Shown here: piece by piece, positions 1-64,000 of the stretch
How the letters are laid out: the number at the start of each line of letters is the position of its first letter
Position numbering within the stretch: the stretch's first letter is position 1
The notes under the pieces: generated by a model
The model's input: only the letters and a program-made list of their open reading frames with translations
The model's database searches: none
What the model was told of the DNA's origin: nothing
Position numbers and translations under genes: made by a program
Assembly: GCF_004379255.2 (NCBI RefSeq)
Contig: NC_056039.1
Span: 23,325,883-23,389,882, forward strand
Direction of reading: 5' to 3'
Origin: Salvia splendens
Lineage: Eukaryota > Streptophyta > Magnoliopsida > Lamiales > Lamiaceae
Length of the DNA: 64,000 nt

Positions 1-163
1 AGCCAATGGGTGAACCGTTTTCTCTAATCTTGATTTCTACATTAATTATGACATATTTTATAAATATTCAAATTTAGTCCATAACTTATAAATATTTCAA
101 AATAAGGTCAAAACTCGCCTTTTATATATATATATATAGATTTGTTGACCTTTAAATTTATGT

Positions 164-368
164 TCCATCCATTCCATAAAAATAAAGACAATTTTCATTT
201 TGGTCCGTCCGATAAAAAAGCTCATTTCTATTTTTGGCAACATCTTTCTTTTTAATAAGGTGAACCTCATTGCTTCAATTAACTTTTTCATTTCTATCTC
301 TTTTACTTTATCAATTATGCATTATAGCTAATGTTGTCCTAAACGTCTCTATTTTTATGAGACGGATA
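164..368. mobile_element. Degenerate Stowaway-like MITE
   Basis: The two ends are imperfect inverted repeats: CCATTCCATAAAAATAAAGA near 168-187, and the complement of CTCTATTTTTATGAGACGGA near 347-366. An internal GGTCCGTCC motif is typical of Stowaway-type Tc1/mariner MITEs. It has no coding capacity. The retrotransposon composite begins 13 bp to its right. The remaining bases from 1 to 163 are AT-rich and show nothing else. Confidence 0.5.
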
Positions 369-381
369 TAATATTTATTTG

Positions 382-2639
382 TGTCACGACCGCCCTTTAG
401 GGTTAATAAATATGGGCGATCGTGATTAAGAGAATTTAATAAAAAGACGAAAAGGACTAGGGTTTTATTAACGAACTTGACCAACAATTAATATTCAAAT
501 AAAAGGACCAAGAATTTGACATAAATTGGTAAAATCCCAAATATTCAATATCCAAATAATTTAGGTTGCAAGCCTAATAAACGATAAGTGAAAGAAATGT
601 CACAGCGGAAACGACCAAGAGTAACAGTGACGTCATGTGTGAAGACACAACGACACCCATAATTCAAAAACAACAGTTCATTTACCAATTGACTTGCTCA
701 ACACCACCGTACTCTCGTCGCCGCTCAACCTGCACATACGGAAAACACATGCAGGGCTGAGTACTATAAAAATACTCAATGGGCTCATGCCAAAAACATT
801 TTCAATAAAGAGTAATTTATCATGCCATTCACAAGTAACCGTCGGTGTTTAGCTTTAGAAATGCCCGAGGCACTCAAAATCATTTCCATTTCAAACATCG
901 ACTGATCAGTCATTTTCCCATAGACGTTTACCATATCTGCCAATACATGACTTGGAATGTGGCCACAAACCAAGCCACTAGACCGGCCAGCCCGTACGCT
1001 AGCACACGATCTACCATAGGTGTACACTAGTCCAAGTAGGGTTTGCGGCCCTACGAGGACCCGAATTCGATTTATATAACAATGGCATATAGCCACATCA
1101 GATAGGCACGTAAAAACAAATCACGGCATGATAAATACAGTTTCATTTCCATCGACAAAATATTTAGGACGTTGTCCTTATTTAAAAGAAAGCCCACCTC
1201 GAGTGCTTAAATTGAAATTACTTTCTTTCCCTTGCGATCATGATTCCCTTGCGATGATTCACCTTTACCAATTTATATAATAGATAAATCAACACATTGC
1301 TTCAAACAAATAACTAAAAAAAATGCATGCATCCTAAGCAAGTCTTTTATCTCGGTTTTCGATTGTTCGACGGCCGCTTACGCTCCCAATTTCCACCGTT
1401 GGCTCCTCGTATTTTCTTAATGATATCGAAATAAAATCCCCAAAATTATAAAAGTGTGTAATTAAATTAATGCAACCACTTTCCCTCGAACTACATTAAT
1501 TTCGGACTTATGTTATACTTATTCATTCGTTGAAATATTCCGAAATTAATTAAATAATTCCCCACATTTAATTTAATTATCAATTCAAGGATTTATTTAA
1601 AAAGTTCGCCCCAATTAATTATCGGCCCAAAACTTAATTATTTCATCACCTTATATCTCCAACTACAAAATAAACCCAACAATTAAAAGGAGCCCATCAA
1701 TTTAATAAATCCACCCACTTCTAATTAATGAGGCCCAATTTTATTCAATCAAGGCCCAAATCATTTAAAAAAACAAAATCCCAAACCTCACCTTCCTTCT
1801 CCACGCCTTCTTTCTTTCTCTCTCCCTATCTCTCTTCTTCTCTCACTCTCGACAAAATTAGAGAAACTCACGTTCAAGAAGTTGTGGCTTCTATCTTCCT
1901 TTCTCGGTCCTGTTCAAGAAGTTCAATGAGTTTGGCGATTTGATTTAGAAGTGAAAACGTGAACAGAGATGGAGATTGCCAAATTACCTTGAATTGAAAT
2001 TTGAAGAGAAGTTCTTGTTTTGCTGCAGAGATGGGAAGAAGGAAACGAAGAGTGCAGTCTGTATTATAGAGGAGTAGGAGATTTGGTTGAGAGGTTGGAG
2101 AGATTTGGGGAGAGATTCATGACAGAGGGACGGTTGCAGAATCGTGTATTGAGGGGGGAGGTTCGATTTCTTTTTTTTTCTTATTTCTGATTTACTTGAA
2201 TTAATTTGCATTTATCTGGTATTTATTTGCATATTACGGAGGAGGAGTATCTTTTCACGTAGGAGGAAGATATCTGCAGGATCTTTACTTAGTAATTGGA
2301 TTAATATCAAGGAAAATCTTTAATTAAATTAGTTTAATTCATGGTCCATTGTATTTTATTTCAATTTGTGCAGTCCATAATTTATTTATCACGGACTGGA
2401 CCTTTATATTATTTGTCCAATTATTCGATCCGTACGCAAATTGAGTTCAATAAATATATTCCTCACGGAAAGGAATTTTTTATATTCGCATAATATTTTA
2501 TTTCACAACTTCTAGTCCAACAACAATTAATTCACCAATTAATTTACCGACAATTAATTCATGGACTTCGCAAAATTGATAGCATTAAAACCAGTAATTT
2601 AAGGTTCACAAATTAGGGTTCAAAAAGTGGGGCGTTACA
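382..2639 (-). repeat. LTR of Tekay-like Ty3/gypsy element (3' LTR, minus orientation)
   Basis: Read on the minus strand, the LTR begins TGTAACGCCCC at 2639, immediately after a purine tract, and ends GGTCGTGACA at 382. It therefore has the canonical TG...CA termini. Its length of about 2.26 kb suits chromovirus Tekay/Del LTRs. It lies directly downstream of the integrase-chromodomain reading frame, which marks it as the 3' LTR. No matching full 5' LTR is present; only its terminal 176 bp recurs, inverted, at 12552-12728. Short open frames inside it are not credible genes. Confidence 0.75.
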
Positions 2640-2651
2640 TCCTACCACCCT
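2640..2651 (-). other. Polypurine tract of the Tekay-like element
   Basis: On the minus strand, AAGGGTGGTAGGA directly precedes the LTR start TGTAACGCC. This is the expected position of the plus-strand primer for reverse transcription. It fixes both the LTR boundary and the minus orientation of the element. Confidence 0.6.
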
Positions 2652-2683
2652 TAACAGAAATTTCATCCCGAAATTTGCTACCC

Positions 2684-3727
2684 TCAAGTAAAGAGTTCTG
2701 GGTACAATTCCATCATTTTATCCTCATTCTCCCACGTGGCTTCTTCATGCCCATGATTTTCCCATAGCACTTTCACACAAGCAACAAGTTTATTCCTTAC
2801 ATTCTGGATTTTTCGGTCTAAAATGGATTGGGGTCTCTCCTCATAGCTCAAGTCTGGATTCAACACGACTTCCTCAAAACGGATCACATGTTTCGGGTCA
2901 AACACGTATTTTCGTAACTCTGGCACATGAAAAACGTTGTGCACGTTTCCCAGGTTTGGTGGTAGCGCCAATCGATATGCAATGGGGCCCACTCCTTCGA
3001 GAAATTCGTAGGGTCCGATAAATCGCGGCTTCAATTTGCCCTTGACGCCAAATCGTGTTATCCCTTTTGATGGAGATACCTTCAAGAAAACTTTATCGCC
3101 AGCTTGAAATTGTAAGTCGGTTCGTCGGACATCCGCGTATGATTTCTGTCTGTCTTGAACTTCTTTTATCCACTCACGAATTTGTCGAACGATTCCCACC
3201 ATCTCTTCAACCGCATTAGGTCCGAGTACTCTTCTCTCGCCAACTTCATCCCAGTAGAGCGGTGATCTACACTTTCTTCCATATAATGCCTCGTACGGTG
3301 CCATGTTTATTGTTGCCTGAAAACTGTTGTTGTAGGCGAACTCGATCAGTGGTAGTGCTGCCTCCCAACTTCCTCCTCGGTCGAGTACCACGGCTCTCAA
3401 CATATCCTCGAGAGTTTGGATCGTTCTTTCGGACTGTCCATCGGTTTGCGGGTGAAACGCTGTGCTGAAGTTCAATTTGGTTCCAAGCTCTTTCTGTAGA
3501 CCTATCCAAAATCTTGAGGTGAATTTTGGATCACGATCAGGCGTGATAGTCACTGGGACTCCATGCAATCTATCTATCTCCCTTATATAAATTTGAGTCA
3601 GTTTGTTGGACCCATAGCTTATGAGAATCGGTATGAAGTGCACACTATTGGTAAATCGATCTATAATTACCCAAATGGCAGTGTTCCCATTTCCACTCAG
3701 GAATCTCCAGTGGTTGTAACTTCCCAT
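2684..3727 (-). pseudogene. Integrase core and chromodomain of Tekay-like gypsy polyprotein
   Basis: The frame encodes the C-terminal half of a chromovirus polyprotein. Motifs in order are WVIIDRFT (first catalytic Asp), PDRDPKFTSRFW around residue 63 (second Asp), FHPQTDGQSERT with the third catalytic residue E, the YGRKCRSPLYWDEVGE signature, the GPYEFLE/YRLALPP region and HNVFHVPELRKY. It ends in a chromodomain (SILDRK...WENHGHEEATWENE), which in this clade targets heterochromatin. PDRD replaces the usual SDRD. The frame is broken relative to the RNase H frame upstream (shift near 3725), so it cannot be made as one polyprotein. The stop lies 45 bp from the LTR, as expected. Confidence 0.9.
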
Positions 3728-4667
3728 ACGGTCGTCGATGTAGAGTCTTTACTTGCTGGCAGACTAAACACCTTTCGACGAATGACGCTATGTCCCTCTT
3801 CATACCATTCCACCAAAAGGACTTCTTCAGATCTTGGTACATTTTCGTACTTCCTGGGTGAGCAGTGTAAGGAGTTTCATGTGCTTCACTCATCACCTCA
3901 TTTGTGAGCTCCCCGTTGTCCGGCATGCATAATCTTCCTTCAAAAGTAAGGGCATTGTCGTCTTCTTCACTAAAACTCCCAGATTCACCAGTTCGCACTT
4001 CTACACGAATCTCCTCCAAATTTGCATCCATCCGTTGTGCTGCAATAATTCTCGACCTCAGATCCGGTTCAACGGCTAAAGTGGCGATTCGTGCATTTAC
4101 TGTTTCAGGTGTCCTCACCACTTCCAGACGCATCTTGCTAAACTTGCGAATCAGGCTTTCCTCTTTGGTGAGAGAAGTGGCCAGTTGGGAATGTTCCTTC
4201 CGGCTCAAAGCTTCTGCCACTACATTTGCTTTGCCAGGGTGGTAATTGATGCCACCATCGTAGTCCTTCACCAACTCGAGCCATCTTCGTTGTCGCATGT
4301 TCAAATCTTTCTGTTCGAAGAAATACTTCAGGCTTTTGTGATCCGTAAAGATCTCACATCGAACTCCGTAGAGATGATGTCTCCAAATCCTTAAGGCGTG
4401 TACTACCGCTGCTAGCTCCAAGTCGTGGGTTGGATAGTCCAACTCGTGTGGCCTCAATTGTCGTGATGCATAAGCAATCACTTTGTTGTTCTGCATCAAC
4501 ACACATCCAAGTCCCATATTCGAAGTGTCAGTGTATACTACGTAGTTCACTCCAGGTTCTAGCATAGCTAGAATCGGTGCACTAGTTAGCTTTTCCTTAC
4601 AATCGAAACTTGCCTCACACTCTGGGGTCCAATTAACTTCTACCCCCTTCTTGAGTTGTTGAGTCAT
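3645..4667 (-). pseudogene. RNase H and integrase zinc-binding domain of Tekay-like gypsy element
   Basis: The N-terminal part shows RNase H features: [57 protein letters not shown] and [12 protein letters not shown]. The [10 protein letters not shown]...[14 protein letters not shown] signature follows, in which the usual ADALSR is AEALSR. About residues 270-320 form the HHCC integrase zinc finger (H-H...CLVCQQVK). The frame then shifts and continues in the integrase core to the left. The order RT-RH-IN is that of Ty3/gypsy. Confidence 0.9.
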
Positions 4668-4705
4668 TGGCCTTGCTATCTTAAAAATCCCTCGATGAAT
4701 CTCCG

Positions 4706-5197
4706 TTAATATTCCGCCAGTCCTAAGAAACTCCGAATTTTGTTAGGTGTGGTTGGTGTTTTCCATTTCTGTACGGCTTCCACCGTTGCGGGGTCTACTC
4801 GAATTCCATCTGTGCTCACTATGTGCCCAAGGGAATTCACTTCTTTGAGCCAAAACTCACACTTACTGAACTTGGCGTAGAGTTTCTCGGCCCTTAACTT
4901 CTCCAAGGTAGTCCTCAAATGTTCTTCATGTTCCTCCTCGTTCTTTGAGTGGATAAGGACACCGTTTATGAGGAGTAAGACGAAGTTGTCCAAGTATGGA
5001 TGAAACACATGATTCATAAGGTCCATAACTACAGCCGGGGCATTTGTTAATCCGAAATGCATCACTATAAACTCATAATGACCATATCTAGTTTGGAAAG
5101 CCGTCTTGGGTACATCTTGTCGGACTCCAGTTGATGGTATTCAGATGTCAAATCCATTTTCACAAAGACACCAACTCGTCGAAGCTGATCAAACCAA
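4706..5197 (-). pseudogene. Second, duplicated reverse-transcriptase palm (catalytically dead)
   Basis: The stretch begins with the IDDWFDQLRRVGVF...KMDL motif near 5180, in another frame. It continues [35 protein letters not shown], then [18 protein letters not shown] and [10 protein letters not shown]. This repeats, at protein level, the RT segment just upstream at 5198-5700. The catalytic pair that reads FIDD in the upstream copy reads LING here, so this copy lacks both active-site aspartates. The two copies differ at many residues, so they are not a recent tandem duplication. They look like segments of two diverged family members joined end to end. Confidence 0.85.
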
Positions 5198-5931
5198 TCA
5201 TCTATTCTCGTTTGGTGTTAAAGGTGCTCTCCACTGTTGTACTGCCTCAACCTTGGCGGAATCCATTCGTATTCCTTCTGCCGACACTATGTGGCCAAGG
5301 AAGTTCACTTCCTTAAGCCAAAACTCGCACTTGCTGCATTTGGCATACAGTTTCTCACTCCTTAACGTCTCGAATTTGATTCGCAGGTGTTCCTCGTGTT
5401 CCTTCTCATCCTTCGAGTAGACGAGTACATCATCTATGAAGACCAAAACGAATTTATCCAAATATGGATGGAATACTCGATTCATCAAACCCATGAATAC
5501 TCCAGGTTCACTTGTCAATCCAAACGACATTACCACGAACTCATAGTGACCATATCTCTTGCGAAAACAGTCTTCGGTATGTCTTCTTTTCGGACTCTCA
5601 ATTGATGGTATTCGGACCTTAAGTCCATCTTTGAGAACACACCGGCTCCTCGAAGTCGATCGAATAGGTCATCTATCATCGGCAGTGGATATTTGTTATT
5701 GAGAGTCGTCTTGTTCAACTCTCTATAATCGATGCACATTCTCATCGATCCATCCTTCTTCTTCACAAAAAGCACAGGCGCGCCCCACGGTGAAACACTA
5801 GGTCTAATGAAACCCAAGTCCATAAGCTCCTGTAGTTGTATCTTGAGTTCTTCCAACTCTTTAGGCTCCATTCGGTATGGGGCCTTAGACACCGGTGCCG
5901 ACCCTAGCTCTAGGTCGATTGTGAACTCCAA
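5198..5931 (-). pseudogene. Reverse transcriptase (first copy) of Tekay-like gypsy element
   Basis: Fingers and palm of a gypsy RT are split by a frameshift near 5530. The right part (5931-5530) reads [56 protein letters not shown] and [13 protein letters not shown]. The left part (5536-5198) reads MSFGLTSEPGVFMGLMNRVFHPYLDKFVLVFIDDVLVYSK, with the FIDD active site intact. It stops at APLTPNENR, exactly where [10 protein letters not shown] would follow, and then passes straight into the duplicated palm. Confidence 0.9.
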
Positions 5932-6166
5932 TTGTCGATCTGGCAGTGGCCAGGTAAAGCTTCAGGAAAGACGTCTGGAAATTCTCGTACCACAGCGACA
6001 TCCTCCACTTTCCTTTCCTCCTTCTCATCTCCTTGTAGATAGACCAGATAGGTAGGGCGCCCTTTTCTTAACATCGTAGTGGCTTGGAGTGCGGAGATGA
6101 TAGACGTTTTTCTGTTCATCGTGATTCCATGATACACGATCGGTTCCTTTCCAGGGGCATGTAATG

Positions 6167-6490
6167 TTATTTGTCTCTCCTTACATCGATGGTAGCAAAA
6201 TTCGCAGCCAACCAATCCATTCCTAAGATTACATAGATATCCTTCATGGCCATAACTTGTAAGTTGTGCGCGACTAGCCTAAGTTCTCCCATGGAAATTT
6301 CTACGTTCGAGCATGTCCGTGAAATCTCTATTACCCCTCCCACTGGTGAGGTCACCGTCATCTTATGTTCAGATTTAGCAACTGGCAAACTTAATGTGTC
6401 CACACATAGTTCTGATATGAAGAAATGAGATGCACCCGTATCAAACAACACAACAATAGGTGTATCGAGGAGTTCGCCCATACCTGCCAA
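6167..6490 (-). pseudogene. Aspartic protease of Tekay-like gypsy element
   Basis: The frame contains the retropepsin active site VLFDTGASHFFIS near residue 15, followed by VTSPVGGVIEISRTCSNVEI and VILGMDWLAANFATIDVRRDK, the flap and C-terminal motifs of plant gypsy proteases. The next frame (6215-5910) carries the linker HGITM...YLVYL...[12 protein letters not shown] that leads to RT, so one frameshift separates protease and linker. Confidence 0.88.
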
Positions 6491-7560
6491 ATTTCCACTC
6501 TCGTGATTTCCCTTGTTCAGTCTTGGGTTGTCTATAACTCAGCGCATATGCTCCAGCCTGGGAGGGTAGTCTCGGACGGTGAGGTTGTTGTTGTCGCGGA
6601 GGTTGGTCACGATTCTTTCTTGGTCCCGCCGGTGGTGCCCTCGTTTGCGGACGAAATCCTTGGTTGTTCGGCCTTGAACCCGTCCCCATGTTCTTGCTCG
6701 GGCACTCTTTAGAGAAGTGACCATTTCCACCACAGTTGAAGCACTTGGTGGTGTTCTGCATCCTACACTCTCCGAAATGGTACTTGGAGCACACATTGCA
6801 TTGGGGTGGTCTGGGTCGGAAGTCACCCCTTTGGCTAGCGAAATTCTGTCTGCCTCCATACTGTGGTCGGTTTTGAGTAGGTTGGTACCTCTTGTTGTCA
6901 TAGTGGGTCCTGTTCCCATCCCACTTCCTCTTCTCCCGGGAATGATGTGGTGAAGGTAAAGCCAATGTAGTGTTTCACATCGCCCTCTCCTTGGGCATAG
7001 CTTCCTCCATGTCTAGTACTCGGGTCAATGATCCAGCGCATGTAAGTATTCCACGACTGGCTAATGCCATCTTTATCTCATGCCTTAGACCCTCACGGAA
7101 CTTTTCAGCCAGTTTCTACTCAGTGTCAACTTGTTCAGGTGCATACTGGGTCATATCGCAGAGCGCGCGATCATATTCCGTCACCGACATGCGCCCTTGG
7201 GTTAAGTTGTAAAACTCAGCCGCCTTTGCCTTTCGGTAAGTTTTTAGGATATACTTGTTGTATATCTCCGTCTTAATGTCTTCCCATGTCAATGTATCCA
7301 CTTGCTTAGTGGTCATGGTCCCTTGCTTGTTCCACCAAGAGGCGGCTGAATCCGTGAGTTGGTAGATTACACAATCAACCGCTCTTCCTTAGTGCACTTG
7401 AAGAATTCGAAGATCCTCTACATTGCGCGTATCTAAGTCTCGGCCTTTACTGGCTCTCCTATCCCATCGAAGATAGGAGGATTTTGCTTTAGCAAAACTA
7501 TTCAATATGCCATTCTGGCTTAGGTGGAGGAGGTGATGGTGATGGTGCTTGCACGCGTTT
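6441..7560 (-). pseudogene. Gag capsid and zinc knuckle of Tekay-like gypsy element, 5' end broken
   Basis: Three fragments in different frames build one gag. The right fragment (about 7560-7320) shows PSPPPPKPEWHIE and then, after a stop and shifts, the equivalent of the NPPIFDGIGEPVKAE capsid motif. Next is 7316-7116 with VDTLTWEDIKTEIYNKYI and FYNLTQGRMSVTEYDRAL. Last is 6965-6441, rich in R, Q and P, with the zinc knuckle CFNCGGNGHFSKECP near residue 75. A histidine run near 7537-7551 arises only in the wrong frame. The start codon region is missing and is replaced by a foreign primer-binding site and LTR at 7614-8979. Confidence 0.8.
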
Positions 7561-7613
7561 CTCCCTTCGATTGTTTCACATTTTAGTTGATTCAATTTCG
7601 TCACTTGCTGGAT

Positions 7614-7633
7614 GATCCCCGGCAACGGCGCCA
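7614..7633 (-). other. Primer-binding site, tRNA-Asp type
   Basis: The minus strand reads TGGCGCCGTTGCCGGGGATC, the primer-binding site commonly seen in plant Athila/Tat elements. It lies 6 bp inside the LTR that ends at 7640. Tekay elements normally use a different primer (tRNA-Met type), so this site belongs to the Athila-like LTR although Tekay gag follows it at once. Confidence 0.75.
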
Positions 7634-8545
7634 AAAACTTGACTCAACTTATTTTAACACAAGAAAATCCCACAAGTGTACGGGGCTAGTGTAGCACAAA
7701 GCAAGCAAGAGTATCATATCCCACAGAGACAAAATGTATAAACTCAAGTACCACGGACCGATTTTAACTACTATCTAGACGATTCAAAGGTTTGGTTGAT
7801 TCTTGGAAAAACAATTAAACATAAACAAGTTAAAAGCACGCAACAAAGGATATGTTTCAAATAAGAGAAAGAAGTAGAGTTTTGGATCCAACTACAACGA
7901 ACACAATGTGAACAATTCAACAACTTTGATTACCCAATTGAAGTCTCTAGGATTACTAGGAAAGCGGCTAGTCTAGGCTAAGCCCTCTCTCGAGTGCACC
8001 CAACCCGTTGATTAACCATTAATATTGAAGTCTCCTTCTAATACTTCACAATTAACTCCTTAAAACAAAAGGCTCAAGCCCTCACTCTAGATTCCTTCTC
8101 TCGAATGTAAATTATCTAGGTGTTGTTCATTCTTTTATCAATCCTAATTAAGTATCTCTCGATTACTCAAAACTAGGTCAACAAACCCAATTGGTAGCTA
8201 AGCAATTGAATTGAAAAAGCTCAAGAATAACACAAAGGAATCACAAGAGCATAGGTAATCAAAAGTCCTTGAATTAATCAAAAACGTTCATTGTAGTCAT
8301 CACCAAAACTCTACAAGAGATTTAGCTACTCATATTCAATGCAAATTCACAAGATAAATCCATGGGAAGTGAACTAAACATAAGAAACTAATAAAGTTAC
8401 TCCCAAAGGTGGATTGAGTGGGCAAATCGTCTTCGTCTTCAACCTTGTTGATGAATTGGACTCTTCGTCGCCTCAATCTACTCTCCAATGTGAAAACTGC
8501 TCTTGGGGGCGTGTCTCCTCTTCTGGGCACGAAAACCTAGCTCTC

Positions 8546-8554
8546 CTTTTATAC
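8546..8554 (-). promoter_or_regulatory. TATA box of the Athila-like LTR
   Basis: On the minus strand, GGGTATAAAAGGAGAGC sits mid-LTR, downstream of the GC-rich palindromes and about 900 bp before the LTR end. This is a normal place for the U3 promoter of a large plant LTR. Confidence 0.6.
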
Positions 8555-8595
8555 CCGGGGCGGAAATAATAGCAATTAACTCTCGCAGAACACAT

Positions 8596-8791
8596 CGCCC
8601 GGCTGGGCGATTTTAAGTCGCCTAAACGCCCGGTCGGGCGATCTCTCGATGGCCCTGATTCTTTCACATCGCCCGGTCGGGCGATTCTTCCGAGGCAGAA
8701 CGCCCGGTCGGGCAAACTCTCTGGATTCGTTCCTTCTTTGCACAAACGCCCGAGCCGGGCGTTTCTCTTGTACATGAACGCCCGGTCGGGC
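8596..8791. repeat. Six GC-rich palindromes in the LTR U3 region
   Basis: The near-perfect palindrome CGCCCGGTCGGGCG or a close variant occurs at 8596, 8627, 8670, 8701, 8747 and 8779. Spacing alternates between 31-32 bp and 43-46 bp. The surrounding spacers are not similar to one another. Each copy could form a short hairpin in DNA or RNA and is dense in CpG. All lie 40-250 bp upstream of the TATA box on the minus strand, so a U3 regulatory or methylation-target role is possible but unproven. Confidence 0.8.
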
Positions 8792-8979
8792 ACTTCTTCT
8801 GTAATCCAGCTTCAAGCTCGTTTTCAAGTAATTTTCACATGTTTTATCCCCAAACACTAGACAAACTCATCAAAACACTTAAGTAGTGGATAATGGATGC
8901 AAACTCAAGTAATATGCTACAAAACATTGAAGTATTCACGTTAAACATCCAAAATACTTGCTACACTACGAGTTTATCA

Positions 8980-10498
8980 ACTCCCCCAAACTTAAACACT
9001 TGTTTGTCCTCAAATAAGAAGTAGAAAACAGAGAATTAGAACTCGTGTAAGTATGTTGGATTGTCATCATTGCCTCAGTAAAAGAAAACAGAATCATCAT
9101 GTATCAATAACTTCGCATACAAGTAAACCAAAATGAACATTGCTTCAAGCTACTAGCACGTATTCCACTTTGTCAATTTGCCCTCACAGAATTCATATAA
9201 TGTGATTTTTTTTTCTTTATTTTCCTCTCACTCTCAAAGTGTATAGGTATAGTATGAACCTCTCAAATCAATCAACAATGTATAGCTTACCATAAGCTTG
9301 CTCGAAGTCTAGACTCTCCTCTACTGTGTTGTGACTACAGATTTAGGATCCGAAAGGTCTTTTCCAAGGTTGTAATGTAGGGCTCTTTGGTTAGGTGAGG
9401 AAAATTTGGCCAAAGTGACTATAATCCCGAAGTGAAACTACGATTACTTCACCCTTGTGCACTGCAATCCTTAGCTAGTCCTAGGCTTTGCCTAGACTCT
9501 TCTCAACTCCCAATTTCCCCTTTTTTTTCGAACAATGCTTATTCATTTTCAAAAACCAACCCAGTTTTCTTTTTTTTTCTTTTCTTTTTTTTCTTCTTCT
9601 TCATCTTTATTTTTTTTTCTTTATTTATTTTTTTTTTTCTCCATGCTTTGCATGTCATTCTCTCATTTCTTTTTCTTACAAACTCCTCCTTTTTCCCTCT
9701 TTCACTTGACACTAAGGGAACCCAACCCAAATTATTAGCTATCAAAGAAAAGGCTTTTAGGCTCAAAGTTGGCTAACAAGGGATTATAATTTACAATTAG
9801 GATTAAGATTAAGATAAGGGTAGAAGGGATGGCCTAACGTCATCTCCTATTTCTATAATCACTATGTAGATTCAAGGAGACCGCGAGCAAGTTCTAGAAA
9901 CATATAACATAGTTGATGAAAAATCACACATTTTTTGAAAAAGATATAGGCTCAATCCTCACATGGTATTTTTCGGCAAAAGACAAAGCAACGAGCAATT
10001 CACTCTAGGCAAATCACAAGGAGGAAATACAAGTTACTTAGCTATATCAACAAGTTTTCACAAACATTTTAAGCCAATTCTCATCATAGGCAACTCATCC
10101 AACAACATACTCAATTCATCTCCAAATGTCTCTCACTCCCCATTCGAGTTCACCAATTTTCTTCCCAAATCTATCATCCTACCCAAGGGAGATTATTCAA
10201 CACAAACCTAAAAAGAAAAACAAACCTAAAAAGAAAACAAAGACTCAAAAACAAGTGGAACAAGGAAACAAGGCCACCTACTCCAACATCCAAGATCAAC
10301 AAAACATCACAATTCAAATTTCAAATTTACATGCCCACATATCATCATCAAATATCATCAAAAGAATAGGGGTACAGGCCGGGGTATCATCAAATAAAGA
10401 GAGAGAGGTAAAAGAGGGAATCCACTAGACACCCCCCCCAAACTTATTCCAAGCAAAACTAGGATAAGTTTGAAAGAGAGTGGATCTCCCATGGACCT
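8980..10498 (-). other. Athila-like 3' non-coding region with purine tracts
   Basis: No credible gene is present. On the minus strand this is the long untranslated stretch between the Athila ORF and its 3' LTR. It holds the LTR-adjacent purine tract (8980-8998), a second purine run (AAGTTTGGGGGGGG, about 10432-10445) and a T-rich tract at 9562-9645. The open frames over the T-rich tract are low complexity. Confidence 0.55.
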
Positions 10499-11826
10499 TC
10501 ACTGCGGAGGAGGAGGCGGATGCTGCCACTGGCCACGGAATTCATCGAATCGGGCATTGATGTTGGCCCATTGTGCGTTGTTGAAGTCAGTGAATTGAGT
10601 CCAGTTGGTGTCGAACTGGTTCCATCGCGCTTCATTCTGGACCCAATATTCCTGCTGACGCAGCTCCATCCGTGTCAACCTCTCATTGATCGAGCCGTAG
10701 TCCTCCTCTTCTCGCTCTTGTCGGCTTCGTGTCCTCTGAGTGCTTGTCCCGGCTTCATCTCCCCCTTGGTGGGTCGGTTGTTCCTCACCTTCCTCCTCAT
10801 TTTCTTCTTCATTTTGCTCGACCCCCATCTCGATCGCGGGAAAATCCATGTGGGGCGCTTCATCAACACTCGAGCTCGGGCTTACATCCCTAAATTGCAA
10901 GTTTCGTGGATTCAACGCTGTGGCTTGTTCGTGGACCGCAGCCTTCATCTTCCAGTTTTCTTTGCGGAAAGGACCGTTCACATAGGTGTTGACGGTGTCC
11001 GAGAGGGGGTAGTGATCTGCTGCCCTTGTATCAAATATATCTGCCCTCGTTGGTCCACTCCGACCAGCCTTGTTCTTCTCAGAAAGCTGAAGTCCATCAA
11101 GTTATCACCAATGTCGGCGACCAAGCCCCTCGTCGACACTCCCATATGGAGTGCAATAGCTGACACCACTGCACCGACACAGAGTGTGCCGGTTTTCTTC
11201 TTCGAGGCCCTCTCAAGATGTTTGATCATGAAGTGGCCCAAATTCATGGGAGGCTCCTTGTGCAGAATAGTCCATAACAGGAAGAGCTCGTCCCTCTGCA
11301 CGCTCCCATGCTCATGGCTCGCGAAGGGGTAGCATACACACGCCTTCTGGAGTAAGCGCAAGGCTGGGTTCCTAATGGGAGAACCCTTTGCCCTGTTGGC
11401 GGTGAAGTTGTCATCAACGGTAGTGATGGCCTTTCAGAAGTCATTCGCATTATGACTGGAGCTAAACGGCTCTCTATACACCTCCCCTGAAAATCCAAAG
11501 ATTTCCTTAAATTGTGACATCGTCACTGTGTACTCAGCATTCCTCATACGAAACTTGATGGCAACTATCTCCCTCCTGTTCATAACTACCTCAAGGGTAG
11601 ATAAGAACTCCAGTGTAAGCCTCTGATAGGCGGGGTTCCTCTGTGCCATGAAGAGCCCATTTAGTTGCCCTTCTTCACATAGCTCATTGAAGCACTGCTC
11701 AATGCCCAACCGTCGGATTGTGATAGGGCATGGATATCTAGCTACCCAGTAGGGTAGTTGTGAGAGTTCGGCCCATTTCTTCTTCTCTGCGGCATTCAAA
11801 TTAACTCCAGAGTGGTTGGGTGCCAT
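10499..11826 (-). pseudogene. ATHILA ORF1-like (env-position) protein, broken
   Basis: The frame starts MAPNHSGVNLNAAEKKKWAE and shows the features I associate with the ATHILA ORF-1 / putative plant transposon protein family: YPCPITIRRLGIEQCFNEL, a hydrophobic mid-part (FLLWTILHKEPPMNLGHFM) and an acidic, Q-rich C-terminus with a coiled-coil-like stretch (LTRMELRQQEYWVQNEARWNQ) ending in QHPPPPPQ. The frame stops at 11434, continues in the same frame to about 10978, then shifts once. It is thus a single gene with one nonsense codon and one frameshift. Its function is unknown; in this clade it occupies the envelope position after pol. No Athila gag or pol lies upstream, so the element is a deletion derivative. 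Confidence 0.7.
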
Positions 11827-11836
11827 CGTTCACTAC

Positions 11837-12551
11837 CTAAAAATTGAAAGTATTAGATCAATTCGACAAGAAACCAACAAGTTGCATTAATGAAGACACT
11901 CTCCCCCAAACATACTCTATACTAAAAGAACTTCTCATTCACACATTTATCAAGACTAGAATCAACCCCCTATTGTGTCACACAATGTCTCTTCCACAAC
12001 AATAAACCTCTATCACGCTTAACTCAAACATTCCACCAACATGCATCACTTAACTAACATTGCATCTATGTAGACATCAACAAATCAAAGCATGCTAGTT
12101 CCCCACACTCAATAACCACAAGCCCATTAAGGAAATTGCACAATTCATACTCAAAGCAACCATTCAAACCAAATTCATCCTCTAACTAGCAATTAGTCAA
12201 GAAATCTCCAAATAACGAAAAACATGCTAGTTTCCAACCATCGATTCACCAATAATCATCTAAACACCGAGCATAAGCAAGAGAAGAATGAAAAATCATA
12301 CCTTTCGGGCTTAGAGTGATAGAAAACGGATTTCTCCCCTTTTTGCTTGTTCTTGAGTGAATCAACTGATTAATCGGTTCAACCCTTGAATTAGATGGAT
12401 TGGGAGGATGGTGTGTGTGTGAAATCAGTGTAAGTGGAAGATTTGAGGGTGGAGGGGCGAGAGAGAGTAGAGAGGAACGAGAGAGAATTGGGGCTAGGGC
12501 TTTGAAAGTGTAAAAACTGAACTTGATGGCGTCTTTAAATCACACGAAAGG
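11837..12551 (-). promoter_or_regulatory. Leader and intron of the ATHILA-like ORF
   Basis: On the minus strand a CT-rich leader (about 12530-12302, with runs such as CTCTCTCGTTCC) ends at CGAAAG|GTATGA. A 465-bp intron (12301-11837) then closes with TTTTTAG|GTAGTG, 10 bases before the ATG at 11826. Donor, acceptor and leader composition all look like those of a plant Pol II gene. This suggests that the ORF had its own spliced transcript rather than only a genomic retrotransposon RNA. Confidence 0.5.
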
Positions 12552-12728
12552 AATTTGGATATTGAATATTTGGGATTTTACCAATTTATGTTAAATTCTT
12601 GGTCCTTTTATTTGAATATTAATTATTGGTCAAGTTCGTTATTAAAACCCTAGTCCTTTTCGTCTTTTTATTAAATTCTCTTAATCACGATCGCCCATAT
12701 TTATTAACCCTAAAGGGCGGTCGTGACA
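12552..12728 (+). repeat. Inverted copy of the Tekay-like LTR end
   Basis: This segment is the reverse complement of 382-557 with few differences, ending ...GGTCGTGACA at 12728. Similarity stops sharply at the inner side (ATATCCAAAT). The flanking pentamers are ATTTG before 382 and GTTTG after 12728, a near target-site duplication. The segment is in the opposite orientation to the LTR at 382-2639. Confidence 0.85.
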
Positions 12729-13967
12729 GTTTGTCTATATAAAGAAAAGTAATTAGATCCACGAATAATAGGCTTAGCTTTACTTGTTACAGGTTATATA
12801 TGAATGAAAAAAAATAATAAAAGATGTTTCTTATTTTTATATATTAATTTTATAATGATATGGGAGTAAGATAAATTCATAAATATTATGTTAATTATCA
12901 ATAATAGAGAAAAAAACAATAAGATATTTAGTGAAAGGACTTAAAATAGCAAAATATAGCGATCATTGGTTAAATCGAGTAAATAGTATATTTAACTAGA
13001 TGATGTTAGGAAAAGAAAGTTTTGAAGAGGGGACTCTAGATAACAAGAAATTGCAGATGAACAATAACCATTCACTTGCCATCCACATAGATATTTTAAT
13101 AACCGTCCACTTGCCATCCACGTAGAAAAATTAATAGAATCAGAAATAGATATTTTGAAATAAATAAATAAAAATTTAATGTAAAGGCAATTGTAGATTA
13201 TATATTGGTATAGAACATTCATGCTGATGTACTATAAGGCATTATAAATTGATTTCTAAAATAAAATATGACTGTATTTTGTGTCGATAGTAATCATTAT
13301 TGACTTCACCGTATCTCATGTTATTTAAATATATCTTGTCAAGTATATATAGTGTGATGTTATCTCATGTTATTTAATTATGTGTTGTCAAATATATAGC
13401 GTGTGTAGGAATGTGATCAAATTCTAATTCTTTACTAATTGCTAGTTATTATCCAGTTATTAGATCTAAAAGACCTAATGGTATTTAGTGGTGCAAAATT
13501 CATTTTATATTAATTATTCAATAATGTCATTTTCGTCATTCCTTATGCATGGCAATATTCGTCATTTTCTCGATGTCAACATTTAAAGGTAATAATGTTA
13601 ACTAAATTTGATTAATATTGAGTATGCATATGATTGACATTATATGTACTATGTGTTGACACGAGTATACACTAGTTGACGTTGTTAAACAGCTAGTTGA
13701 CATCGCGTGTACACTAGTTGGGATTGTTATAACAACTAATTGGCATAGCGTAAAAACTGATCGTGACCTTATATTATTTTAAGATCGGATGGACTAGATT
13801 TGATAAAAGTTATTAACTAAAGGAGTAGTTAACAACCTCACAGGACCCGTGATGTGCATGTATATGATCTATTGCTAACTATTTATTTTCCGCTTCGTCG
13901 CCCATTAACTAGCACTGTTTCCTTGGCACGAGTTTTAAGAAATTAGTGGAAAGTGGGTAGAAAAATT
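12729..13967. other. AT-rich intergenic stretch, no gene seen
   Basis: The composition is strongly AT-rich. Short imperfect repeats of TAGTTGACATTG-like words occur around 13650-13750. No coding, tRNA or clear transposon signal was recognised. Confidence 0.5.
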
Positions 13968-14275
13968 TAGAGGTGCCTGCGGTTCCGGAACCAGCGGTTT
14001 TGGTTTTGGAAATTGCAGAACCGGAACCGAACCGCCAGTGTGTTTCGCGGTTACAGTTCCAGTTCCAAAACCGTCGGTTCGTTTTCAGTTCCAAACCGAC
14101 GGTTTTTCGACTGTTTTATACGGTTTTTTCACGATTCGGACCGCCGGTTTTCGACGGTTCTGGCTCGGTTTCATGGTTTTTCTACGATTTTTTGTGGTTT
14201 CAGTGTGGAACAACCGGGAAACGGCGGTTCCGACACAGTTTCAGTTCAAAATTTTTGAACCTGAACCGAACTAAA
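13968..14275. mobile_element. Possible hAT-type non-autonomous element
   Basis: It starts TAGAGGTGCCTGCGG, resembling the ends of plant hAT elements. It is dense in short words such as GGTTCCGGAACC, ACCGAACCG and their complements, which resemble hAT subterminal transposase-binding repeats. The right terminus could not be fixed and no 8-bp duplication was found. The open frames over it are products of the repeated GGTTC words. Confidence 0.35.
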
Positions 14276-15401
14276 GTTCTAAAATTCAAAATTGTATACT
14301 TCAAAAGGTGGACCAAAAAAGTAATTCATCAATTTACTATTAAATATCTCATTTTATTTTTTTTCATTTGTCAAATAATTATAAAGCATCTCTACAGGAG
14401 AAGATAAACTTAGAGTTAAAAAAATAATTGTCATATTTACCCATTCTTTATAAAAAAAAAGTCTTCAAGTGTGAAGGATATACGATTATACACAATTATA
14501 CATTTTTAATTTATGTTTTTAAAGAGGTATAACGATTTTACCGCTTCTTTATAACAACTCCTCCAACGGAGAGAGTATTTGAGAAGGTATTTTAAAATGT
14601 ATTGTACCTCAATTTTAAAGAGTTAAAAAGATTCAATACCAAAAAAAAAAGCTGTTGACATCGGTTGTTTTCGCATTTTGCTCAACTGCTGGTTCACGAT
14701 TACCCGCGACATCATCTTAAAATGTAGCAAGTAGGATACACTTCATTTTTACAACATCTATTAATTGGGAAGTGCATTGTGAAAGTATAACATGTAGAAT
14801 ATGTACTGTACTTGACTAAATCCGAGACCAAGGCTGAAGCTTGGATGTTTGTCCTTGTTTTCAAGCATCTCCATATTGTTAGCAGCTTCTGACAATGATT
14901 TGAAGGATCGGGCCATTCTTATGCTGCATTATCATTGGCAGATTTTAGACTGCGTCATTGATCCAACATGATCAAAATTTCTGTCGTCCAGTCTGAATTC
15001 CTTCCTAATTGTGCCACAAGTCATTTTGAAGCAACCCTTCTTCTTGATGTCAATATTAGCATTACATAATTCTGTAGAGAGCATCTTCAGTCTGTCACCT
15101 ATGTACTTTGTTGCGCCCCAAACACTCCTCAAGTATCCTATCTTAAAATCCGATTATTGTCCAACTTCATCTTCTTTCTCATTAGCGATAACACCATCCA
15201 TTTCTCTGCACTACCCATTTCATGCGGCTCATATTGTCACGAAACACGGTCAAGCCCAAAATCCTTCTATTTTTTTTCATTATCTTCGCGTTATTTCAAT
15301 AGTGTGGCCGTCCAAACCTTTAGTTTTTGGAATAGCATGCAACGCACTGCTCTTGAAGTGCACGACTTTGTCTATGTATAAAGTCTGCATTAAATAATAC
15401 T
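14276..15401 (-). other. Intergenic DNA with a degenerate, unrecognised coding-like piece
   Basis: Between about 15370 and 14932 the minus strand gives a broken frame with peptides GLDGHTIEIT and, after several stops, SVWGATKYIGDRLKMLSTEL...CGTIRKEFRLDDRNFDH. The composition is protein-like and the stops are scattered, as in an old pseudogene. I do not recognise the family. The rest is AT-rich. Confidence 0.3.
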
Positions 15402-15880
15402 ACCCCTGTCCAATAATAAGAGTCACATTTAGCTATTTCGGTCCGTCCCACAATTAGAGTCATGTTTCACTTTTACCATAAATGGTAAGTAGGCCTCACA
15501 TTCCACCAACTTATTTCACTCACATTTATAAAACTAATACTCCCTCCGTCCCATCTCAAGTGATTGACTGCTTTTCGGCACGTGTTTGGGGAAAATGATA
15601 ATAAATAGTTAAAGTGGAGAGAAAGTAAAATAAGTAAAAGAATAATGTAGATACGACTCTCTTCTATATTTTTCTCTCTCTTACTTTACTTCATCTCTAC
15701 TTTAACTATTTATTATCATCTTCGCAAAACAACTGCCGAAAAGAAATCAATCACTTGAGCCGAGACGGAAGGAGTATATTTAAGTGGGATCCATAGTCCA
15801 CTAACTTATTTAATCCACTTTTCTTTATATTTCTTAAAACCCGTGCCCACATCAGATATTACTCCTATTGTGGGATGAAA
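15402..15880. mobile_element. Older Stowaway MITE, interrupted
   Basis: The left part has Stowaway-type sequence (AATAATAAGAGTCACATTT, GGTCCGTCCCACAA, ACTTACCATTTATGG-like). The right part (15777-15880) supplies the matching other half, with CTAACTTATTTAATCCAC, CCCGTGCC and the degenerate end CCTATTGTGGGATG. The two halves are split by a second MITE at 15540-15774. Confidence 0.7.
15540..15774. mobile_element. Stowaway MITE nested in an older Stowaway
   Basis: The terminal inverted repeats CTCCCTCCGTCCCATCTCAA and the complement of GCCGAGACGGAAGGAG extend about 40 bp into CAAGTGATTGA...TTTTCGGCA. TA target duplications flank it at 15538-15539 and 15775-15776. It is 235 bp long, with an internal inverted repeat (AGTTAAAGTGGAGAG / CTCTACTTTAACT) that would fold the whole element into a hairpin. 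Confidence 0.9.
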
Positions 15881-16138
15881 AAAATATTATTTTTATAATA
15901 TAACATCAAATATGTGTAGTAAACACAAAATCCTAATATTGAAAACAATTTCAACAGTAACGTGGAATAATGTCAACAACCACTACTAGAATAATTGTCT
16001 TTCACTACATTCAGTTTGTGGCACTTCGGTGAAGATGCCAGCATAAATTCTTTGTCTATACACTTATATGTTATGACACTGGTATCAAATACTAATGCTG
16101 CATGTTCAAAAAATGCCATATTAATACTCGTTTCCTTA

Positions 16139-16290
16139 CATAACGTTGATTAATAAATGCATAAAACTAATTATTAATGCTACGTTATAAATGCATAACG
16201 TTGATTAATAAATGCATAAAACTAATTATTAATGCTACGTTATAAATGCATAACGTTGATTAATAAATGCCATATCAATGCTACGTTAAT
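16139..16290. repeat. 55-bp tandem repeat, 2.7 copies
   Basis: Copies start at 16139, 16194 and 16249 with CATAACGTTGATTAATAAAT, and each of the first two ends TGCTACGTTATAAATG. The first two are almost identical; the third is partial. They lie within the left subterminal region of the CACTA element, where repeats often bind the element's own proteins; that role is inference here. Confidence 0.85.
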
Positions 16291-16984
16291 TCTATTATTT
16301 AAAAATCATTATTTCAGCAAATGCATAAAATTAATTTTATTGTCAAAATGATATGAATAAAAGAATGTTTATTTAATGTTTTAATATAATACTCACAGTA
16401 TTATTTTAATATACAATAGTATGTTTGCAAATATCTGTAAGATAATAAAATAAGTACTATAAATATATTAGAGTTTGTATAATATTAGATGAATATGTAT
16501 CACGATGAAAAATGCCAAATTTGATTAGTTTTTATATGATATATAACAAATATAATATATTTAAATTATCAATTGCATGTGTTATATTTTATATAGAATG
16601 TTGTTACAATAAAAAAAGCCTCTTATACGTAATAGAAATAGATTTGCATATAATCTCAATAAAAAGTAATTAAATTTAATTAGTTAAAAATTAATCACAA
16701 ACAACTACCGTACTGTATTTTTTTTAAATAAAAGTAATGATTAAATTTTTTACAGAATCACGGGACGTTCGTAAATTAGGGAGTTGATATGAAATTCATT
16801 TATACACGACTATTTATTTAATTCATACCACATCAATGTAATTCTATATTTGCACTTTACTCCTTTTCATAGTTTCACCTAGTGTAAGCCATTTCATTTT
16901 AATTGAATATTTGGCTTCACGGCAAATTACCAAAATTACATTAAAAACGTGAGTCAAAACAGAATCCCTAAATTAACAGAATCA

Positions 16985-18672
16985 GCTCACTTCGTCACCC
17001 CCACCGTTTCTCTCCCCTGCTGCTCTATCATTCTCCACATTGCCACTGTCGTGCTTTATCTTCTCTGTCTCAGGTGAACTCATCGTCATCATCACCATCA
17101 CCATCACCATCATCATCTCCCTTTCAATTTTATTTCAACGCTTTTTATGTTTGATGTTTATAAAGCAGAGTACGCTATACTTTTGTGTATTGGATTTTGT
17201 TTTTGTTTTTGAATGCAATTCTTATAGTTAATGCACCTTAATTTAATGGTTTGTTATCCTGTTTTTCTATGTGAAATTTGTTTTGTATGAATTGTTTTGT
17301 TGGTTTTAGCTTAAGAAATATTGTGCTTTGTTTGTGTAAACGTCTAATTCAATATTGTTTTGATAATTGATATAATCATTTTCAAAATCCGCAGCTGCAA
17401 AATCATCATATCCCCTTCTCAATTATTTTTTGTTTCGGTAGCTTTTTTTTATAAGAATTTCCATGATAATTAATTATGGTTTCCATCACTTTTTATTGCA
17501 TAAGAGTTTCTCAATCCCAATCAACTTTGTATAATCAAATAAAGATAATGTGGTTGAATGGTCGATCAATGTACAATAAAGTTTGGTTTTAATTATGACA
17601 TTTTTGTTTAGTTTGATATCGATTAGGAAGAATGAATATCTACTCTTATCTTTTAGAATTGATTTGTTAGTAGATTTATTTCAAAGGAGTCCTTGCGATT
17701 CAGATTATGTAGTAGTAATCTTTTAAATTTGGTTGTTGTCCTTTTGTTATTTAATTATACTTTCTAGAGCATAGGATATCTTTAGGTTTATTTTGCAGAG
17801 TCTTTGCAAATCTCTATAAATGCCCCATTCGAGATTAAATAAAGGTATTCAAGGGATCAGATTTTGTGTACAGCAGTCCGCCGTGGCCTCATTAAGACGA
17901 TCGTTTGTCTGGTATTTTATTTCAATTAGTTATCTTCTGCTTTTCATTCTATATCATAGTTCTTTTTACATAAACGGAATGTAGATTTTCTAAGTAGTCT
18001 GTTTATTTTATTATCCAAATAGATTTGCTAAGTGGTATACTTCTCCACACCTTTCTCCATTTGAGTTCGAAAGATATCAAATATCTCTATTCGTGTACGC
18101 TCTCTTTCGACTGAAGGGTTGTCACACCATTGCTATTCTTTGTCTCCTCACTCACGGGTCAGCATCTCATCCATCCTTCTCTTGTCTTGAATCATTGAAG
18201 ATTACCTATCATGTTAGTCAATTAGACTTTTATAATTTTTTATTGCACAGAAGTTTCCTTGCTAATTAATGTTCAATGTACATTTTTTGTCTCTCTAAAT
18301 TTTTTTGGAGCCCTTAGAATATTTGTTAAAGTAAAATAGAGAACTTTCAGTAGCAAAAAGCACTAAAATTATACATGAAGTACATCCAACATAAATTGCT
18401 TATGTGGTTCTCATAAGTTGGAAAATCAAGTTGCACACCATCAAATTTCTATTGTGCTTAATGGAGATGATAATTTGGTTATTTTGGTGTTTTTGTTATA
18501 GCATGCAGACAAGTGGAAGTGTTTGTTGATTGAATACGACTAATCTTACTAAATAAAAAATGTTTACATATTTTTGTTTGGTATTTTATTTTATAATCCA
18601 TTATCTTATTTTCTAAGTTGTCTATATTTAATTTATTATACATATAGGCTTGGTAGAATTTATTGAAACAAA
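16985..18672 (+). promoter_or_regulatory. Leader region of the CACTA transposase gene
   Basis: A CT-rich, leader-like segment at 16985-17073 ends in CTGTCTCAG|GTGAAC, a plausible 5' splice donor. A CATCAT/CACCAT simple repeat follows at 17086-17116. Another exon-like piece may lie near 17798-17845. No open reading frame of note precedes the ATG at 18673. The segment is best read as 5' untranslated exons plus introns of the TNP2-like gene. Confidence 0.4.
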
Positions 18673-20925
18673 ATGGATAGAAGTTGGATGTCAAAGTCAA
18701 GAGTAACAACGGAATACCAAAATGGACTTCACTACTTTTTGGACTATGCTTTTCACAACGCAAGCATGCATGATAAGATATTATGTCCATGCAAACGTTG
18801 CAGAATTCGTATATTGGTGAGTAGAGATGATGCATTTGAACATTTGACAGTAGATGGATTTATTCCTGGGTACAACCAATGGATAGCTCATGGAGAACTA
18901 CCTAGTAGACTTTCATCTAGTGGTGAAAATCAACATAATAGTTTGGGCGATGATGATATGCGGGGTTTAGTTCATGATGCATTTGGAGTTCCAAATGAAG
19001 AAGGACATACAGAGGAATATACAGGTGCTCAGATGGATGTAGATTATGCTAATGGGCAAGCAAAAGAATTTTATAAGTTGATTGATAATTCACAACAACC
19101 ATTGTATGAAGGATGTGATAAATTCTCAAAACTATCATTCATAATCCGTTTGTTGCACTTAAAATGTATTGGGAGCTTGAATAATAAAGTATTTGATATG
19201 CTTTTAGAATTATTAAGGGAAGCTTTTCCAGATGCCATGGTTGGCCTACCAAAGTCCTACTATGAAGCCGAGAAACTGATGAAAGAACTAGGACTTGGCT
19301 ACGAAAAAATCGATGCTTGTCCAAATGACTGCACTTTGTATTGGGGGGAAAATGAAAGAAAAACTTCATGTGACACATGTCATCAGCTAAGATGGCGTAC
19401 TTCAGATAAAGATCCGACAGGTGAGAAAAGAAAGATTGCTCAAAAGGTATTATGGTATTTTCCGCTCAAGCCAAGGTTACAGCGGTTGTTCATGTCTACA
19501 AAGACGGCATCCCACATGAGATGGCATGCTGAAAATCGCACGAAGGATGGGTGTATGAGACACCCTGCCGATTCCCCAGCATGGAACACATTTGATCGCT
19601 TACATCCTAATTTTGCTAGGGAATCTCGCAATGTTCGATTGGGATTGGCAGCAGATGGAATTAATCCCTTCAAAAATATGAGTGTGTCGCACAACACATG
19701 GCCTGTCATATTATTTCCCTATAACCTTCCTCCGTGGATGTGCATGAAAGAGCCTTATTTGATGTTATCTCTATTGATTCCTGGTCCATTAGCTCCGGGG
19801 AATAATATTGATATTTATTTGCAACCCCTAATTGCCGATCTAAAGGATTTGTGGGAAGTAGGAATTGAAACGTATGATGCATCAAAAAAGCAAAATTTTC
19901 AGTTACGTGCTTCATTACTATGGACAATCAGTGACTTTCCAGGATATGCATATTTATCTGGATGGAGTACCCAAGGTGAATTTGCATGCCCAGTTTGTAA
20001 TAAAGAAACTCACTCTCTTAGATTGAAACACGGCGGGAAGTATTGCTACATGGGGAATCGTAGATTTTTGCCCAAAGATCATGAGTTTCGGAAGAATAAA
20101 CGACACTTTGATGGCACATTTGAGTATAGACAAGCACCGCAACAACAATCTGGTAACATGGTGATGGATGAGCTGAAGGACTTCACAATTAAATTTGGTA
20201 AGCCAGTTAAAGGTAATCAAAAGCTTTTCGGTTGGAAAAAAAAGAGTATATTTTTTGAGCTACCATACTGGAAAGATAATGTTGTCCGCCACAATCTTGA
20301 TGTCATGCACACAGAGAAAAATGTTTGTGAGAGTATATGTGGCACATTGTTGGATTTAGACGGTAAGTCTAAAGATAATTATAAATCACGGCAAGACATG
20401 GAACAAATGGGAATTAGGCCTGAACTTCATCCGATTCCAAAGGGTTCTGGAAAATTTTATTTACCTACAGCAGCTTTTACAATGAGCAGAACGGAGAAAA
20501 CTACATTTTGTCAGGTTTTGAAAAATTTAAAAGTTCCCGATGGTTATGCATCAAACATCGCAAGGTGTGTTCAGCTAAAACCACCAAAATTGTTAGGCTT
20601 GAAAAGTCATGACTATCATGTAATGATGCAACAATTGTTACCTATAGCCTTGCGAAACACACTCTCCAAGACAGTACGCTCACCTTTAATTAAGCTCAGT
20701 CAGTACTTTAGAGAACTTTGTTCTAAAGTAATTTGTCCCGCTGACGTCATTCGTTTGGAGAAAGATATTGCCGTGGTACTTTGTCAATTGGAGAAGTTAT
20801 TTCCACCATCATTCTTCGATGTAATGGTGCACTTGACTGTTCATTTGGCTACAGAAGTGAGGTTATGTGGGCCTGTTCACTATCGTTGGATGTATCACAA
20901 TAGTTTTACATACACCTCTAATTAA
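18673..20925 (+). CDS. TNP2-like CACTA transposase
   Basis: The 750-residue open frame matches the plant En/Spm TNP2 family, which cuts CACTA ends. Residues 1-75 form the transposase-associated domain (MDRSWMSKSR...FLDYAFHNAS...ILCPCKRCR...DGFIPGYNQW). Residues about 155-600 form the Transposase_21 core: CPNDCTLYWGEN, the CDTCHQLRW zinc-like motif, LRMRWHAE-type motif (HMRWHAENRTKDG), ADGINPFKNMSVSHNTWPV, LLIPGPLAPGNNIDIYLQPL, GYSTQGEFACPVCNKET-type finger and YCYMGNRRFLP. Then HNLDVMHTEKNVCESICGTLL precedes the DUF4218-like C-terminal part (DYHVMMQQLLPIALR...PPSFFDVMVHLTVHLATEV). It stops at RWMYHNSFTYTSN, short of the usual end of DUF4218, so the C-terminus is truncated or completed by an unseen exon. 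The rest of the frame is open, which is notable for this window. Confidence 0.92.
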   Translation: MDRSWMSKSRVTTEYQNGLHYFLDYAFHNASMHDKILCPCKRCRIRILVSRDDAFEHLTVDGFIPGYNQWIAHGELPSRLSSSGENQHNSLGDDDMRGLVHDAFGVPNEEGHTEEYTGAQMDVDYANGQAKEFYKLIDNSQQPLYEGCDKFSKLSFIIRLLHLKCIGSLNNKVFDMLLELLREAFPDAMVGLPKSYYEAEKLMKELGLGYEKIDACPNDCTLYWGENERKTSCDTCHQLRWRTSDKDPTGEKRKIAQKVLWYFPLKPRLQRLFMSTKTASHMRWHAENRTKDGCMRHPADSPAWNTFDRLHPNFARESRNVRLGLAADGINPFKNMSVSHNTWPVILFPYNLPPWMCMKEPYLMLSLLIPGPLAPGNNIDIYLQPLIADLKDLWEVGIETYDASKKQNFQLRASLLWTISDFPGYAYLSGWSTQGEFACPVCNKETHSLRLKHGGKYCYMGNRRFLPKDHEFRKNKRHFDGTFEYRQAPQQQSGNMVMDELKDFTIKFGKPVKGNQKLFGWKKKSIFFELPYWKDNVVRHNLDVMHTEKNVCESICGTLLDLDGKSKDNYKSRQDMEQMGIRPELHPIPKGSGKFYLPTAAFTMSRTEKTTFCQVLKNLKVPDGYASNIARCVQLKPPKLLGLKSHDYHVMMQQLLPIALRNTLSKTVRSPLIKLSQYFRELCSKVICPADVIRLEKDIAVVLCQLEKLFPPSFFDVMVHLTVHLATEVRLCGPVHYRWMYHNSFTYTSN

Positions 20926-21141
20926 GCACAGGTTTAGAATTCTCGAAACTAGGACCTATTGAATTATGCTAATTTCCTTCTTATACTTGTATACTTTTAT
21001 TATCTAAACCTTAATTCACTTTTTCCAACATTGATAAATAAGTTTCATAACTTATTTATGCACAATGGACAAAGTATAGCTCGTTTTACTAACTAGTAGT
21101 CAGGCTGTTTTAGCTTAACTTTTCCTTTAATGTATGCAGTT

Positions 21142-23260
21142 ATGGCTTCTAAAGGACGAAGGTCGACTAGTGAAGGTAAAAAACAATTTCTTTTTAGTTA
21201 TATGATGTTCATGTAATTGTGTATAACTTGATGAGATTCAGAAACATAGTTCGTCTTTTATGATTTTATGTATCCACAATATAATCTTCTCTTAGAGTTA
21301 TAGCATATTATGGTGATATGGAGTTCAAAGTAAACATAGTTGGTTTTCAGCATTCACAACAAAACATAGTTGGTGTTTAATAATGATGTGCAGGCTTCAC
21401 AAGTAGGACTGCAGTGGGCAGAAGAACATGTAACATGAATATGCATCAACAAGCTTCTAACACGGTCAGGCACTCGGATCATAGTCATGAGAGAGTTCTA
21501 CCATTGCCAATTGGGGATATGAGTGTTGGCACCGAACAAGAACAAGAGATAGGTAATGAGCAATTAAACACTCTAATAAGCTGCATAAACTCTTTAATGT
21601 TTGGACTAATCATATTATGGTTTTTGTGCTTCAAGGTGATGCGTCTGGAGCTAAAACTAGAGGCCCTACTTATATGACTAATATTTGGGGCCGCCCACAA
21701 AATCTACCACTCATTTCTGTTGAATATAATGAATTTGGTCAACCTATAGGTGGTGACCATAGTAAGCTTACACATTTTTTAAGTTCAATAGCAAGAAGTG
21801 GTATGCATTGTCCACTAAATGTTAAAAATTGGCATGATATGCCAAAGGAAAAAAAAGATGAGATGCTTGAAGTCGTAAAGGTAATAATACTTAAACATTT
21901 AAGGTTATTTAGTTTATCATGCTTTTTTGGTCTGATAATGCTTTGGGATTGATTATACCTTTTTCAATGACAACATGTTTGTCAATTATATCTAGATATT
22001 TTTAATACTAGTCGGCTTTGTGTATTGTAGTTACGATTTGATGTTCCCATCATTGCTGAGAATTGGGTATTGACCTCCTTTGGGACTAAATGGAGGAACT
22101 GGAAACATTATCTGAAAACGAGGTATTGGGCTGATGTACCTATCGAGTATATAATACATGACAGGGATGATAGAGTTCTAGAAGAGCAATGGATTCAGCT
22201 TCTTTCTTATTGGAAAACAGAAGATTCAAAGGTTTATTCAAAATCTTCCCTATATATTGATAACTCAATTTATGCTATGCATTCACTTTTTTACTTGCTA
22301 TTAGAAAACAAGCAAGAGAAACAAAAACGCTCGAGCAAAGAAGTTAATGAACCAGAGAACCGGAAAGACGTCATTTGCTCGAGTGAAAGCGAAATTGGTA
22401 ATATTTTCTTTCTTATATATTTCATTTCATAATTGTTTTACAATATGTTAGTAAACTGACAATTTACATTTTCCTAGACAAAGGAACATGGAAAGTGCCC
22501 ATCGCGTGTTCAGTTATTTAGTTCATGTTATGTGTCTCAGAATGGAAACTCAAGTACAGATGTCTCAAGCAAACTTGTATGTAATGATACATCTGTTCAT
22601 TTTATGAAATATATATGAAATTTTAATGTGTGCATTAATTTTAAAATCATTGTAAACAGACAGAAATGACAGAATGCAGTTATCAGCTTCCTGAAGGTTC
22701 CGACGATGCAATTTCTCCAAATGACGTATTTGCACAAGTCATGGGGAAAGATAAGCCAGGACACGTAAGGAAGATGGGTAAAGGAGTGTGCCCCTCGGAT
22801 ATATGGAATGGAACTTCTAAGAGTACATCTAACCGTTTGCTAATGGAATACAAAGAAAAAAATGCTCGACTAGAGGCTATGCTTGAGACACAACAAAGAA
22901 TTTGTGCTTCGCAAGTACACAAAGGGCCAGATGTAAGAAACGTTTCTGAGTCGAGCTCACTGAATCCTACTTCAACTGAAGTTGATCAGGTATCTTTGCT
23001 TTTAATTTTATAGAATTTTGAAATATATTACATATTAAAAATGGTTATTAATCTATTTTGGTTTTTTGGAGGTTGGAACGTATAATTCTCTCCGGAGTAT
23101 TTTCACAAACAAAGTTGTTGCTAAAGGATGTATTTATAGCATCGATCCAAATGCAAAAGTTGGAGGACAAGCATTAGGATTGAATTGGTGTGAAATAAAT
23201 GTTAAAGTTGTAGTTGAACCTCAAGGGCAATTGATCGGGCCCTACGAGAACTTTCAATAG
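21142..23260 (+). CDS. Second CACTA gene, Transposase_24 (Ptta/En/Spm) family, multi-exon
   Basis: Exons inferred from GT-AG sites: about 21142-21175 (MASKGRRSTSEG), 21394-21551, 21635-21880 (GPTYMTNIWGRPQNLPLISVEYNE...), 22031-22230 (FDVPIIAENWVLTSFGTKWRNWKHYLKT), 22304-22397 (KTSKRNKNARAKK...GKTSFARVKAKL), 22479-22575, about 22661-22989 (SPNDVFAQVMGKDKPGHVRKMGKG) and 23071-23260 (GGQALGLNWCEINVKVVVEP). The W-WK-LK and SKRNKNARAKK...SFARV blocks are family signatures. The N-terminus has basic residues and the seventh exon a coiled-coil-like stretch (LLMEYKEKNARLEAMLETQQ). A TAG at 23258 ends it, but the same frame continues in family-like sequence (LSQTVGHMIAWPRSLV) to about 23305, so the stop is probably a late nonsense mutation. 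The partner role with TNP2 is inferred from CACTA elements in general. Confidence 0.8.
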
Positions 23261-23624
23261 TTGTCTCAAACAGTTGGTCATATGATTGCTTGGCCACGTT
23301 CTTTGGTATATTTTATCAATGGTTTACCAACAAATGATTTACTATTGAATTTTAGTTTTATTCTTATTGGATATCATCATTGTATATGTAGGTGACGCCT
23401 ATTGAGTACTGATGATTTCTCGATTTACATTTGGATTCCAGGTACTCTAAACTAAATTAACTAATTATATTGTTTATATGATCAATCTTGGTTTGTGCTT
23501 TTCATTATGTTATAGTATAGACTGAATTTGAGGTCTTTCCATATTTTTTGTTTGTGGCATTTTACATGGTTGCTAAGTACTAACTAGCCTAAGTATGATA
23601 CTCATAGGTGACTTCTTTCTGTTA

Positions 23625-24160
23625 TGTTGAGTTCTTGTTTTTGCAAGTCTGCAATAAAACATGGATAACCTCCGAACGGTAATGCTATGGATTTTGAAAT
23701 TTAGACCTTATAACATCGACAAGTATAGCTTTAATTTACCACTGGTTTCACTAATTTCTGACATTGTATGAGTTTGGAATGAATTTTACAAACTTGGCAG
23801 ATCTGTTGAGTTCCAGTTTTTGGCAGTCTGCAATAAAACATGGATAACCTCTAAACGGTGAAGATTTGGATTTTGAAATTTTGTCCTTATATCATGTACA
23901 CGTATAGCTTTAGTTTGCCACTGGTTTCACTAATTTCCGACATTGTATGAGTCCGGAATGAGTTTTACAACATGACTGTTCTGCTGAGTTTCAGTTTTTG
24001 GCAGTCTACACTAAAACATGGATAACCTCTCCAAGGTGATGATTTGGATTTTGAAATTTAAACTTTATAACATAGACAAGTATAGATTTAATTTGCCACT
24101 GGTTTTACTAATTTTGGACATTGTATAAGTTCAGAATGATTTTTCAAATTGGTGTCAAAA
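23625..24160. repeat. About 178-bp tandem repeat, three copies
   Basis: Copies begin at about 23625, 23804 and 23982 with TGTTGAGTT(C/T)...GCAGTCTGC and share AAAACATGGATAACCTC and CCACTGGTTTCACTAATTT. They have diverged by scattered substitutions. They lie in the 3' non-coding part of the CACTA element, after the second gene. Confidence 0.85.
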
Positions 24161-24775
24161 TTCTGGAAATTTCTGAATTTGTGCTGAAAAAATTGTTACT
24201 TGTATACTTAAGTAAATTGTTGTTGAGTTTATACTTGTGACCAATCATTCTAATTTGTAGTGTTTCTAGTCTTGTATTTTCTATACTTTTCTTTGTTCAT
24301 GATGGAAAATGCTATATTGGAGTTATAAATAGTTTGTTTATGCATTCAATACTTTTGTCGTTTTAATGTGTTTTTGTTATTTCATATACGTAGCTGGAAT
24401 TTGGGATTTGTATAAGTTAAGACAGTTGTTTTCTTTTTACATTTTTCTCTAGTGATTTCTTAAAATTATGAAATTTCATTGTTACAGGCTGCAGATTGTT
24501 CACATGATAGAAGAAGCACAAGACAATCTATGTACCTACACATATACCATGCTCTTTTGGATGGATTAGAATTTTATAATTTTAGTACTAATGATGTTTT
24601 ATGTAGTTGAAGTAGAACCAATGTACCTACAAATATGTTATGTTCTTTTGACATATTAAAATTTTGATATATATTCAGTTTGACGTTTTATTCCCAAAGT
24701 GCTTTTAAAAATTTTGTTGGATGCTTATAAATTTTGTATATTGAAAAGGAACATGTAAATTTAAAGTATTTTAAT

Positions 24776-25030
24776 GATACAACTGTAATTTATAAATATT
24801 CGAAGGATCAAAAAATAAATTATAGAAATATATTGGTGGAAAACGTAAATTCCATAAAATACAGGGGGGAATTGTAATTTTGAATATTTATAAAATTATT
24901 TAAATGATGAAACTGTAATTTATAAATATTTAAAGGATCAAAATATAAATTATAGAAATTTGATGGTAGAAAATGTAAATTCCATAAAATGTAGGATGAA
25001 ATTATAATTTTAAATATTTATAAGTGGCGT
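24776..25030. repeat. 129-bp direct repeat, two copies
   Basis: Copies at about 24776 and 24905 share ACTGTAATTTATAAATATT, AAGGATCAAAA, AAATTCCATAAAAT and a closing AATATTTATAA. They lie in the right subterminal region of the CACTA element and are AT-rich. Confidence 0.75.
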
Positions 25031-25280
25031 TTTGTAAATTTTTTATTCTAGACGTAGGTGTAGTTGTAAAACTCATATTGTGGTACTTTCTAATGCCACT
25101 ACGCAAGGATTTTCCTGACACTTTTAGGTGAATCAATAGAAGGTATATCCTGGTACTAAATTTATTAATACACATTACATTAATTTACTTTTATCAAGTG
25201 CCATAACAAGTAAAATGTCAAAAAAGTGCATTTATACTTGCACTTTTGAGTGCCATGAAAGACCTTCCGAGTTCAATGTC

Positions 25281-25987
25281 TAACACAATATTATCGGTAT
25301 TGATCATAGAAAAAATCGTATAACTGCAAAAAAAGAAAATATCAAATGCATTTTCGAAAAAAATTCGCCCACAAAAACTTAAACCAAAAAAATAATACTT
25401 ATACCACAAGGAACACAATGGTACCGCTAAAAAATTTTGACCTGTTCTTCAACCATATCTATGATTCCTCATTAGGTTGTCCATCCAGTATTGACACCAA
25501 TTTAAATTCTACATATTCGGAAAGTCATCAATAATGTCCACAATTCTTGGTTTCACATATCCGCATAGTGATGTATCGATCAAAGTAGTTTCTATCAGCA
25601 ATATACAGATTTTCCTGAACCATGGACTACCCTTGATGTCTTTCATCATTTCTATTTCCAACCCCTTTGTCTGCATAAAAAATATATCTACCTACTCGTC
25701 AAGTGGTATAATCTCCAGCTAACGGATGTCCGTCATTCTATCACTTTGCTCAAATTCAATTCCCCACGGAGGAAACCTAATACCAATTCCACATCCTTAT
25801 CTTTAAGAGTGCACTGTAGATGGTGTAAATGTTTCAGTAGAAAATACTCTAAAGTTGTTGGAACAAAAGCCACATTATACTCTAAAATACCTCGAAATCT
25901 TAGTTGCCTAACAACTGATTTCGAGAAAATCGGATTTCTAGGCTACTTTGCCTTTAAAATAACGATAATGTACTCATTTTGTTATCT
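25281..25987 (-). other. Unrecognised degenerate coding-like stretch
   Basis: Read on the minus strand, two broken frames look protein-like: FRGILEYNVAFVPTTLEYF with LQCTLKDKDVELVLGF, and LEIEMMKDIKGSPWFRKI with IETTLIDTSLCGYVKPRI. They are separated by stops. I do not recognise the family. The stretch lies between the CACTA end and the left inverted repeat of the next transposon and may be an old host pseudogene. Confidence 0.3.
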
Positions 25988-26417
25988 ATTCCACATATGG
26001 GAAAAACGCCAATGATAATGGCATGTTTATACGTAAACACGCCAATGGTACTGGCGTTTCTATACGTAAAGACGCCAGCGGAGTTGGTGTTTTACAATGC
26101 CGTCGTATTTTACTCGTATTTTCTCCAAATACAGTTAAGTTAAAACACGCCAACCAGGTTAGCGTATTACGTGATAAAACGCCAACAAGTTGGCGTGTTA
26201 AATAGTTATAGACGCCTATAGCATTGGCGTGTTTAACATAAAACGCCAACCTAGGTGGCGTTTGTACAACATGCCAACCGGAAGGGTGACTCAATATAGA
26301 ATGACTGTTTTTCGTGGCTAACATCACGAAAGGAATCGTCCAAGTATAAAACGCCAACCGTGTTGGCGTTTTTACCGGCGTTTTTGCTCAGAATCTTTCA
26401 GGTTCTTCTTCTACAAT

Positions 26418-26553
26418 ACTCCACTCCAATGACAAACAAAAACTCCAATGACAAACAACACTCCAATGACAACCAAAAACTCCAATGACAAAACAAAAAA
26501 TCCAATGACAAACAACACTCCAATGACAAACAAAAACTCCAATGACAAACAAA
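26418..26553. repeat. Minisatellite with about 20-bp unit
   Basis: CTCCAATGACAAACA(AA)A-type units repeat seven times with spacer variation between AACACT and AAAAACT. The array lies just downstream of the PMD pseudogene's stop at 26656 (minus strand), so it would be in its 3' untranslated region. Confidence 0.85.
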
Positions 26554-26655
26554 AGTTTAAACATAAGAAATGTTCAGTCCAATAAATAAGCAAAACTATT
26601 TATAAACATTACAACGATCAACTTAATAAATAAACAAAAATAGTCCCTGAAACGT

Positions 26656-28374
26656 TCACGGGTCTCGCCTTTTCCGCATAAACAGACCACGGATTCCCTT
26701 CCCGATTCTGGAGGTAGGGATTCTAGACGGAGGAGTATCTTGAACTACGACATTCTCTAAATCAATACCAAAAACGTCGTCTCTCACAGAAGACCGTGGT
26801 GGAGATTGGTGGACATCACTAAGACCGATATCTTCACCTGTACCACCAGTGTGGCTGACAGAGTGACGACCCCGAACGGCAGATCTTGGTGGAGGTGGAG
26901 CCATAAAATCGCCATCAGACTTATCAACCAACTGAGTATCTATCCTTACCGATGACGACTCTCCACCAGCGTTCTTCTTTCCACGCCGCTTCCCTTTTTG
27001 CCACACGGGCATGTCAATGTCCAGCTCAGAGCGCTGGGAAGGACAGTAGTCCATCATCTCAGTTTCCCCAGATATCTGGAGGCCATCTTCAACCATCCTC
27101 GAATGGTGAACAAATCCGGCCGTCCTGTCATGTCTTGCTCCCTAAGAAAGTGTCGTATTTTGTGTAGCGTCTCCACCTACAATTCTCAATGTTAATTACA
27201 TTTCATCATATGAATTTAAATAATGATTAGTTGTTTCAATTTACCGCATAGTTATGAGAGGACGCCGTTTCATGGAAGCCCTCCTGAGCATGCACGCTAG
27301 GTTTTGTTAGGTACACAACGGTTATCCGACGAAACCAATCCATGTACTCATCAGTTGCTATAGGCTCCATCGAGTACTCTGAATCAGTCCACACCATGTT
27401 GTGCCTATTATCCCAATAAGAGGCCGGACCATTCCATCTACAAAAATTAAATTATGAGCGAATAACACGGAAATTAATAAAAATAATGCTTAAAAACAAA
27501 TATTTAGTGAATAACTTATGCGATTGCACATGGTACGTAGTCTATGGGCACGGGATTTAGCATCGTCGGTCTAATAATTGGGATTCTCTCCCAAGCCCAC
27601 AACTGTATCAGAGTAAGAGCTCAGTCCGACATCGGACCTCTTTGCAAGTGCAGCTTCACAAAGATTGTGGTACAAGCAGGCAAGAGTCGCACCACCCCAG
27701 CTATAGCTGCCACAACGTCCTACATCCATGAAAAATTGAAGGTAGAAGAATGGAATTTTATTACCGGAGGCGTTCGGGATCAACAGACCACCAAGTAATA
27801 GCAGACAATAAACACGGGCGCGTTGAATGTATATGTACTGGTCGTGGTCATCATTCAACTCAACCGTCAGTTGTTTTGATAAGCTAGTCTGCTTCCAAAC
27901 CAGTTCTTACAGCTCAACAGTATCTGGTATAAATCCAAGAAAATCCAGACACGCTTGCGTTCAATAGCCGGCATCCTTACTGGGGATATAACCCGTCACA
28001 GCTTCCCCGTCAACTATGAGGCCCCATAAGACCTCCACGTCTTCCAAAGTCACTGTCGCTTCACCAACTGGAAAGTGAAACGTGTGAGTCTCTGGCCTCT
28101 ATCGTTCAATTAATGCGGTAATAAGATGGTGGTCAATGTCTTTCGGTTGACCACACCTCAACATCCCGCCATACCCCATCTCGTCAATTACTGCCAAAAC
28201 ACGAGGATGTATGGGAACATCCCAAATGATTCCTTCGTACCTTCTGCAGCGTACATCTTCTGATGGCACTCCTGCCCATATGTTATTAGAGACGTGTTGT
28301 CTCTGCAGATATAATACGGAGGGGTCCTCAGGACCACATGAGAGTCTTCGGCGAGCACTTGAAGATGATGCCAT
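26656..28374 (-). pseudogene. Plant mobile domain (MAIN / PP7-long-form-like) protein, broken
   Basis: From 28374 the frame reads MASSSSARRRLSCGPEDPSVLYLQRQHVSN, then CRRYEGIIWDVPIHPRVL and DHHLITALIER. The family continuation RPETHTFHFPVGEATVTLEDVEVLWGL follows after a stop codon where the family has a tryptophan. Later blocks are RARVYCLLLLGGLLIPNASGNKI and SYSWGGATLACLYHNLCEAA, then after a frameshift LWAWERIPIIRP. Further exons are 27437-27245 (RWNGPASYWDNRHNMVW) and a final one ending at 26656 with a basic C-terminus (RIGKGIRGLFMRKRRDP). Acceptor TTTTTGTAG|ATGGAATGG is visible near 27440. The PMD is a retroviral-aspartyl-protease-unrelated domain found in transposons and in the MAIN and MAIL1 host proteins. 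Several stops and at least one frameshift make this copy non-functional. Confidence 0.75.
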
Positions 28375-29129
28375 AGTTCAGCTACACAACATTCACAATT
28401 CAAAACATTAACAATTTTAACTACAACAATTTTAACTAAACAACATACATCAATTCACCTACGTCAATTCATCAATTAACTAAACAACATACATCAATTT
28501 CACTACATCAATTCATCAATTAACTAAACAACATTCATCAATTTAACTACAAAACATTAACAATTTTAACTAAACAACATACATAAACCTAAACAATTTC
28601 AATAATTTATACCCTAACTAAACACCAACATCTCAACTATTAATCCACAATAATGCTATTCAAACAAGCCAATATGCTTAATAAAACCCAATATAAACCA
28701 AATAAAACTCAAATAAACCGAAAACCACATAAACCAAATCAATTTGCCCACTTTTTAAGTCATAACAACCCTAGGGTTTAGGTTTATAATCAAATTTATA
28801 CTCTAGCTAAACATCAATATCTCAACTATCTCAACAATACACAAATTCACTTAAACCCAAACAATGCAACATCAATTTCAACTCAATTCACAACCCATTA
28901 CAAACCCTAGCTAACTATCCAACAATTACTCTAATAATGTAAAAGATAAGCATACTAACCGAAAAAATATACGAATTTGGGGAAAACTAGCATCGATTGA
29001 TGAATGGAGGGCGAAATCACGGAGAAGAGGGCGAAATCGCGACGAGAGGGGCGCTGCTTTGGATGAGTTTTTTGCGAAGTGTGTGGTGTGCGTTTATTCG
29101 CGATCTGGATGAGGCTACTATATGATTCT
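28375..29129 (-). other. 5' flank of the PMD gene, A/C-rich repeats
   Basis: The plus strand repeats words such as ACTAAACAACATACATCAAT and AACATTAACAATTTTAACTA between 28390 and 28600, then becomes generally A/C-rich. Toward 28980-29060 the minus strand contains GC-richer leader-like sequence (GATTTCGCCCTC repeats). It could be the promoter and leader of the PMD gene. No other gene is seen. Confidence 0.4.
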
Positions 29130-29372
29130 GTGTAAACACGCCACTCGTGTTGGCGTCTTTACCCTCTAATTATAACACGCCAACCATGATGGCGTGTTTA
29201 CCTAAAGACGCAATTCTTTTCTGCGTTTCTTATTTCCTAAACACGCCAACCTCTGAGGCATTTTTTATTTAAACACGCCAACACGAGTGGCGTGTTTTAT
29301 TTAAACTGTATTTGGAGAAAATACGGGTAAAATAAGAGGACACTATAAAACGCCAACTATGCTGGTGTCTTT

Positions 29373-30841
29373 TGTAACATCCCAAATTTTTGTGACTCTT
29401 TTTATATGTCTATTTGAAATTTGGATTACGAAACTTTTGTTTCTATGTGATTAAGTGAATTGCGTGAAACAATTGTCGTGAGTGATGTGGAATGAAGAGC
29501 TTGATATTTTATATTTTCCAATATGGGTAAATTTAATAGGATCATGCATTTATATTTTTCGAGCCAATTCATTGGAATATTCGGCCTTCCTAATTATTGA
29601 AATAATATTTCATTTCTTGGATTTAATTAATTATTTTGGGAGATTTATCCAAATTAAATCCAAACCAAACGATTCCTAAATTGTACTACATGAAACTCGA
29701 ACTCTAGCCTATTATCCTTGGGAGTTTTGAAAATCCCCTATTTAAAATAGGAGGATGAATTATTTTCTTTGATTTAATTGGTGCTTTGTTGACTCCCTTC
29801 TTTTGAATTAGATCCAATTAAATCATGTCATGCTTTATTTCTTCACCCAAATTAAATAAAGATTTGAAATAATTCCTTGGCCAGTTAGGCCTAATTATTT
29901 TCGGCCCCCTCATTATTTTGTAGAGGAGAATTTATTGTTTCCCTTTTGTGAGACCCTTTTATTCAATTTAATACCTAAGCTAAATTAATTGGGGATGTGA
30001 ATATTTCCTTGTGTTGCACCCTCCATATCACACGCCCCATGCTATTATTTTTCCTTGTGGGAATTTATTTATAGTTACCTATTTTATAGGAGTCTTTTCC
30101 TATTAAGAAATTTCCAAATTTAAATCCTATTCTATTTAATTGAGGATTTAAATAATTTCCTTGTGCAATTCCTTATGGGAATTTTCGGCCCTTCCCCATT
30201 AATTTCCTATTTTGAGATTTAATTTATTTTGTTCCCTTGTTTATGAAATATTCATTATTTTATTTTCTAAGTTGTGAATATATTCTCTCCAAGTAAATAT
30301 CAAATAAATTCCTTGTTAATTTTACCATGGAATTTTCGAATTCCTCCCATTCCCACAAGCATGTTTTATTCTTTTAATTGTGGAATTTATTTAATTGTAT
30401 TTACCCCACAATTAATTAATTAATTGATTTTAAACATAACCCTAACCCTATAAAAACACCTAACTAAACCCTAGCACCCATTTCCCACAAATTTTCGGCC
30501 CCCTCCCTCACACGCCTCTCCTCTCCCTCACTCTCCATCCTCTCCAAAAACTTCTTCCACCTTTGTTCTTGCTTCAATTGGAGCGGATTTTCGAAGAATT
30601 TCCGACGAATCATGTCAACGTTTGCTTCTACCGTTCGTTTTCTTGATTTAAGAAGGTATAACTAAGTTTTTCTTCTCATCTCCTTCATTTAAACTTTATT
30701 CTTGAATTCTACATGCATATAGAGGGTGTAGGAATCATAGATCGCAAATTAATCGGTGGGAATGTGTGTTTGCATGAGAACTTTGATGAATATGCGTTTT
30801 TGAATGAAGTTATATGAAGTTTGATTTGAATCCTCGGTGAA
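29373..30841 (+). repeat. LTR (gypsy-type), truncated on the right by another LTR
   Basis: It begins TGTAACATCCCAAATTTTTG at 29373, a typical Ty3/gypsy LTR start, and continues with AT-rich U3 containing repeated CCTTGT and TTTTCGGCC words. A CT-rich leader-like part at 30490-30560 (CTCTCCCTCACTCTCC) probably lies near the transcript start; CCCTATAAAAACACC at 30446-30460 is a good TATA box. No CA end is reached, because another LTR starts at 30842. A 5' fragment of the same LTR family occurs inverted at 46626-46922. The open frame 29482-29679 is not a gene. Confidence 0.7.
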
Positions 30842-31297
30842 TGATAAGGCTCATTTCATGCATCGGTTTTGGGGGTAAAACATATACTACTTGATCGGTT
30901 TATCACGCAAACAAGTGTTAAAATGTGCAGAAATGCTACTTGTCCAAGGCAGCAAGGCCGAACTGATCAAGCACGTACAAAAGGTGAAAAGGCCAAAAAT
31001 CGGGGGAGTATCAAGGGGCGAGGTCAAGCAGTTAAAGTGGGGACCGCTGGTTTCTAGAAGGAAAACGTGAGGAAATGAGCTGGATGTGGCGCACCATTCT
31101 GTTACCCAGGACGACGTTCTAGAAGGGGACACGTGCCAGCTTGTGAAGACGCCAGGACGAACCGATCAGAAATTTGTTATCCAAAAGCGTCGTTATTCTA
31201 GAAGAAAGAGCACGTAGCAATCAATGAGTCGCTCATCCTCTGCATGAGTGAATATTCCCTGTCAAGATTGTTATCCAGCTGGAGGCCGAATCGAGCT

Positions 31298-31304
31298 TAT
31301 AAAT
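31298..31304 (+). promoter_or_regulatory. TATA box of the LTR at 30842
   Basis: GAGCTTATAAATGGAGGATG lies about 450 bp into the LTR, just before a tandem repeat. It is at the expected place for the element's promoter. Confidence 0.5.
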
Positions 31305-31354
31305 GGAGGATGCGCCACCACAAGAAAGTATCTGAGACTTTACTTTCCGCCTAG

Positions 31355-31460
31355 TTTAGCTTAGTTTAGCTTAGTTCAGCTCTGTAGCTTAGTTTAGCTT
31401 AGTTCTGCTCTCTTAGCTTAGTTTAGTTCAGATCTCTAGTTTAGCTTAGATAGCGTAGTT
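31355..31460. repeat. Short tandem repeat of TTAGCTTAGTT words
   Basis: The words AGCTTAGTTTAGCTTAGTT recur with CAGCTCTGT or CTGCTCTC interruptions at least three times. The repeat lies 60-160 bp after the TATA box, within the presumed R/U5 region, so it would be transcribed. Confidence 0.75.
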
Positions 31461-32018
31461 AAAAGGGAGACCGAAGGGAGCGCTGCAGAATAACCATTTC
31501 TGTCGGTGTAACTTAAGTTTCCCGCTGAGATTCTTCTCAGTTTACCGCTTTCTTTATTTTCGAAGTGTTAGCTTAGTTTATTTTCACGTTGTAATCGTAT
31601 CTTAGTTTAATTGAAGTTATTTTCTCTTTTAAATCGCGCATTTACTTTTCTGTTATTACCTGCAATTTACTTGACCCAGTGTTTAAATTTCTGTTGATCA
31701 AGCTAGCTAGTTTGAATTCTGCCTAGATAAAAACCGTAGTTAAAACTCCCAAGTTAAAGCGTGGCAGCAGCCAACCCCCCTGTTCACTACTCACACACTC
31801 AACACACCAACTTCTCTGTGGGATCGACCCCGAACTTGTCGCTTTACTGTTAAAGTAGTTTGAAATCGGGAGTTATAAATATTATCTTTGGCGCGTTTCG
31901 GTTCGAGGATTGATTCGATTAAGTGGCAACGACAATTTGCTAACTGGTCCAACCGATTCAGTTATCTTCCATATAACTTGATCCAATCTTAATCCGCGCG
32001 TTTCCGAGCCCGCCAAAA

Positions 32019-32036
32019 TGGTGTCGTTGTCGGGGA
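32019..32036 (+). other. Primer-binding site
   Basis: TGGTGTCGTTGTCGGGGA is a two- or three-base variant of the tRNA-Asp-type site seen at 7614-7633 and follows the LTR end directly. It confirms that the LTR at 30842-32015 is a 5' LTR in plus orientation. Confidence 0.65.
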
Positions 32037-32122
32037 AGCATGGTGTTACTTTATGTTTGTGTGTAGTGCGTAGGAGTAAATAGTTTATTTCTTTCTTTTC
32101 TTATTTGTTTTTCCTGATATTG

Positions 32123-32297
32123 ATGAGAAGGTACCACCAAGGCGATTACTGGAATCATCCTTTGATACATAAAAGAACTAACAATCGTTGGAGAGTCGAG
32201 GAAGTCGGCGTAGATACCACTCGTTACAGAGCAGCTTTAGAGGCAGCAGCAGCAGCTGAGCAAAACCCACTACCACCACCACCAAAGCAAACAAACT
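32123..32297 (+). pseudogene. N-terminal gag fragment
   Basis: The frame MRRYHQGDYWNHPLIHKRTNN...ALEAAAAAEQNPLPPPPK starts about 90 bp after the primer site and has an Ala run and a Pro run. It is a plausible start of gag. The sequence then jumps, within the word CTCATGTGGGGCGAAG, into a copy of the leader of another LTR. Everything else of this element is missing. Confidence 0.45.
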
Positions 32298-33585
32298 CAT
32301 GTGGGGCGAAGTTACAATTTACTGTTTTAATTTCATTTTGCCGCTGTTAATTTCACCGAGCTTCGCTGTTCGAAGCTCGGCTCAGTTTTCCGTCGAACTA
32401 TCGTGATCTATGCAATCCCTGTTTTCTGCTTTGATGCTGTTGATTTCGAGTATGGATGGTATTTGTTTTGAGTATGTCATCATTTACTAATCTGGATGCT
32501 TTTCACGCTGATCTGTAGAGTCGGAGTAGAGCAATGGTTAGTTTTTGTGATCGGAACAGATTAGTCAAATCGAAGTTTATGGAGTTGATTTTGTTTGTGG
32601 TTGGGTTCGATTGCTTGGATCCAGAGTGGATTAAGCATCCGGCAGGTGGATCTGAAACAGAGTTGATCGTAGTGATGTCTCGTTTCCGTGTTTTTGTTTC
32701 CCTTCGTCTTGTATATGTAGATCTATTTTATTTCTGGCTAATCGCAAGTTTCTGACCTCCGAACTTTTGCAGTCTGTTTGAATCTGAATATTTACTTTGT
32801 TTGCTTCATGTTCGCGTTTAAATCAGGTAATGAGATGTACGTCGTTGTTAGTTAAATCCTTAGTTTGTTATCTGCAGCTTTATTTCCGTACTTGTTGTTT
32901 CTGGAAGATGGTCCCCACTGCACGTTGCTTTCTGTTTAGCTAAATTAGGTAGTCGTTTACTAGGTTAAGGAATTTCGTTTGAGTTATTGTTGTTTAAATG
33001 ATAATCCGTGTCTGCATGATGTTTTCAATTTCCTAGGTCTAGTGTTAGATTTTATCCCTAGGTCTACTAATAGTTGCCTCAACCCAAATTTTTGTGGCAG
33101 CAGCCATTCACCTTTCCAAAGTCTTTTGAATGCATTCTTACGCGTCCATCTTCGTGGGATCGATCCCTACTTCCCTGTACTAATTCATAGTATAGCGGGT
33201 TGAGGGTTTTTGAACGCGGAACTAGTGTGTCCGACGACCGAGACTTCCAGAATCCTTTGAGTTCCTAGACCTTGTGATCTAGCAGATTCTCTGGATCTGA
33301 GAGCTTGACCTAGCACAAAAGCACACACTATTTCCCTAGGCAGTTTCAGGATGACATTGGCCATCCATGGAGGACTGTCATATCCTGCATCATTAAGTCG
33401 AGCACTGGATATCGAGGCGGCTATGCCTAAGGATAAGTCGACTGTGCTTGTTGCTGCCGCACCACCACCACAGGAACAGCAAACCTTCCGAGAGAAAAGG
33501 AAATGAGATGGGGATCGTACCCCAACGGAGCCTAAAAAACAACCGTTTACCCCGAAGCCACCACAGAATGGTGGAAGACAGACAG
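32298..33585 (+). repeat. Direct repeat copy 1: LTR leader fused to Tekay gag
   Basis: It matches 34260-35560 nearly base for base, from CTCATGTGGGGCGAAG to the gag segment encoding MTLAIHGG(L)SYPASLSRALDIEAAM and ending near GGAAGACAG. It lacks the upstream part (with TATA box) that copy 2 has. The gag part is broken by an in-frame TGA (33504). The short frames inside it are not genes. From 33586 to 33868 lies unassigned sequence with no gene. Confidence 0.9.
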
Positions 33586-33868
33586 CCTGTCAGTCGACTA
33601 ACTGACAAGCCGATTAGGTAGAAGAAGGAAAGGGGAGGATTTGGAGACTGTAGACGAATCGAATAGACCTTAAGCTTGTGGGGACGGCTGCTTAAAAGTT
33701 GAAACTAGTTCATGCTTTTGTGTTTTTAGTTAAGTGTTTATTCTCTTTTTGTGAGTCTGTTAGTGTGTCTAGGTCTAGGAGTTTGTATCTTGTTTGTGTC
33801 TGTAGAGTCGGTCATAGGCTAACCATCCATTCAAATTCGCCTTATTTCTTTTTCTTATTTTTATACTT

Positions 33869-35300
33869 GATAAGGCTAATTTCATGCATTAATTAAAGGG
33901 TGGAATTCATGCATTTACGGGGTCTAACGCATTTTTTAAGCCAGGGGTGTAGAAGGTCTCGCCAGGTCCAGGAAGAAAAGATGACAATTGCATGGCGGAA
34001 GGAAATTGGCGATAAAGTGAGCAGTATGAAGGAAAAATGACCTGACGGAGGAGATCACAAAGCTGAAGGGCGCAATTGAGATTTCTACGAAGGCTTCTAG
34101 AAGATCACCTCTGCACCTATAAAAACTGGGGGAAAAGCTTTTTTGGGGGGAAGGCTTTCGGCTCTCAGCTCACTTATACACTTCTACATACTTGAGAATT
34201 CCGGGGAATAGGCAGGGGTTTCGAGTTTTACTTTCCGTTAGTTGTTGGGTAACACCGTCCTCATGTGGGGCGAAGATATAATTTACTGTTTTAATTTCAT
34301 TTTGTTGTTGTTAATTTCACCGAGCTTCGTTGTTCGAAGCTCGGCTCTGTTTTCCGTCGAACTATCGTGATCTATGCAATCCCTGTTTTCTGCTTTGATG
34401 CTGTTGATTTCGAGTATGGATGGTATTTGTTTTGAGTATGTCATTGTTTACTGATCTGGATGCTTTTCACGCTGATCTGTAGAGTCGGAGTAGAGCAGTG
34501 GTTAGTTTTTGTGATCGGAACAGATTAGTCAAATCGAAGTTTATGGAGTTGATTTTGTTTGTGGTTGGGTTCGGATTGCTTGGATCCAGAGTGGATTAAG
34601 CATCCGGCAGGTGGATCTGAAACAGAGTTGATCGTAGTGATGTCTCGTTTCCGTGTTTTTGTTTCCCTTCGTCTTGTATATGTAGATCTATTTTATTTCT
34701 GGCTAATCGCAAGTTTTTGACCTCCGAACTTTTGCAGTCTGTTTGAATCTGAATATTTACTCTGTTTGCTTCATGTTCGCGTTTAAATCAGGTAATGAGA
34801 TGTACGTCGTTGTTAGTTAAATCCTTAGTTTGTTATCTGCAGCTTTATTTCCGTACTTGTTGTTTCTGGAAGATGGTCCTCACTGCACGTTGCTTTCTGT
34901 TTAGCTAAATTAGGTAGTCGTTTACTAGGTTAAGGAAGTTTGTTTGAGTTATTGCTGTTTAAATGATAATCCGTGTCTGCATGATGTTTTCAATTTCCTA
35001 GGTCTAGTGTTAGATTTTATCCCTAGGTCTACTAATAGTTGCCTCAACCCAAATTTGCGTGGCAGCAGCCATTCACCTTTCCAGAGTCTTTTGAATGCAT
35101 TCTTACGCTTCCATCTTCGTGAGATCGATCCCTACTTCCCTGTACTAATTCATAGTATAGCGGGTTGAGGGTTTTTGAACGCGGAACTAGTGTGTCCGAC
35201 GACCGAGACTTCCAGAATCCTCTGAGTTCCTAGACCTTGTGATCTAGCAGATTCTCTGGATCTGAGAGCTTGACCTAGCACAAAAGCACACATTGTTTCC
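33869..35300 (+). repeat. LTR-like promoter and leader of a chimeric element
   Basis: It starts TGATAAGGCTAATTTCATGC. A strong TATA box (CACCTATAAAAACTGG) lies at 34118-34125. A long transcribed leader follows, with GTGGGATCGATCCC-like U5 sequence near 35120 (GAGATCGATCCCTACTT). The right end is unclear, because the sequence passes into Tekay gag near 35310 with no primer-binding site. Confidence 0.55.
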
Positions 35301-35560
35301 CTAGGCAGTTTCAGGATGACATTGGCCATCCATGGAGGACTGTCATATCATGAATCATTAAGTCGAGCACTGGATATCGAGGCGGCTATGCCTAAGGATA
35401 AGTCGACTGTGCTTGTTGCTGCCGCACCTCCACCACCACAGCAACAGCAAAACTTCCGAGAGAAAAGGAAGTGGGATGGGGATCGTACCCCAACGGAGCC
35501 TAAAAAACAACCATTTACCCCGAAGCCACCACAGAATGGTGGGAGACAGCCTGCCCCAAA
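34260..35560 (+). repeat. Direct repeat copy 2: LTR leader fused to Tekay gag
   Basis: This is the partner of 32298-33585. It carries the same junction between LTR leader and gag, near CCTAGGCAGTTTCAGGATGA (35302-35321). It continues into protease and RT, whereas copy 1 stops at the gag linker. Differences between the copies are scattered single bases plus small indels in the CCACCA run. Confidence 0.9.
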
Positions 35561-36872
35561 CCAGATGTTGGAGCACTGACCTAAGGCCCCTCCCTGTGCT
35601 AAATGCTCAAAGAACCATCATGGGGAGTGAAGGGCTGAGACTGATAGGTGCTTCAATTGTGGCAGAAGCGGACATTTCTCTAGGGAATGCCCGGGAAAGA
35701 ATACTGGGACGGGAGAGAGACATCAGGGGCAGCATCCGCAACTGCGGGCACTGTAAGCTAAGCCGAGAGGAAAAGCAGCCCCACCCCTACCCCCAGCGCC
35801 ATAGCACCAGAGGCTCCCCACTTAGGCTAGAGATTTTGCACTGAGGCAAAAGCAGCCTAAGATTAAGCAAGGGGGCTAGGGGCATGGCAATCTGGTAGGT
35901 ATGGCAACTCTCCTCAACATACCTATTGCCATTTTGTTTGATACTGGTGCATCACACTCTTTCATATCAGCACCCTGCGTGGATACTTTAGACTTACCTA
36001 CGGATCAAATTGAACATAAGATGAGGGTGTCATCACCCGTAGGAGGCCTTATAGACATCTCACGAACTTGCTCGAACGTAAAATTCACTATGGGAAATCT
36101 GAACTTAGTAGCTCACAATTTGCATGTGATCTTGATGTGGAGCGTCGACATCATATTAGGAATGGATTGGTTAGCTGAGAACTACGCTACTATCCGTTGC
36201 AAGGAGAGAGATCGTTTTGCAATATCAAAAAAAGAACCCACGATCTTTCACGGAATCTCTATGAGATGACGGGAGTCCATAATTTCTGCACTACAAGCAA
36301 ACACCATGATAAGGAAAGGATGCCCTGCATACCTCGTCTATCTGAACGGAGAAGAGAGGGAAGACTGAACGATAGAGAACGTAGCAGTGGTGCGAGAATT
36401 TCCTGATGTCTTTCCTGAAGCACTACCAGGACTGCCGCCAGACAGGCAGTTGGAGTTCCCAATTGATCTGGAACTAGGATCAGTCCCAGTATCGAAGGCA
36501 CCATATAGAATGGCACCTAAAGAGTTAGAAGAACTCAAGATACAACTGCAGGAACTACTAGATCTGGGTTTCATCCGACCCAGTGTATCACCATGGGGCG
36601 CATCAGTACTCTTCGTGAAGAAGAAGGACGGAACACTGAGAATGTGTATCGACTACCGAGAGCTTAACAAGTTGACACTCAAGAACAAGTACCATCTACC
36701 GAGAATTGATGACCTATTTGACCAACTTCGAGGAGCTGGTGTATTTTCAAAGATGGACTTGAGATCAGGTTATGACCAGCTGAAGGTCCGTCATGACGAT
36801 ATACCTAAAACTGCATTCCACACCAAATATGGCCATTACGAGTTCATTGTAATGCCTTTTGGACTTACAAAT
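35310..36872 (+). pseudogene. Truncated Tekay-like gag-protease-RT
   Basis: Gag C-terminus: MTLAIHGGLSYHESLSRALD and the FREKRKWDGDRTPTEPKK linker from 35316. Two zinc-knuckle regions follow after stops: CAKCSKNHHGE and CFNCGRSGHFSRECP. The protease (35901-36269) has ILFDTGASHSFIS, VSSPVGGLIDISRTCSNV and IILGMDWLAENYATI. The RT (36387-36872) has [44 protein letters not shown] and [13 protein letters not shown], then ends inside VMPFGLTN. After 36872 the sequence becomes unrelated AT-rich DNA, so palm, RNase H and integrase are gone. It is the same family as the minus-strand element at 2684-7560, but in opposite orientation. Confidence 0.9.
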
Positions 36873-37062
36873 ACTATACTTTATTTTTTATTAATGAAAA
36901 AAATATTAATTAATTTTTAAGAATTTTAAAAAAATTACTCTGTCCGTCCCCTTAGAATATGCACTTTGGGGTCAACACGGGTTTTAATGTAAATTTGGTA
37001 AAGTAAGAGAGGGGTAGAGATAAAAAATAAATAAAGTAATATTAGTGGAGAATAGGTCCCAC

Positions 37063-38532
37063 TGTTGAAGGGGTTGGCAGCGGAAGCGTGCGTTCAATAT
37101 CCGATCACATGAATTTGATCTATTTAGCAGATTATTTAGACAAATTCTATTCGCGCAATTTTCACATGTATCATGCTCATAACTTGAATTAAAACATACT
37201 TTAGCATATAAAATCCCTAAAAAATGCTTACTACGGAATTAGCCAATTTACCTCGTTGATTCAATCAAGAATCGATGATGGCTCGCTCCGTCTCCACGTG
37301 AAGATCTTCAATACAAGACCTCAGATCTTCTGACTGGTGTCCCGGACTATACGCCGATATTTGTGTGGGCAAATCTCACCAACGAATTAGGACTTGAATA
37401 ACGAAGACAGAACTCAGCTCACGGAGGAAGGCAATTTTCGATTTCTCTCTCTCAAAGGAGTGGACGAAAATTTATGAGTGGAAAAATGTGTATTTTCTGT
37501 CTCCTTTATTCTTCTATTTATATAAGTCACATATTGGGCCCAGTCAGGGATCTAAGGAAGAATTTGGATCATGCCTCAGCCAATTAGCTTTTTACTAATT
37601 AAATTGAACCCACAATTTAATATAAGCTTATATTGGAATATTACAAGCAGCCACTACAGAAGTAATATTGCACTGCCTTTCCAAATTCGAAATTACAAGT
37701 ATTTCGGGTTTCCTTTATTCGCGTTCAATTTATTTCCCGTGCTTAAGATAGAAACATCCATTAATTAAATATTGTCTGCTATGGACTTAATTAATTAACA
37801 TATTTTATTCTCCAATAGTGGACTTAGCAAGAAACTCTTATTTATTATTCATAGAGTAATTAAACTCCAACTAGCTAGGTTCCGAATAATAAAACCTTGT
37901 TTCGAGCTCCTCTTGTGGATGTTATCAAACGAGACTCTCCTCGCGCACGTTTCAACATAATAGCAATCCTAGCACCTCTAGATAATGATCACCACTACCC
38001 AATATACCTGGATCGTTGGGTTACGAAAAACCCGCACCTTTGGTAAGTCAAAGTAGTGGATACTCAATATCGTATGCTCAATGCTAACGTACATTGATTA
38101 AGAAATTAATTATCAAGACCTCGTCTTTCAGTAAATAGCATAAAGACTCATCTTGCTGTTAGATCCATTCAGTGCTATACCACACCAACGTCATCTTATT
38201 TCAATAAGGCTTAGAAATAATCGGACTGACATTGCAACCTTTCGCGATAGGTAGTCTAGGCCTATCTAGGTTGTGAAATTCTTATTTTTCTTTGTTTAGA
38301 ACTGACCGTGTTACCTTAAATTGGACGACGCCCACAACCGGTCTACTAAAACAAAGACTTAGACTTTGTTACGTTTGCTTATACATTTAAATATGCAATA
38401 AACAACCATTAAATGTAAAACATAACAACATTATGACAAAAATAATCTGTTGCATTTATTGGAAAATAACCATTAGAGTTTTACAGTATGCAATCACTCG
38501 AAAGGTGATTTCTAGTATACAAAACCCTAACA
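37063..38532 (-). repeat. 3' LTR of the copia element
   Basis: On the minus strand it reads TGTTAGGGTTTTGTATACTA...CCTTCAACA, 1470 bp. It is preceded by the purine tract AAGTGGGAGAT at 38533-38543. It is highly similar to the right LTR. It contains an extra 16 bp near 37782-37800 (GGACTTAATTAATTAA) absent from the right copy. Confidence 0.92.
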
Positions 38533-38603
38533 ATCTCCCACTTATACTCAAAACAGCTTTCGAGTATACAAAATGGTAGTGCACACGTCTAAATTTCTCC
38601 CAC

Positions 38604-40700
38604 TTATACTGAAAGCGAGTTGAGGTCTTGAATGAGTCGAACTCCCATCCCTTCAACGTGGCAGTCGAACGGTTTCACTTCCAAAGCCTTTGTAAAAGGA
38701 TCTGCCAGGTTGTTCTCTGACGCAATCTTGACCACTTTTATGTCTCCTCTCTGCACTATATCTCTAATGATATGATACTTCCGCTCTATGTGTTTGCTCG
38801 CTTTGTGAGCTCTTGGTTCTTTCGAGTTTGCCACAGCACCAGAATTGTCACAATAAATGGTGATGCTCTTGGGCAGATTCAAAACCACACCTAAATCCAT
38901 AAGGAAGTTCTTGAACCATACAGCCTCTTTTGCAGCCTCTGAAGCGGCCACATACTCGGCTTCCATGGTCGAGTCCGCGATGCATTTCTGCTTCACACTC
39001 TTCCAAATTACGGCTCCACCTCCTAAGGTGAACACATATCCTGAAGTAGATTTTCTCGAGTCCTGATCAGCTTGAAAGTCTGAGTCAGTATATCCCAAAG
39101 GACAGAGCTCGGTTGCATTGTAAACTAGAGCATAGTCCTTAGTCCGTTTAAGGTACTTGAATATGTTCTTTACGGCAGTCCAATGTCCTTGGCCCGGATT
39201 CGACTGATATCTTGCCACCATGCCAACAGCAAAGCAAATATCAGGTCTAGTACAAAGCATAGCATACATGAGACTTCCAACTGCCGAAGCATATGGAATC
39301 CTTCTCATTTCCTGTATCTCAGACGGCGTTTTAGGGCACTTCTCTTGAGATAAATAGATGCCATGTCTAAAAGGTAAGAAACCTTTCTTGGCATCCTGCA
39401 TGCTAAAACGACTAAGTACTGTTTCAATGTAAGATTCTTGAGATAAGCAAAACATCTTCTTCTCTCGATTCCGAAGATCCTTGATCCCGAGGATGTGTCC
39501 CGCGTCTCCCATATCCTTCATCTCGAACTGGTTTGATAACCATGTTCAAACTGATGACAACATCTTTTTATTGTTTCCAATTAGAAGAATGTCATCTACA
39601 TATAAAACTAAGAACACTACATTCCCCTTATCAACTTTCTTATACACGCGGCTTTCACTTGGGCACTTTTCGAATCCAAACTTGCAAACAGTTTGATCGA
39701 AACATTGGTTCCACGATCTAGATGCTTGCTTGAGGCCATAAATGGCCTTCTTAAGCTTCCAAACCATGTGTTCTTTGCCCTTTATGACATATCCTTCGGG
39801 TTGTTCCATGTAGATGGTCTCCTCAAGACTGCCGTTTAGAAACGCAGTCTTAACGTCCATCTGTCATACATCCCAATCCATATAAGCTGCAATAGACAAC
39901 AGTATCCGGATCGATTTGAGCATGTCCACTGGGGAGAAGGTCTCATCATAATCGATGTCTTCCTTTTGGGTATACCCCTTGGCTACTAGTCTTGCTTTGA
40001 AGACTTTAACTCGTCCATCGGGTCCACGTTTACGTTTATATATCCACTTGCTCCCAATGGTAGTACAGCCTTCGGGTAGGACGGACAAATCATAGACGTC
40101 TTTGTCTATCATAGATTGTAGTTCTGAATCCATTGCTTTCACCCATTCGCAATGATCGACATCTGCATGCGCCTCCGCAAAGTTCCAGGGATCTAATACA
40201 TTGCTGTCCGAGGAGTGATCCATAGATTCTCCCAAACCAATGTATCTGTCGGGCTCTTGCGAGACCCTCCCACTGCGGCGCGGCACTACAATATTTTGAG
40301 TAGAAGTTGAAGTTTCAGGAATTGTTTGTACACTTGGTACTTGTTCTTGGTTAATGGAACTTGTGACAGAAGTTAGCTCATCAAGAGCCACTTCACTGTT
40401 GGGTTTATGATTCATTACATAGTCTTCCTCTAAGAATGTCGCGTGAGTACTCACAATGACTTTCTTGTCTCGGAAGCTAAAGAATTCATAGCCTTTCGTC
40501 CCTCTAGGGTACCCTATAAACAAACATACCTCCCTCCTTGATCCTAGCTTAGTTGGATCCTTTTCCAATACATGAGCCGGGCAACCCTAAACCTTGAGAT
40601 ATGCTAGATTGGGCTTACGCCCAGTCCACAACTCATATGGAGTTTTAGGTACGGATTTTGATGGTAAATTATCTAAAATGTGGCTTGCAGAAAGCAAGGC
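38604..40700 (-). pseudogene. Copia reverse transcriptase and RNase H
   Basis: One reading frame interrupted by stops. 40568-39864: CLFIGYPRGTKGYEFF (post-integrase), RRSGRVSQEPDRYIG, CEWVKAMDSELQSM, GSKWIYKRKRGPDGRVKVFKARLVAKGYTQ, DYDETFSPV. 39860-39546: MDVKTAFLNGSLEETIYMEQPEG and the active site VLYVDDILLIGNN. 39521-38604: MKDMGDAGHILGI, YASAVGSLMYAMLCTRPDIC, GYTDSDFQADQDSRKSTSGYVF and the RNase H end IYCDNSGAVANSKEPRAHKASKHIERKYH. Stops at 39864 and 40587 replace conserved tryptophans; another at 39546 lies just after the active-site domain. Spacing and frame are otherwise preserved, so the damage is recent and point-like. Confidence 0.95.
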
Positions 40701-40706
40701 ATGTCC

Positions 40707-41640
40707 CTAAAACGAAATAGGTAACCGTGCAAAACTCATTATCGAACGGACCATGTTTAACAAGGTCCTATTCCTTCTTTCAGCCACGCCGTTCTGCTGG
40801 GGAGTGCCCGGCGCAGTCAGTTGGGATTCAATTCCCGACTCCAATAAGTAGTCAAAAAATTCGGCACTGAGGTATTCGCCTTCATGATCAGATCGTAGGC
40901 ATTTTATATTCTTTCCATGATACTTCTCCACAAGAGTCTTAAAGTCTTTAAACTTGTCAAAAGACTCTGACTTGTGATGCATCAAATAGACATATCTAAT
41001 TTTCGAGAAGTCATCAATAAATGTGATGAAGTATCGAAAACCACCTCTTGCCTCAGTAGACATTGGTCCACATACATCGGAATGAACGAGCTCAAGTACT
41101 TCCTTGGCCCTATTGCCCTTAGCCTTAAAAGGCCTCTTGGTCATCTTGCCTTCTAAGCATGACGCATACTTATGAAAAGGTTCCTCCTCTAGACCTTTGA
41201 TAAGATCTTGTTGAACAAGAGAATGGATCCTCCTTTCATTGGCATGACCAAGTCTAAGGTGCCACAAGTACGTTTCATTCATTGAACTTGAAGGTTCCTT
41301 TCATTTCTTTGAAATTTTTGATGTTGTATTGAGTTCTGATTTGCGATTATTAAATTGTGTAGAAGTGATTGTGTACATATTGTTTTCCATGATATCACGA
41401 CAGATATAAGAACCATCTTTCTTAATAATGCAGTTGTCATTAAAAGAAATCGAATATCCATCATAAACCAATTTAGAAATTGAAATTAAATTTCTTCTAA
41501 AAGAAGGTATCAACAAAACATTCTTCAAAATCAAAAATTTATCACTACTAAAACGCAAATAAATGTCTCCCACTGCAATGGCTGCCACTTTGGTAGCGTC
41601 GCCCAGCTGGACTTCGATCTCGCGATCATGTCACCTGCAT
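40707..41640 (-). pseudogene. Copia protease remnant and integrase
   Basis: 41588-41301 covers the protease-integrase linker (KFLILKNVLLIPSFRRNLIS...SISFNDNCIIKKDGSYIC). 41282-40707 covers the integrase: LWHLRLGHANERRIHSL zinc-binding motif, LVHSDVCGPMSTEARGGFRYFITFIDDFS (first Asp), KCLRSDHEGEYLS (second Asp) and PGTPQQNGVAERRNRTLL (Glu). It ends at RLPISF with a TAG where the family has a Trp. The frames of the two parts differ, indicating a shift near 41280-41300. The DTGA-type protease motif lies before 41588 and is damaged. Confidence 0.9.
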
Positions 41641-41680
41641 TAAATCAGGATCAAAACAAATATGATCAGTGGCTCCTGTG

Positions 41681-42527
41681 TCAATGACCCAAGTGCAGAT
41701 TGATGTCGAAGTCAAACAAGACTCGACTACTAGAGCTTGGTGCAAACTTGTAGCCTTGCCCCCGTTTAGGACAGTCTGGCTTCCAATGCCCCTTCTCTCC
41801 ACACTTGAAACACTTCCCCGTGGGCTTCTTGTTAGCCCTCTTCTTCTTCTTTCCCTTAGCTATCTTGGTCGGTCCTGAGTTCGGTGCCTGCCTTTTTCCT
41901 TTGCTAAGCTTTAAGCCAGAGGAACGAGGCGCCGAAATCATCATGGCCGCCTTAGCCTGGACCATAAGGTCCTCTGTCGACTGAAGTTCAGTCAACAGCT
42001 CTGCCAAGGTATAATTCCTTTTGTTCATCTCGAAGTTGAGCTTGAACTGTTGGAAGCTAGGGGGAAGACTTTGAAGGATGATAGTCACCTGAGACTCGGG
42101 ATCGATGGTCCCTCCCAAGACCTCAATTTGGTTGAGGTGGCCCATCATCTCGAGGACGTGATCCCTCACAGATGAGTCTTCCTTCATTGTCTTCGACATG
42201 GTTTCGATTCTGAGTACCAAAAAGATTTTTGAGATTCTGCATAATCTCGGCGGCTGTTTCCATGGCTGAATGCTGATGCTTGAGTACCAAAGACATAGAA
42301 ACCAACATGTAGCACTTAGCCATCTCATTCGCCTTATGCCACCGTCTGTGTGCATCTCTGACTCCTGCCGCAGCGTTAGCCGGCGGCACTGGAGGTCGCG
42401 GGGTGGTGAGCACAAAGATGTACTCATCTGCTGTGAGAACGATGTCCAAATTTTGTTTCCATTCTATGTAATTTTGGCCCTCGAGTTTATTTTCTTTGAG
42501 AATTGCGGAAAGAGGATTAAACGACAT
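41681..42527 (-). pseudogene. Copia gag with zinc knuckle
   Basis: 42527-about 42220 gives MSFNPLSAILKENKLEGQNYIEWKQNLDIVL and HRRWHKANEMAKCYMLVSM, the copia gag N-terminus. After a frameshift, the rest (to 41681) gives RDHVLEMMGHLNQIEVLGG, LPPSFQQFKLNFEMNKRNYTLAELL, a lysine-rich stretch and the knuckle CFKCGEKGHWKPDCP. Gag coats the genomic RNA in the virus-like particle. Confidence 0.92.
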
Positions 42528-44530
42528 ATTGACGATTTGATTTGCATTGCAAAACAGAGTATTTTACTATTGTCATAAACTTATGTAAGAAGTTTGATTA
42601 GATTAACCATAACACTTTTCAAAATCTTACAACTGTAAAATTAAAATTTTGTACCCTCCAGAGGAAGTCAATACGCATTAAAATCTTACAATTTTACTGG
42701 TCACAACACCGACGAATAGTCCAGAGACCACAGAGTGGCATGGCCGCCTAATGTTGCCTAAGCAAGACCATCTCTTTAGCATTACAGAGTCTCATTTCTA
42801 CAACACACTCCCATAACAATGTTCATGTGCTGCTAACAAGATCAAGCTATCTCATAAATCCTGTGTGAACTTCTGAATCTCGCAGTTTCTTAAGATTATT
42901 GTCCCCACGGAGCAGGTGGCGATAATATTGGAAACTACATTCTAGTTCATACTATTTATATTTGAGAAGTCTGCCCTCATGAACTTGCTATTTTCTTAGG
43001 ATTATTGTCTCCACGAAGCAGGTGGCAATAATATTAGAAAAAGGCTTCATAAATTGCAGACCAATTGATGGAGACCATATACAAAGGTTGAGTTCGTAAT
43101 TATAGCTTAGATATTTTGGGTTATGGTTTTACTTTAATTATCCTTAGCCTTGAGGCAGTTTAAGGCTTAATTAAATTCTGTTGGTATTTAATCTACTGGA
43201 TAATTAAATCTTTAGATTAATGTTGTTATCTTCCTGTAGGAAATTGTTGATCTAGAATTTTATTATTATTCATGTCTACTATACGGTATATCTAAAATAA
43301 ACAAATTATTTAATCCTTAATAAGACATGAAAAATAAATTCAAATTATTTCCTTGTTCAAGATTAGGAAGAGATATTTTATTATTTAATGTATTCATACA
43401 TATCTATCCTTATTAGGATCTTAGATATATAAATTTTAGGAAACTATTAAATTATTCTCATCCATATCATCTAGGAATAAAATAATCATTATTTATTTCC
43501 ATAGATATAGATAATAATAAAAATATTCCTTAAATCTAGATAAATATTAGGAAACTATTAAATTATTCTCATCTATATCATCTAGGAATAAAATAATATT
43601 ATTTATTTCCATAGATATAGATAATAATAAAAATATTCCTAAAATCTAGACAAATCTTCCAAAAAGATTTTATTTCCATTAAATAATAATATTTTAATGA
43701 TATCTTTTAATAAAATAATCAAATAATCATTAAAATAATCCTTCATCGTTATCTCATCGCACAGGGTTCGCACGAACGATGAACGACGAAAATCCGACGA
43801 CTTCGTCGTCGGATCACGACGCATGAAGCGTCTCGGCCAGCAGCGCACGAGTGCGCACATGCTCTCGGCCGCCTGGCTAGACCACCGGCTCGTCGGTGTC
43901 TCGGCAGCTCTCAGCCAGCGAGACGCGCACAGGCGCCTCAGCTCTCGGCCAGCCGCTAAGTCCGTCTCGGTGTCGTGGCTCGTCGGGTCCCGTGACTCTC
44001 GGCCAGCAGCACGCACGACTGCGGCGCTGCTCTCGGCCAGTTGCTATTGCCCGTCTCATCCCTCCCGAGCCTATATTCTCCTCTCGTCTCGGCACACGTC
44101 GCACCTTATGGCGCACACGTCTCGGCCACGACTGGAGCTTCGTCTCGGGAAGCCTTCCGCCTAGGGTTGGCCTGGTGTCTCGCGGTGTCTCGGTGGTTCT
44201 CGGACGAACCACCACTCCGCGCCAGTCACCGCCACGTCGACCTCGACCCGGGTTCCGTCTGGTGCGTGTGGTCTCGGCCGATGGCGCGCATGAGCCCCCA
44301 CTCGTCTGCGCGTCGCCCCGTGATCACGGCTCCCGGCTCCCACTTTCTCGACATCCCTACCTCGATCGCACGTGGTGCGTTCGAGTAATTCAAGTTCTTT
44401 GATTCGATAGTTCTTGAGTTCATCATGCATAAAATTAAACAAAAACACCAAGAACATGCTTCGCAATTAAATAACACATGCATACATGAATTTCGCGAAA
44501 TATAAATCCAAATAATCAGAGCCAAAGACT
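42528..44530 (-). other. Long leader of the copia element with tandem repeat and GC-rich block
   Basis: About 2 kb separates the primer site from gag. A 111-bp tandem duplication (copies from 43438 and 43549, sharing AGGAAACTATTAAATTATTC) is very AT-rich. A GC-rich block at 43750-44390 contains repeated CTCTCGGCCAG/GGCCGAGA words and short open frames on both strands. None resembles a protein I know. The block contrasts sharply with its surroundings and may be a captured host segment or a structured RNA leader. Confidence 0.6.
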
Positions 44531-44543
44531 GGCTCTGATACCA
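44531..44543 (-). other. Copia primer-binding site (initiator tRNA-Met)
   Basis: The minus strand reads TGGTATCAGAGCC directly at the LTR end. This matches the 3' end of the initiator methionine tRNA, the usual copia primer. Confidence 0.9.
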
Positions 44544-45996
44544 GTTGAAGGGGTTGGCAGCGGAAGCGTGCGTTCAATATCCGATCACATGAATTTGATC
44601 TATTTAGCAGATTGTTTAGACAAATTCTATTCGCGCAATTTTCACATGTATCATGCTCATAACTTGAATTAAAACATGTTTTAGCATATAAAATCCCTAA
44701 AACATGCTTACTATGGAATTAGCCAATTTACCTCGTTGATTCAATCAAGAATAGATGATGGCTAGCTCCGTCTCCACGTGAAGATCTTCAATACAATACC
44801 TCAGATCTTCTGACTGGTGTCCCAGACTATACGTCGATATTTGTGTGGGCAAATCTCACCAACGTATTAGGACTTGAATAACGAAGACAGAACCCAGATC
44901 ACGGAGGAAGGCAATTTTCGATTTCTCTCTCTCAAAGGAGTGGACGAAAATTTATGAGTGGAAAAAGGTGTATTTTCTGTCTCCTTTATTCTCCTATTTA
45001 TATAAGTCACATATTGGGCCCAGTCAGGGATCTAAGGAAGAATTTGGATCAGGCCTCACCCAATTAGCTTTTTACTAATTAAATTGAACCAACAATTTAA
45101 TATAAGCTTATATTGGAATATTACAAGCAGCCACTATAGAAGTAATATTGCACTGCCTTTCCAAATCTGAAATTATAAGTATTCCGGGTTTCCTTTATTC
45201 GCGTTCAATTTATTTCCCGTGCTTAAGATAGAAACATCCATTAATTAATTATTGTCTGCTAATATATTTTATTCTCCAAGAGTGGACTTAGCAAGAAACT
45301 CTTATTTATTATTCATAGAGTAATTAAACTCCAACTAGCTAGGTTCCGAATAATAAAACCTTGTTTCGAGCTCCTCTTGTGGATGTTATCAAACGAGACT
45401 CTCCTCGCGCACGTTTCAACATAATAACAATCCTAGCACCTCTAGATAATGATCACCACTACCCAATATACCTGGATCGTTGGGTTACGAAAAGCCCGCA
45501 CCTTTGGTAAGTCAAAGTAGTGGATACTCATTATCGTATGCTCAATGCTAATGTACATTGATTAAGAAATTAATTATCAAGACCTCGTCTTTCAGTAGAT
45601 AGCATAAAGACTCGTCTTGCTGTTAGATCCATTAAGTGCTATAACACACCAACGTCATCTTATTTCAATAAGGCTTAGAAATAATCGGATTGACATTGCA
45701 ACCTTTTGCGATAGGTAGTCTAGGCCTATCTAGGTTGTGAAATTCTTATTTTTCTTTGTTTAGAACTGACCGTGTTACCTTAAATTGGACGACGCCCACA
45801 GCCGGTCTACTAAAACAAAGACTTAGACTTTGTTACGTTTGCTTATACATTTAAATATGCAATAAACAACCATTAAATGTAAAACATAACAACATTATGA
45901 CAAAAATAATCTGTTGCATTTATTGGAAAATAACCATTAGAGTTTTACAGTATGCAATCACTCGAAAGGTGATTTCTAGTATACAAAACCCTAACA
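44544..45996 (-). repeat. 5' LTR of the copia element
   Basis: On the minus strand it reads TGTTAGGGTTTTG...CCCCTTCAAC, 1453 bp, and is followed by the primer-binding site. It differs from the left LTR by scattered substitutions and a 16-bp deletion. It would carry the active promoter. Confidence 0.92.
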
Positions 45997-46455
45997 CCCA
46001 CCTCATTAGGGAGAAAAGACTTTCCAAAATTAGAAAGTGCATATTCTTGTGGGACGGACTAAAAAGGAAAGAGTGCATATTCTTGAGGGGCGGAGGGTGT
46101 ATTATACTTAGATTTTATAAAAAAAATTAAATTTTCAATTATTTAATTTTATTATTTAGATTGAATAGAACTATACTTTAATTTTATTATTTTGATTAAG
46201 AAAAGAATTGTTTTAATTTGATAATTTTTTATTTTATCGTGTAATATCATGTTTAACTCGTATGATAGCATCATATTTTAGTCGTTATCGTGTCGTGTTA
46301 AGCTACCTTACTATCATTAACAGAGGGTTGACTTTTTTTAGCTACACGATAACACGCACGAATCCTACACAAACCCGTTGGGTTAGGTCGATAATGGGTT
46401 GACACGATTACGACCCAACCCATGTATAGTGCATTATACTACTTTATAAAACCTA

Positions 46456-46972
46456 CTCCTTTCGTTCCACTATAAGTGATACATTTATTTTTCACATGTG
46501 TTTTGGGAAAATGTTATAAATAGTTAAAGTGGAGAGAAAGTAAAGTAAGATAAAAGAACGATGTAGATTATAGTTTCTTATACATTATTCTCTCTTTTAC
46601 TTTACTTTCACTCTACTTTACAAAAGTGGATTTAATTTGGATAATTATACCAAAACAATTAATTAAATCGAAGAAACAAAATACTATTTCAAATAATTAG
46701 GAGGGCCGAAAAATTTCAAATAAAATGGCTAGAAAAATATGCATGATCCCATTTAATTTAATTCACACATTGGAACATAATTCGTATTATTCCACATAAC
46801 TCACAACAACTAATTCCACGTAATTAACTCAATCACATAGAAAATCAATTTCCATAAAAGAAATTCCCATTCAACATCCACACTAATAAAAACAGAAGTC
46901 GCAAATTTTTCGGGGTGCTACAATAACTGTAAACAAGCAGGGGATTCCATACATTTCAAAACGGAAGGAGCG
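46456..46972. mobile_element. MITE split by an LTR fragment
   Basis: The left end is CTCCTTTCGTTCCACTATAA after TA. It continues with the same AGTTAAAGTGGAGAGAAAGT and ATTATTCTCTCTTTTACTTT words as the MITE at 15540. The right end is CATTTCAAAACGGAAGGAGC before TA. The middle is replaced by LTR sequence at 46626-46922. The stretch from 46100 to 46455 is AT-rich, with GGTTGACACGATTACGACCC-type repeat words, and holds no gene. Confidence 0.6.
46626..46922 (-). repeat. Inverted 5' fragment of the LTR family at 29373
   Basis: On the minus strand it starts TGTAGCACCCCGAAAAATTT at 46922. It then follows the 29373 LTR (GGATCATGCAT, TTTTTCGGCC, GATTTAATTAATT, TTATCCAAATTAAATCCA) for about 290 bp, then stops. 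It is a degraded relative rather than a copy. Confidence 0.65.
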
Positions 46973-47645
46973 ATAATTCAGCGGGATATTCATTAAAACC
47001 GATTGACCTTCCATCCAATCACTCTCTCTCTCTCACAATACATCTATCATCCCTCAACCCACGATCAAAACCCTTTCTCTCTCATTTCTAGACCCTAGCC
47101 GTTGCAAAATCGGAGAAACTTCACTGGAAAAGTCGATTTCTGCCGGATTAACGCCTTTCGTTCAACGCAGCAACGTTTTAATCGGTGGAAGATTTGCAAT
47201 CGACAATAAGGTCGGGTTCCAAAGTTTTGATTTTTGGTAATAGAGTAGTCCCGGAGTCGATTTTAGCCGTAAAAATACCATAAAGTTGACGATTCAGAGT
47301 TTTCTACTAAATGCGGTCACTATTTTGGCAAACATTTGGTCGAGTTGATTGGTAAATCATAACAACTTGTTCATTTGTTGTAGGTTTCTCTTCCTTATTC
47401 TCTCCTTTTAGTTCATCACTGCTTTAGATGTGTGTATTGGTCGATTTTAGTTATCCGACACACTCTTACGATTTTTTAACATATGCTGTCGATTTTTCTG
47501 TAAAGCATGAAATCGTGTGCATTTTTGCTAGGGTTCTGTCCATTATTGAAGTTTAGGTAATTAATAGTTTACAATTATGTATTGGGCGATTTGGTAGAGA
47601 AAATCTTATCCGATTTTAATTTTTGGTTCGTCTCACAAATCCAGA

Positions 47646-48439
47646 ATGACGAAAAGAGGTCGGCCTTTCAAAAGCCAACCCACCCAGACTGCAGGTGAGC
47701 AATCTCTTGCATTTGCCTTTTGAATTCTTGGAGTATTTGTACATTATTGTAGGGATTGGTGTACATTATGTTTTTTGTTTGAAGTTACATCAATCGGTTA
47801 CATAAAATGCTTGTAATTGAGTGAATGTTATATTCATTTGTGCATTATTTGATGTCATTTGTACAATGTTGTAGGGAGTGGTGTACATTATGTTTTTTTG
47901 TTTTAAATTACATCAATCGGTTTCGTAAAAGGTCAATGGTTGAGATAATGTTATATTCATTCGTGCATTATTTACTTCCTTTTGTATATTATACAGTTAG
48001 TAGTGTGCATTATATAATATTAATGCGATACATTATTGATTTTTGGACAGCAGCGAAGCAGCCTAGGTTGGACATTGACGAAGCGGTGGATGATGTTCTT
48101 CCAATTGCGATTGCGCAAAAGTTCAATGAGAGATTGGCTGAGCAAAGGGCCGAGACGAGTACCTCTCATGAAGACATAGAGAAAAGGAAGCCGAGGGGGA
48201 AGAAAGTCGACCATCTCAACTGTCGACGGACCCCAACCGAGTTCCTGAACTGTTTAAAAAGCCTAACTCCACGGCAGAAGGAAGTCGTTCATGAACTGGG
48301 TTTCAAAGCTATCCTCCATTTCAACATAAAGGAGATTCCGGGATACATAGCCGACTTGTGGTGGATGATGTTTTTGATAACTCATGTTGGAAGGGAAAAT
48401 AGTCGACTTGTGGCTTGGTCTGTTTTGAACAATATCTAG
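47646..48439 (+). pseudogene. N-terminal fragment of a TE-associated gene with AT-hook
   Basis: Exon 1 (47646-47694) encodes MTKRGRPFKSQPTQTA with an AT-hook core (KRGRPFK). It ends at a good donor (GCAG|GTGAGC). Exon 2 (48051-48439) follows TTTTTGGACAG and reads AAKQPRLDIDEAVDDVLPIA, then RRTPTEFLNCLKSLTPRQKEVVHELGFKAIL. This helical block resembles the N-terminal part of the long proteins carried by Ulp1- or PMD-bearing plant transposons. After IADLWW the frame drifts and ends. A CT-rich leader (47015-47100) precedes it. The intron contains a duplicated ~122-bp segment (47738-47985). Family assignment is tentative and the remaining exons are absent. Confidence 0.5.
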
Positions 48440-48922
48440 TGTGTTGAACTTCTTGCAAACAGAATCATATTTTGGTACTAGTGTATGATGTCATTAACAC
48501 AAAACATATAATGGATGTAAAGTACCGAATAATGTCACGTTACTGCTTAATAATGTAAAAAGGGAAGAAAATAATGTAGAACAAGTTAACTGGATTTTAA
48601 TATTAATGTACAACAAAAATGAATAGAAATTGTATAATGGATGTAATTAACCGAATAATATACAGAATGAGCTTATTAATGAACTGTACTGGAATAATAA
48701 TGTACAGTAAGTTAAGTCCTTGTGAACAATAATGAACAACTTCATGAATAATAATGTACGTTAATAGTTTAATAATGCAATGTTATAATGTATAATGTAC
48801 AGAATGTGTCTAATAATGAACTATACTCGAATAATTGTGTACAGTAAGTTAAGTGGTTGTAAACAATAATGTACAACTTCATTAATAATAATGTACATTA
48901 ACAGATTAACAATGTAAAATTA
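48440..48922. other. AT-rich spacer with repeated AATAATGTAC words
   Basis: The words AATAATGTACA, AATAATGAAC and GTACAGTAAGTTAAG recur more than ten times, with an approximate 100-bp duplication (48690-48760 and 48820-48890). No gene is seen. The stretch lies between two oppositely oriented TE-gene fragments. Confidence 0.6.
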
Positions 48923-49375
48923 TTATGCATAAAATATTGACAGTGGTAGGACTAATAAGACTAAGACAACGAATTGAATAATAAGATTAAACCGAAAAAC
49001 AAAATACATCAACATTTCCTTCAACACCTTAAAGGTAAGTGTGGGGCCTATATTAGCCTTAGAACAGTCAAGAATGAATTTGTGATGTACATCATCCAAC
49101 TTTCGATTAAGTGCCATAAAATGTTGATTCTCTAACTCAACCATATAATGGTTATGAACCTCGTTGAACTCCTGAATAATATAACCCGGAAGTCCTCCTT
49201 CCGAGAAGAACTTGAACGATATAATCGCTTTACAACCACAACACTTGGATAACCGTATGCGTTTCATAGAAAAACCAGAATGTGCATTCAATTGGTCATC
49301 CTCGTTCGACTTCTTGCTGTCTTCCCTATTGCATATAACATAATACCAAGTGGTAACACCGTCCGTCTTCCTCAT
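48923..49375 (-). pseudogene. FAR1-type DNA-binding domain fragment
   Basis: The frame reads TTWYYVICNREDSKK, then RIRLSKCCGCKAIISFKF with the Cys cluster, FNEVHNHYMVELENQHFMALNRKLDDVHHKFILDCSKANIGPT and FKVLKEM. These are FAR1/FHY3-family motifs, a WRKY-GCM1-like zinc finger derived from Mutator-type transposases. The C-terminal end is hydrophobic read-through of AT-rich DNA, so the true coding ends near 49020. The MULE catalytic domain is not seen. The frame faces the AT-hook gene fragment to its left (convergent). Confidence 0.7.
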
Positions 49376-49520
49376 TCCTTATTTGCGCATATTATAAAAC
49401 AGCGCAGGCATATACATCGTAAAACGTGAAAGCAAAATCTAGTCATTGGAACTTCTGACCAACGACGGGCTTAATTCTGGAGAACATTCAGGTACAACCA
49501 CCACTGTATAAAATCACAAA

Positions 49521-50135
49521 AAACGGCTCAGCAAACATATACATTACATATTAGAAATCGTCCATTAAAGAGTCAATAAAAACCATTACACAGTAATATA
49601 TGCACATTATGTTTATCAGTTAAAACTACTCCCTAGCCGAGATGATATCTAAACCCTAGATGATTGACTGAAACTCGTTCACTTTAGCGATGATTGTGTT
49701 ACTTACTAGGTATTATACCCTAGCCCCAAGGATTGATAAACCCTTGGAGAATAAATGAAACGTGCGTCAAATAATAAAAAATTGTCAATCTTATATTACT
49801 TAAGAAATTGTGTAACACAACCAAACAAAACGGCTCATAAAACATATACATTGCAGTTCACACATCGTCCATTACAGAGTCAATAACATCCATTACCCAG
49901 TAATATTTGTACATTATGTTTATCAGTTAAAACTACTCCCTAGCCGAGATGATATCTAAACCCTAACGGAATGCCTGAAACTCGTGGACTTTGGCGACGG
50001 TTGTGTTACTTACTACATACTAGACCCTAGCCCCAAGGATTGATAAACCCTTGGGGAATACATGAAACGTGCGCCGAAAAATCAAACACGGCCAATCTTA
50101 AACTAAACCCTGAAATTGTATAACACATATAAACA
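49521..50135. repeat. 307-bp tandem duplication
   Basis: Copies start at 49521 and 49828 with AAACGGCTCA, and a third start is at 50136. Shared blocks include AAAACTACTCCCTAGCCGAG and CCCCAAGGATTGATAAACCC. They are diverged by scattered changes. No reading frame is conserved. From 50136 to 50488 the minus strand looks like a leader region of the FAR1 fragment, and no other gene is seen. Confidence 0.85.
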
Positions 50136-50879
50136 AAATGGCTCAGAAAACCTTATTGCAATGAACAATTACTCCACCAAATCGGTTTTTAAGTGAACAA
50201 ATCAGTTTAATAATCAACATAGGAACAAATTAAATTACCTTCTTCCATTGTTGAAGAAAACGAAAAGGATGCACGACTGCTCCAATAAAAGCGATTTTGT
50301 ACGAGGAAAAAATGAGGAAATTTTAGAGACAATGTGTCGAACAGCGGTTGTCTTCAATGGAGAATGTTTGGAGAAGAAATGATGAAAGAGAAGAAATATT
50401 TGTGTAATTCCAGAACAAAACCGCTGCTGTCTTTTGATGGAGAAAATTAAGCAACTTACCATAACCAACTCAAATGTATATATATATATATAGGGTCATG
50501 ATCTATGGCAAACACCTCTTAACCATATAACTAGAGAACAAATAATAGCCACAAGATCAAAAAAATCAAGGGCTAGTATTAATTTTTGAATTTAATGAGA
50601 TATTAGTTCCCTCAATCACAAATTTACTCCACAATAATAAGGCGGGGGTATAATGGTCATTGCACATCCAAAATTAGATTACATCATTGGCATTTGAAAA
50701 AGAAACCGCATTCTTCTCTTCTCCTCCTCTTCCTTCTTCTGCAAAATAGTTCTCAGCTCTCCTACCGCCGATTCGTCCGATTGAAGAGGAATTCGATTGG
50801 AAATTATCAATATTTTCGCGATTCAAGTGACTCTCTTTCCCCGACGAAGGAATCTGCATCGGTGTCTCCAATCATCACT

Positions 50880-51056
50880 CTTCCAGCGGCCAACAACACC
50901 GCCACCGTCAACAAGGCGGCGGCGGCGCTCCGGAAGGAGCTCATCGCGGTGATCAAGGAGAAGAAGGAGGCGATGGCCAAGGGAGGGCCGCTCTACGACA
51001 TCTTGTCGCACATGATCGTGGCATCTGACCCCGAGCGGGAACACACAGATCTATGA
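50880..51056 (+). pseudogene. Captured cytochrome P450 fragment (CYP716/CYP85-clan-like)
   Basis: The frame reads TLPAANNTATVNKAAAALRKELIAVIKEKKEAMAKG, then GPLYDILSHMIVASDPEREHTDL and a stop. The RKEL.A.IKEKK...DILSHM..ASDP pattern is the region before the I-helix in CYP716-type triterpene oxidases and related clan-85 P450s. Heme-binding, I-helix and K-helix regions are absent. The GC content is far above the element's AT-rich ends. The upstream in-frame part (from 50694) looks like a leader. It is probably a fragment picked up from a host gene. P450 identity is likely; the subfamily is a guess. Confidence 0.5.
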
Positions 51057-51292
51057 TATAATTTAGCCTGCATTTCCCAATTTATCTTCTGTTTTTCTTA
51101 GTTTTGATTTCCTTTAATTAGGGAATTAACATTAGGTGATAAGTTATCGTTGCAATTTTTATGATGGGATGTAGTGTAGTATTTGAATTTTGTGAGATTT
51201 TAGCTATGCATTTCAGATGTAGCCCATTTCTGTTTCTTCTTGCTCTGATCTAATTATAATATCAATGTTGAATTGTCCCAAAAATAATCATG

Positions 51293-52170
51293 CTAAGAGT
51301 GAAGAGTGAAGTAAAATCATGCTAAGAGTGATGTGTTTTGTAAACAAGAGTGAAGTAAAATCAGAACAAGAGTGATGTGTTTTGTGAACAAGAGTGAAGT
51401 AAAATCAGAACAAGAGTGAAGTGAAATCAGAACAAAAGTGATGTGTTTTGTGAACAAGAGTGAAGTGAAATCAGAACAAGAATGATGTGTTTTGTGAACA
51501 AGAGTGAAGTAAAATCAGAACAAGAGTGATGTTTTGTAAACAAGAGTGAAGTAAAATCACAATAAAAGTGATGTGTTTTGTGAACAAGAGTGAAGTAAAA
51601 TCATAATAAGAGTGATGTGTTTTGTGAACAAGAGTGAAGTAAAATCAGAACAAGAGTGATGTGTTTTGTGAACAAGAGTGAAGTAAAATCAGAACAAGAG
51701 TGATGTTTTGTAACAAGAGTGAAGTAAAATCAGAACAAGAGTGATGTGTTTTGTGAACAAGAGTGAAGTAAAATCAGAACAAGAGTGAAGTGAAATCAGA
51801 ACAAGAGTGATGTGTTTTGTGAACAAGAGTGAAGTGAAATCAGAACAAGAGTGATGTGTTTTGTGAACAAGAGTGAAGTGAAATCAGAACAAGAGTGATG
51901 TGTTTTGTGAACAAGAGTGAAGTGAAATCAGAACAAGAGTGATGTGTTTTGTGAACAAGAGTGAAGTAAAATCAGAACAAGAGTGAAGTGAAATCAGAAC
52001 AAGAGTGATGTGTTTTGTGAACAAGATTGAAGTGAAATCAGAACAAGAGTGATGTGTTTTGTGAACAAGAGTGAAGTGAAATCAGAACAAGAGTGATGTG
52101 TTTTGTGAACAAGAGTGAAGTAAAATCAGAACAAGAGTGATGTTTTGTAAACAAGAGTGTAGTAAAATCA
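51293..52170. repeat. Two-flavour 22-bp tandem array, about 40 units
   Basis: Two 22-bp units alternate: AACAAGAGTGAAGTRAAATC+AG and AACAAGAGTGATGTGTTTTG+TG. They share their first 11 bases and differ in the second half. Occasional AA runs break the strict alternation, and a few units are shortened to 20 bp (ATGTTTTGTAA). No spacers separate units, so this is not a CRISPR array. It lies wholly within the inverted-repeat element. Confidence 0.95.
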
Positions 52171-52695
52171 CAAGATACATCAGTAACATTAAACGTAGAC
52201 GGAAACTAACTATATCGAAGACGAATCTTAGAGCCTATAGCCACCGCGCCCCGCTCTTGTTCCGAAACTCCGCTTCTCTTCTACGGCAGCTCATCGTTGC
52301 GTCTCCTTACCCGCCGACGCTGATTCCGGTGAGTCCGACGTAGAGGTAGGTTTTGATTTGGGGTTTTTTCAGCATTGGCGCGACGATTGAATCCGCCAAC
52401 AGCCCCTCCGCCCGATCGCCTTTGCCAGCTCCCCCACCGCCGCCAGTATCCTCTCCGGCGCCACCCCCAACTCAGAATTACGATTTGGAAGAAGAAAGGA
52501 TCGCAGATTTGGAAGATTTCGCGTAATTTGATCGCATGTTTTAATTCAAAAAGTAATTTCCAAAAATACCCTCAGCATATTTTATTTTATTAAAATTAAT
52601 AATATTTGTTCCATTAAGATGTGTGGCTGAGATTTGTTCTCTAGTTATACCCTTAAAAATAGTTATATCTTGATCACTACCCTATATATATATAT

Positions 52696-53069
52696 GGTTG
52701 CGTTAAAGATAGAACCATTCTTAAGTGTAGAACCTAGAATTCTACATATTTTATTCATTGGATGAGGAAAAAATGACGGTCAAGATTAAAAATCATACAT
52801 ATTAGACTATGTTTTCACGACATTCCGGACTCAACATGTGAAAAAACTCACATGTTGATGGAAGAATGAATGAAACGAAGAAGAGTCCATGCATGCTTTA
52901 TTTTTTCACTTCTCTGCATTCACCCATTAATAATAGTTTTGGTTGTAATGGGAAGTTGCTGTGCAAATCAACACCATTGGATTAAAAGATCTAACGACCT
53001 CCGTTTGGCATTTGTTCTACGTTTAAGAATGGTTCTACGTTTAAGAATGGTTATATCTTGATCACAATC
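52696..53069. mobile_element. Second (TA)n-bounded MITE, adjacent
   Basis: The left end GGTTGCGTTAAAGATAGAAC...CCATTCTTAAGTGTAGAAC is inverted at the right as GTTCTACGTTTAAGAATGG and TTATATCTTGATCAC. (TA)n flanks both sides, and the left tract is shared with the larger element. The right arm has the repeated word TTCTACGTTTAAGAATGG. It is 374 bp with no coding. Confidence 0.7.
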
Positions 53070-53255
53070 ATATATATATATATATATATATATAATCAAT
53101 AAAAATAAAATTTAGTGGCTGATAGTTAAAATTAAACATATCACAACTAACAATTATTTAAAAGTATAAAACTAAACACAAATTATTAATTTGTGTGGAC
53201 AAAAAATTATAGATTTAATGTATAACAACAATTAATGTTCGCAATATTTCATTTA

Positions 53256-53328
53256 AGATCATGTGGTAGAGTGGCAGAGATGTTGGTATCTTACCTAGAG
53301 GTCTATGGTTCAATCCCCTCTAGTCTCA
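53256..53328 (+). repeat. tRNA-derived sequence (SINE head or tRNA pseudogene)
   Basis: An A-box-like TGGTAGAGTGG (53263) and a good B box GGTTCAATCCC (53307) are spaced 44 bp apart, as in tRNA genes and tRNA-derived SINEs. I could not fold a sound acceptor or anticodon stem, so a functional tRNA is unlikely. No SINE tail or flanking duplication was identified. Confidence 0.5.
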
Positions 53329-53349
53329 TATTTTAAACAAGCATTTTAA

Positions 53350-53512
53350 ACATAAAAACCGGTTCATGGTTTCCGGTTCAACCGCTCTGACCGGACTGTT
53401 CAAGGCGGCCTAGCATACTAACGGTTTTTGGGGCCCAACCGGACCGGACCAGCTGCCGGTCCGACCGGTCGAACCGGTCAGTCCGGTCTGGTTTTTAAAA
53501 CATTGATCTATA
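53350..53512. mobile_element. Possible hAT-type MITE fragment
   Basis: It is dense in CCGGTTCAACC, GGACCGGACC and GACCGGTCGAACCGGTC words and ends GGTTTTTAAAACATTG. That last word, complemented, is like the start of some plant hAT MITEs. The left end is not certain. Confidence 0.4.
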
Positions 53513-54562
53513 CTATCTTTTTTAACTACTTAGAATTTATTTTTTGGGTATACAATTAAGAATGTCATTCAACTCCTTTGAAATGCAAGATTTCCATTTA
53601 ATTTTAGTCAGATTCACGCGTGCTACTAATTAGCGATATGTTTATGTATTTTGTTTTATTTTTCAATTGCTATTATTTTCTCTCTTGATCACTTTGATAA
53701 TATTTTACTATTTGCGACAATCTGTTTTTTTATGAGTTAGAATATTGGATTGGATAGAAAGTAACACATAAGATCACTTTTGACTCGAATAGCCTGTGGG
53801 TTAGCTCGAAATCCGAAGATTTGGGATTATGGCCGAAAATTTATAACCCGAAAAATTCACAACCCAAATAACCCGTACCCTAATAGCCCGACAACCCGAG
53901 TTGATTAGCCCAATTAACATTCCTATAGACTATGCTAGGAAATCATCAGTGAAATAATGTAAATTTGTGGAACCAAATATAATTTCCAATATAGTTGGAC
54001 AAATAATTAGGAAATTAATTTACATCCATTCTATATCTTGAGACTAGACACTTGGCATGAAAACATTTGGATCCAAACTTATAACTGCAAGTGATTGCAA
54101 TATGATGATCGTAAGATTGAAAATAATTATTTACCCATCGATGATCTCATTATTGCAATATTTATAATTCCATGTCATTCGCTGTTTCATTAAAAAAACG
54201 TGTTTTTTAAAAATAAAGTACATAAAGCTACAATGCATTTTTCTTTTCTTTTTAAAAATATTTATTGGTACCTTTTATGGGAGTACTATCTTATTTTGTG
54301 GATATGCTTGTTGCATTATTATGTTGTTTTTACATTAAAGTTAGTTTTAGTACCTAAAACGTGTGGCATATTTTTCCCTTTTGGATGACCACATTATTAA
54401 TTTTATTCTTTGGGCATTTTTTTTTATTTTATCCTCATTATGCATGCCTATTTATAAATAAATCGAATATGATCCATCATAATGAAACTAATCAATATTC
54501 TATCAATTTTTATTAAAATTTGTGATACATTTAGGACGTGCACTATTTAGGGATGAAGAGTA
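53513..54562. other. Intergenic AT-rich DNA, no gene seen
   Basis: The stretch contains AACCCGA-type simple words around 53780-53900 and otherwise AT-rich sequence. The open frame at 54200-54388 is low-complexity and has no supporting features. Confidence 0.5.
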
Positions 54563-54784
54563 CTTCCTCCGTTCCATGTTAATTAAGTCATTTTTCTATT
54601 TTGGAAATTTCCAACATAATTGAGTCATTTGTATTTTTGGTAGAACGTAATCCTCTCTCTTACTTTGTTCTCTCTTCATCTCTCTTACTTTATTATCTCA
54701 TACTTTAGTCACCATCCACTTAAAACACTATTATTAATCCTCATGTCAAAAAGAAGTGTGTCTATTAACAAGGAACAGAGGGAG
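54563..54784. mobile_element. Stowaway MITE upstream of the ARM gene
   Basis: CTTCCTCCGTTCCATGTTAA at the left and the complement of AACAAGGAACAGAGGGAG at the right form the inverted repeats. TA duplications lie at 54561-54562 and 54785-54786. It is 222 bp. It ends about 60 bp before the likely TATA box of the ARM gene, so it lies in that gene's promoter. Confidence 0.85.
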
Positions 54785-54840
54785 TATAAGATAGTGGTAA
54801 TTATTTTTCTTGCACTAAAATAAAAATTAGATTTTCATAT

Positions 54841-54850
54841 TATATAAATA
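54841..54850 (+). promoter_or_regulatory. Probable TATA box of the ARM-repeat gene
   Basis: TATATAAATA lies 399 bp upstream of the ATG. A leader of about 370 bp, rich in CT and CA, would follow. It is the best TATA-like match in the region, but nothing else fixes the transcript start. Confidence 0.4.
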
Positions 54851-55248
54851 GCTGGGGAATTCATCTAGAACTTAGTTTCCTTGTATTTTGGGCACTTAAA
54901 AAAGAAAAATATCTCTCACTTTGACCAAAGAAAGGTGTGTGTGTGTGTGTTTTGCCTTGGTGGAAGTTGACTTAGTCTTCTAAACTAAGCTTTCATATTC
55001 ACACAAACAATACAACAATTAATCACTTTCACCAATAAGTAATCAATATTTTCCAACTGAAAATGACATCTAAGATGCTTACATTGCAACCATACAGACC
55101 ACAAAACTCCAATTCTTTCTATTTCTTCTCTCTCAACAACTGGAAATTACATAACAAACAACAAGAATAACAAATACAAGAGTTGTGTTGAAACCAAGTC
55201 TTACTATTTTTCTCTTTCTCACCTCTCAATCTGCTTCAAAACACTCCG

Positions 55249-57850
55249 ATGGAGGACTTCGAGTCATCGACGATAAACTCGAGATCATCATCATCCATAC
55301 AAACAGAGATGATTGCAGAGTTCATCGGTAAACTGAGTCCGATTATGAGCGAGATCAGAGGCTGCGTCGAGGCAGCAGAGGTGCCAGCCCTGGAGAAGGC
55401 GATCGCCTCGTTGGAGAGCGACTATGATCGTGCGAAGGCGGCTGTGGAAAGCCCTCCCAAGAACATAGAGAGCCTCATACAGAATCTCGGGAGGTCGTTG
55501 GGGCTCACTCTGTTTGCAAGCCACGAAGCGCCACTGTCGAACAAGGACAAGGTCGAGGCGCTCTGCCGGGAGATGATGAACGTGCGCTTCGAGTCGAGCT
55601 CGTGGGAGTTTGCCAACGAGGCCGTGGAGACAGAGTTTGAAACAGAGGAGGAAACAGGGGAGGAAACAGGGGATGAAACAGGGGAGAAAACAGGGGAGAT
55701 CGTGGAGGAGACGGGAGACTTGACGGTCGATGAAGCCATTTTGGAATTAAATTATGGGAGAGAAGAGGGATTCAAGAATGCTTTGTTAGTTTTGGATGGA
55801 TTCTTGAAAGATGGGATGATTTCGAGTGAGATGATTTTGGACGAAGAAGTGGTGCGGATCTTGTGTAGTCGATTGGCTTCGTGCAAGGGGAACGACCGGT
55901 TGATCATAATTCGAATGTTGAGATATATTGCTCAACACAATCACCACCACAAGGTACTCTACCTTTAGTTGAATGCCACCATTTATCTTCTCTTCTTTTA
56001 ATTTAAGCAACATAGTGTGCAGGAAAAGATGAAAGATTTGGAATTCTTGTCCGAGTTGGTGAAGTCGTTGGCACGAGACGCGGAGGAGCAGAAGGAGGCG
56101 GTCGGGCTTCTGCTCTGCCTCTGCGACGACGATGCAGGAATCATCCGGAGAATCGGGAGGATACAAGGTTGCATAGTGATGTTGGTAGCAATCTCAAATT
56201 TAGATGATGAAGAAGAAGCTTCCCATCATTCAAGAATGCTGCTAAATATCATGTCAACCAACACTCAACATGCTCTTCACATGGCTGAAGCTGGCTATTT
56301 CAAGCCATTGATCACGTATTTAAAACAAGGTAATCTCTTTATATTTCTTTCCTATATCAAGATTTTGTTTTTTTTGTAAGTGAAAGTGTAATTAATTTCC
56401 ATTTCCAGGTTCAGAAATGAGCAAGGTTCTGATGGCAAGCGCGGTGTCGAGATTGAAGCTAACGGACCAAAACAAGGCAGCCTTAGGGGAACAAGGGGCG
56501 ATCGAGCCCCTGGTGAGCATGTTCAAGGAAGGAAACCTAGAGGCGAAGCTGTCCGCCTTGAACGCCCTAGAGAGCATATCCAACCTAAACTCGAACATCC
56601 AAAGGCTGATCGACTCTGGGATGGTGTCGTCCCTCTTGCAGCTACTCTTCTCAGTGACATCCGTCTTGATGACACTGAGAGAGCCGGCCTCGGCCATCCT
56701 AGCAAAAGTGGCCCAATCGGAGACCATACTAGTCAAGCACGACGTTGCGCAGCAGATGCTGTCACTCCTCAACCTCTCCAGCCCCGTCATCCAAACCCAT
56801 CTTTTGGAGGCCCTAAACAACATAGCCTCACACCCAGCCGCTTCCCGGGTCAGGAAGAGGATGAAGGAGAACGGCGCGATCCCACTCCTCCTCCAGTTGG
56901 TCACCGAGAGGGACGCCCGGATCAGGAATGGCGCCCTCAACCTCATCCACTCGCTTTCCGAATCCACACAAGAGCTCACACTGGAGCTAGACCAATCCCA
57001 CATCCACACCATTGCAAACATAGTGCTAACAACAAAATCAGATTGTGAGAAGGCTGCAGCCCTCGGAATCCTCGCAAATCTACCAATCAACGAAAACCGA
57101 GCCACTGAGATCCTCAAACAAGCCAACATCCTACCTTTCCTAGCCTCAACCACAACCACCACTTCAACCCCATCATCAGTCATGCTATCGGAGAGCATTG
57201 CTTCCTTCCTGGTTCGTTTCACGAATCCAAGCGACAAAAGGCTGCAGCACTACGCGGCTGAACACGGAATATTCCCTCTCCTCATCAAGCTACTCACAAG
57301 CACCTCACAATGTGCCAAATCCAAGGCAGCACTCAGTTTATCCCAACTATCACAAAACACAACAAACATGACAAAATCGCGAAAACTCAAGTGGCTCTGC
57401 CTGCCTCCCTCGTCCGATTCCTTCTGCAAAGTCCACGACCGATACTGCACAATGAAAGGCACCTTCTGCTTGATCAAAGCAGGGGCCATCAATCCATTAG
57501 TGCAAATTCTCCAAGGCGAGGAGAGAGGCGCGGATGAGGCTGTGTTGGGCTGCTTGTCGACGCTTCTTAGAGACGAGATATGGGAGAGCGGGTGCAGGCA
57601 TCTGGTGGAGGAGTCCGTTGTGCATCCGATCATCCGAGTCGCGGGATGTGGGAGCTTCAAGGCTCAAGAGAAGGCCTTGTGGATGCTGGAGAGGATTTTT
57701 AGAGTGGAGAGTCATAGAGATGAGTATGGCGAGTCCGCGGAGAATGTGTTGATCGAGGTGGCTCAGAATGGCGATCCGATGCTTGCGCCGGCCGTGGCCA
57801 AGGTGTTGGCTCAGCTGCAGCTGTTGCAGCCGCAGTCTAGTTACTTTTGA
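55249..57850 (+). CDS. ARM-repeat protein of the PUB43/44 U-box family, lacking a U-box
   Basis: Three exons: 55249-55953, 56023-56329 and 56409-57850. The introns (69 and 79 bp) have clean GT-AG ends, and the joined frame is open for 817 codons. Residues 1-125 are a helical N-terminal domain (IAEFIGKLSPIMSEIRGCVE...LEKAIASLESDYDRAK). Residues about 125-160 are an acidic low-complexity stretch of GEETGDETG-type units. From about 165 to the end run armadillo repeats: GFKNALLVLDGFLKDGMI, AVGLLLCLCDDDAGIIRRIGRIQGCIVMLV, AALGEQGAIEPLVSMFKEG, LREPASAILAKVAQSE, LKLLTSTSQCAKSKAALSLS, KALWMLERIFRVESHRDEYG and the family's C-terminal LLQPQSSYF. Family members usually carry a U-box with CP.T and DPV motifs that recruits E2 enzymes; none is visible here, so ligase activity is doubtful. 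Role by family: defence, senescence or ABA signalling. Function inferred only from homology. Confidence 0.88.
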
Positions 57851-59820
57851 GACTAACTCAAGAAATGCATGCTTTGTAGTATATTTTTGGTTTGTTGATC
57901 ATTTTTTTTTGTTGATAGATTGTGATTGATTCAAATTACATTAAGATGTAGTGTTTTGTATACATATTTCATGTTGGGAGGAAGTGAAAAAAATGATCTT
58001 GTATTATTTGTAGTGTTCATAGTTTGATGATATTGGGATTTTTTTTCTTAGAGTAAGAATTATAGATTACCTATTTGTATATTTTTGTCATCAAATGTTT
58101 ACAGAAATAAATTATGTTCTAGGCATGAAGCGTATAAGTTAGAAATTTCACAATCTAAAGGAGGCAACAAAATTTCGACATTTCTAGTTTTCAAAGAAAG
58201 TCATTGGCTAAAAAATATCGATGTTGAGGTGTAAAGTCAGAGTCTTCATTAGAGATGGAGGTCTTTCTTAAAGTTAAAAGAATAAGTTGGAAATTGTATT
58301 TTTTTTTAGTGAAGTTTCAAACAATACAAATTTTAGTCCACTGCTTCATCCGTTCCAACTAAATTGAGTCGTATTCATTTTTCCCAATAAGTCGAGTAAT
58401 TTTCCATTTTTAAAACATTCACAAGTTTCGAAACCCTAGTTGGAGATAGGAAAATGGTGAGAATTATAAAAGAGAACACGAATGAGACAATATATTTTAT
58501 TTATAACTCAATGAATGTTTAACTAAGCAAAAGCATTTTATAATATCTTCTAACACTCTATGCGGTTCGACTCCTTATTATTCGACTCTTGAAAAAATCG
58601 ACAAAGAAAAATCTGAGATGATAAATATAAAATCTAATGTATGAATTAAAAGGATATCTCACTTTTGTATGTTAACTGTTTTCAAACAAACTCCGGACAT
58701 TATGAAATTACACTAGCGTTCAGACACCATTCTTATGTTCACATTTAGTATATGTCGTTTGTTGAGCCACATGGAGCAAGAAGAAAGGGACTTAAATCCC
58801 TAACTATCAACAAATATCTTTTGTGTTTCAACATTTGGGTGATTCAGGAAAATTATAATTTCTTTGTTCTTTAAAAATAACAACTATAATGGTCTTTCCC
58901 TTAAAATTGAGCACTTTCCATATTAAAAAATTTCTCTTTAATAAGGTGAAATTCATTCTCTACTAACAATATTTTAATTATATATTATAGTGTAATGTTA
59001 AAGTGCAAATAACACCTTAGTGTATAAATAAGATCAATAAATGAGTATAGACCTCCAAATAAGTGGATAAGATGAAAGCTTCCAGATATAAAAGTATAGT
59101 GCATAAAATACGTTGTCTCTCAAGTGGACAGTTTTTCTTACTCGGCCAGGATAGGATCTAGGCAGTAGAAGGAAATGAGCCTAAATCGATCGCCTTCCTT
59201 CTTTTTTTTCAAAGAAAAAAAGCAGTACAAGGAAACTTTTATTTAAGTCAGATGAGAATCAACAGTTACTGGTCGTTCTGACGCGTTCTTAACCATCTTG
59301 ATAAAAAAAAAGCAAAAACCTATCTATATCTAAAGGGGAGCCTAGTTTAAGATGCCAAACAAATGATATACAGTACGTAATATATTAATTTGTTAGAATC
59401 TAGTAATTTTCGTAGTTATCGTGATACCAACACATATCACGCGAGTATATCAATAAAATTATATTGATATTGTACATGTATTATATAGATATGTATTATA
59501 TAGACATATATTAATAGACATGTTGATATTAAATAGTTTCTCAACATATATATGATTCAAATAAAAATAATCAATTTTTATCATCTGAGCATATGCAATT
59601 AGGATCTGGGTTGAAATTCTTATAAGGTTTTACCTTTAATTTGATATATTTTTGCAAAAAGGTAATTTAAATTGAAAGTGTTATGTGAATTTAAATTTTG
59701 AGATTAGTTTTAGGAGAGAAAATTTTGGTTAGTTTTAAATACCACATATAAGGATGAGTGAACTGGAAAGTATCTAGTGAATGCAGGTTGCATACTGACG
59801 GTAACTTTTGATAATAAATA
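57851..59820. other. 3' flank of the ARM gene and intergenic DNA
   Basis: The probable 3' untranslated region runs to about 58030 (AT-rich, AATAAA-like words). A degenerate Stowaway start (CTTCATCCGTTCCAACTAAA, 58345) and a remnant like the MITE at 164 (AATAAGGTGAAATTCATT, about 58938) are visible. No gene is seen. Confidence 0.5.
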
Positions 59821-60015
59821 CTCCCTCCGTCTCATAATAAATGGTATTATTTGGGGGATGGCACGAGATTTTAGGAGATGTTTTGTGTGTTAATTAGAGA
59901 GAGAAAATATTATATTTATATTAATGTGAGAGAGTTTTTTTCAGAAAAAGAAATGTGACATCTTTTGTAGAACAAACTAAAAAAAAGTGTAACATCTGTT
60001 ATGAGACGGAGGGGG
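59821..60015. mobile_element. Stowaway MITE
   Basis: CTCCCTCCGTCTCATAATAA at the left and the complement of TGTTATGAGACGGAGGGGG at the right are good inverted repeats. TA duplications lie at 59819-59820 and 60016-60017. It is 195 bp. Confidence 0.9.
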
Positions 60016-60299
60016 TAGCATCTAAGGTGTCTGGACTAAAGATTTATTTCTTTTGAGGTACTTTATTCCCATTTTAACACCATTTCCTTTCTATATTACC
60101 CCTTTCAGTCTCAAGGGTAAATTTGTCCTATTAGGAATACAATTACAAAATTAGTCAAATAAATTAAATTTTATTCTAGGTACTCAACTGTAATTACAAT
60201 GTACTTATACAATTATGTATTTGAGGGTATATATATTTTGTTCAGATCAATAAGGTACATGTGATAATTAAAGTTGAATCTCGAGTAGTGTAAGAGACA

Positions 60300-60960
60300 T
60301 TGGTTGACTCGATCTAATTTTGAAGCTCAAAACGTCCCGCAAGTGTACGGGGATATGTAGAACACAGCAAGTTAAAATTATCGATCGACAAGGGCTAAAT
60401 GCTAGTTTGAGTACTATGACAATTTTGAACACTATCTAGACTATTTTAAGTGTTTTTGGGTTATCTTAACTAAAACTAAGAGAACTTAAACAATTAAAAA
60501 AAAAAGTGTTAAAAAGTGAAAGTTTACCTTAGCTCAAACGATATAAAGTCAGTCTAAATACCAATTTTATAATTCACTATAAGGATTGACATATTTATAT
60601 TTTTCAATTGTTTAATCAATTTTTAATTAGAACGTAATCACCTTAAATTATTTTAACCACTAAATCTCCAAATTTATTACTTAAGAATTAATTGTAATTA
60701 TTTTAACACACTACAGGATCCCCATGTTCATAATTACGACTTACACTAGAATCTTGTAAACTCCAAATAAAGCTATCATGTAAAATTTGTTAATCTATCC
60801 AATCAGGGCAAGAAAGACTAAGACTTGTTTCTCTAGAGATAGTCAGCAGATACAATCATACAAATAGTTGTGACATTGATTACATATCAAAATGGTTTGA
60901 CTTTTACCAAAATCCGAGTACAAAATACAAAATTTCAACTATTTAAATATTAGCAGCCGT
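60300..60960 (-). repeat. Degenerate Athila-type LTR remnant
   Basis: It follows the inner half of the LTR at 7640-8979 in order: GACTCGATCTAATTTT, CCCGCAAGTGTACGGGGATA, AACACTATCTAGACTATTTT and GTTTTTGGGTTATC. It then runs through AT-rich sequence with matching CTCTAGAGATAGTC-like words. It is strongly diverged and lies 200 bp from the stop codon of the Aquarius-like gene, within its probable 3' region. Confidence 0.6.
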
Positions 60961-61185
60961 TTCCATACAAACCTTGATTCGAAGTAGTCGTTAGCATGAT
61001 ATGCCGCTCAAGACGGCAGACGAAATTTCAGGGTGAAGGCACACTTCTCTCTACTCCAGCCACGGGCTTGGAACGCTCGTCACATTCTTCGTCATGGCTT
61101 CAACTTTCAAATCTCCCAGTGAGTGTCAGGGTCTATTATTGTGTCATTCTGCGATCGGACTATCCTCTTTCGGAGAAACACCTGT

Positions 61186-64000
61186 TCAGGCTGAATCATT
61201 TGGCTTACCGTCGGGTGGCATTTCCGTGACATCACCATTCACTGGGGCCTGCATATCTACTTCCCTATCATCACCATTAGCTGGGGCTTGCATCTCAACA
61301 TCATCTGTACCAGTAGAGGTGTTCGGATTTGCAGTGCCATTTTCTACTGAATTATCATGTTCAGACCAAGACTCATTCAAATGATAGCTCGCAACCCGTG
61401 ACTGGTGTAAACAAGAGGAGGAAGGAGTTAGTAACTAAATTTCACTGGTACTTGCTGTATAACCAGCTAAAGTTCGACATACTGAAAAATAGGGGCAGTG
61501 GCCAGGGCCATCAAGCATGAAAACAGCACAGTTTAATTGAGGTTATATTATGTTGGGTTGAGTTGTACAAGTGCCTAGGAAAACAAGCAAGCACGATGCA
61601 ACAACGTACAAGCTATAACAAGGCCAATAGGAGTAAGATTATGATATTCGAAAGCACATCTCAGCATATATATCTGCATAAATGCAGCCTTATCTGGACC
61701 ACCTAAACTGAAGAACAATAAATAATGACAGAATGTAATTAATATCGCAATAATCATACTCCTAGGACTTTCAACAAGGTATTGAGGCAGTAGAAAATTA
61801 AACCATTTGAAAGGATATAACACATAATTAAACAATGGTCGTCAATGAAGAAAAGGAAAAAGAAGCAAATAAGAAAGGGAAAAGAAGCAAAATAAGACGG
61901 GGATACCAGTCTGGTATAAGACCTTAGCTAAGTATGGGAATACCTGGTAGACCTCGTGCATCCTGTAATTCACCAAGTCTGCCATCTCATCCGGTCCACT
62001 AATAAGTTGGATAGATCCTGTGTCATCAACATGACGATCTGTAAATGCTGTAAACTCTTGTAAATTCAGACCAAGATGGTCAGGCCTCTGAAGAAGAAGT
62101 TGAAATGTTGGTTGGAGCTCATAGCACTGTTCGAAAAGAGAACGGCGGCAGAAAACATAAAGTCCCAATCTTGCACGAGACATTGCCACTATCAATCTTC
62201 TTACATCACGAAGGTGACCCACAAAACGAGTGCGCACGAGAGATAGTAAGACAAAATCATTCTGCTGCCCTTGAAACTTGTCAACGGTTGTTACCTACAG
62301 TTGGAATCATGAAAGTAAGCAATGAACATGTGACATATAACAAGAGTTGGACTGTGAGACAAAATAAATGGTAAGAAGCACAACTATGGACCATTATTAC
62401 TGCATTCTGGAAAAAACTCAACTTTCTTCGGTAAACTTTATAAGGTCAGGTGAGAGCTCCAAGAATGTGATAGTATCTGATCAAAAGTCTATACCAGAAA
62501 CTGTAAGCAAAAGGAGCTTACCCAGCAGGCCTGGCATTGAAGTGATGAGAACTATAATGCATCTCGTTCAAAAATTCATCACTATTACTAGCAAAACTCT
62601 ACAATAGTGGGAAGTGCAACAGGCAGAAATGTGTAAAAATTTTATGAAGTTATATAAAATTGAGCATGTCGCATCCACATTGAAGAACAAACGCATTCAG
62701 ACCGCACAGGAAGAACCTTATGTAAACTAGAATTCACTACACTGTTGCTCATCAAATACAGCATTCAGAGCCACACACAAAGAACCTTAACATCTTACTT
62801 TCCACTTGCAACAGATTGCAATATATAACATATTTGCAATGGCAAGAATAGCCTATCAAGGTAAGAACATAAGTTACCTTGTGGGGTGGACCAATGAAGT
62901 CGTATGGGACACATCTACGGCTGATCACATCACGAATTAAAAGTTTCTGACCATTGTATGTTGTCAGTATGGATATCTTGTTGGCTGGATACCCAAGCAA
63001 ACGCATGTATATATACACACTAACAACATACTCTGCCTCTCCTTCATTTTGATAGAACCAGGGAGAAGGAGCGGACTCACCTCTCCCATGGTAATCGGGA
63101 ACGTCCACCAACTGATAGTCAAAGGAGAATCCAGCATTTGCCCTGCGGAAGATATGATTCTCTCTCACATTTGGAAGATCTCCAAGATCTTTATATCTCC
63201 AATTGTAAAGTTGAGCTAAACTAGGTCTTGCTCTTCCCTGGGCGTTGAGCTCAATATAGGGAATTCCCAGACGGACGAATCTTGTGAAAAGACTTTGATC
63301 CATATGGCTGTACTTCTGAAAAGCCATATTTTTCACGACAGGGGGTAGCTGGTGATGGTCACCAATCAATATACAGCGTTTAAGACGTGCATAACCGTCT
63401 TCCTGCCTTTGGAGCAACATTGGGATGAAAGTCTCTATTTCCAAAATTTGAGCACTTTCTTCCATTAGCAAGTTATCATATTTAAAGCCCAAATTCAGAA
63501 AATCTTTCCTCTTAAGAGCTGCATGGGTGCATGTCATAGCTACTATTTTTGCTTGCTTGGTCATAAGATAATTTGATCTATCAACTGTTGACTTCAGCAA
63601 CTCAAATGCCCGACACTCTTCAAGCTCCTGAAACATAGTTTTCAGGTGGCGGAAGCAACCCTTAGCAGCCCGCATATCTTTCTCAAAAGACTGGCCCGAG
63701 AAAATTGGATTTGGAGTGTCAATAAAGAACTCCTTAAAAGGAAAACGGTCTTGAATAAATGTTGACTTATCCTTATTGTCAGCACAAGCAGCCAAAAAGA
63801 GTTCCCAACGCGAATACACATGAAGCAACCAGAAAAAACCAGCCGTTTCACAAGTATAAGCTACATCTTCAGGCAGTTGCAGAGACCTCGCCAGGCGCTC
63901 CACTTCACTAAGGAGTTCCAACCGCCGAACAAGCATGGCATTCACACGGCCTTGCCGGCTGAAGTCAAGGTCAGTAGCCAATTCTTGCTCACCTTGACCA
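61186..64000 (-). CDS. AQR: RNA helicase aquarius (EMB-4/AQR), C-terminal part
   Basis: Three exons on the minus strand: 64000-62878 (continues past the window), 62294-61944 and 61401-61186, joined in phase with GT-AG introns. The 562 visible residues cover most of the SF1 Upf1-like helicase. Motifs in order: [15 protein letters not shown] (Ib), [16 protein letters not shown] (motif II), [15 protein letters not shown] (III), [26 protein letters not shown] (IV region), [33 protein letters not shown] (V) and [19 protein letters not shown] (VI). The Walker A region lies outside. The C-terminal exon is acidic and low-complexity, with two copies of [21 protein letters not shown], ending at KPNDSA. 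Aquarius belongs to the intron-binding complex of the spliceosome. Motif II reads EESAQ where EEAAQ or DEAAQ is usual. No damage is visible. Confidence 0.93.

What the first reader, a model, noticed from the sequence alone, without database searches (positions are those of the whole stretch)
50489..52686. (TA)n-bounded inverted-repeat element with a captured P450-like fragment and a large internal array
A 2.2-kb unit has ~64-bp inverted ends that share an exact inner word (TATAACTAGAGAACAAAT). It lies between (TA)n tracts, has no transposase, and holds GC-rich gene-like pieces in an AT-rich frame. One piece resembles the pre-I-helix region of CYP716-type P450s. Known Pack-MULEs carry gene fragments and Micron MITEs live in (TA)n; a combination of both with an 880-bp two-unit minisatellite is unusual and may be an undescribed family.
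Basis: partly seen in the sequence, partly recalled or inferred. Interest (0 to 1): 0.8.

Follow-up and report, generated by a model that had tools for sequence, protein, structure and literature searches.

The report
Young TA-targeting transposon with swappable cargo
This is one copy of a young, many-copy plant transposon from scarlet sage that lands in TA repeats and carries scraps of host genes around a variable mini-repeat, and sister copies hold different gene scraps beside the same mini-repeat, which makes the exchange of transposon cargo open to study.

Summary
Host: Salvia splendens. The element is 50493-52682 (2190 bp), between TA tracts; a second TIR element (52696-53069) shares the right tract. 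All 40 scored hits (of 1526 first-look candidates) are close copies in TA tracts. One imperfect site shows a 10-bp target duplication. The P450 fragment is real: 40 of 41 residues; the donor is the C22 homoeolog, 132 of 137 bases, 39 of 39 copies tested being closer to it than to C21. New: the same left arm plus minisatellite is joined to at least six different right arms, among them a BAHD-acyltransferase piece and a sucrose-transporter piece. Within one right-arm type the last 145 bp forms haplotypes 7.5% apart on interiors 0.8% apart. At one locus a tandem duplication has fused the minisatellite to a neighbouring MITE. Best reading: a non-autonomous, TA-targeting MULE of the SaTar/MuTAnT kind with Pack-MULE-like cargo and arm exchange at or beside the minisatellite. 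No transposase search was run; no empty site was found for the one copy tested.

The parts
50477..50492 (.). left (TA)8 tract at the insertion site
   Evidence: 39 of 39 copies have at least 3 TA units on the left
50493..52682 (+). whole element, 2190 bp, GGGT...ACCC (arbitrary orientation)
   Evidence: 35 of 39 copies start GGGT (4 TGGT) and 29 of 34 right ends measured are ACCC
50493..50556 (+). left terminal inverted repeat
   Evidence: 43 of 64 ungapped matches to the right end; shuffle test
52619..52682 (-). right terminal inverted repeat
   Evidence: the outer 145 bp shows several haplotypes among copies
50906..51042 (+). captured fragment of a CYP716-family P450 gene (inside the stretch of residues 1-318 that matches as one piece), with a 1-bp insertion near its 3' end
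   Evidence: 132 of 137 bases to C22 homoeolog, 122 of 132 to C21; 40 of 41 aa
51302..52170 (+). minisatellite of two alternating 22-bp units (44-bp period)
   Evidence: TRF; unit map
52205..52530 (.). GC-rich right cargo, type B, donor unknown
   Evidence: 119 first-look candidates in the genome, 40 of 40 scored at 99-100% (query 52205-52520); no Pfam match above cut-off in the frames scanned
52683..52695 (.). TA tract shared with the next element
52696..53069 (.). second TIR element (M, 374 bp) stacked beside the first; its right end shares GTGATCAAGATATAAC with the large element's right end
   Evidence: a 98% full-length copy abuts another large copy in L047
53070..53094 (.). (AT)n tract at the far side of the second element

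Best explanation
A non-autonomous, (TA)n-targeting transposon of the MULE kind (SaTar/MuTAnT-like) that has picked up host gene fragments like a Pack-MULE and amplified recently in Salvia splendens. A transposase supplied in trans (inferred, not seen) recognises the GGGT...ACCC ends and inserts the element into TA tracts with a 10-bp duplication (one informative site). Elements of several families stack end to end, linked by TA tracts (shown). The left arm and the central minisatellite are kept; the cargo between the minisatellite and the right end, and the right end itself, have been replaced repeatedly (shown as a pattern). The likely route is template switching, microhomology joining or unequal exchange between stacked or related copies at the minisatellite or just beyond it, followed by transposition of the new combination (inferred; one locus shows a fusion that fits a tandem duplication with 5 bp of microhomology).
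For: Copies: all 40 scored hits (1526 first-look candidates) match the left 214 bp, listed as 100% after rounding. Ends and TA tracts. TSD: L035, TATTTATATA on both sides; the joined query maps to its two flanks with a 10-base overlap. Flanks: no pair among 496 right-flank pairs shares 450 bp or more. Age: A arm 215-770 differs by 0.73% on average among 28 type-B copies. Donor: C22 homoeolog. Right arms of 40 copies: B 28, C 2, D 2, E 2, F 2, G 2, H 1 (right end not found), one cut short (L064); C, D, F and G are each seen at two loci on different contigs. D encodes a BAHD-like piece (PF02458, 1.2e-9); G a sucrose-transporter piece (8bb6, 7e-12). Arrays of C and D share a left unit pattern (read by eye). 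E arms equal bases 116-288 of the neighbouring 288-bp MITE X, and the three L044 left arms share four private changes. Right-end haplotypes 7.45% apart on interiors 0.82% apart. Stacking: GATC within 24 bp beyond the tract in 23 of 76 flanks (17 of 70 without L044) against 119 of 1834 background 24-mers.
Against: No autonomous partner was found; no transposase search of the genome was run. The TIRs are short and only 67% alike, unlike the long similar TIRs of most Pack-MULEs (recalled). Only one of 40 sites is informative for a TSD. No empty site was found for L035, the only copy tested. The 40 copies were the best-scoring ones for the left end, so older copies and other left arms are under-sampled. 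No copy was seen with type-B cargo behind a different left arm: 21 of 40 B hits have the known left arm (19 by position, 2 read) and 19 were not examined. Some left flanks share repeats: 45 of 630 pairs have a hit, 25 with 450 bp or more summed over overlapping hits. The two right-end haplotype groups also tend to differ in array map, so they may be old lineages with otherwise near-identical bodies rather than end swaps alone. Arm replacement could be fresh gene capture rather than exchange between elements. E copies are not shown to be mobile.
Confidence: 0.8

Rival explanations
1. The right arms differ because each was captured afresh from host genes by gap filling or template switching beside the minisatellite, with no exchange between elements.
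For: Right arms C, D, F and G join the array at different unit phases, and two hold pieces of unrelated host genes. Gap filling and replication fork switching are proposed for Pack-TIRs in animals (PMC8277862, abstract and outline seen).
Against: The arms for which a right end was found, except E, still end in related 64- to 145-bp right termini. Type-B copies with near-identical interiors carry right ends 7.45% apart. E fits a fusion with a neighbouring element that is still in place.
Confidence: 0.3
2. The copies are spread by segmental duplication or are a dispersed satellite, not a transposon.
For: An internal tandem array, a local tandem triplication at L044, and shared repeats in some left flanks (45 of 630 pairs with a hit).
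Against: Copies on 18 contigs have matching ends inside TA tracts; no pair among 496 right-flank pairs shares 450 bp or more; L035 shows a 10-bp duplication.
Confidence: 0.03
3. It is a Helitron or another non-MULE element with minisatellite and gene fragments.
For: Gene fragments and minisatellites occur in Helitrons (recalled).
Against: Inverted ends and a 10-bp target duplication; Helitrons lack both (recalled).
Confidence: 0.04

Closest known systems
SaTar elements of guayule and rice (PMC5907723; passages seen)
   Same: Non-autonomous MULE-like elements with imperfect TIRs, in TA and other microsatellites, stacked without nesting; 10-bp duplications outside microsatellites in guayule; about 30% linked to another element.
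   Different: Described at about 380-1900 bp; three of five rice families are called non-Pack-MULE and the passages seen mention no captured genes. Here the 34 copies measured are 1.8-3.2 kb, with gene fragments, a central minisatellite and alternative right arms.
MuTAnT of Medicago truncatula (PMC4486113; parts 1 and 2 of 4 read)
   Same: GGGG-starting ends, (TA)n insertion, 9-bp duplications at imperfect sites, proximity to genes.
   Different: 200 bp to 1.6 kb foldback elements without captured genes in the parts read; a mudrA-like autonomous partner is known there and not here.
Micron of rice
   Same: (TA)n-inserted short element, regarded as a non-autonomous MULE (PMC5907723).
   Different: About 380 bp; sequences not compared here.
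Pack-MULEs (reviewed in PMC13317346; passages and section 7 seen)
   Same: Host gene fragments between TIRs, moved in many copies.
   Different: TA-tract targeting, short weak TIRs and the shared minisatellite.
Hybrid Pack-CACTA elements of Arabidopsis (as told in PMC13317346 section 7)
   Same: Neighbouring elements give rise to a new element with two different ends.
   Different: Another superfamily; there by aberrant excision with terminal deletions, here the seen fusion fits a tandem duplication with microhomology between a minisatellite and a stacked MITE.

Membership tests
(TA)n-targeting non-autonomous MULE (SaTar/MuTAnT) | Insertion in TA microsatellites | tested here: met
   39 of 39 left flanks with at least 3 TA units; 37 right flanks measured, all reaching an AT tract within 4 bases, 5 of them imperfect or out of phase; 2 right ends not found; the two E ends were located by their TA tract, and L057's is that of its inverted neighbour (L064 in TA tracts)
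(TA)n-targeting non-autonomous MULE (SaTar/MuTAnT) | Imperfect terminal inverted repeats | tested here: met
(TA)n-targeting non-autonomous MULE (SaTar/MuTAnT) | 8-11 bp target duplication at non-perfect sites | tested here: met
   10 bp at L035, the only informative site; L037, also imperfect, shows none, its end being altered
(TA)n-targeting non-autonomous MULE (SaTar/MuTAnT) | Modular stacking of unrelated elements across TA tracts | tested here: met
   window pair; X and M elements beside copies; 23 of 76 flanks
(TA)n-targeting non-autonomous MULE (SaTar/MuTAnT) | TIRs shared with an autonomous MULE | not tested
   genome search was mostly unavailable; no transposase search was run
Pack-MULE | Host gene fragments between the TIRs | tested here: met
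   P450, BAHD, sucrose transporter
Pack-MULE | Long, highly similar TIRs (feature recalled) | tested here: not met
   43 of 64 positions; so it is not filed as a classical Pack-MULE, only as Pack-MULE-like
Micron | TIR sequence similarity to Micron | not tested
   no Micron sequence was held
Helitron | No TIR and no target duplication (recalled) | tested here: not met

The most novel reading that the evidence does not exclude
The minisatellite, together with TA-tract stacking, works as an exchange point that lets one transposon family keep a proven left end while trying out different cargo arms and right ends, so that gene-fragment capture in plant MULEs proceeds by modular recombination between stacked elements rather than only by one-off capture.
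Probability: 0.35. Interest if true: 0.75.

Novelty: new variant of a known kind. Interest (0 to 1): 0.52.

Why it matters
How MULEs acquire new internal sequence is still called perplexing or not understood (PMC8277862 abstract; PMC3310237 passages). Here is a young family with near-identical left arms and array maps that can be read unit by unit, two known donor homoeologs for the P450 piece, several alternative right arms at two loci each, mosaic right ends, and one locus where a fusion is seen beside its parent elements. That makes the order of exchange events testable with one assembled genome and a few sister accessions. The same family also scatters a length-variable minisatellite through the genome.

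Tried and rejected
Rejected: chance inverted ends; no other copies; P450 likeness by chance. Led nowhere: Rfam on 47000-58000 (none); plasmid blastn (none); Pfam and PDB searches of the P450 piece (none); unpadded 149-aa search (72 candidates, none at E up to 10); Pfam on right-cargo frames (one weak match below cut-off); Pfam on eight pieces from other right arms (one above cut-off, the BAHD piece; one weak match below; six none); right flank search, which hit other repeats; empty site of L035 (only its own two flanks and one weak partial match). Errors of mine: one search returned no units, repeated; one search timed out, redone. mis-set some ends (L035, L037, L040, L047, L057, L063) and missed five loci (L055, L059, L062, L066, L067), seen; one search misses L064, whose data come. 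The unit maps and left-arm change lists cover 35 of the 40 copies. Literature: ten searches; no held paper has Pack-MULE, microsatellite and TA repeats together; Pack-MULE with minisatellite gave nine listings, of which I saw only the starts of the abstracts.

Full report
What was checked. The element at 50493-52682 has inverted ends (43 of 64 ungapped matches, an exact 18-bp word), lies between TA tracts and holds a 44-bp-period array made of two alternating 22-bp units. A second inverted-repeat element of 374 bp (52696-53069) follows across the shared TA tract and ends in another AT tract; its right end shares GTGATCAAGATATAAC with the right end of the large element (local score 43 against a maximum of 30 in 1000 shuffles; two matches to the end pattern with up to 3 mismatches, none expected). 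Its own two ends score 44 against a maximum of 37.

Host. The U-box frame at 56417-57850, 3.7 kb downstream, matches a Salvia splendens protein at 100% over 477 residues, and the contig lengths given for two Salvia splendens proteins equal those of contigs C8 and C21 of the window's own genome. The assembly size (805.9 Mb) fits the published 807-Mb tetraploid assembly (PMC8408255, passages seen).

Copies. A search with the left 214 bases gave 1526 first-look candidates; the 40 that were scored all match. I examined all 40 (20 stretches, of which L044 holds three copies, 17, and the window). Of 39 copies (L064 is missing there), 35 start GGGT and 4 TGGT; of 34 right ends measured 29 are ACCC. 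All 39 left flanks are TA tracts. One copy, L035, sits in an imperfect tract and shows the same ten bases on both sides; the search with joined flanks returned both flanks with a ten-base overlap and no uninterrupted homoeologous site. Flanks 100-1000 bp away were compared: 11 of 496 right-flank pairs and 45 of 630 left-flank pairs have a hit; none on the right and 25 on the left reach 450 bp summed over overlapping hits, so some left neighbours are shared repeats (L044 left out). Among 28 copies of the window's type the left arm from base 215 to 770 differs by 0.73% on average, far below the synonymous divergence of about 0.08 given for the last genome duplication (PMC8408255). The sample is biased to copies with well-kept left ends.

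The P450 piece. The padded search returned 14 proteins at E up to 10, all 14 with the P450 domain; the best, from Salvia splendens, matches 40 of 41 residues. Two close homoeologous genes exist, on C21 (100% over residues 1-317) and C22 (93% over 1-318). The element carries bases 50906-51042 of this gene with one inserted base; identity is 132 of 137 to C22 and 122 of 132 to C21, and 39 of 39 copies tested are closer to C22. The capture therefore came from the C22 homoeolog or its close relative. It is a short fragment, and the open frame upstream of it has no ATG, so it is not a working enzyme.

Right arms differ. Beyond the array the 40 copies carry: type B, as in the window, 28; C 2; D 2; E 2; F 2; G 2; H 1 (right end not found in the stretch, so it may be an interrupted copy); and one copy cut short inside the array. 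For D, one of the two copies (L053) leaves the shared arm after 587 bases and has no right end in the stretch. D contains a piece that matches the BAHD transferase family (PF02458, E 1.2e-9; weakly also spermidine hydroxycinnamoyl transferase, E 0.0016), G a piece that matches a solved sucrose transporter (E 7e-12). C, D, F and G were each seen at two loci on different contigs, with about 98% identity within a type, so they are families, not single accidents. The arms with a right end found, except E, keep a related right terminus. Next to the truncated copy L057 lies an inverted element, L057b, with a related left end (85.7% over 226 bases), a different left cargo, the array partly inverted, a different right cargo, and a right terminus 96% like the window's. 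So the left cargo can vary too, on the evidence of one element. In the other direction, no B cargo was seen behind another left arm: 21 of 40 B hits have the known one, 19 were not examined.

Array maps. Read as unit codes, 27 of 35 arrays begin with the same three codes; by eye, B, E and H arrays form one group, C and D share a second pattern, F and one G copy a third; the two G copies share the arm but not the map. Two left-arm changes (218T, 577G) are in 7 of 7 copies of C, D, F and G and in 0 of 28 others (five copies, L055 among them, are not in that call). Array length varies from 458 to 1008 bases in 27 B copies, L040 with an insertion left out.

Mosaic right ends. In 28 B copies the right cargo differs by 0.92% on average (0.63% without CpG sites) but the last 145 bases by 4.4%. 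Two haplotypes (13 and 11 copies; four copies fall outside; 1.3% and 0.9% within) are 7.45% apart while the interiors of the same copies are 0.82% apart, against 0.74% and 0.85% within the groups. I read this as replacement of the end on near-identical bodies. The array maps of the two groups also tend to differ, so the exchange may have involved the array as well, or the groups may be lineages; this is not settled.

A fusion beside its parents. At L044 the order is MITE X, E, E, B, each linked by TA tracts. The E arms are bases 116-288 of X at 99-100% identity. The three left arms share four private changes, and the E arrays match that of the adjacent B copy including rare units. A tandem duplication running from inside X to near the end of the array explains this; the junction shows five bases common to both parents (read). 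This yields new elements with the old left end and the right end of X. Whether they move is unknown. X and the window's second element occur near or beside other large copies too, and 23 of 76 flanks show a GATC just beyond the tract against 6.5% (119 of 1834) background; six of the 23 belong to L044, leaving 17 of 70.

Reading. It works like a (TA)n-targeting non-autonomous MULE (SaTar, MuTAnT) with Pack-MULE-like cargo. Stacking, TA targeting and the ten-base duplication are seen here and fit the published pattern; the transposase in trans is inferred. Long similar TIRs, usual in Pack-MULEs (recalled), were tested and not met. The arm differences are a shown pattern; exchange at or beside the minisatellite is the inferred mechanism, fresh capture the main rival. 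In the held library I found no account of a TA-targeting Pack-MULE with a shared minisatellite (searches, listings only); most subscription papers are not held.

Noticed in passing
window 48923-49375 (-): Fragment with a weak FAR1 DNA-binding domain (E 2.3e-05, below cut-off), about 1.1 kb left of the element; may be a MULE-derived remnant.
   Followed up: no
window 53098-53506: Repeat of many copies with tRNA-promoter-like boxes (looks like a tRNA-derived SINE by eye) directly beyond the AT tract.
   Followed up: partly
window 18673-20925 (+): Open tnp2 transposase frame of a CACTA element (Transposase_21, 1e-98).
   Followed up: no
L067, oriented left flank, and L059: Three and two tandem copies of the 288-bp MITE X linked by TA tracts before the large element.
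   Followed up: partly
L057, inverted neighbour L057b: Two large elements lie in inverted orientation across a TA tract, and the minisatellite of the second is partly inverted.
   Followed up: partly
L040: Array interrupted by other sequence between array units.
   Followed up: no
window 49520-50151: Two copies of a 307-bp tandem repeat just left of the insertion site.
   Followed up: no
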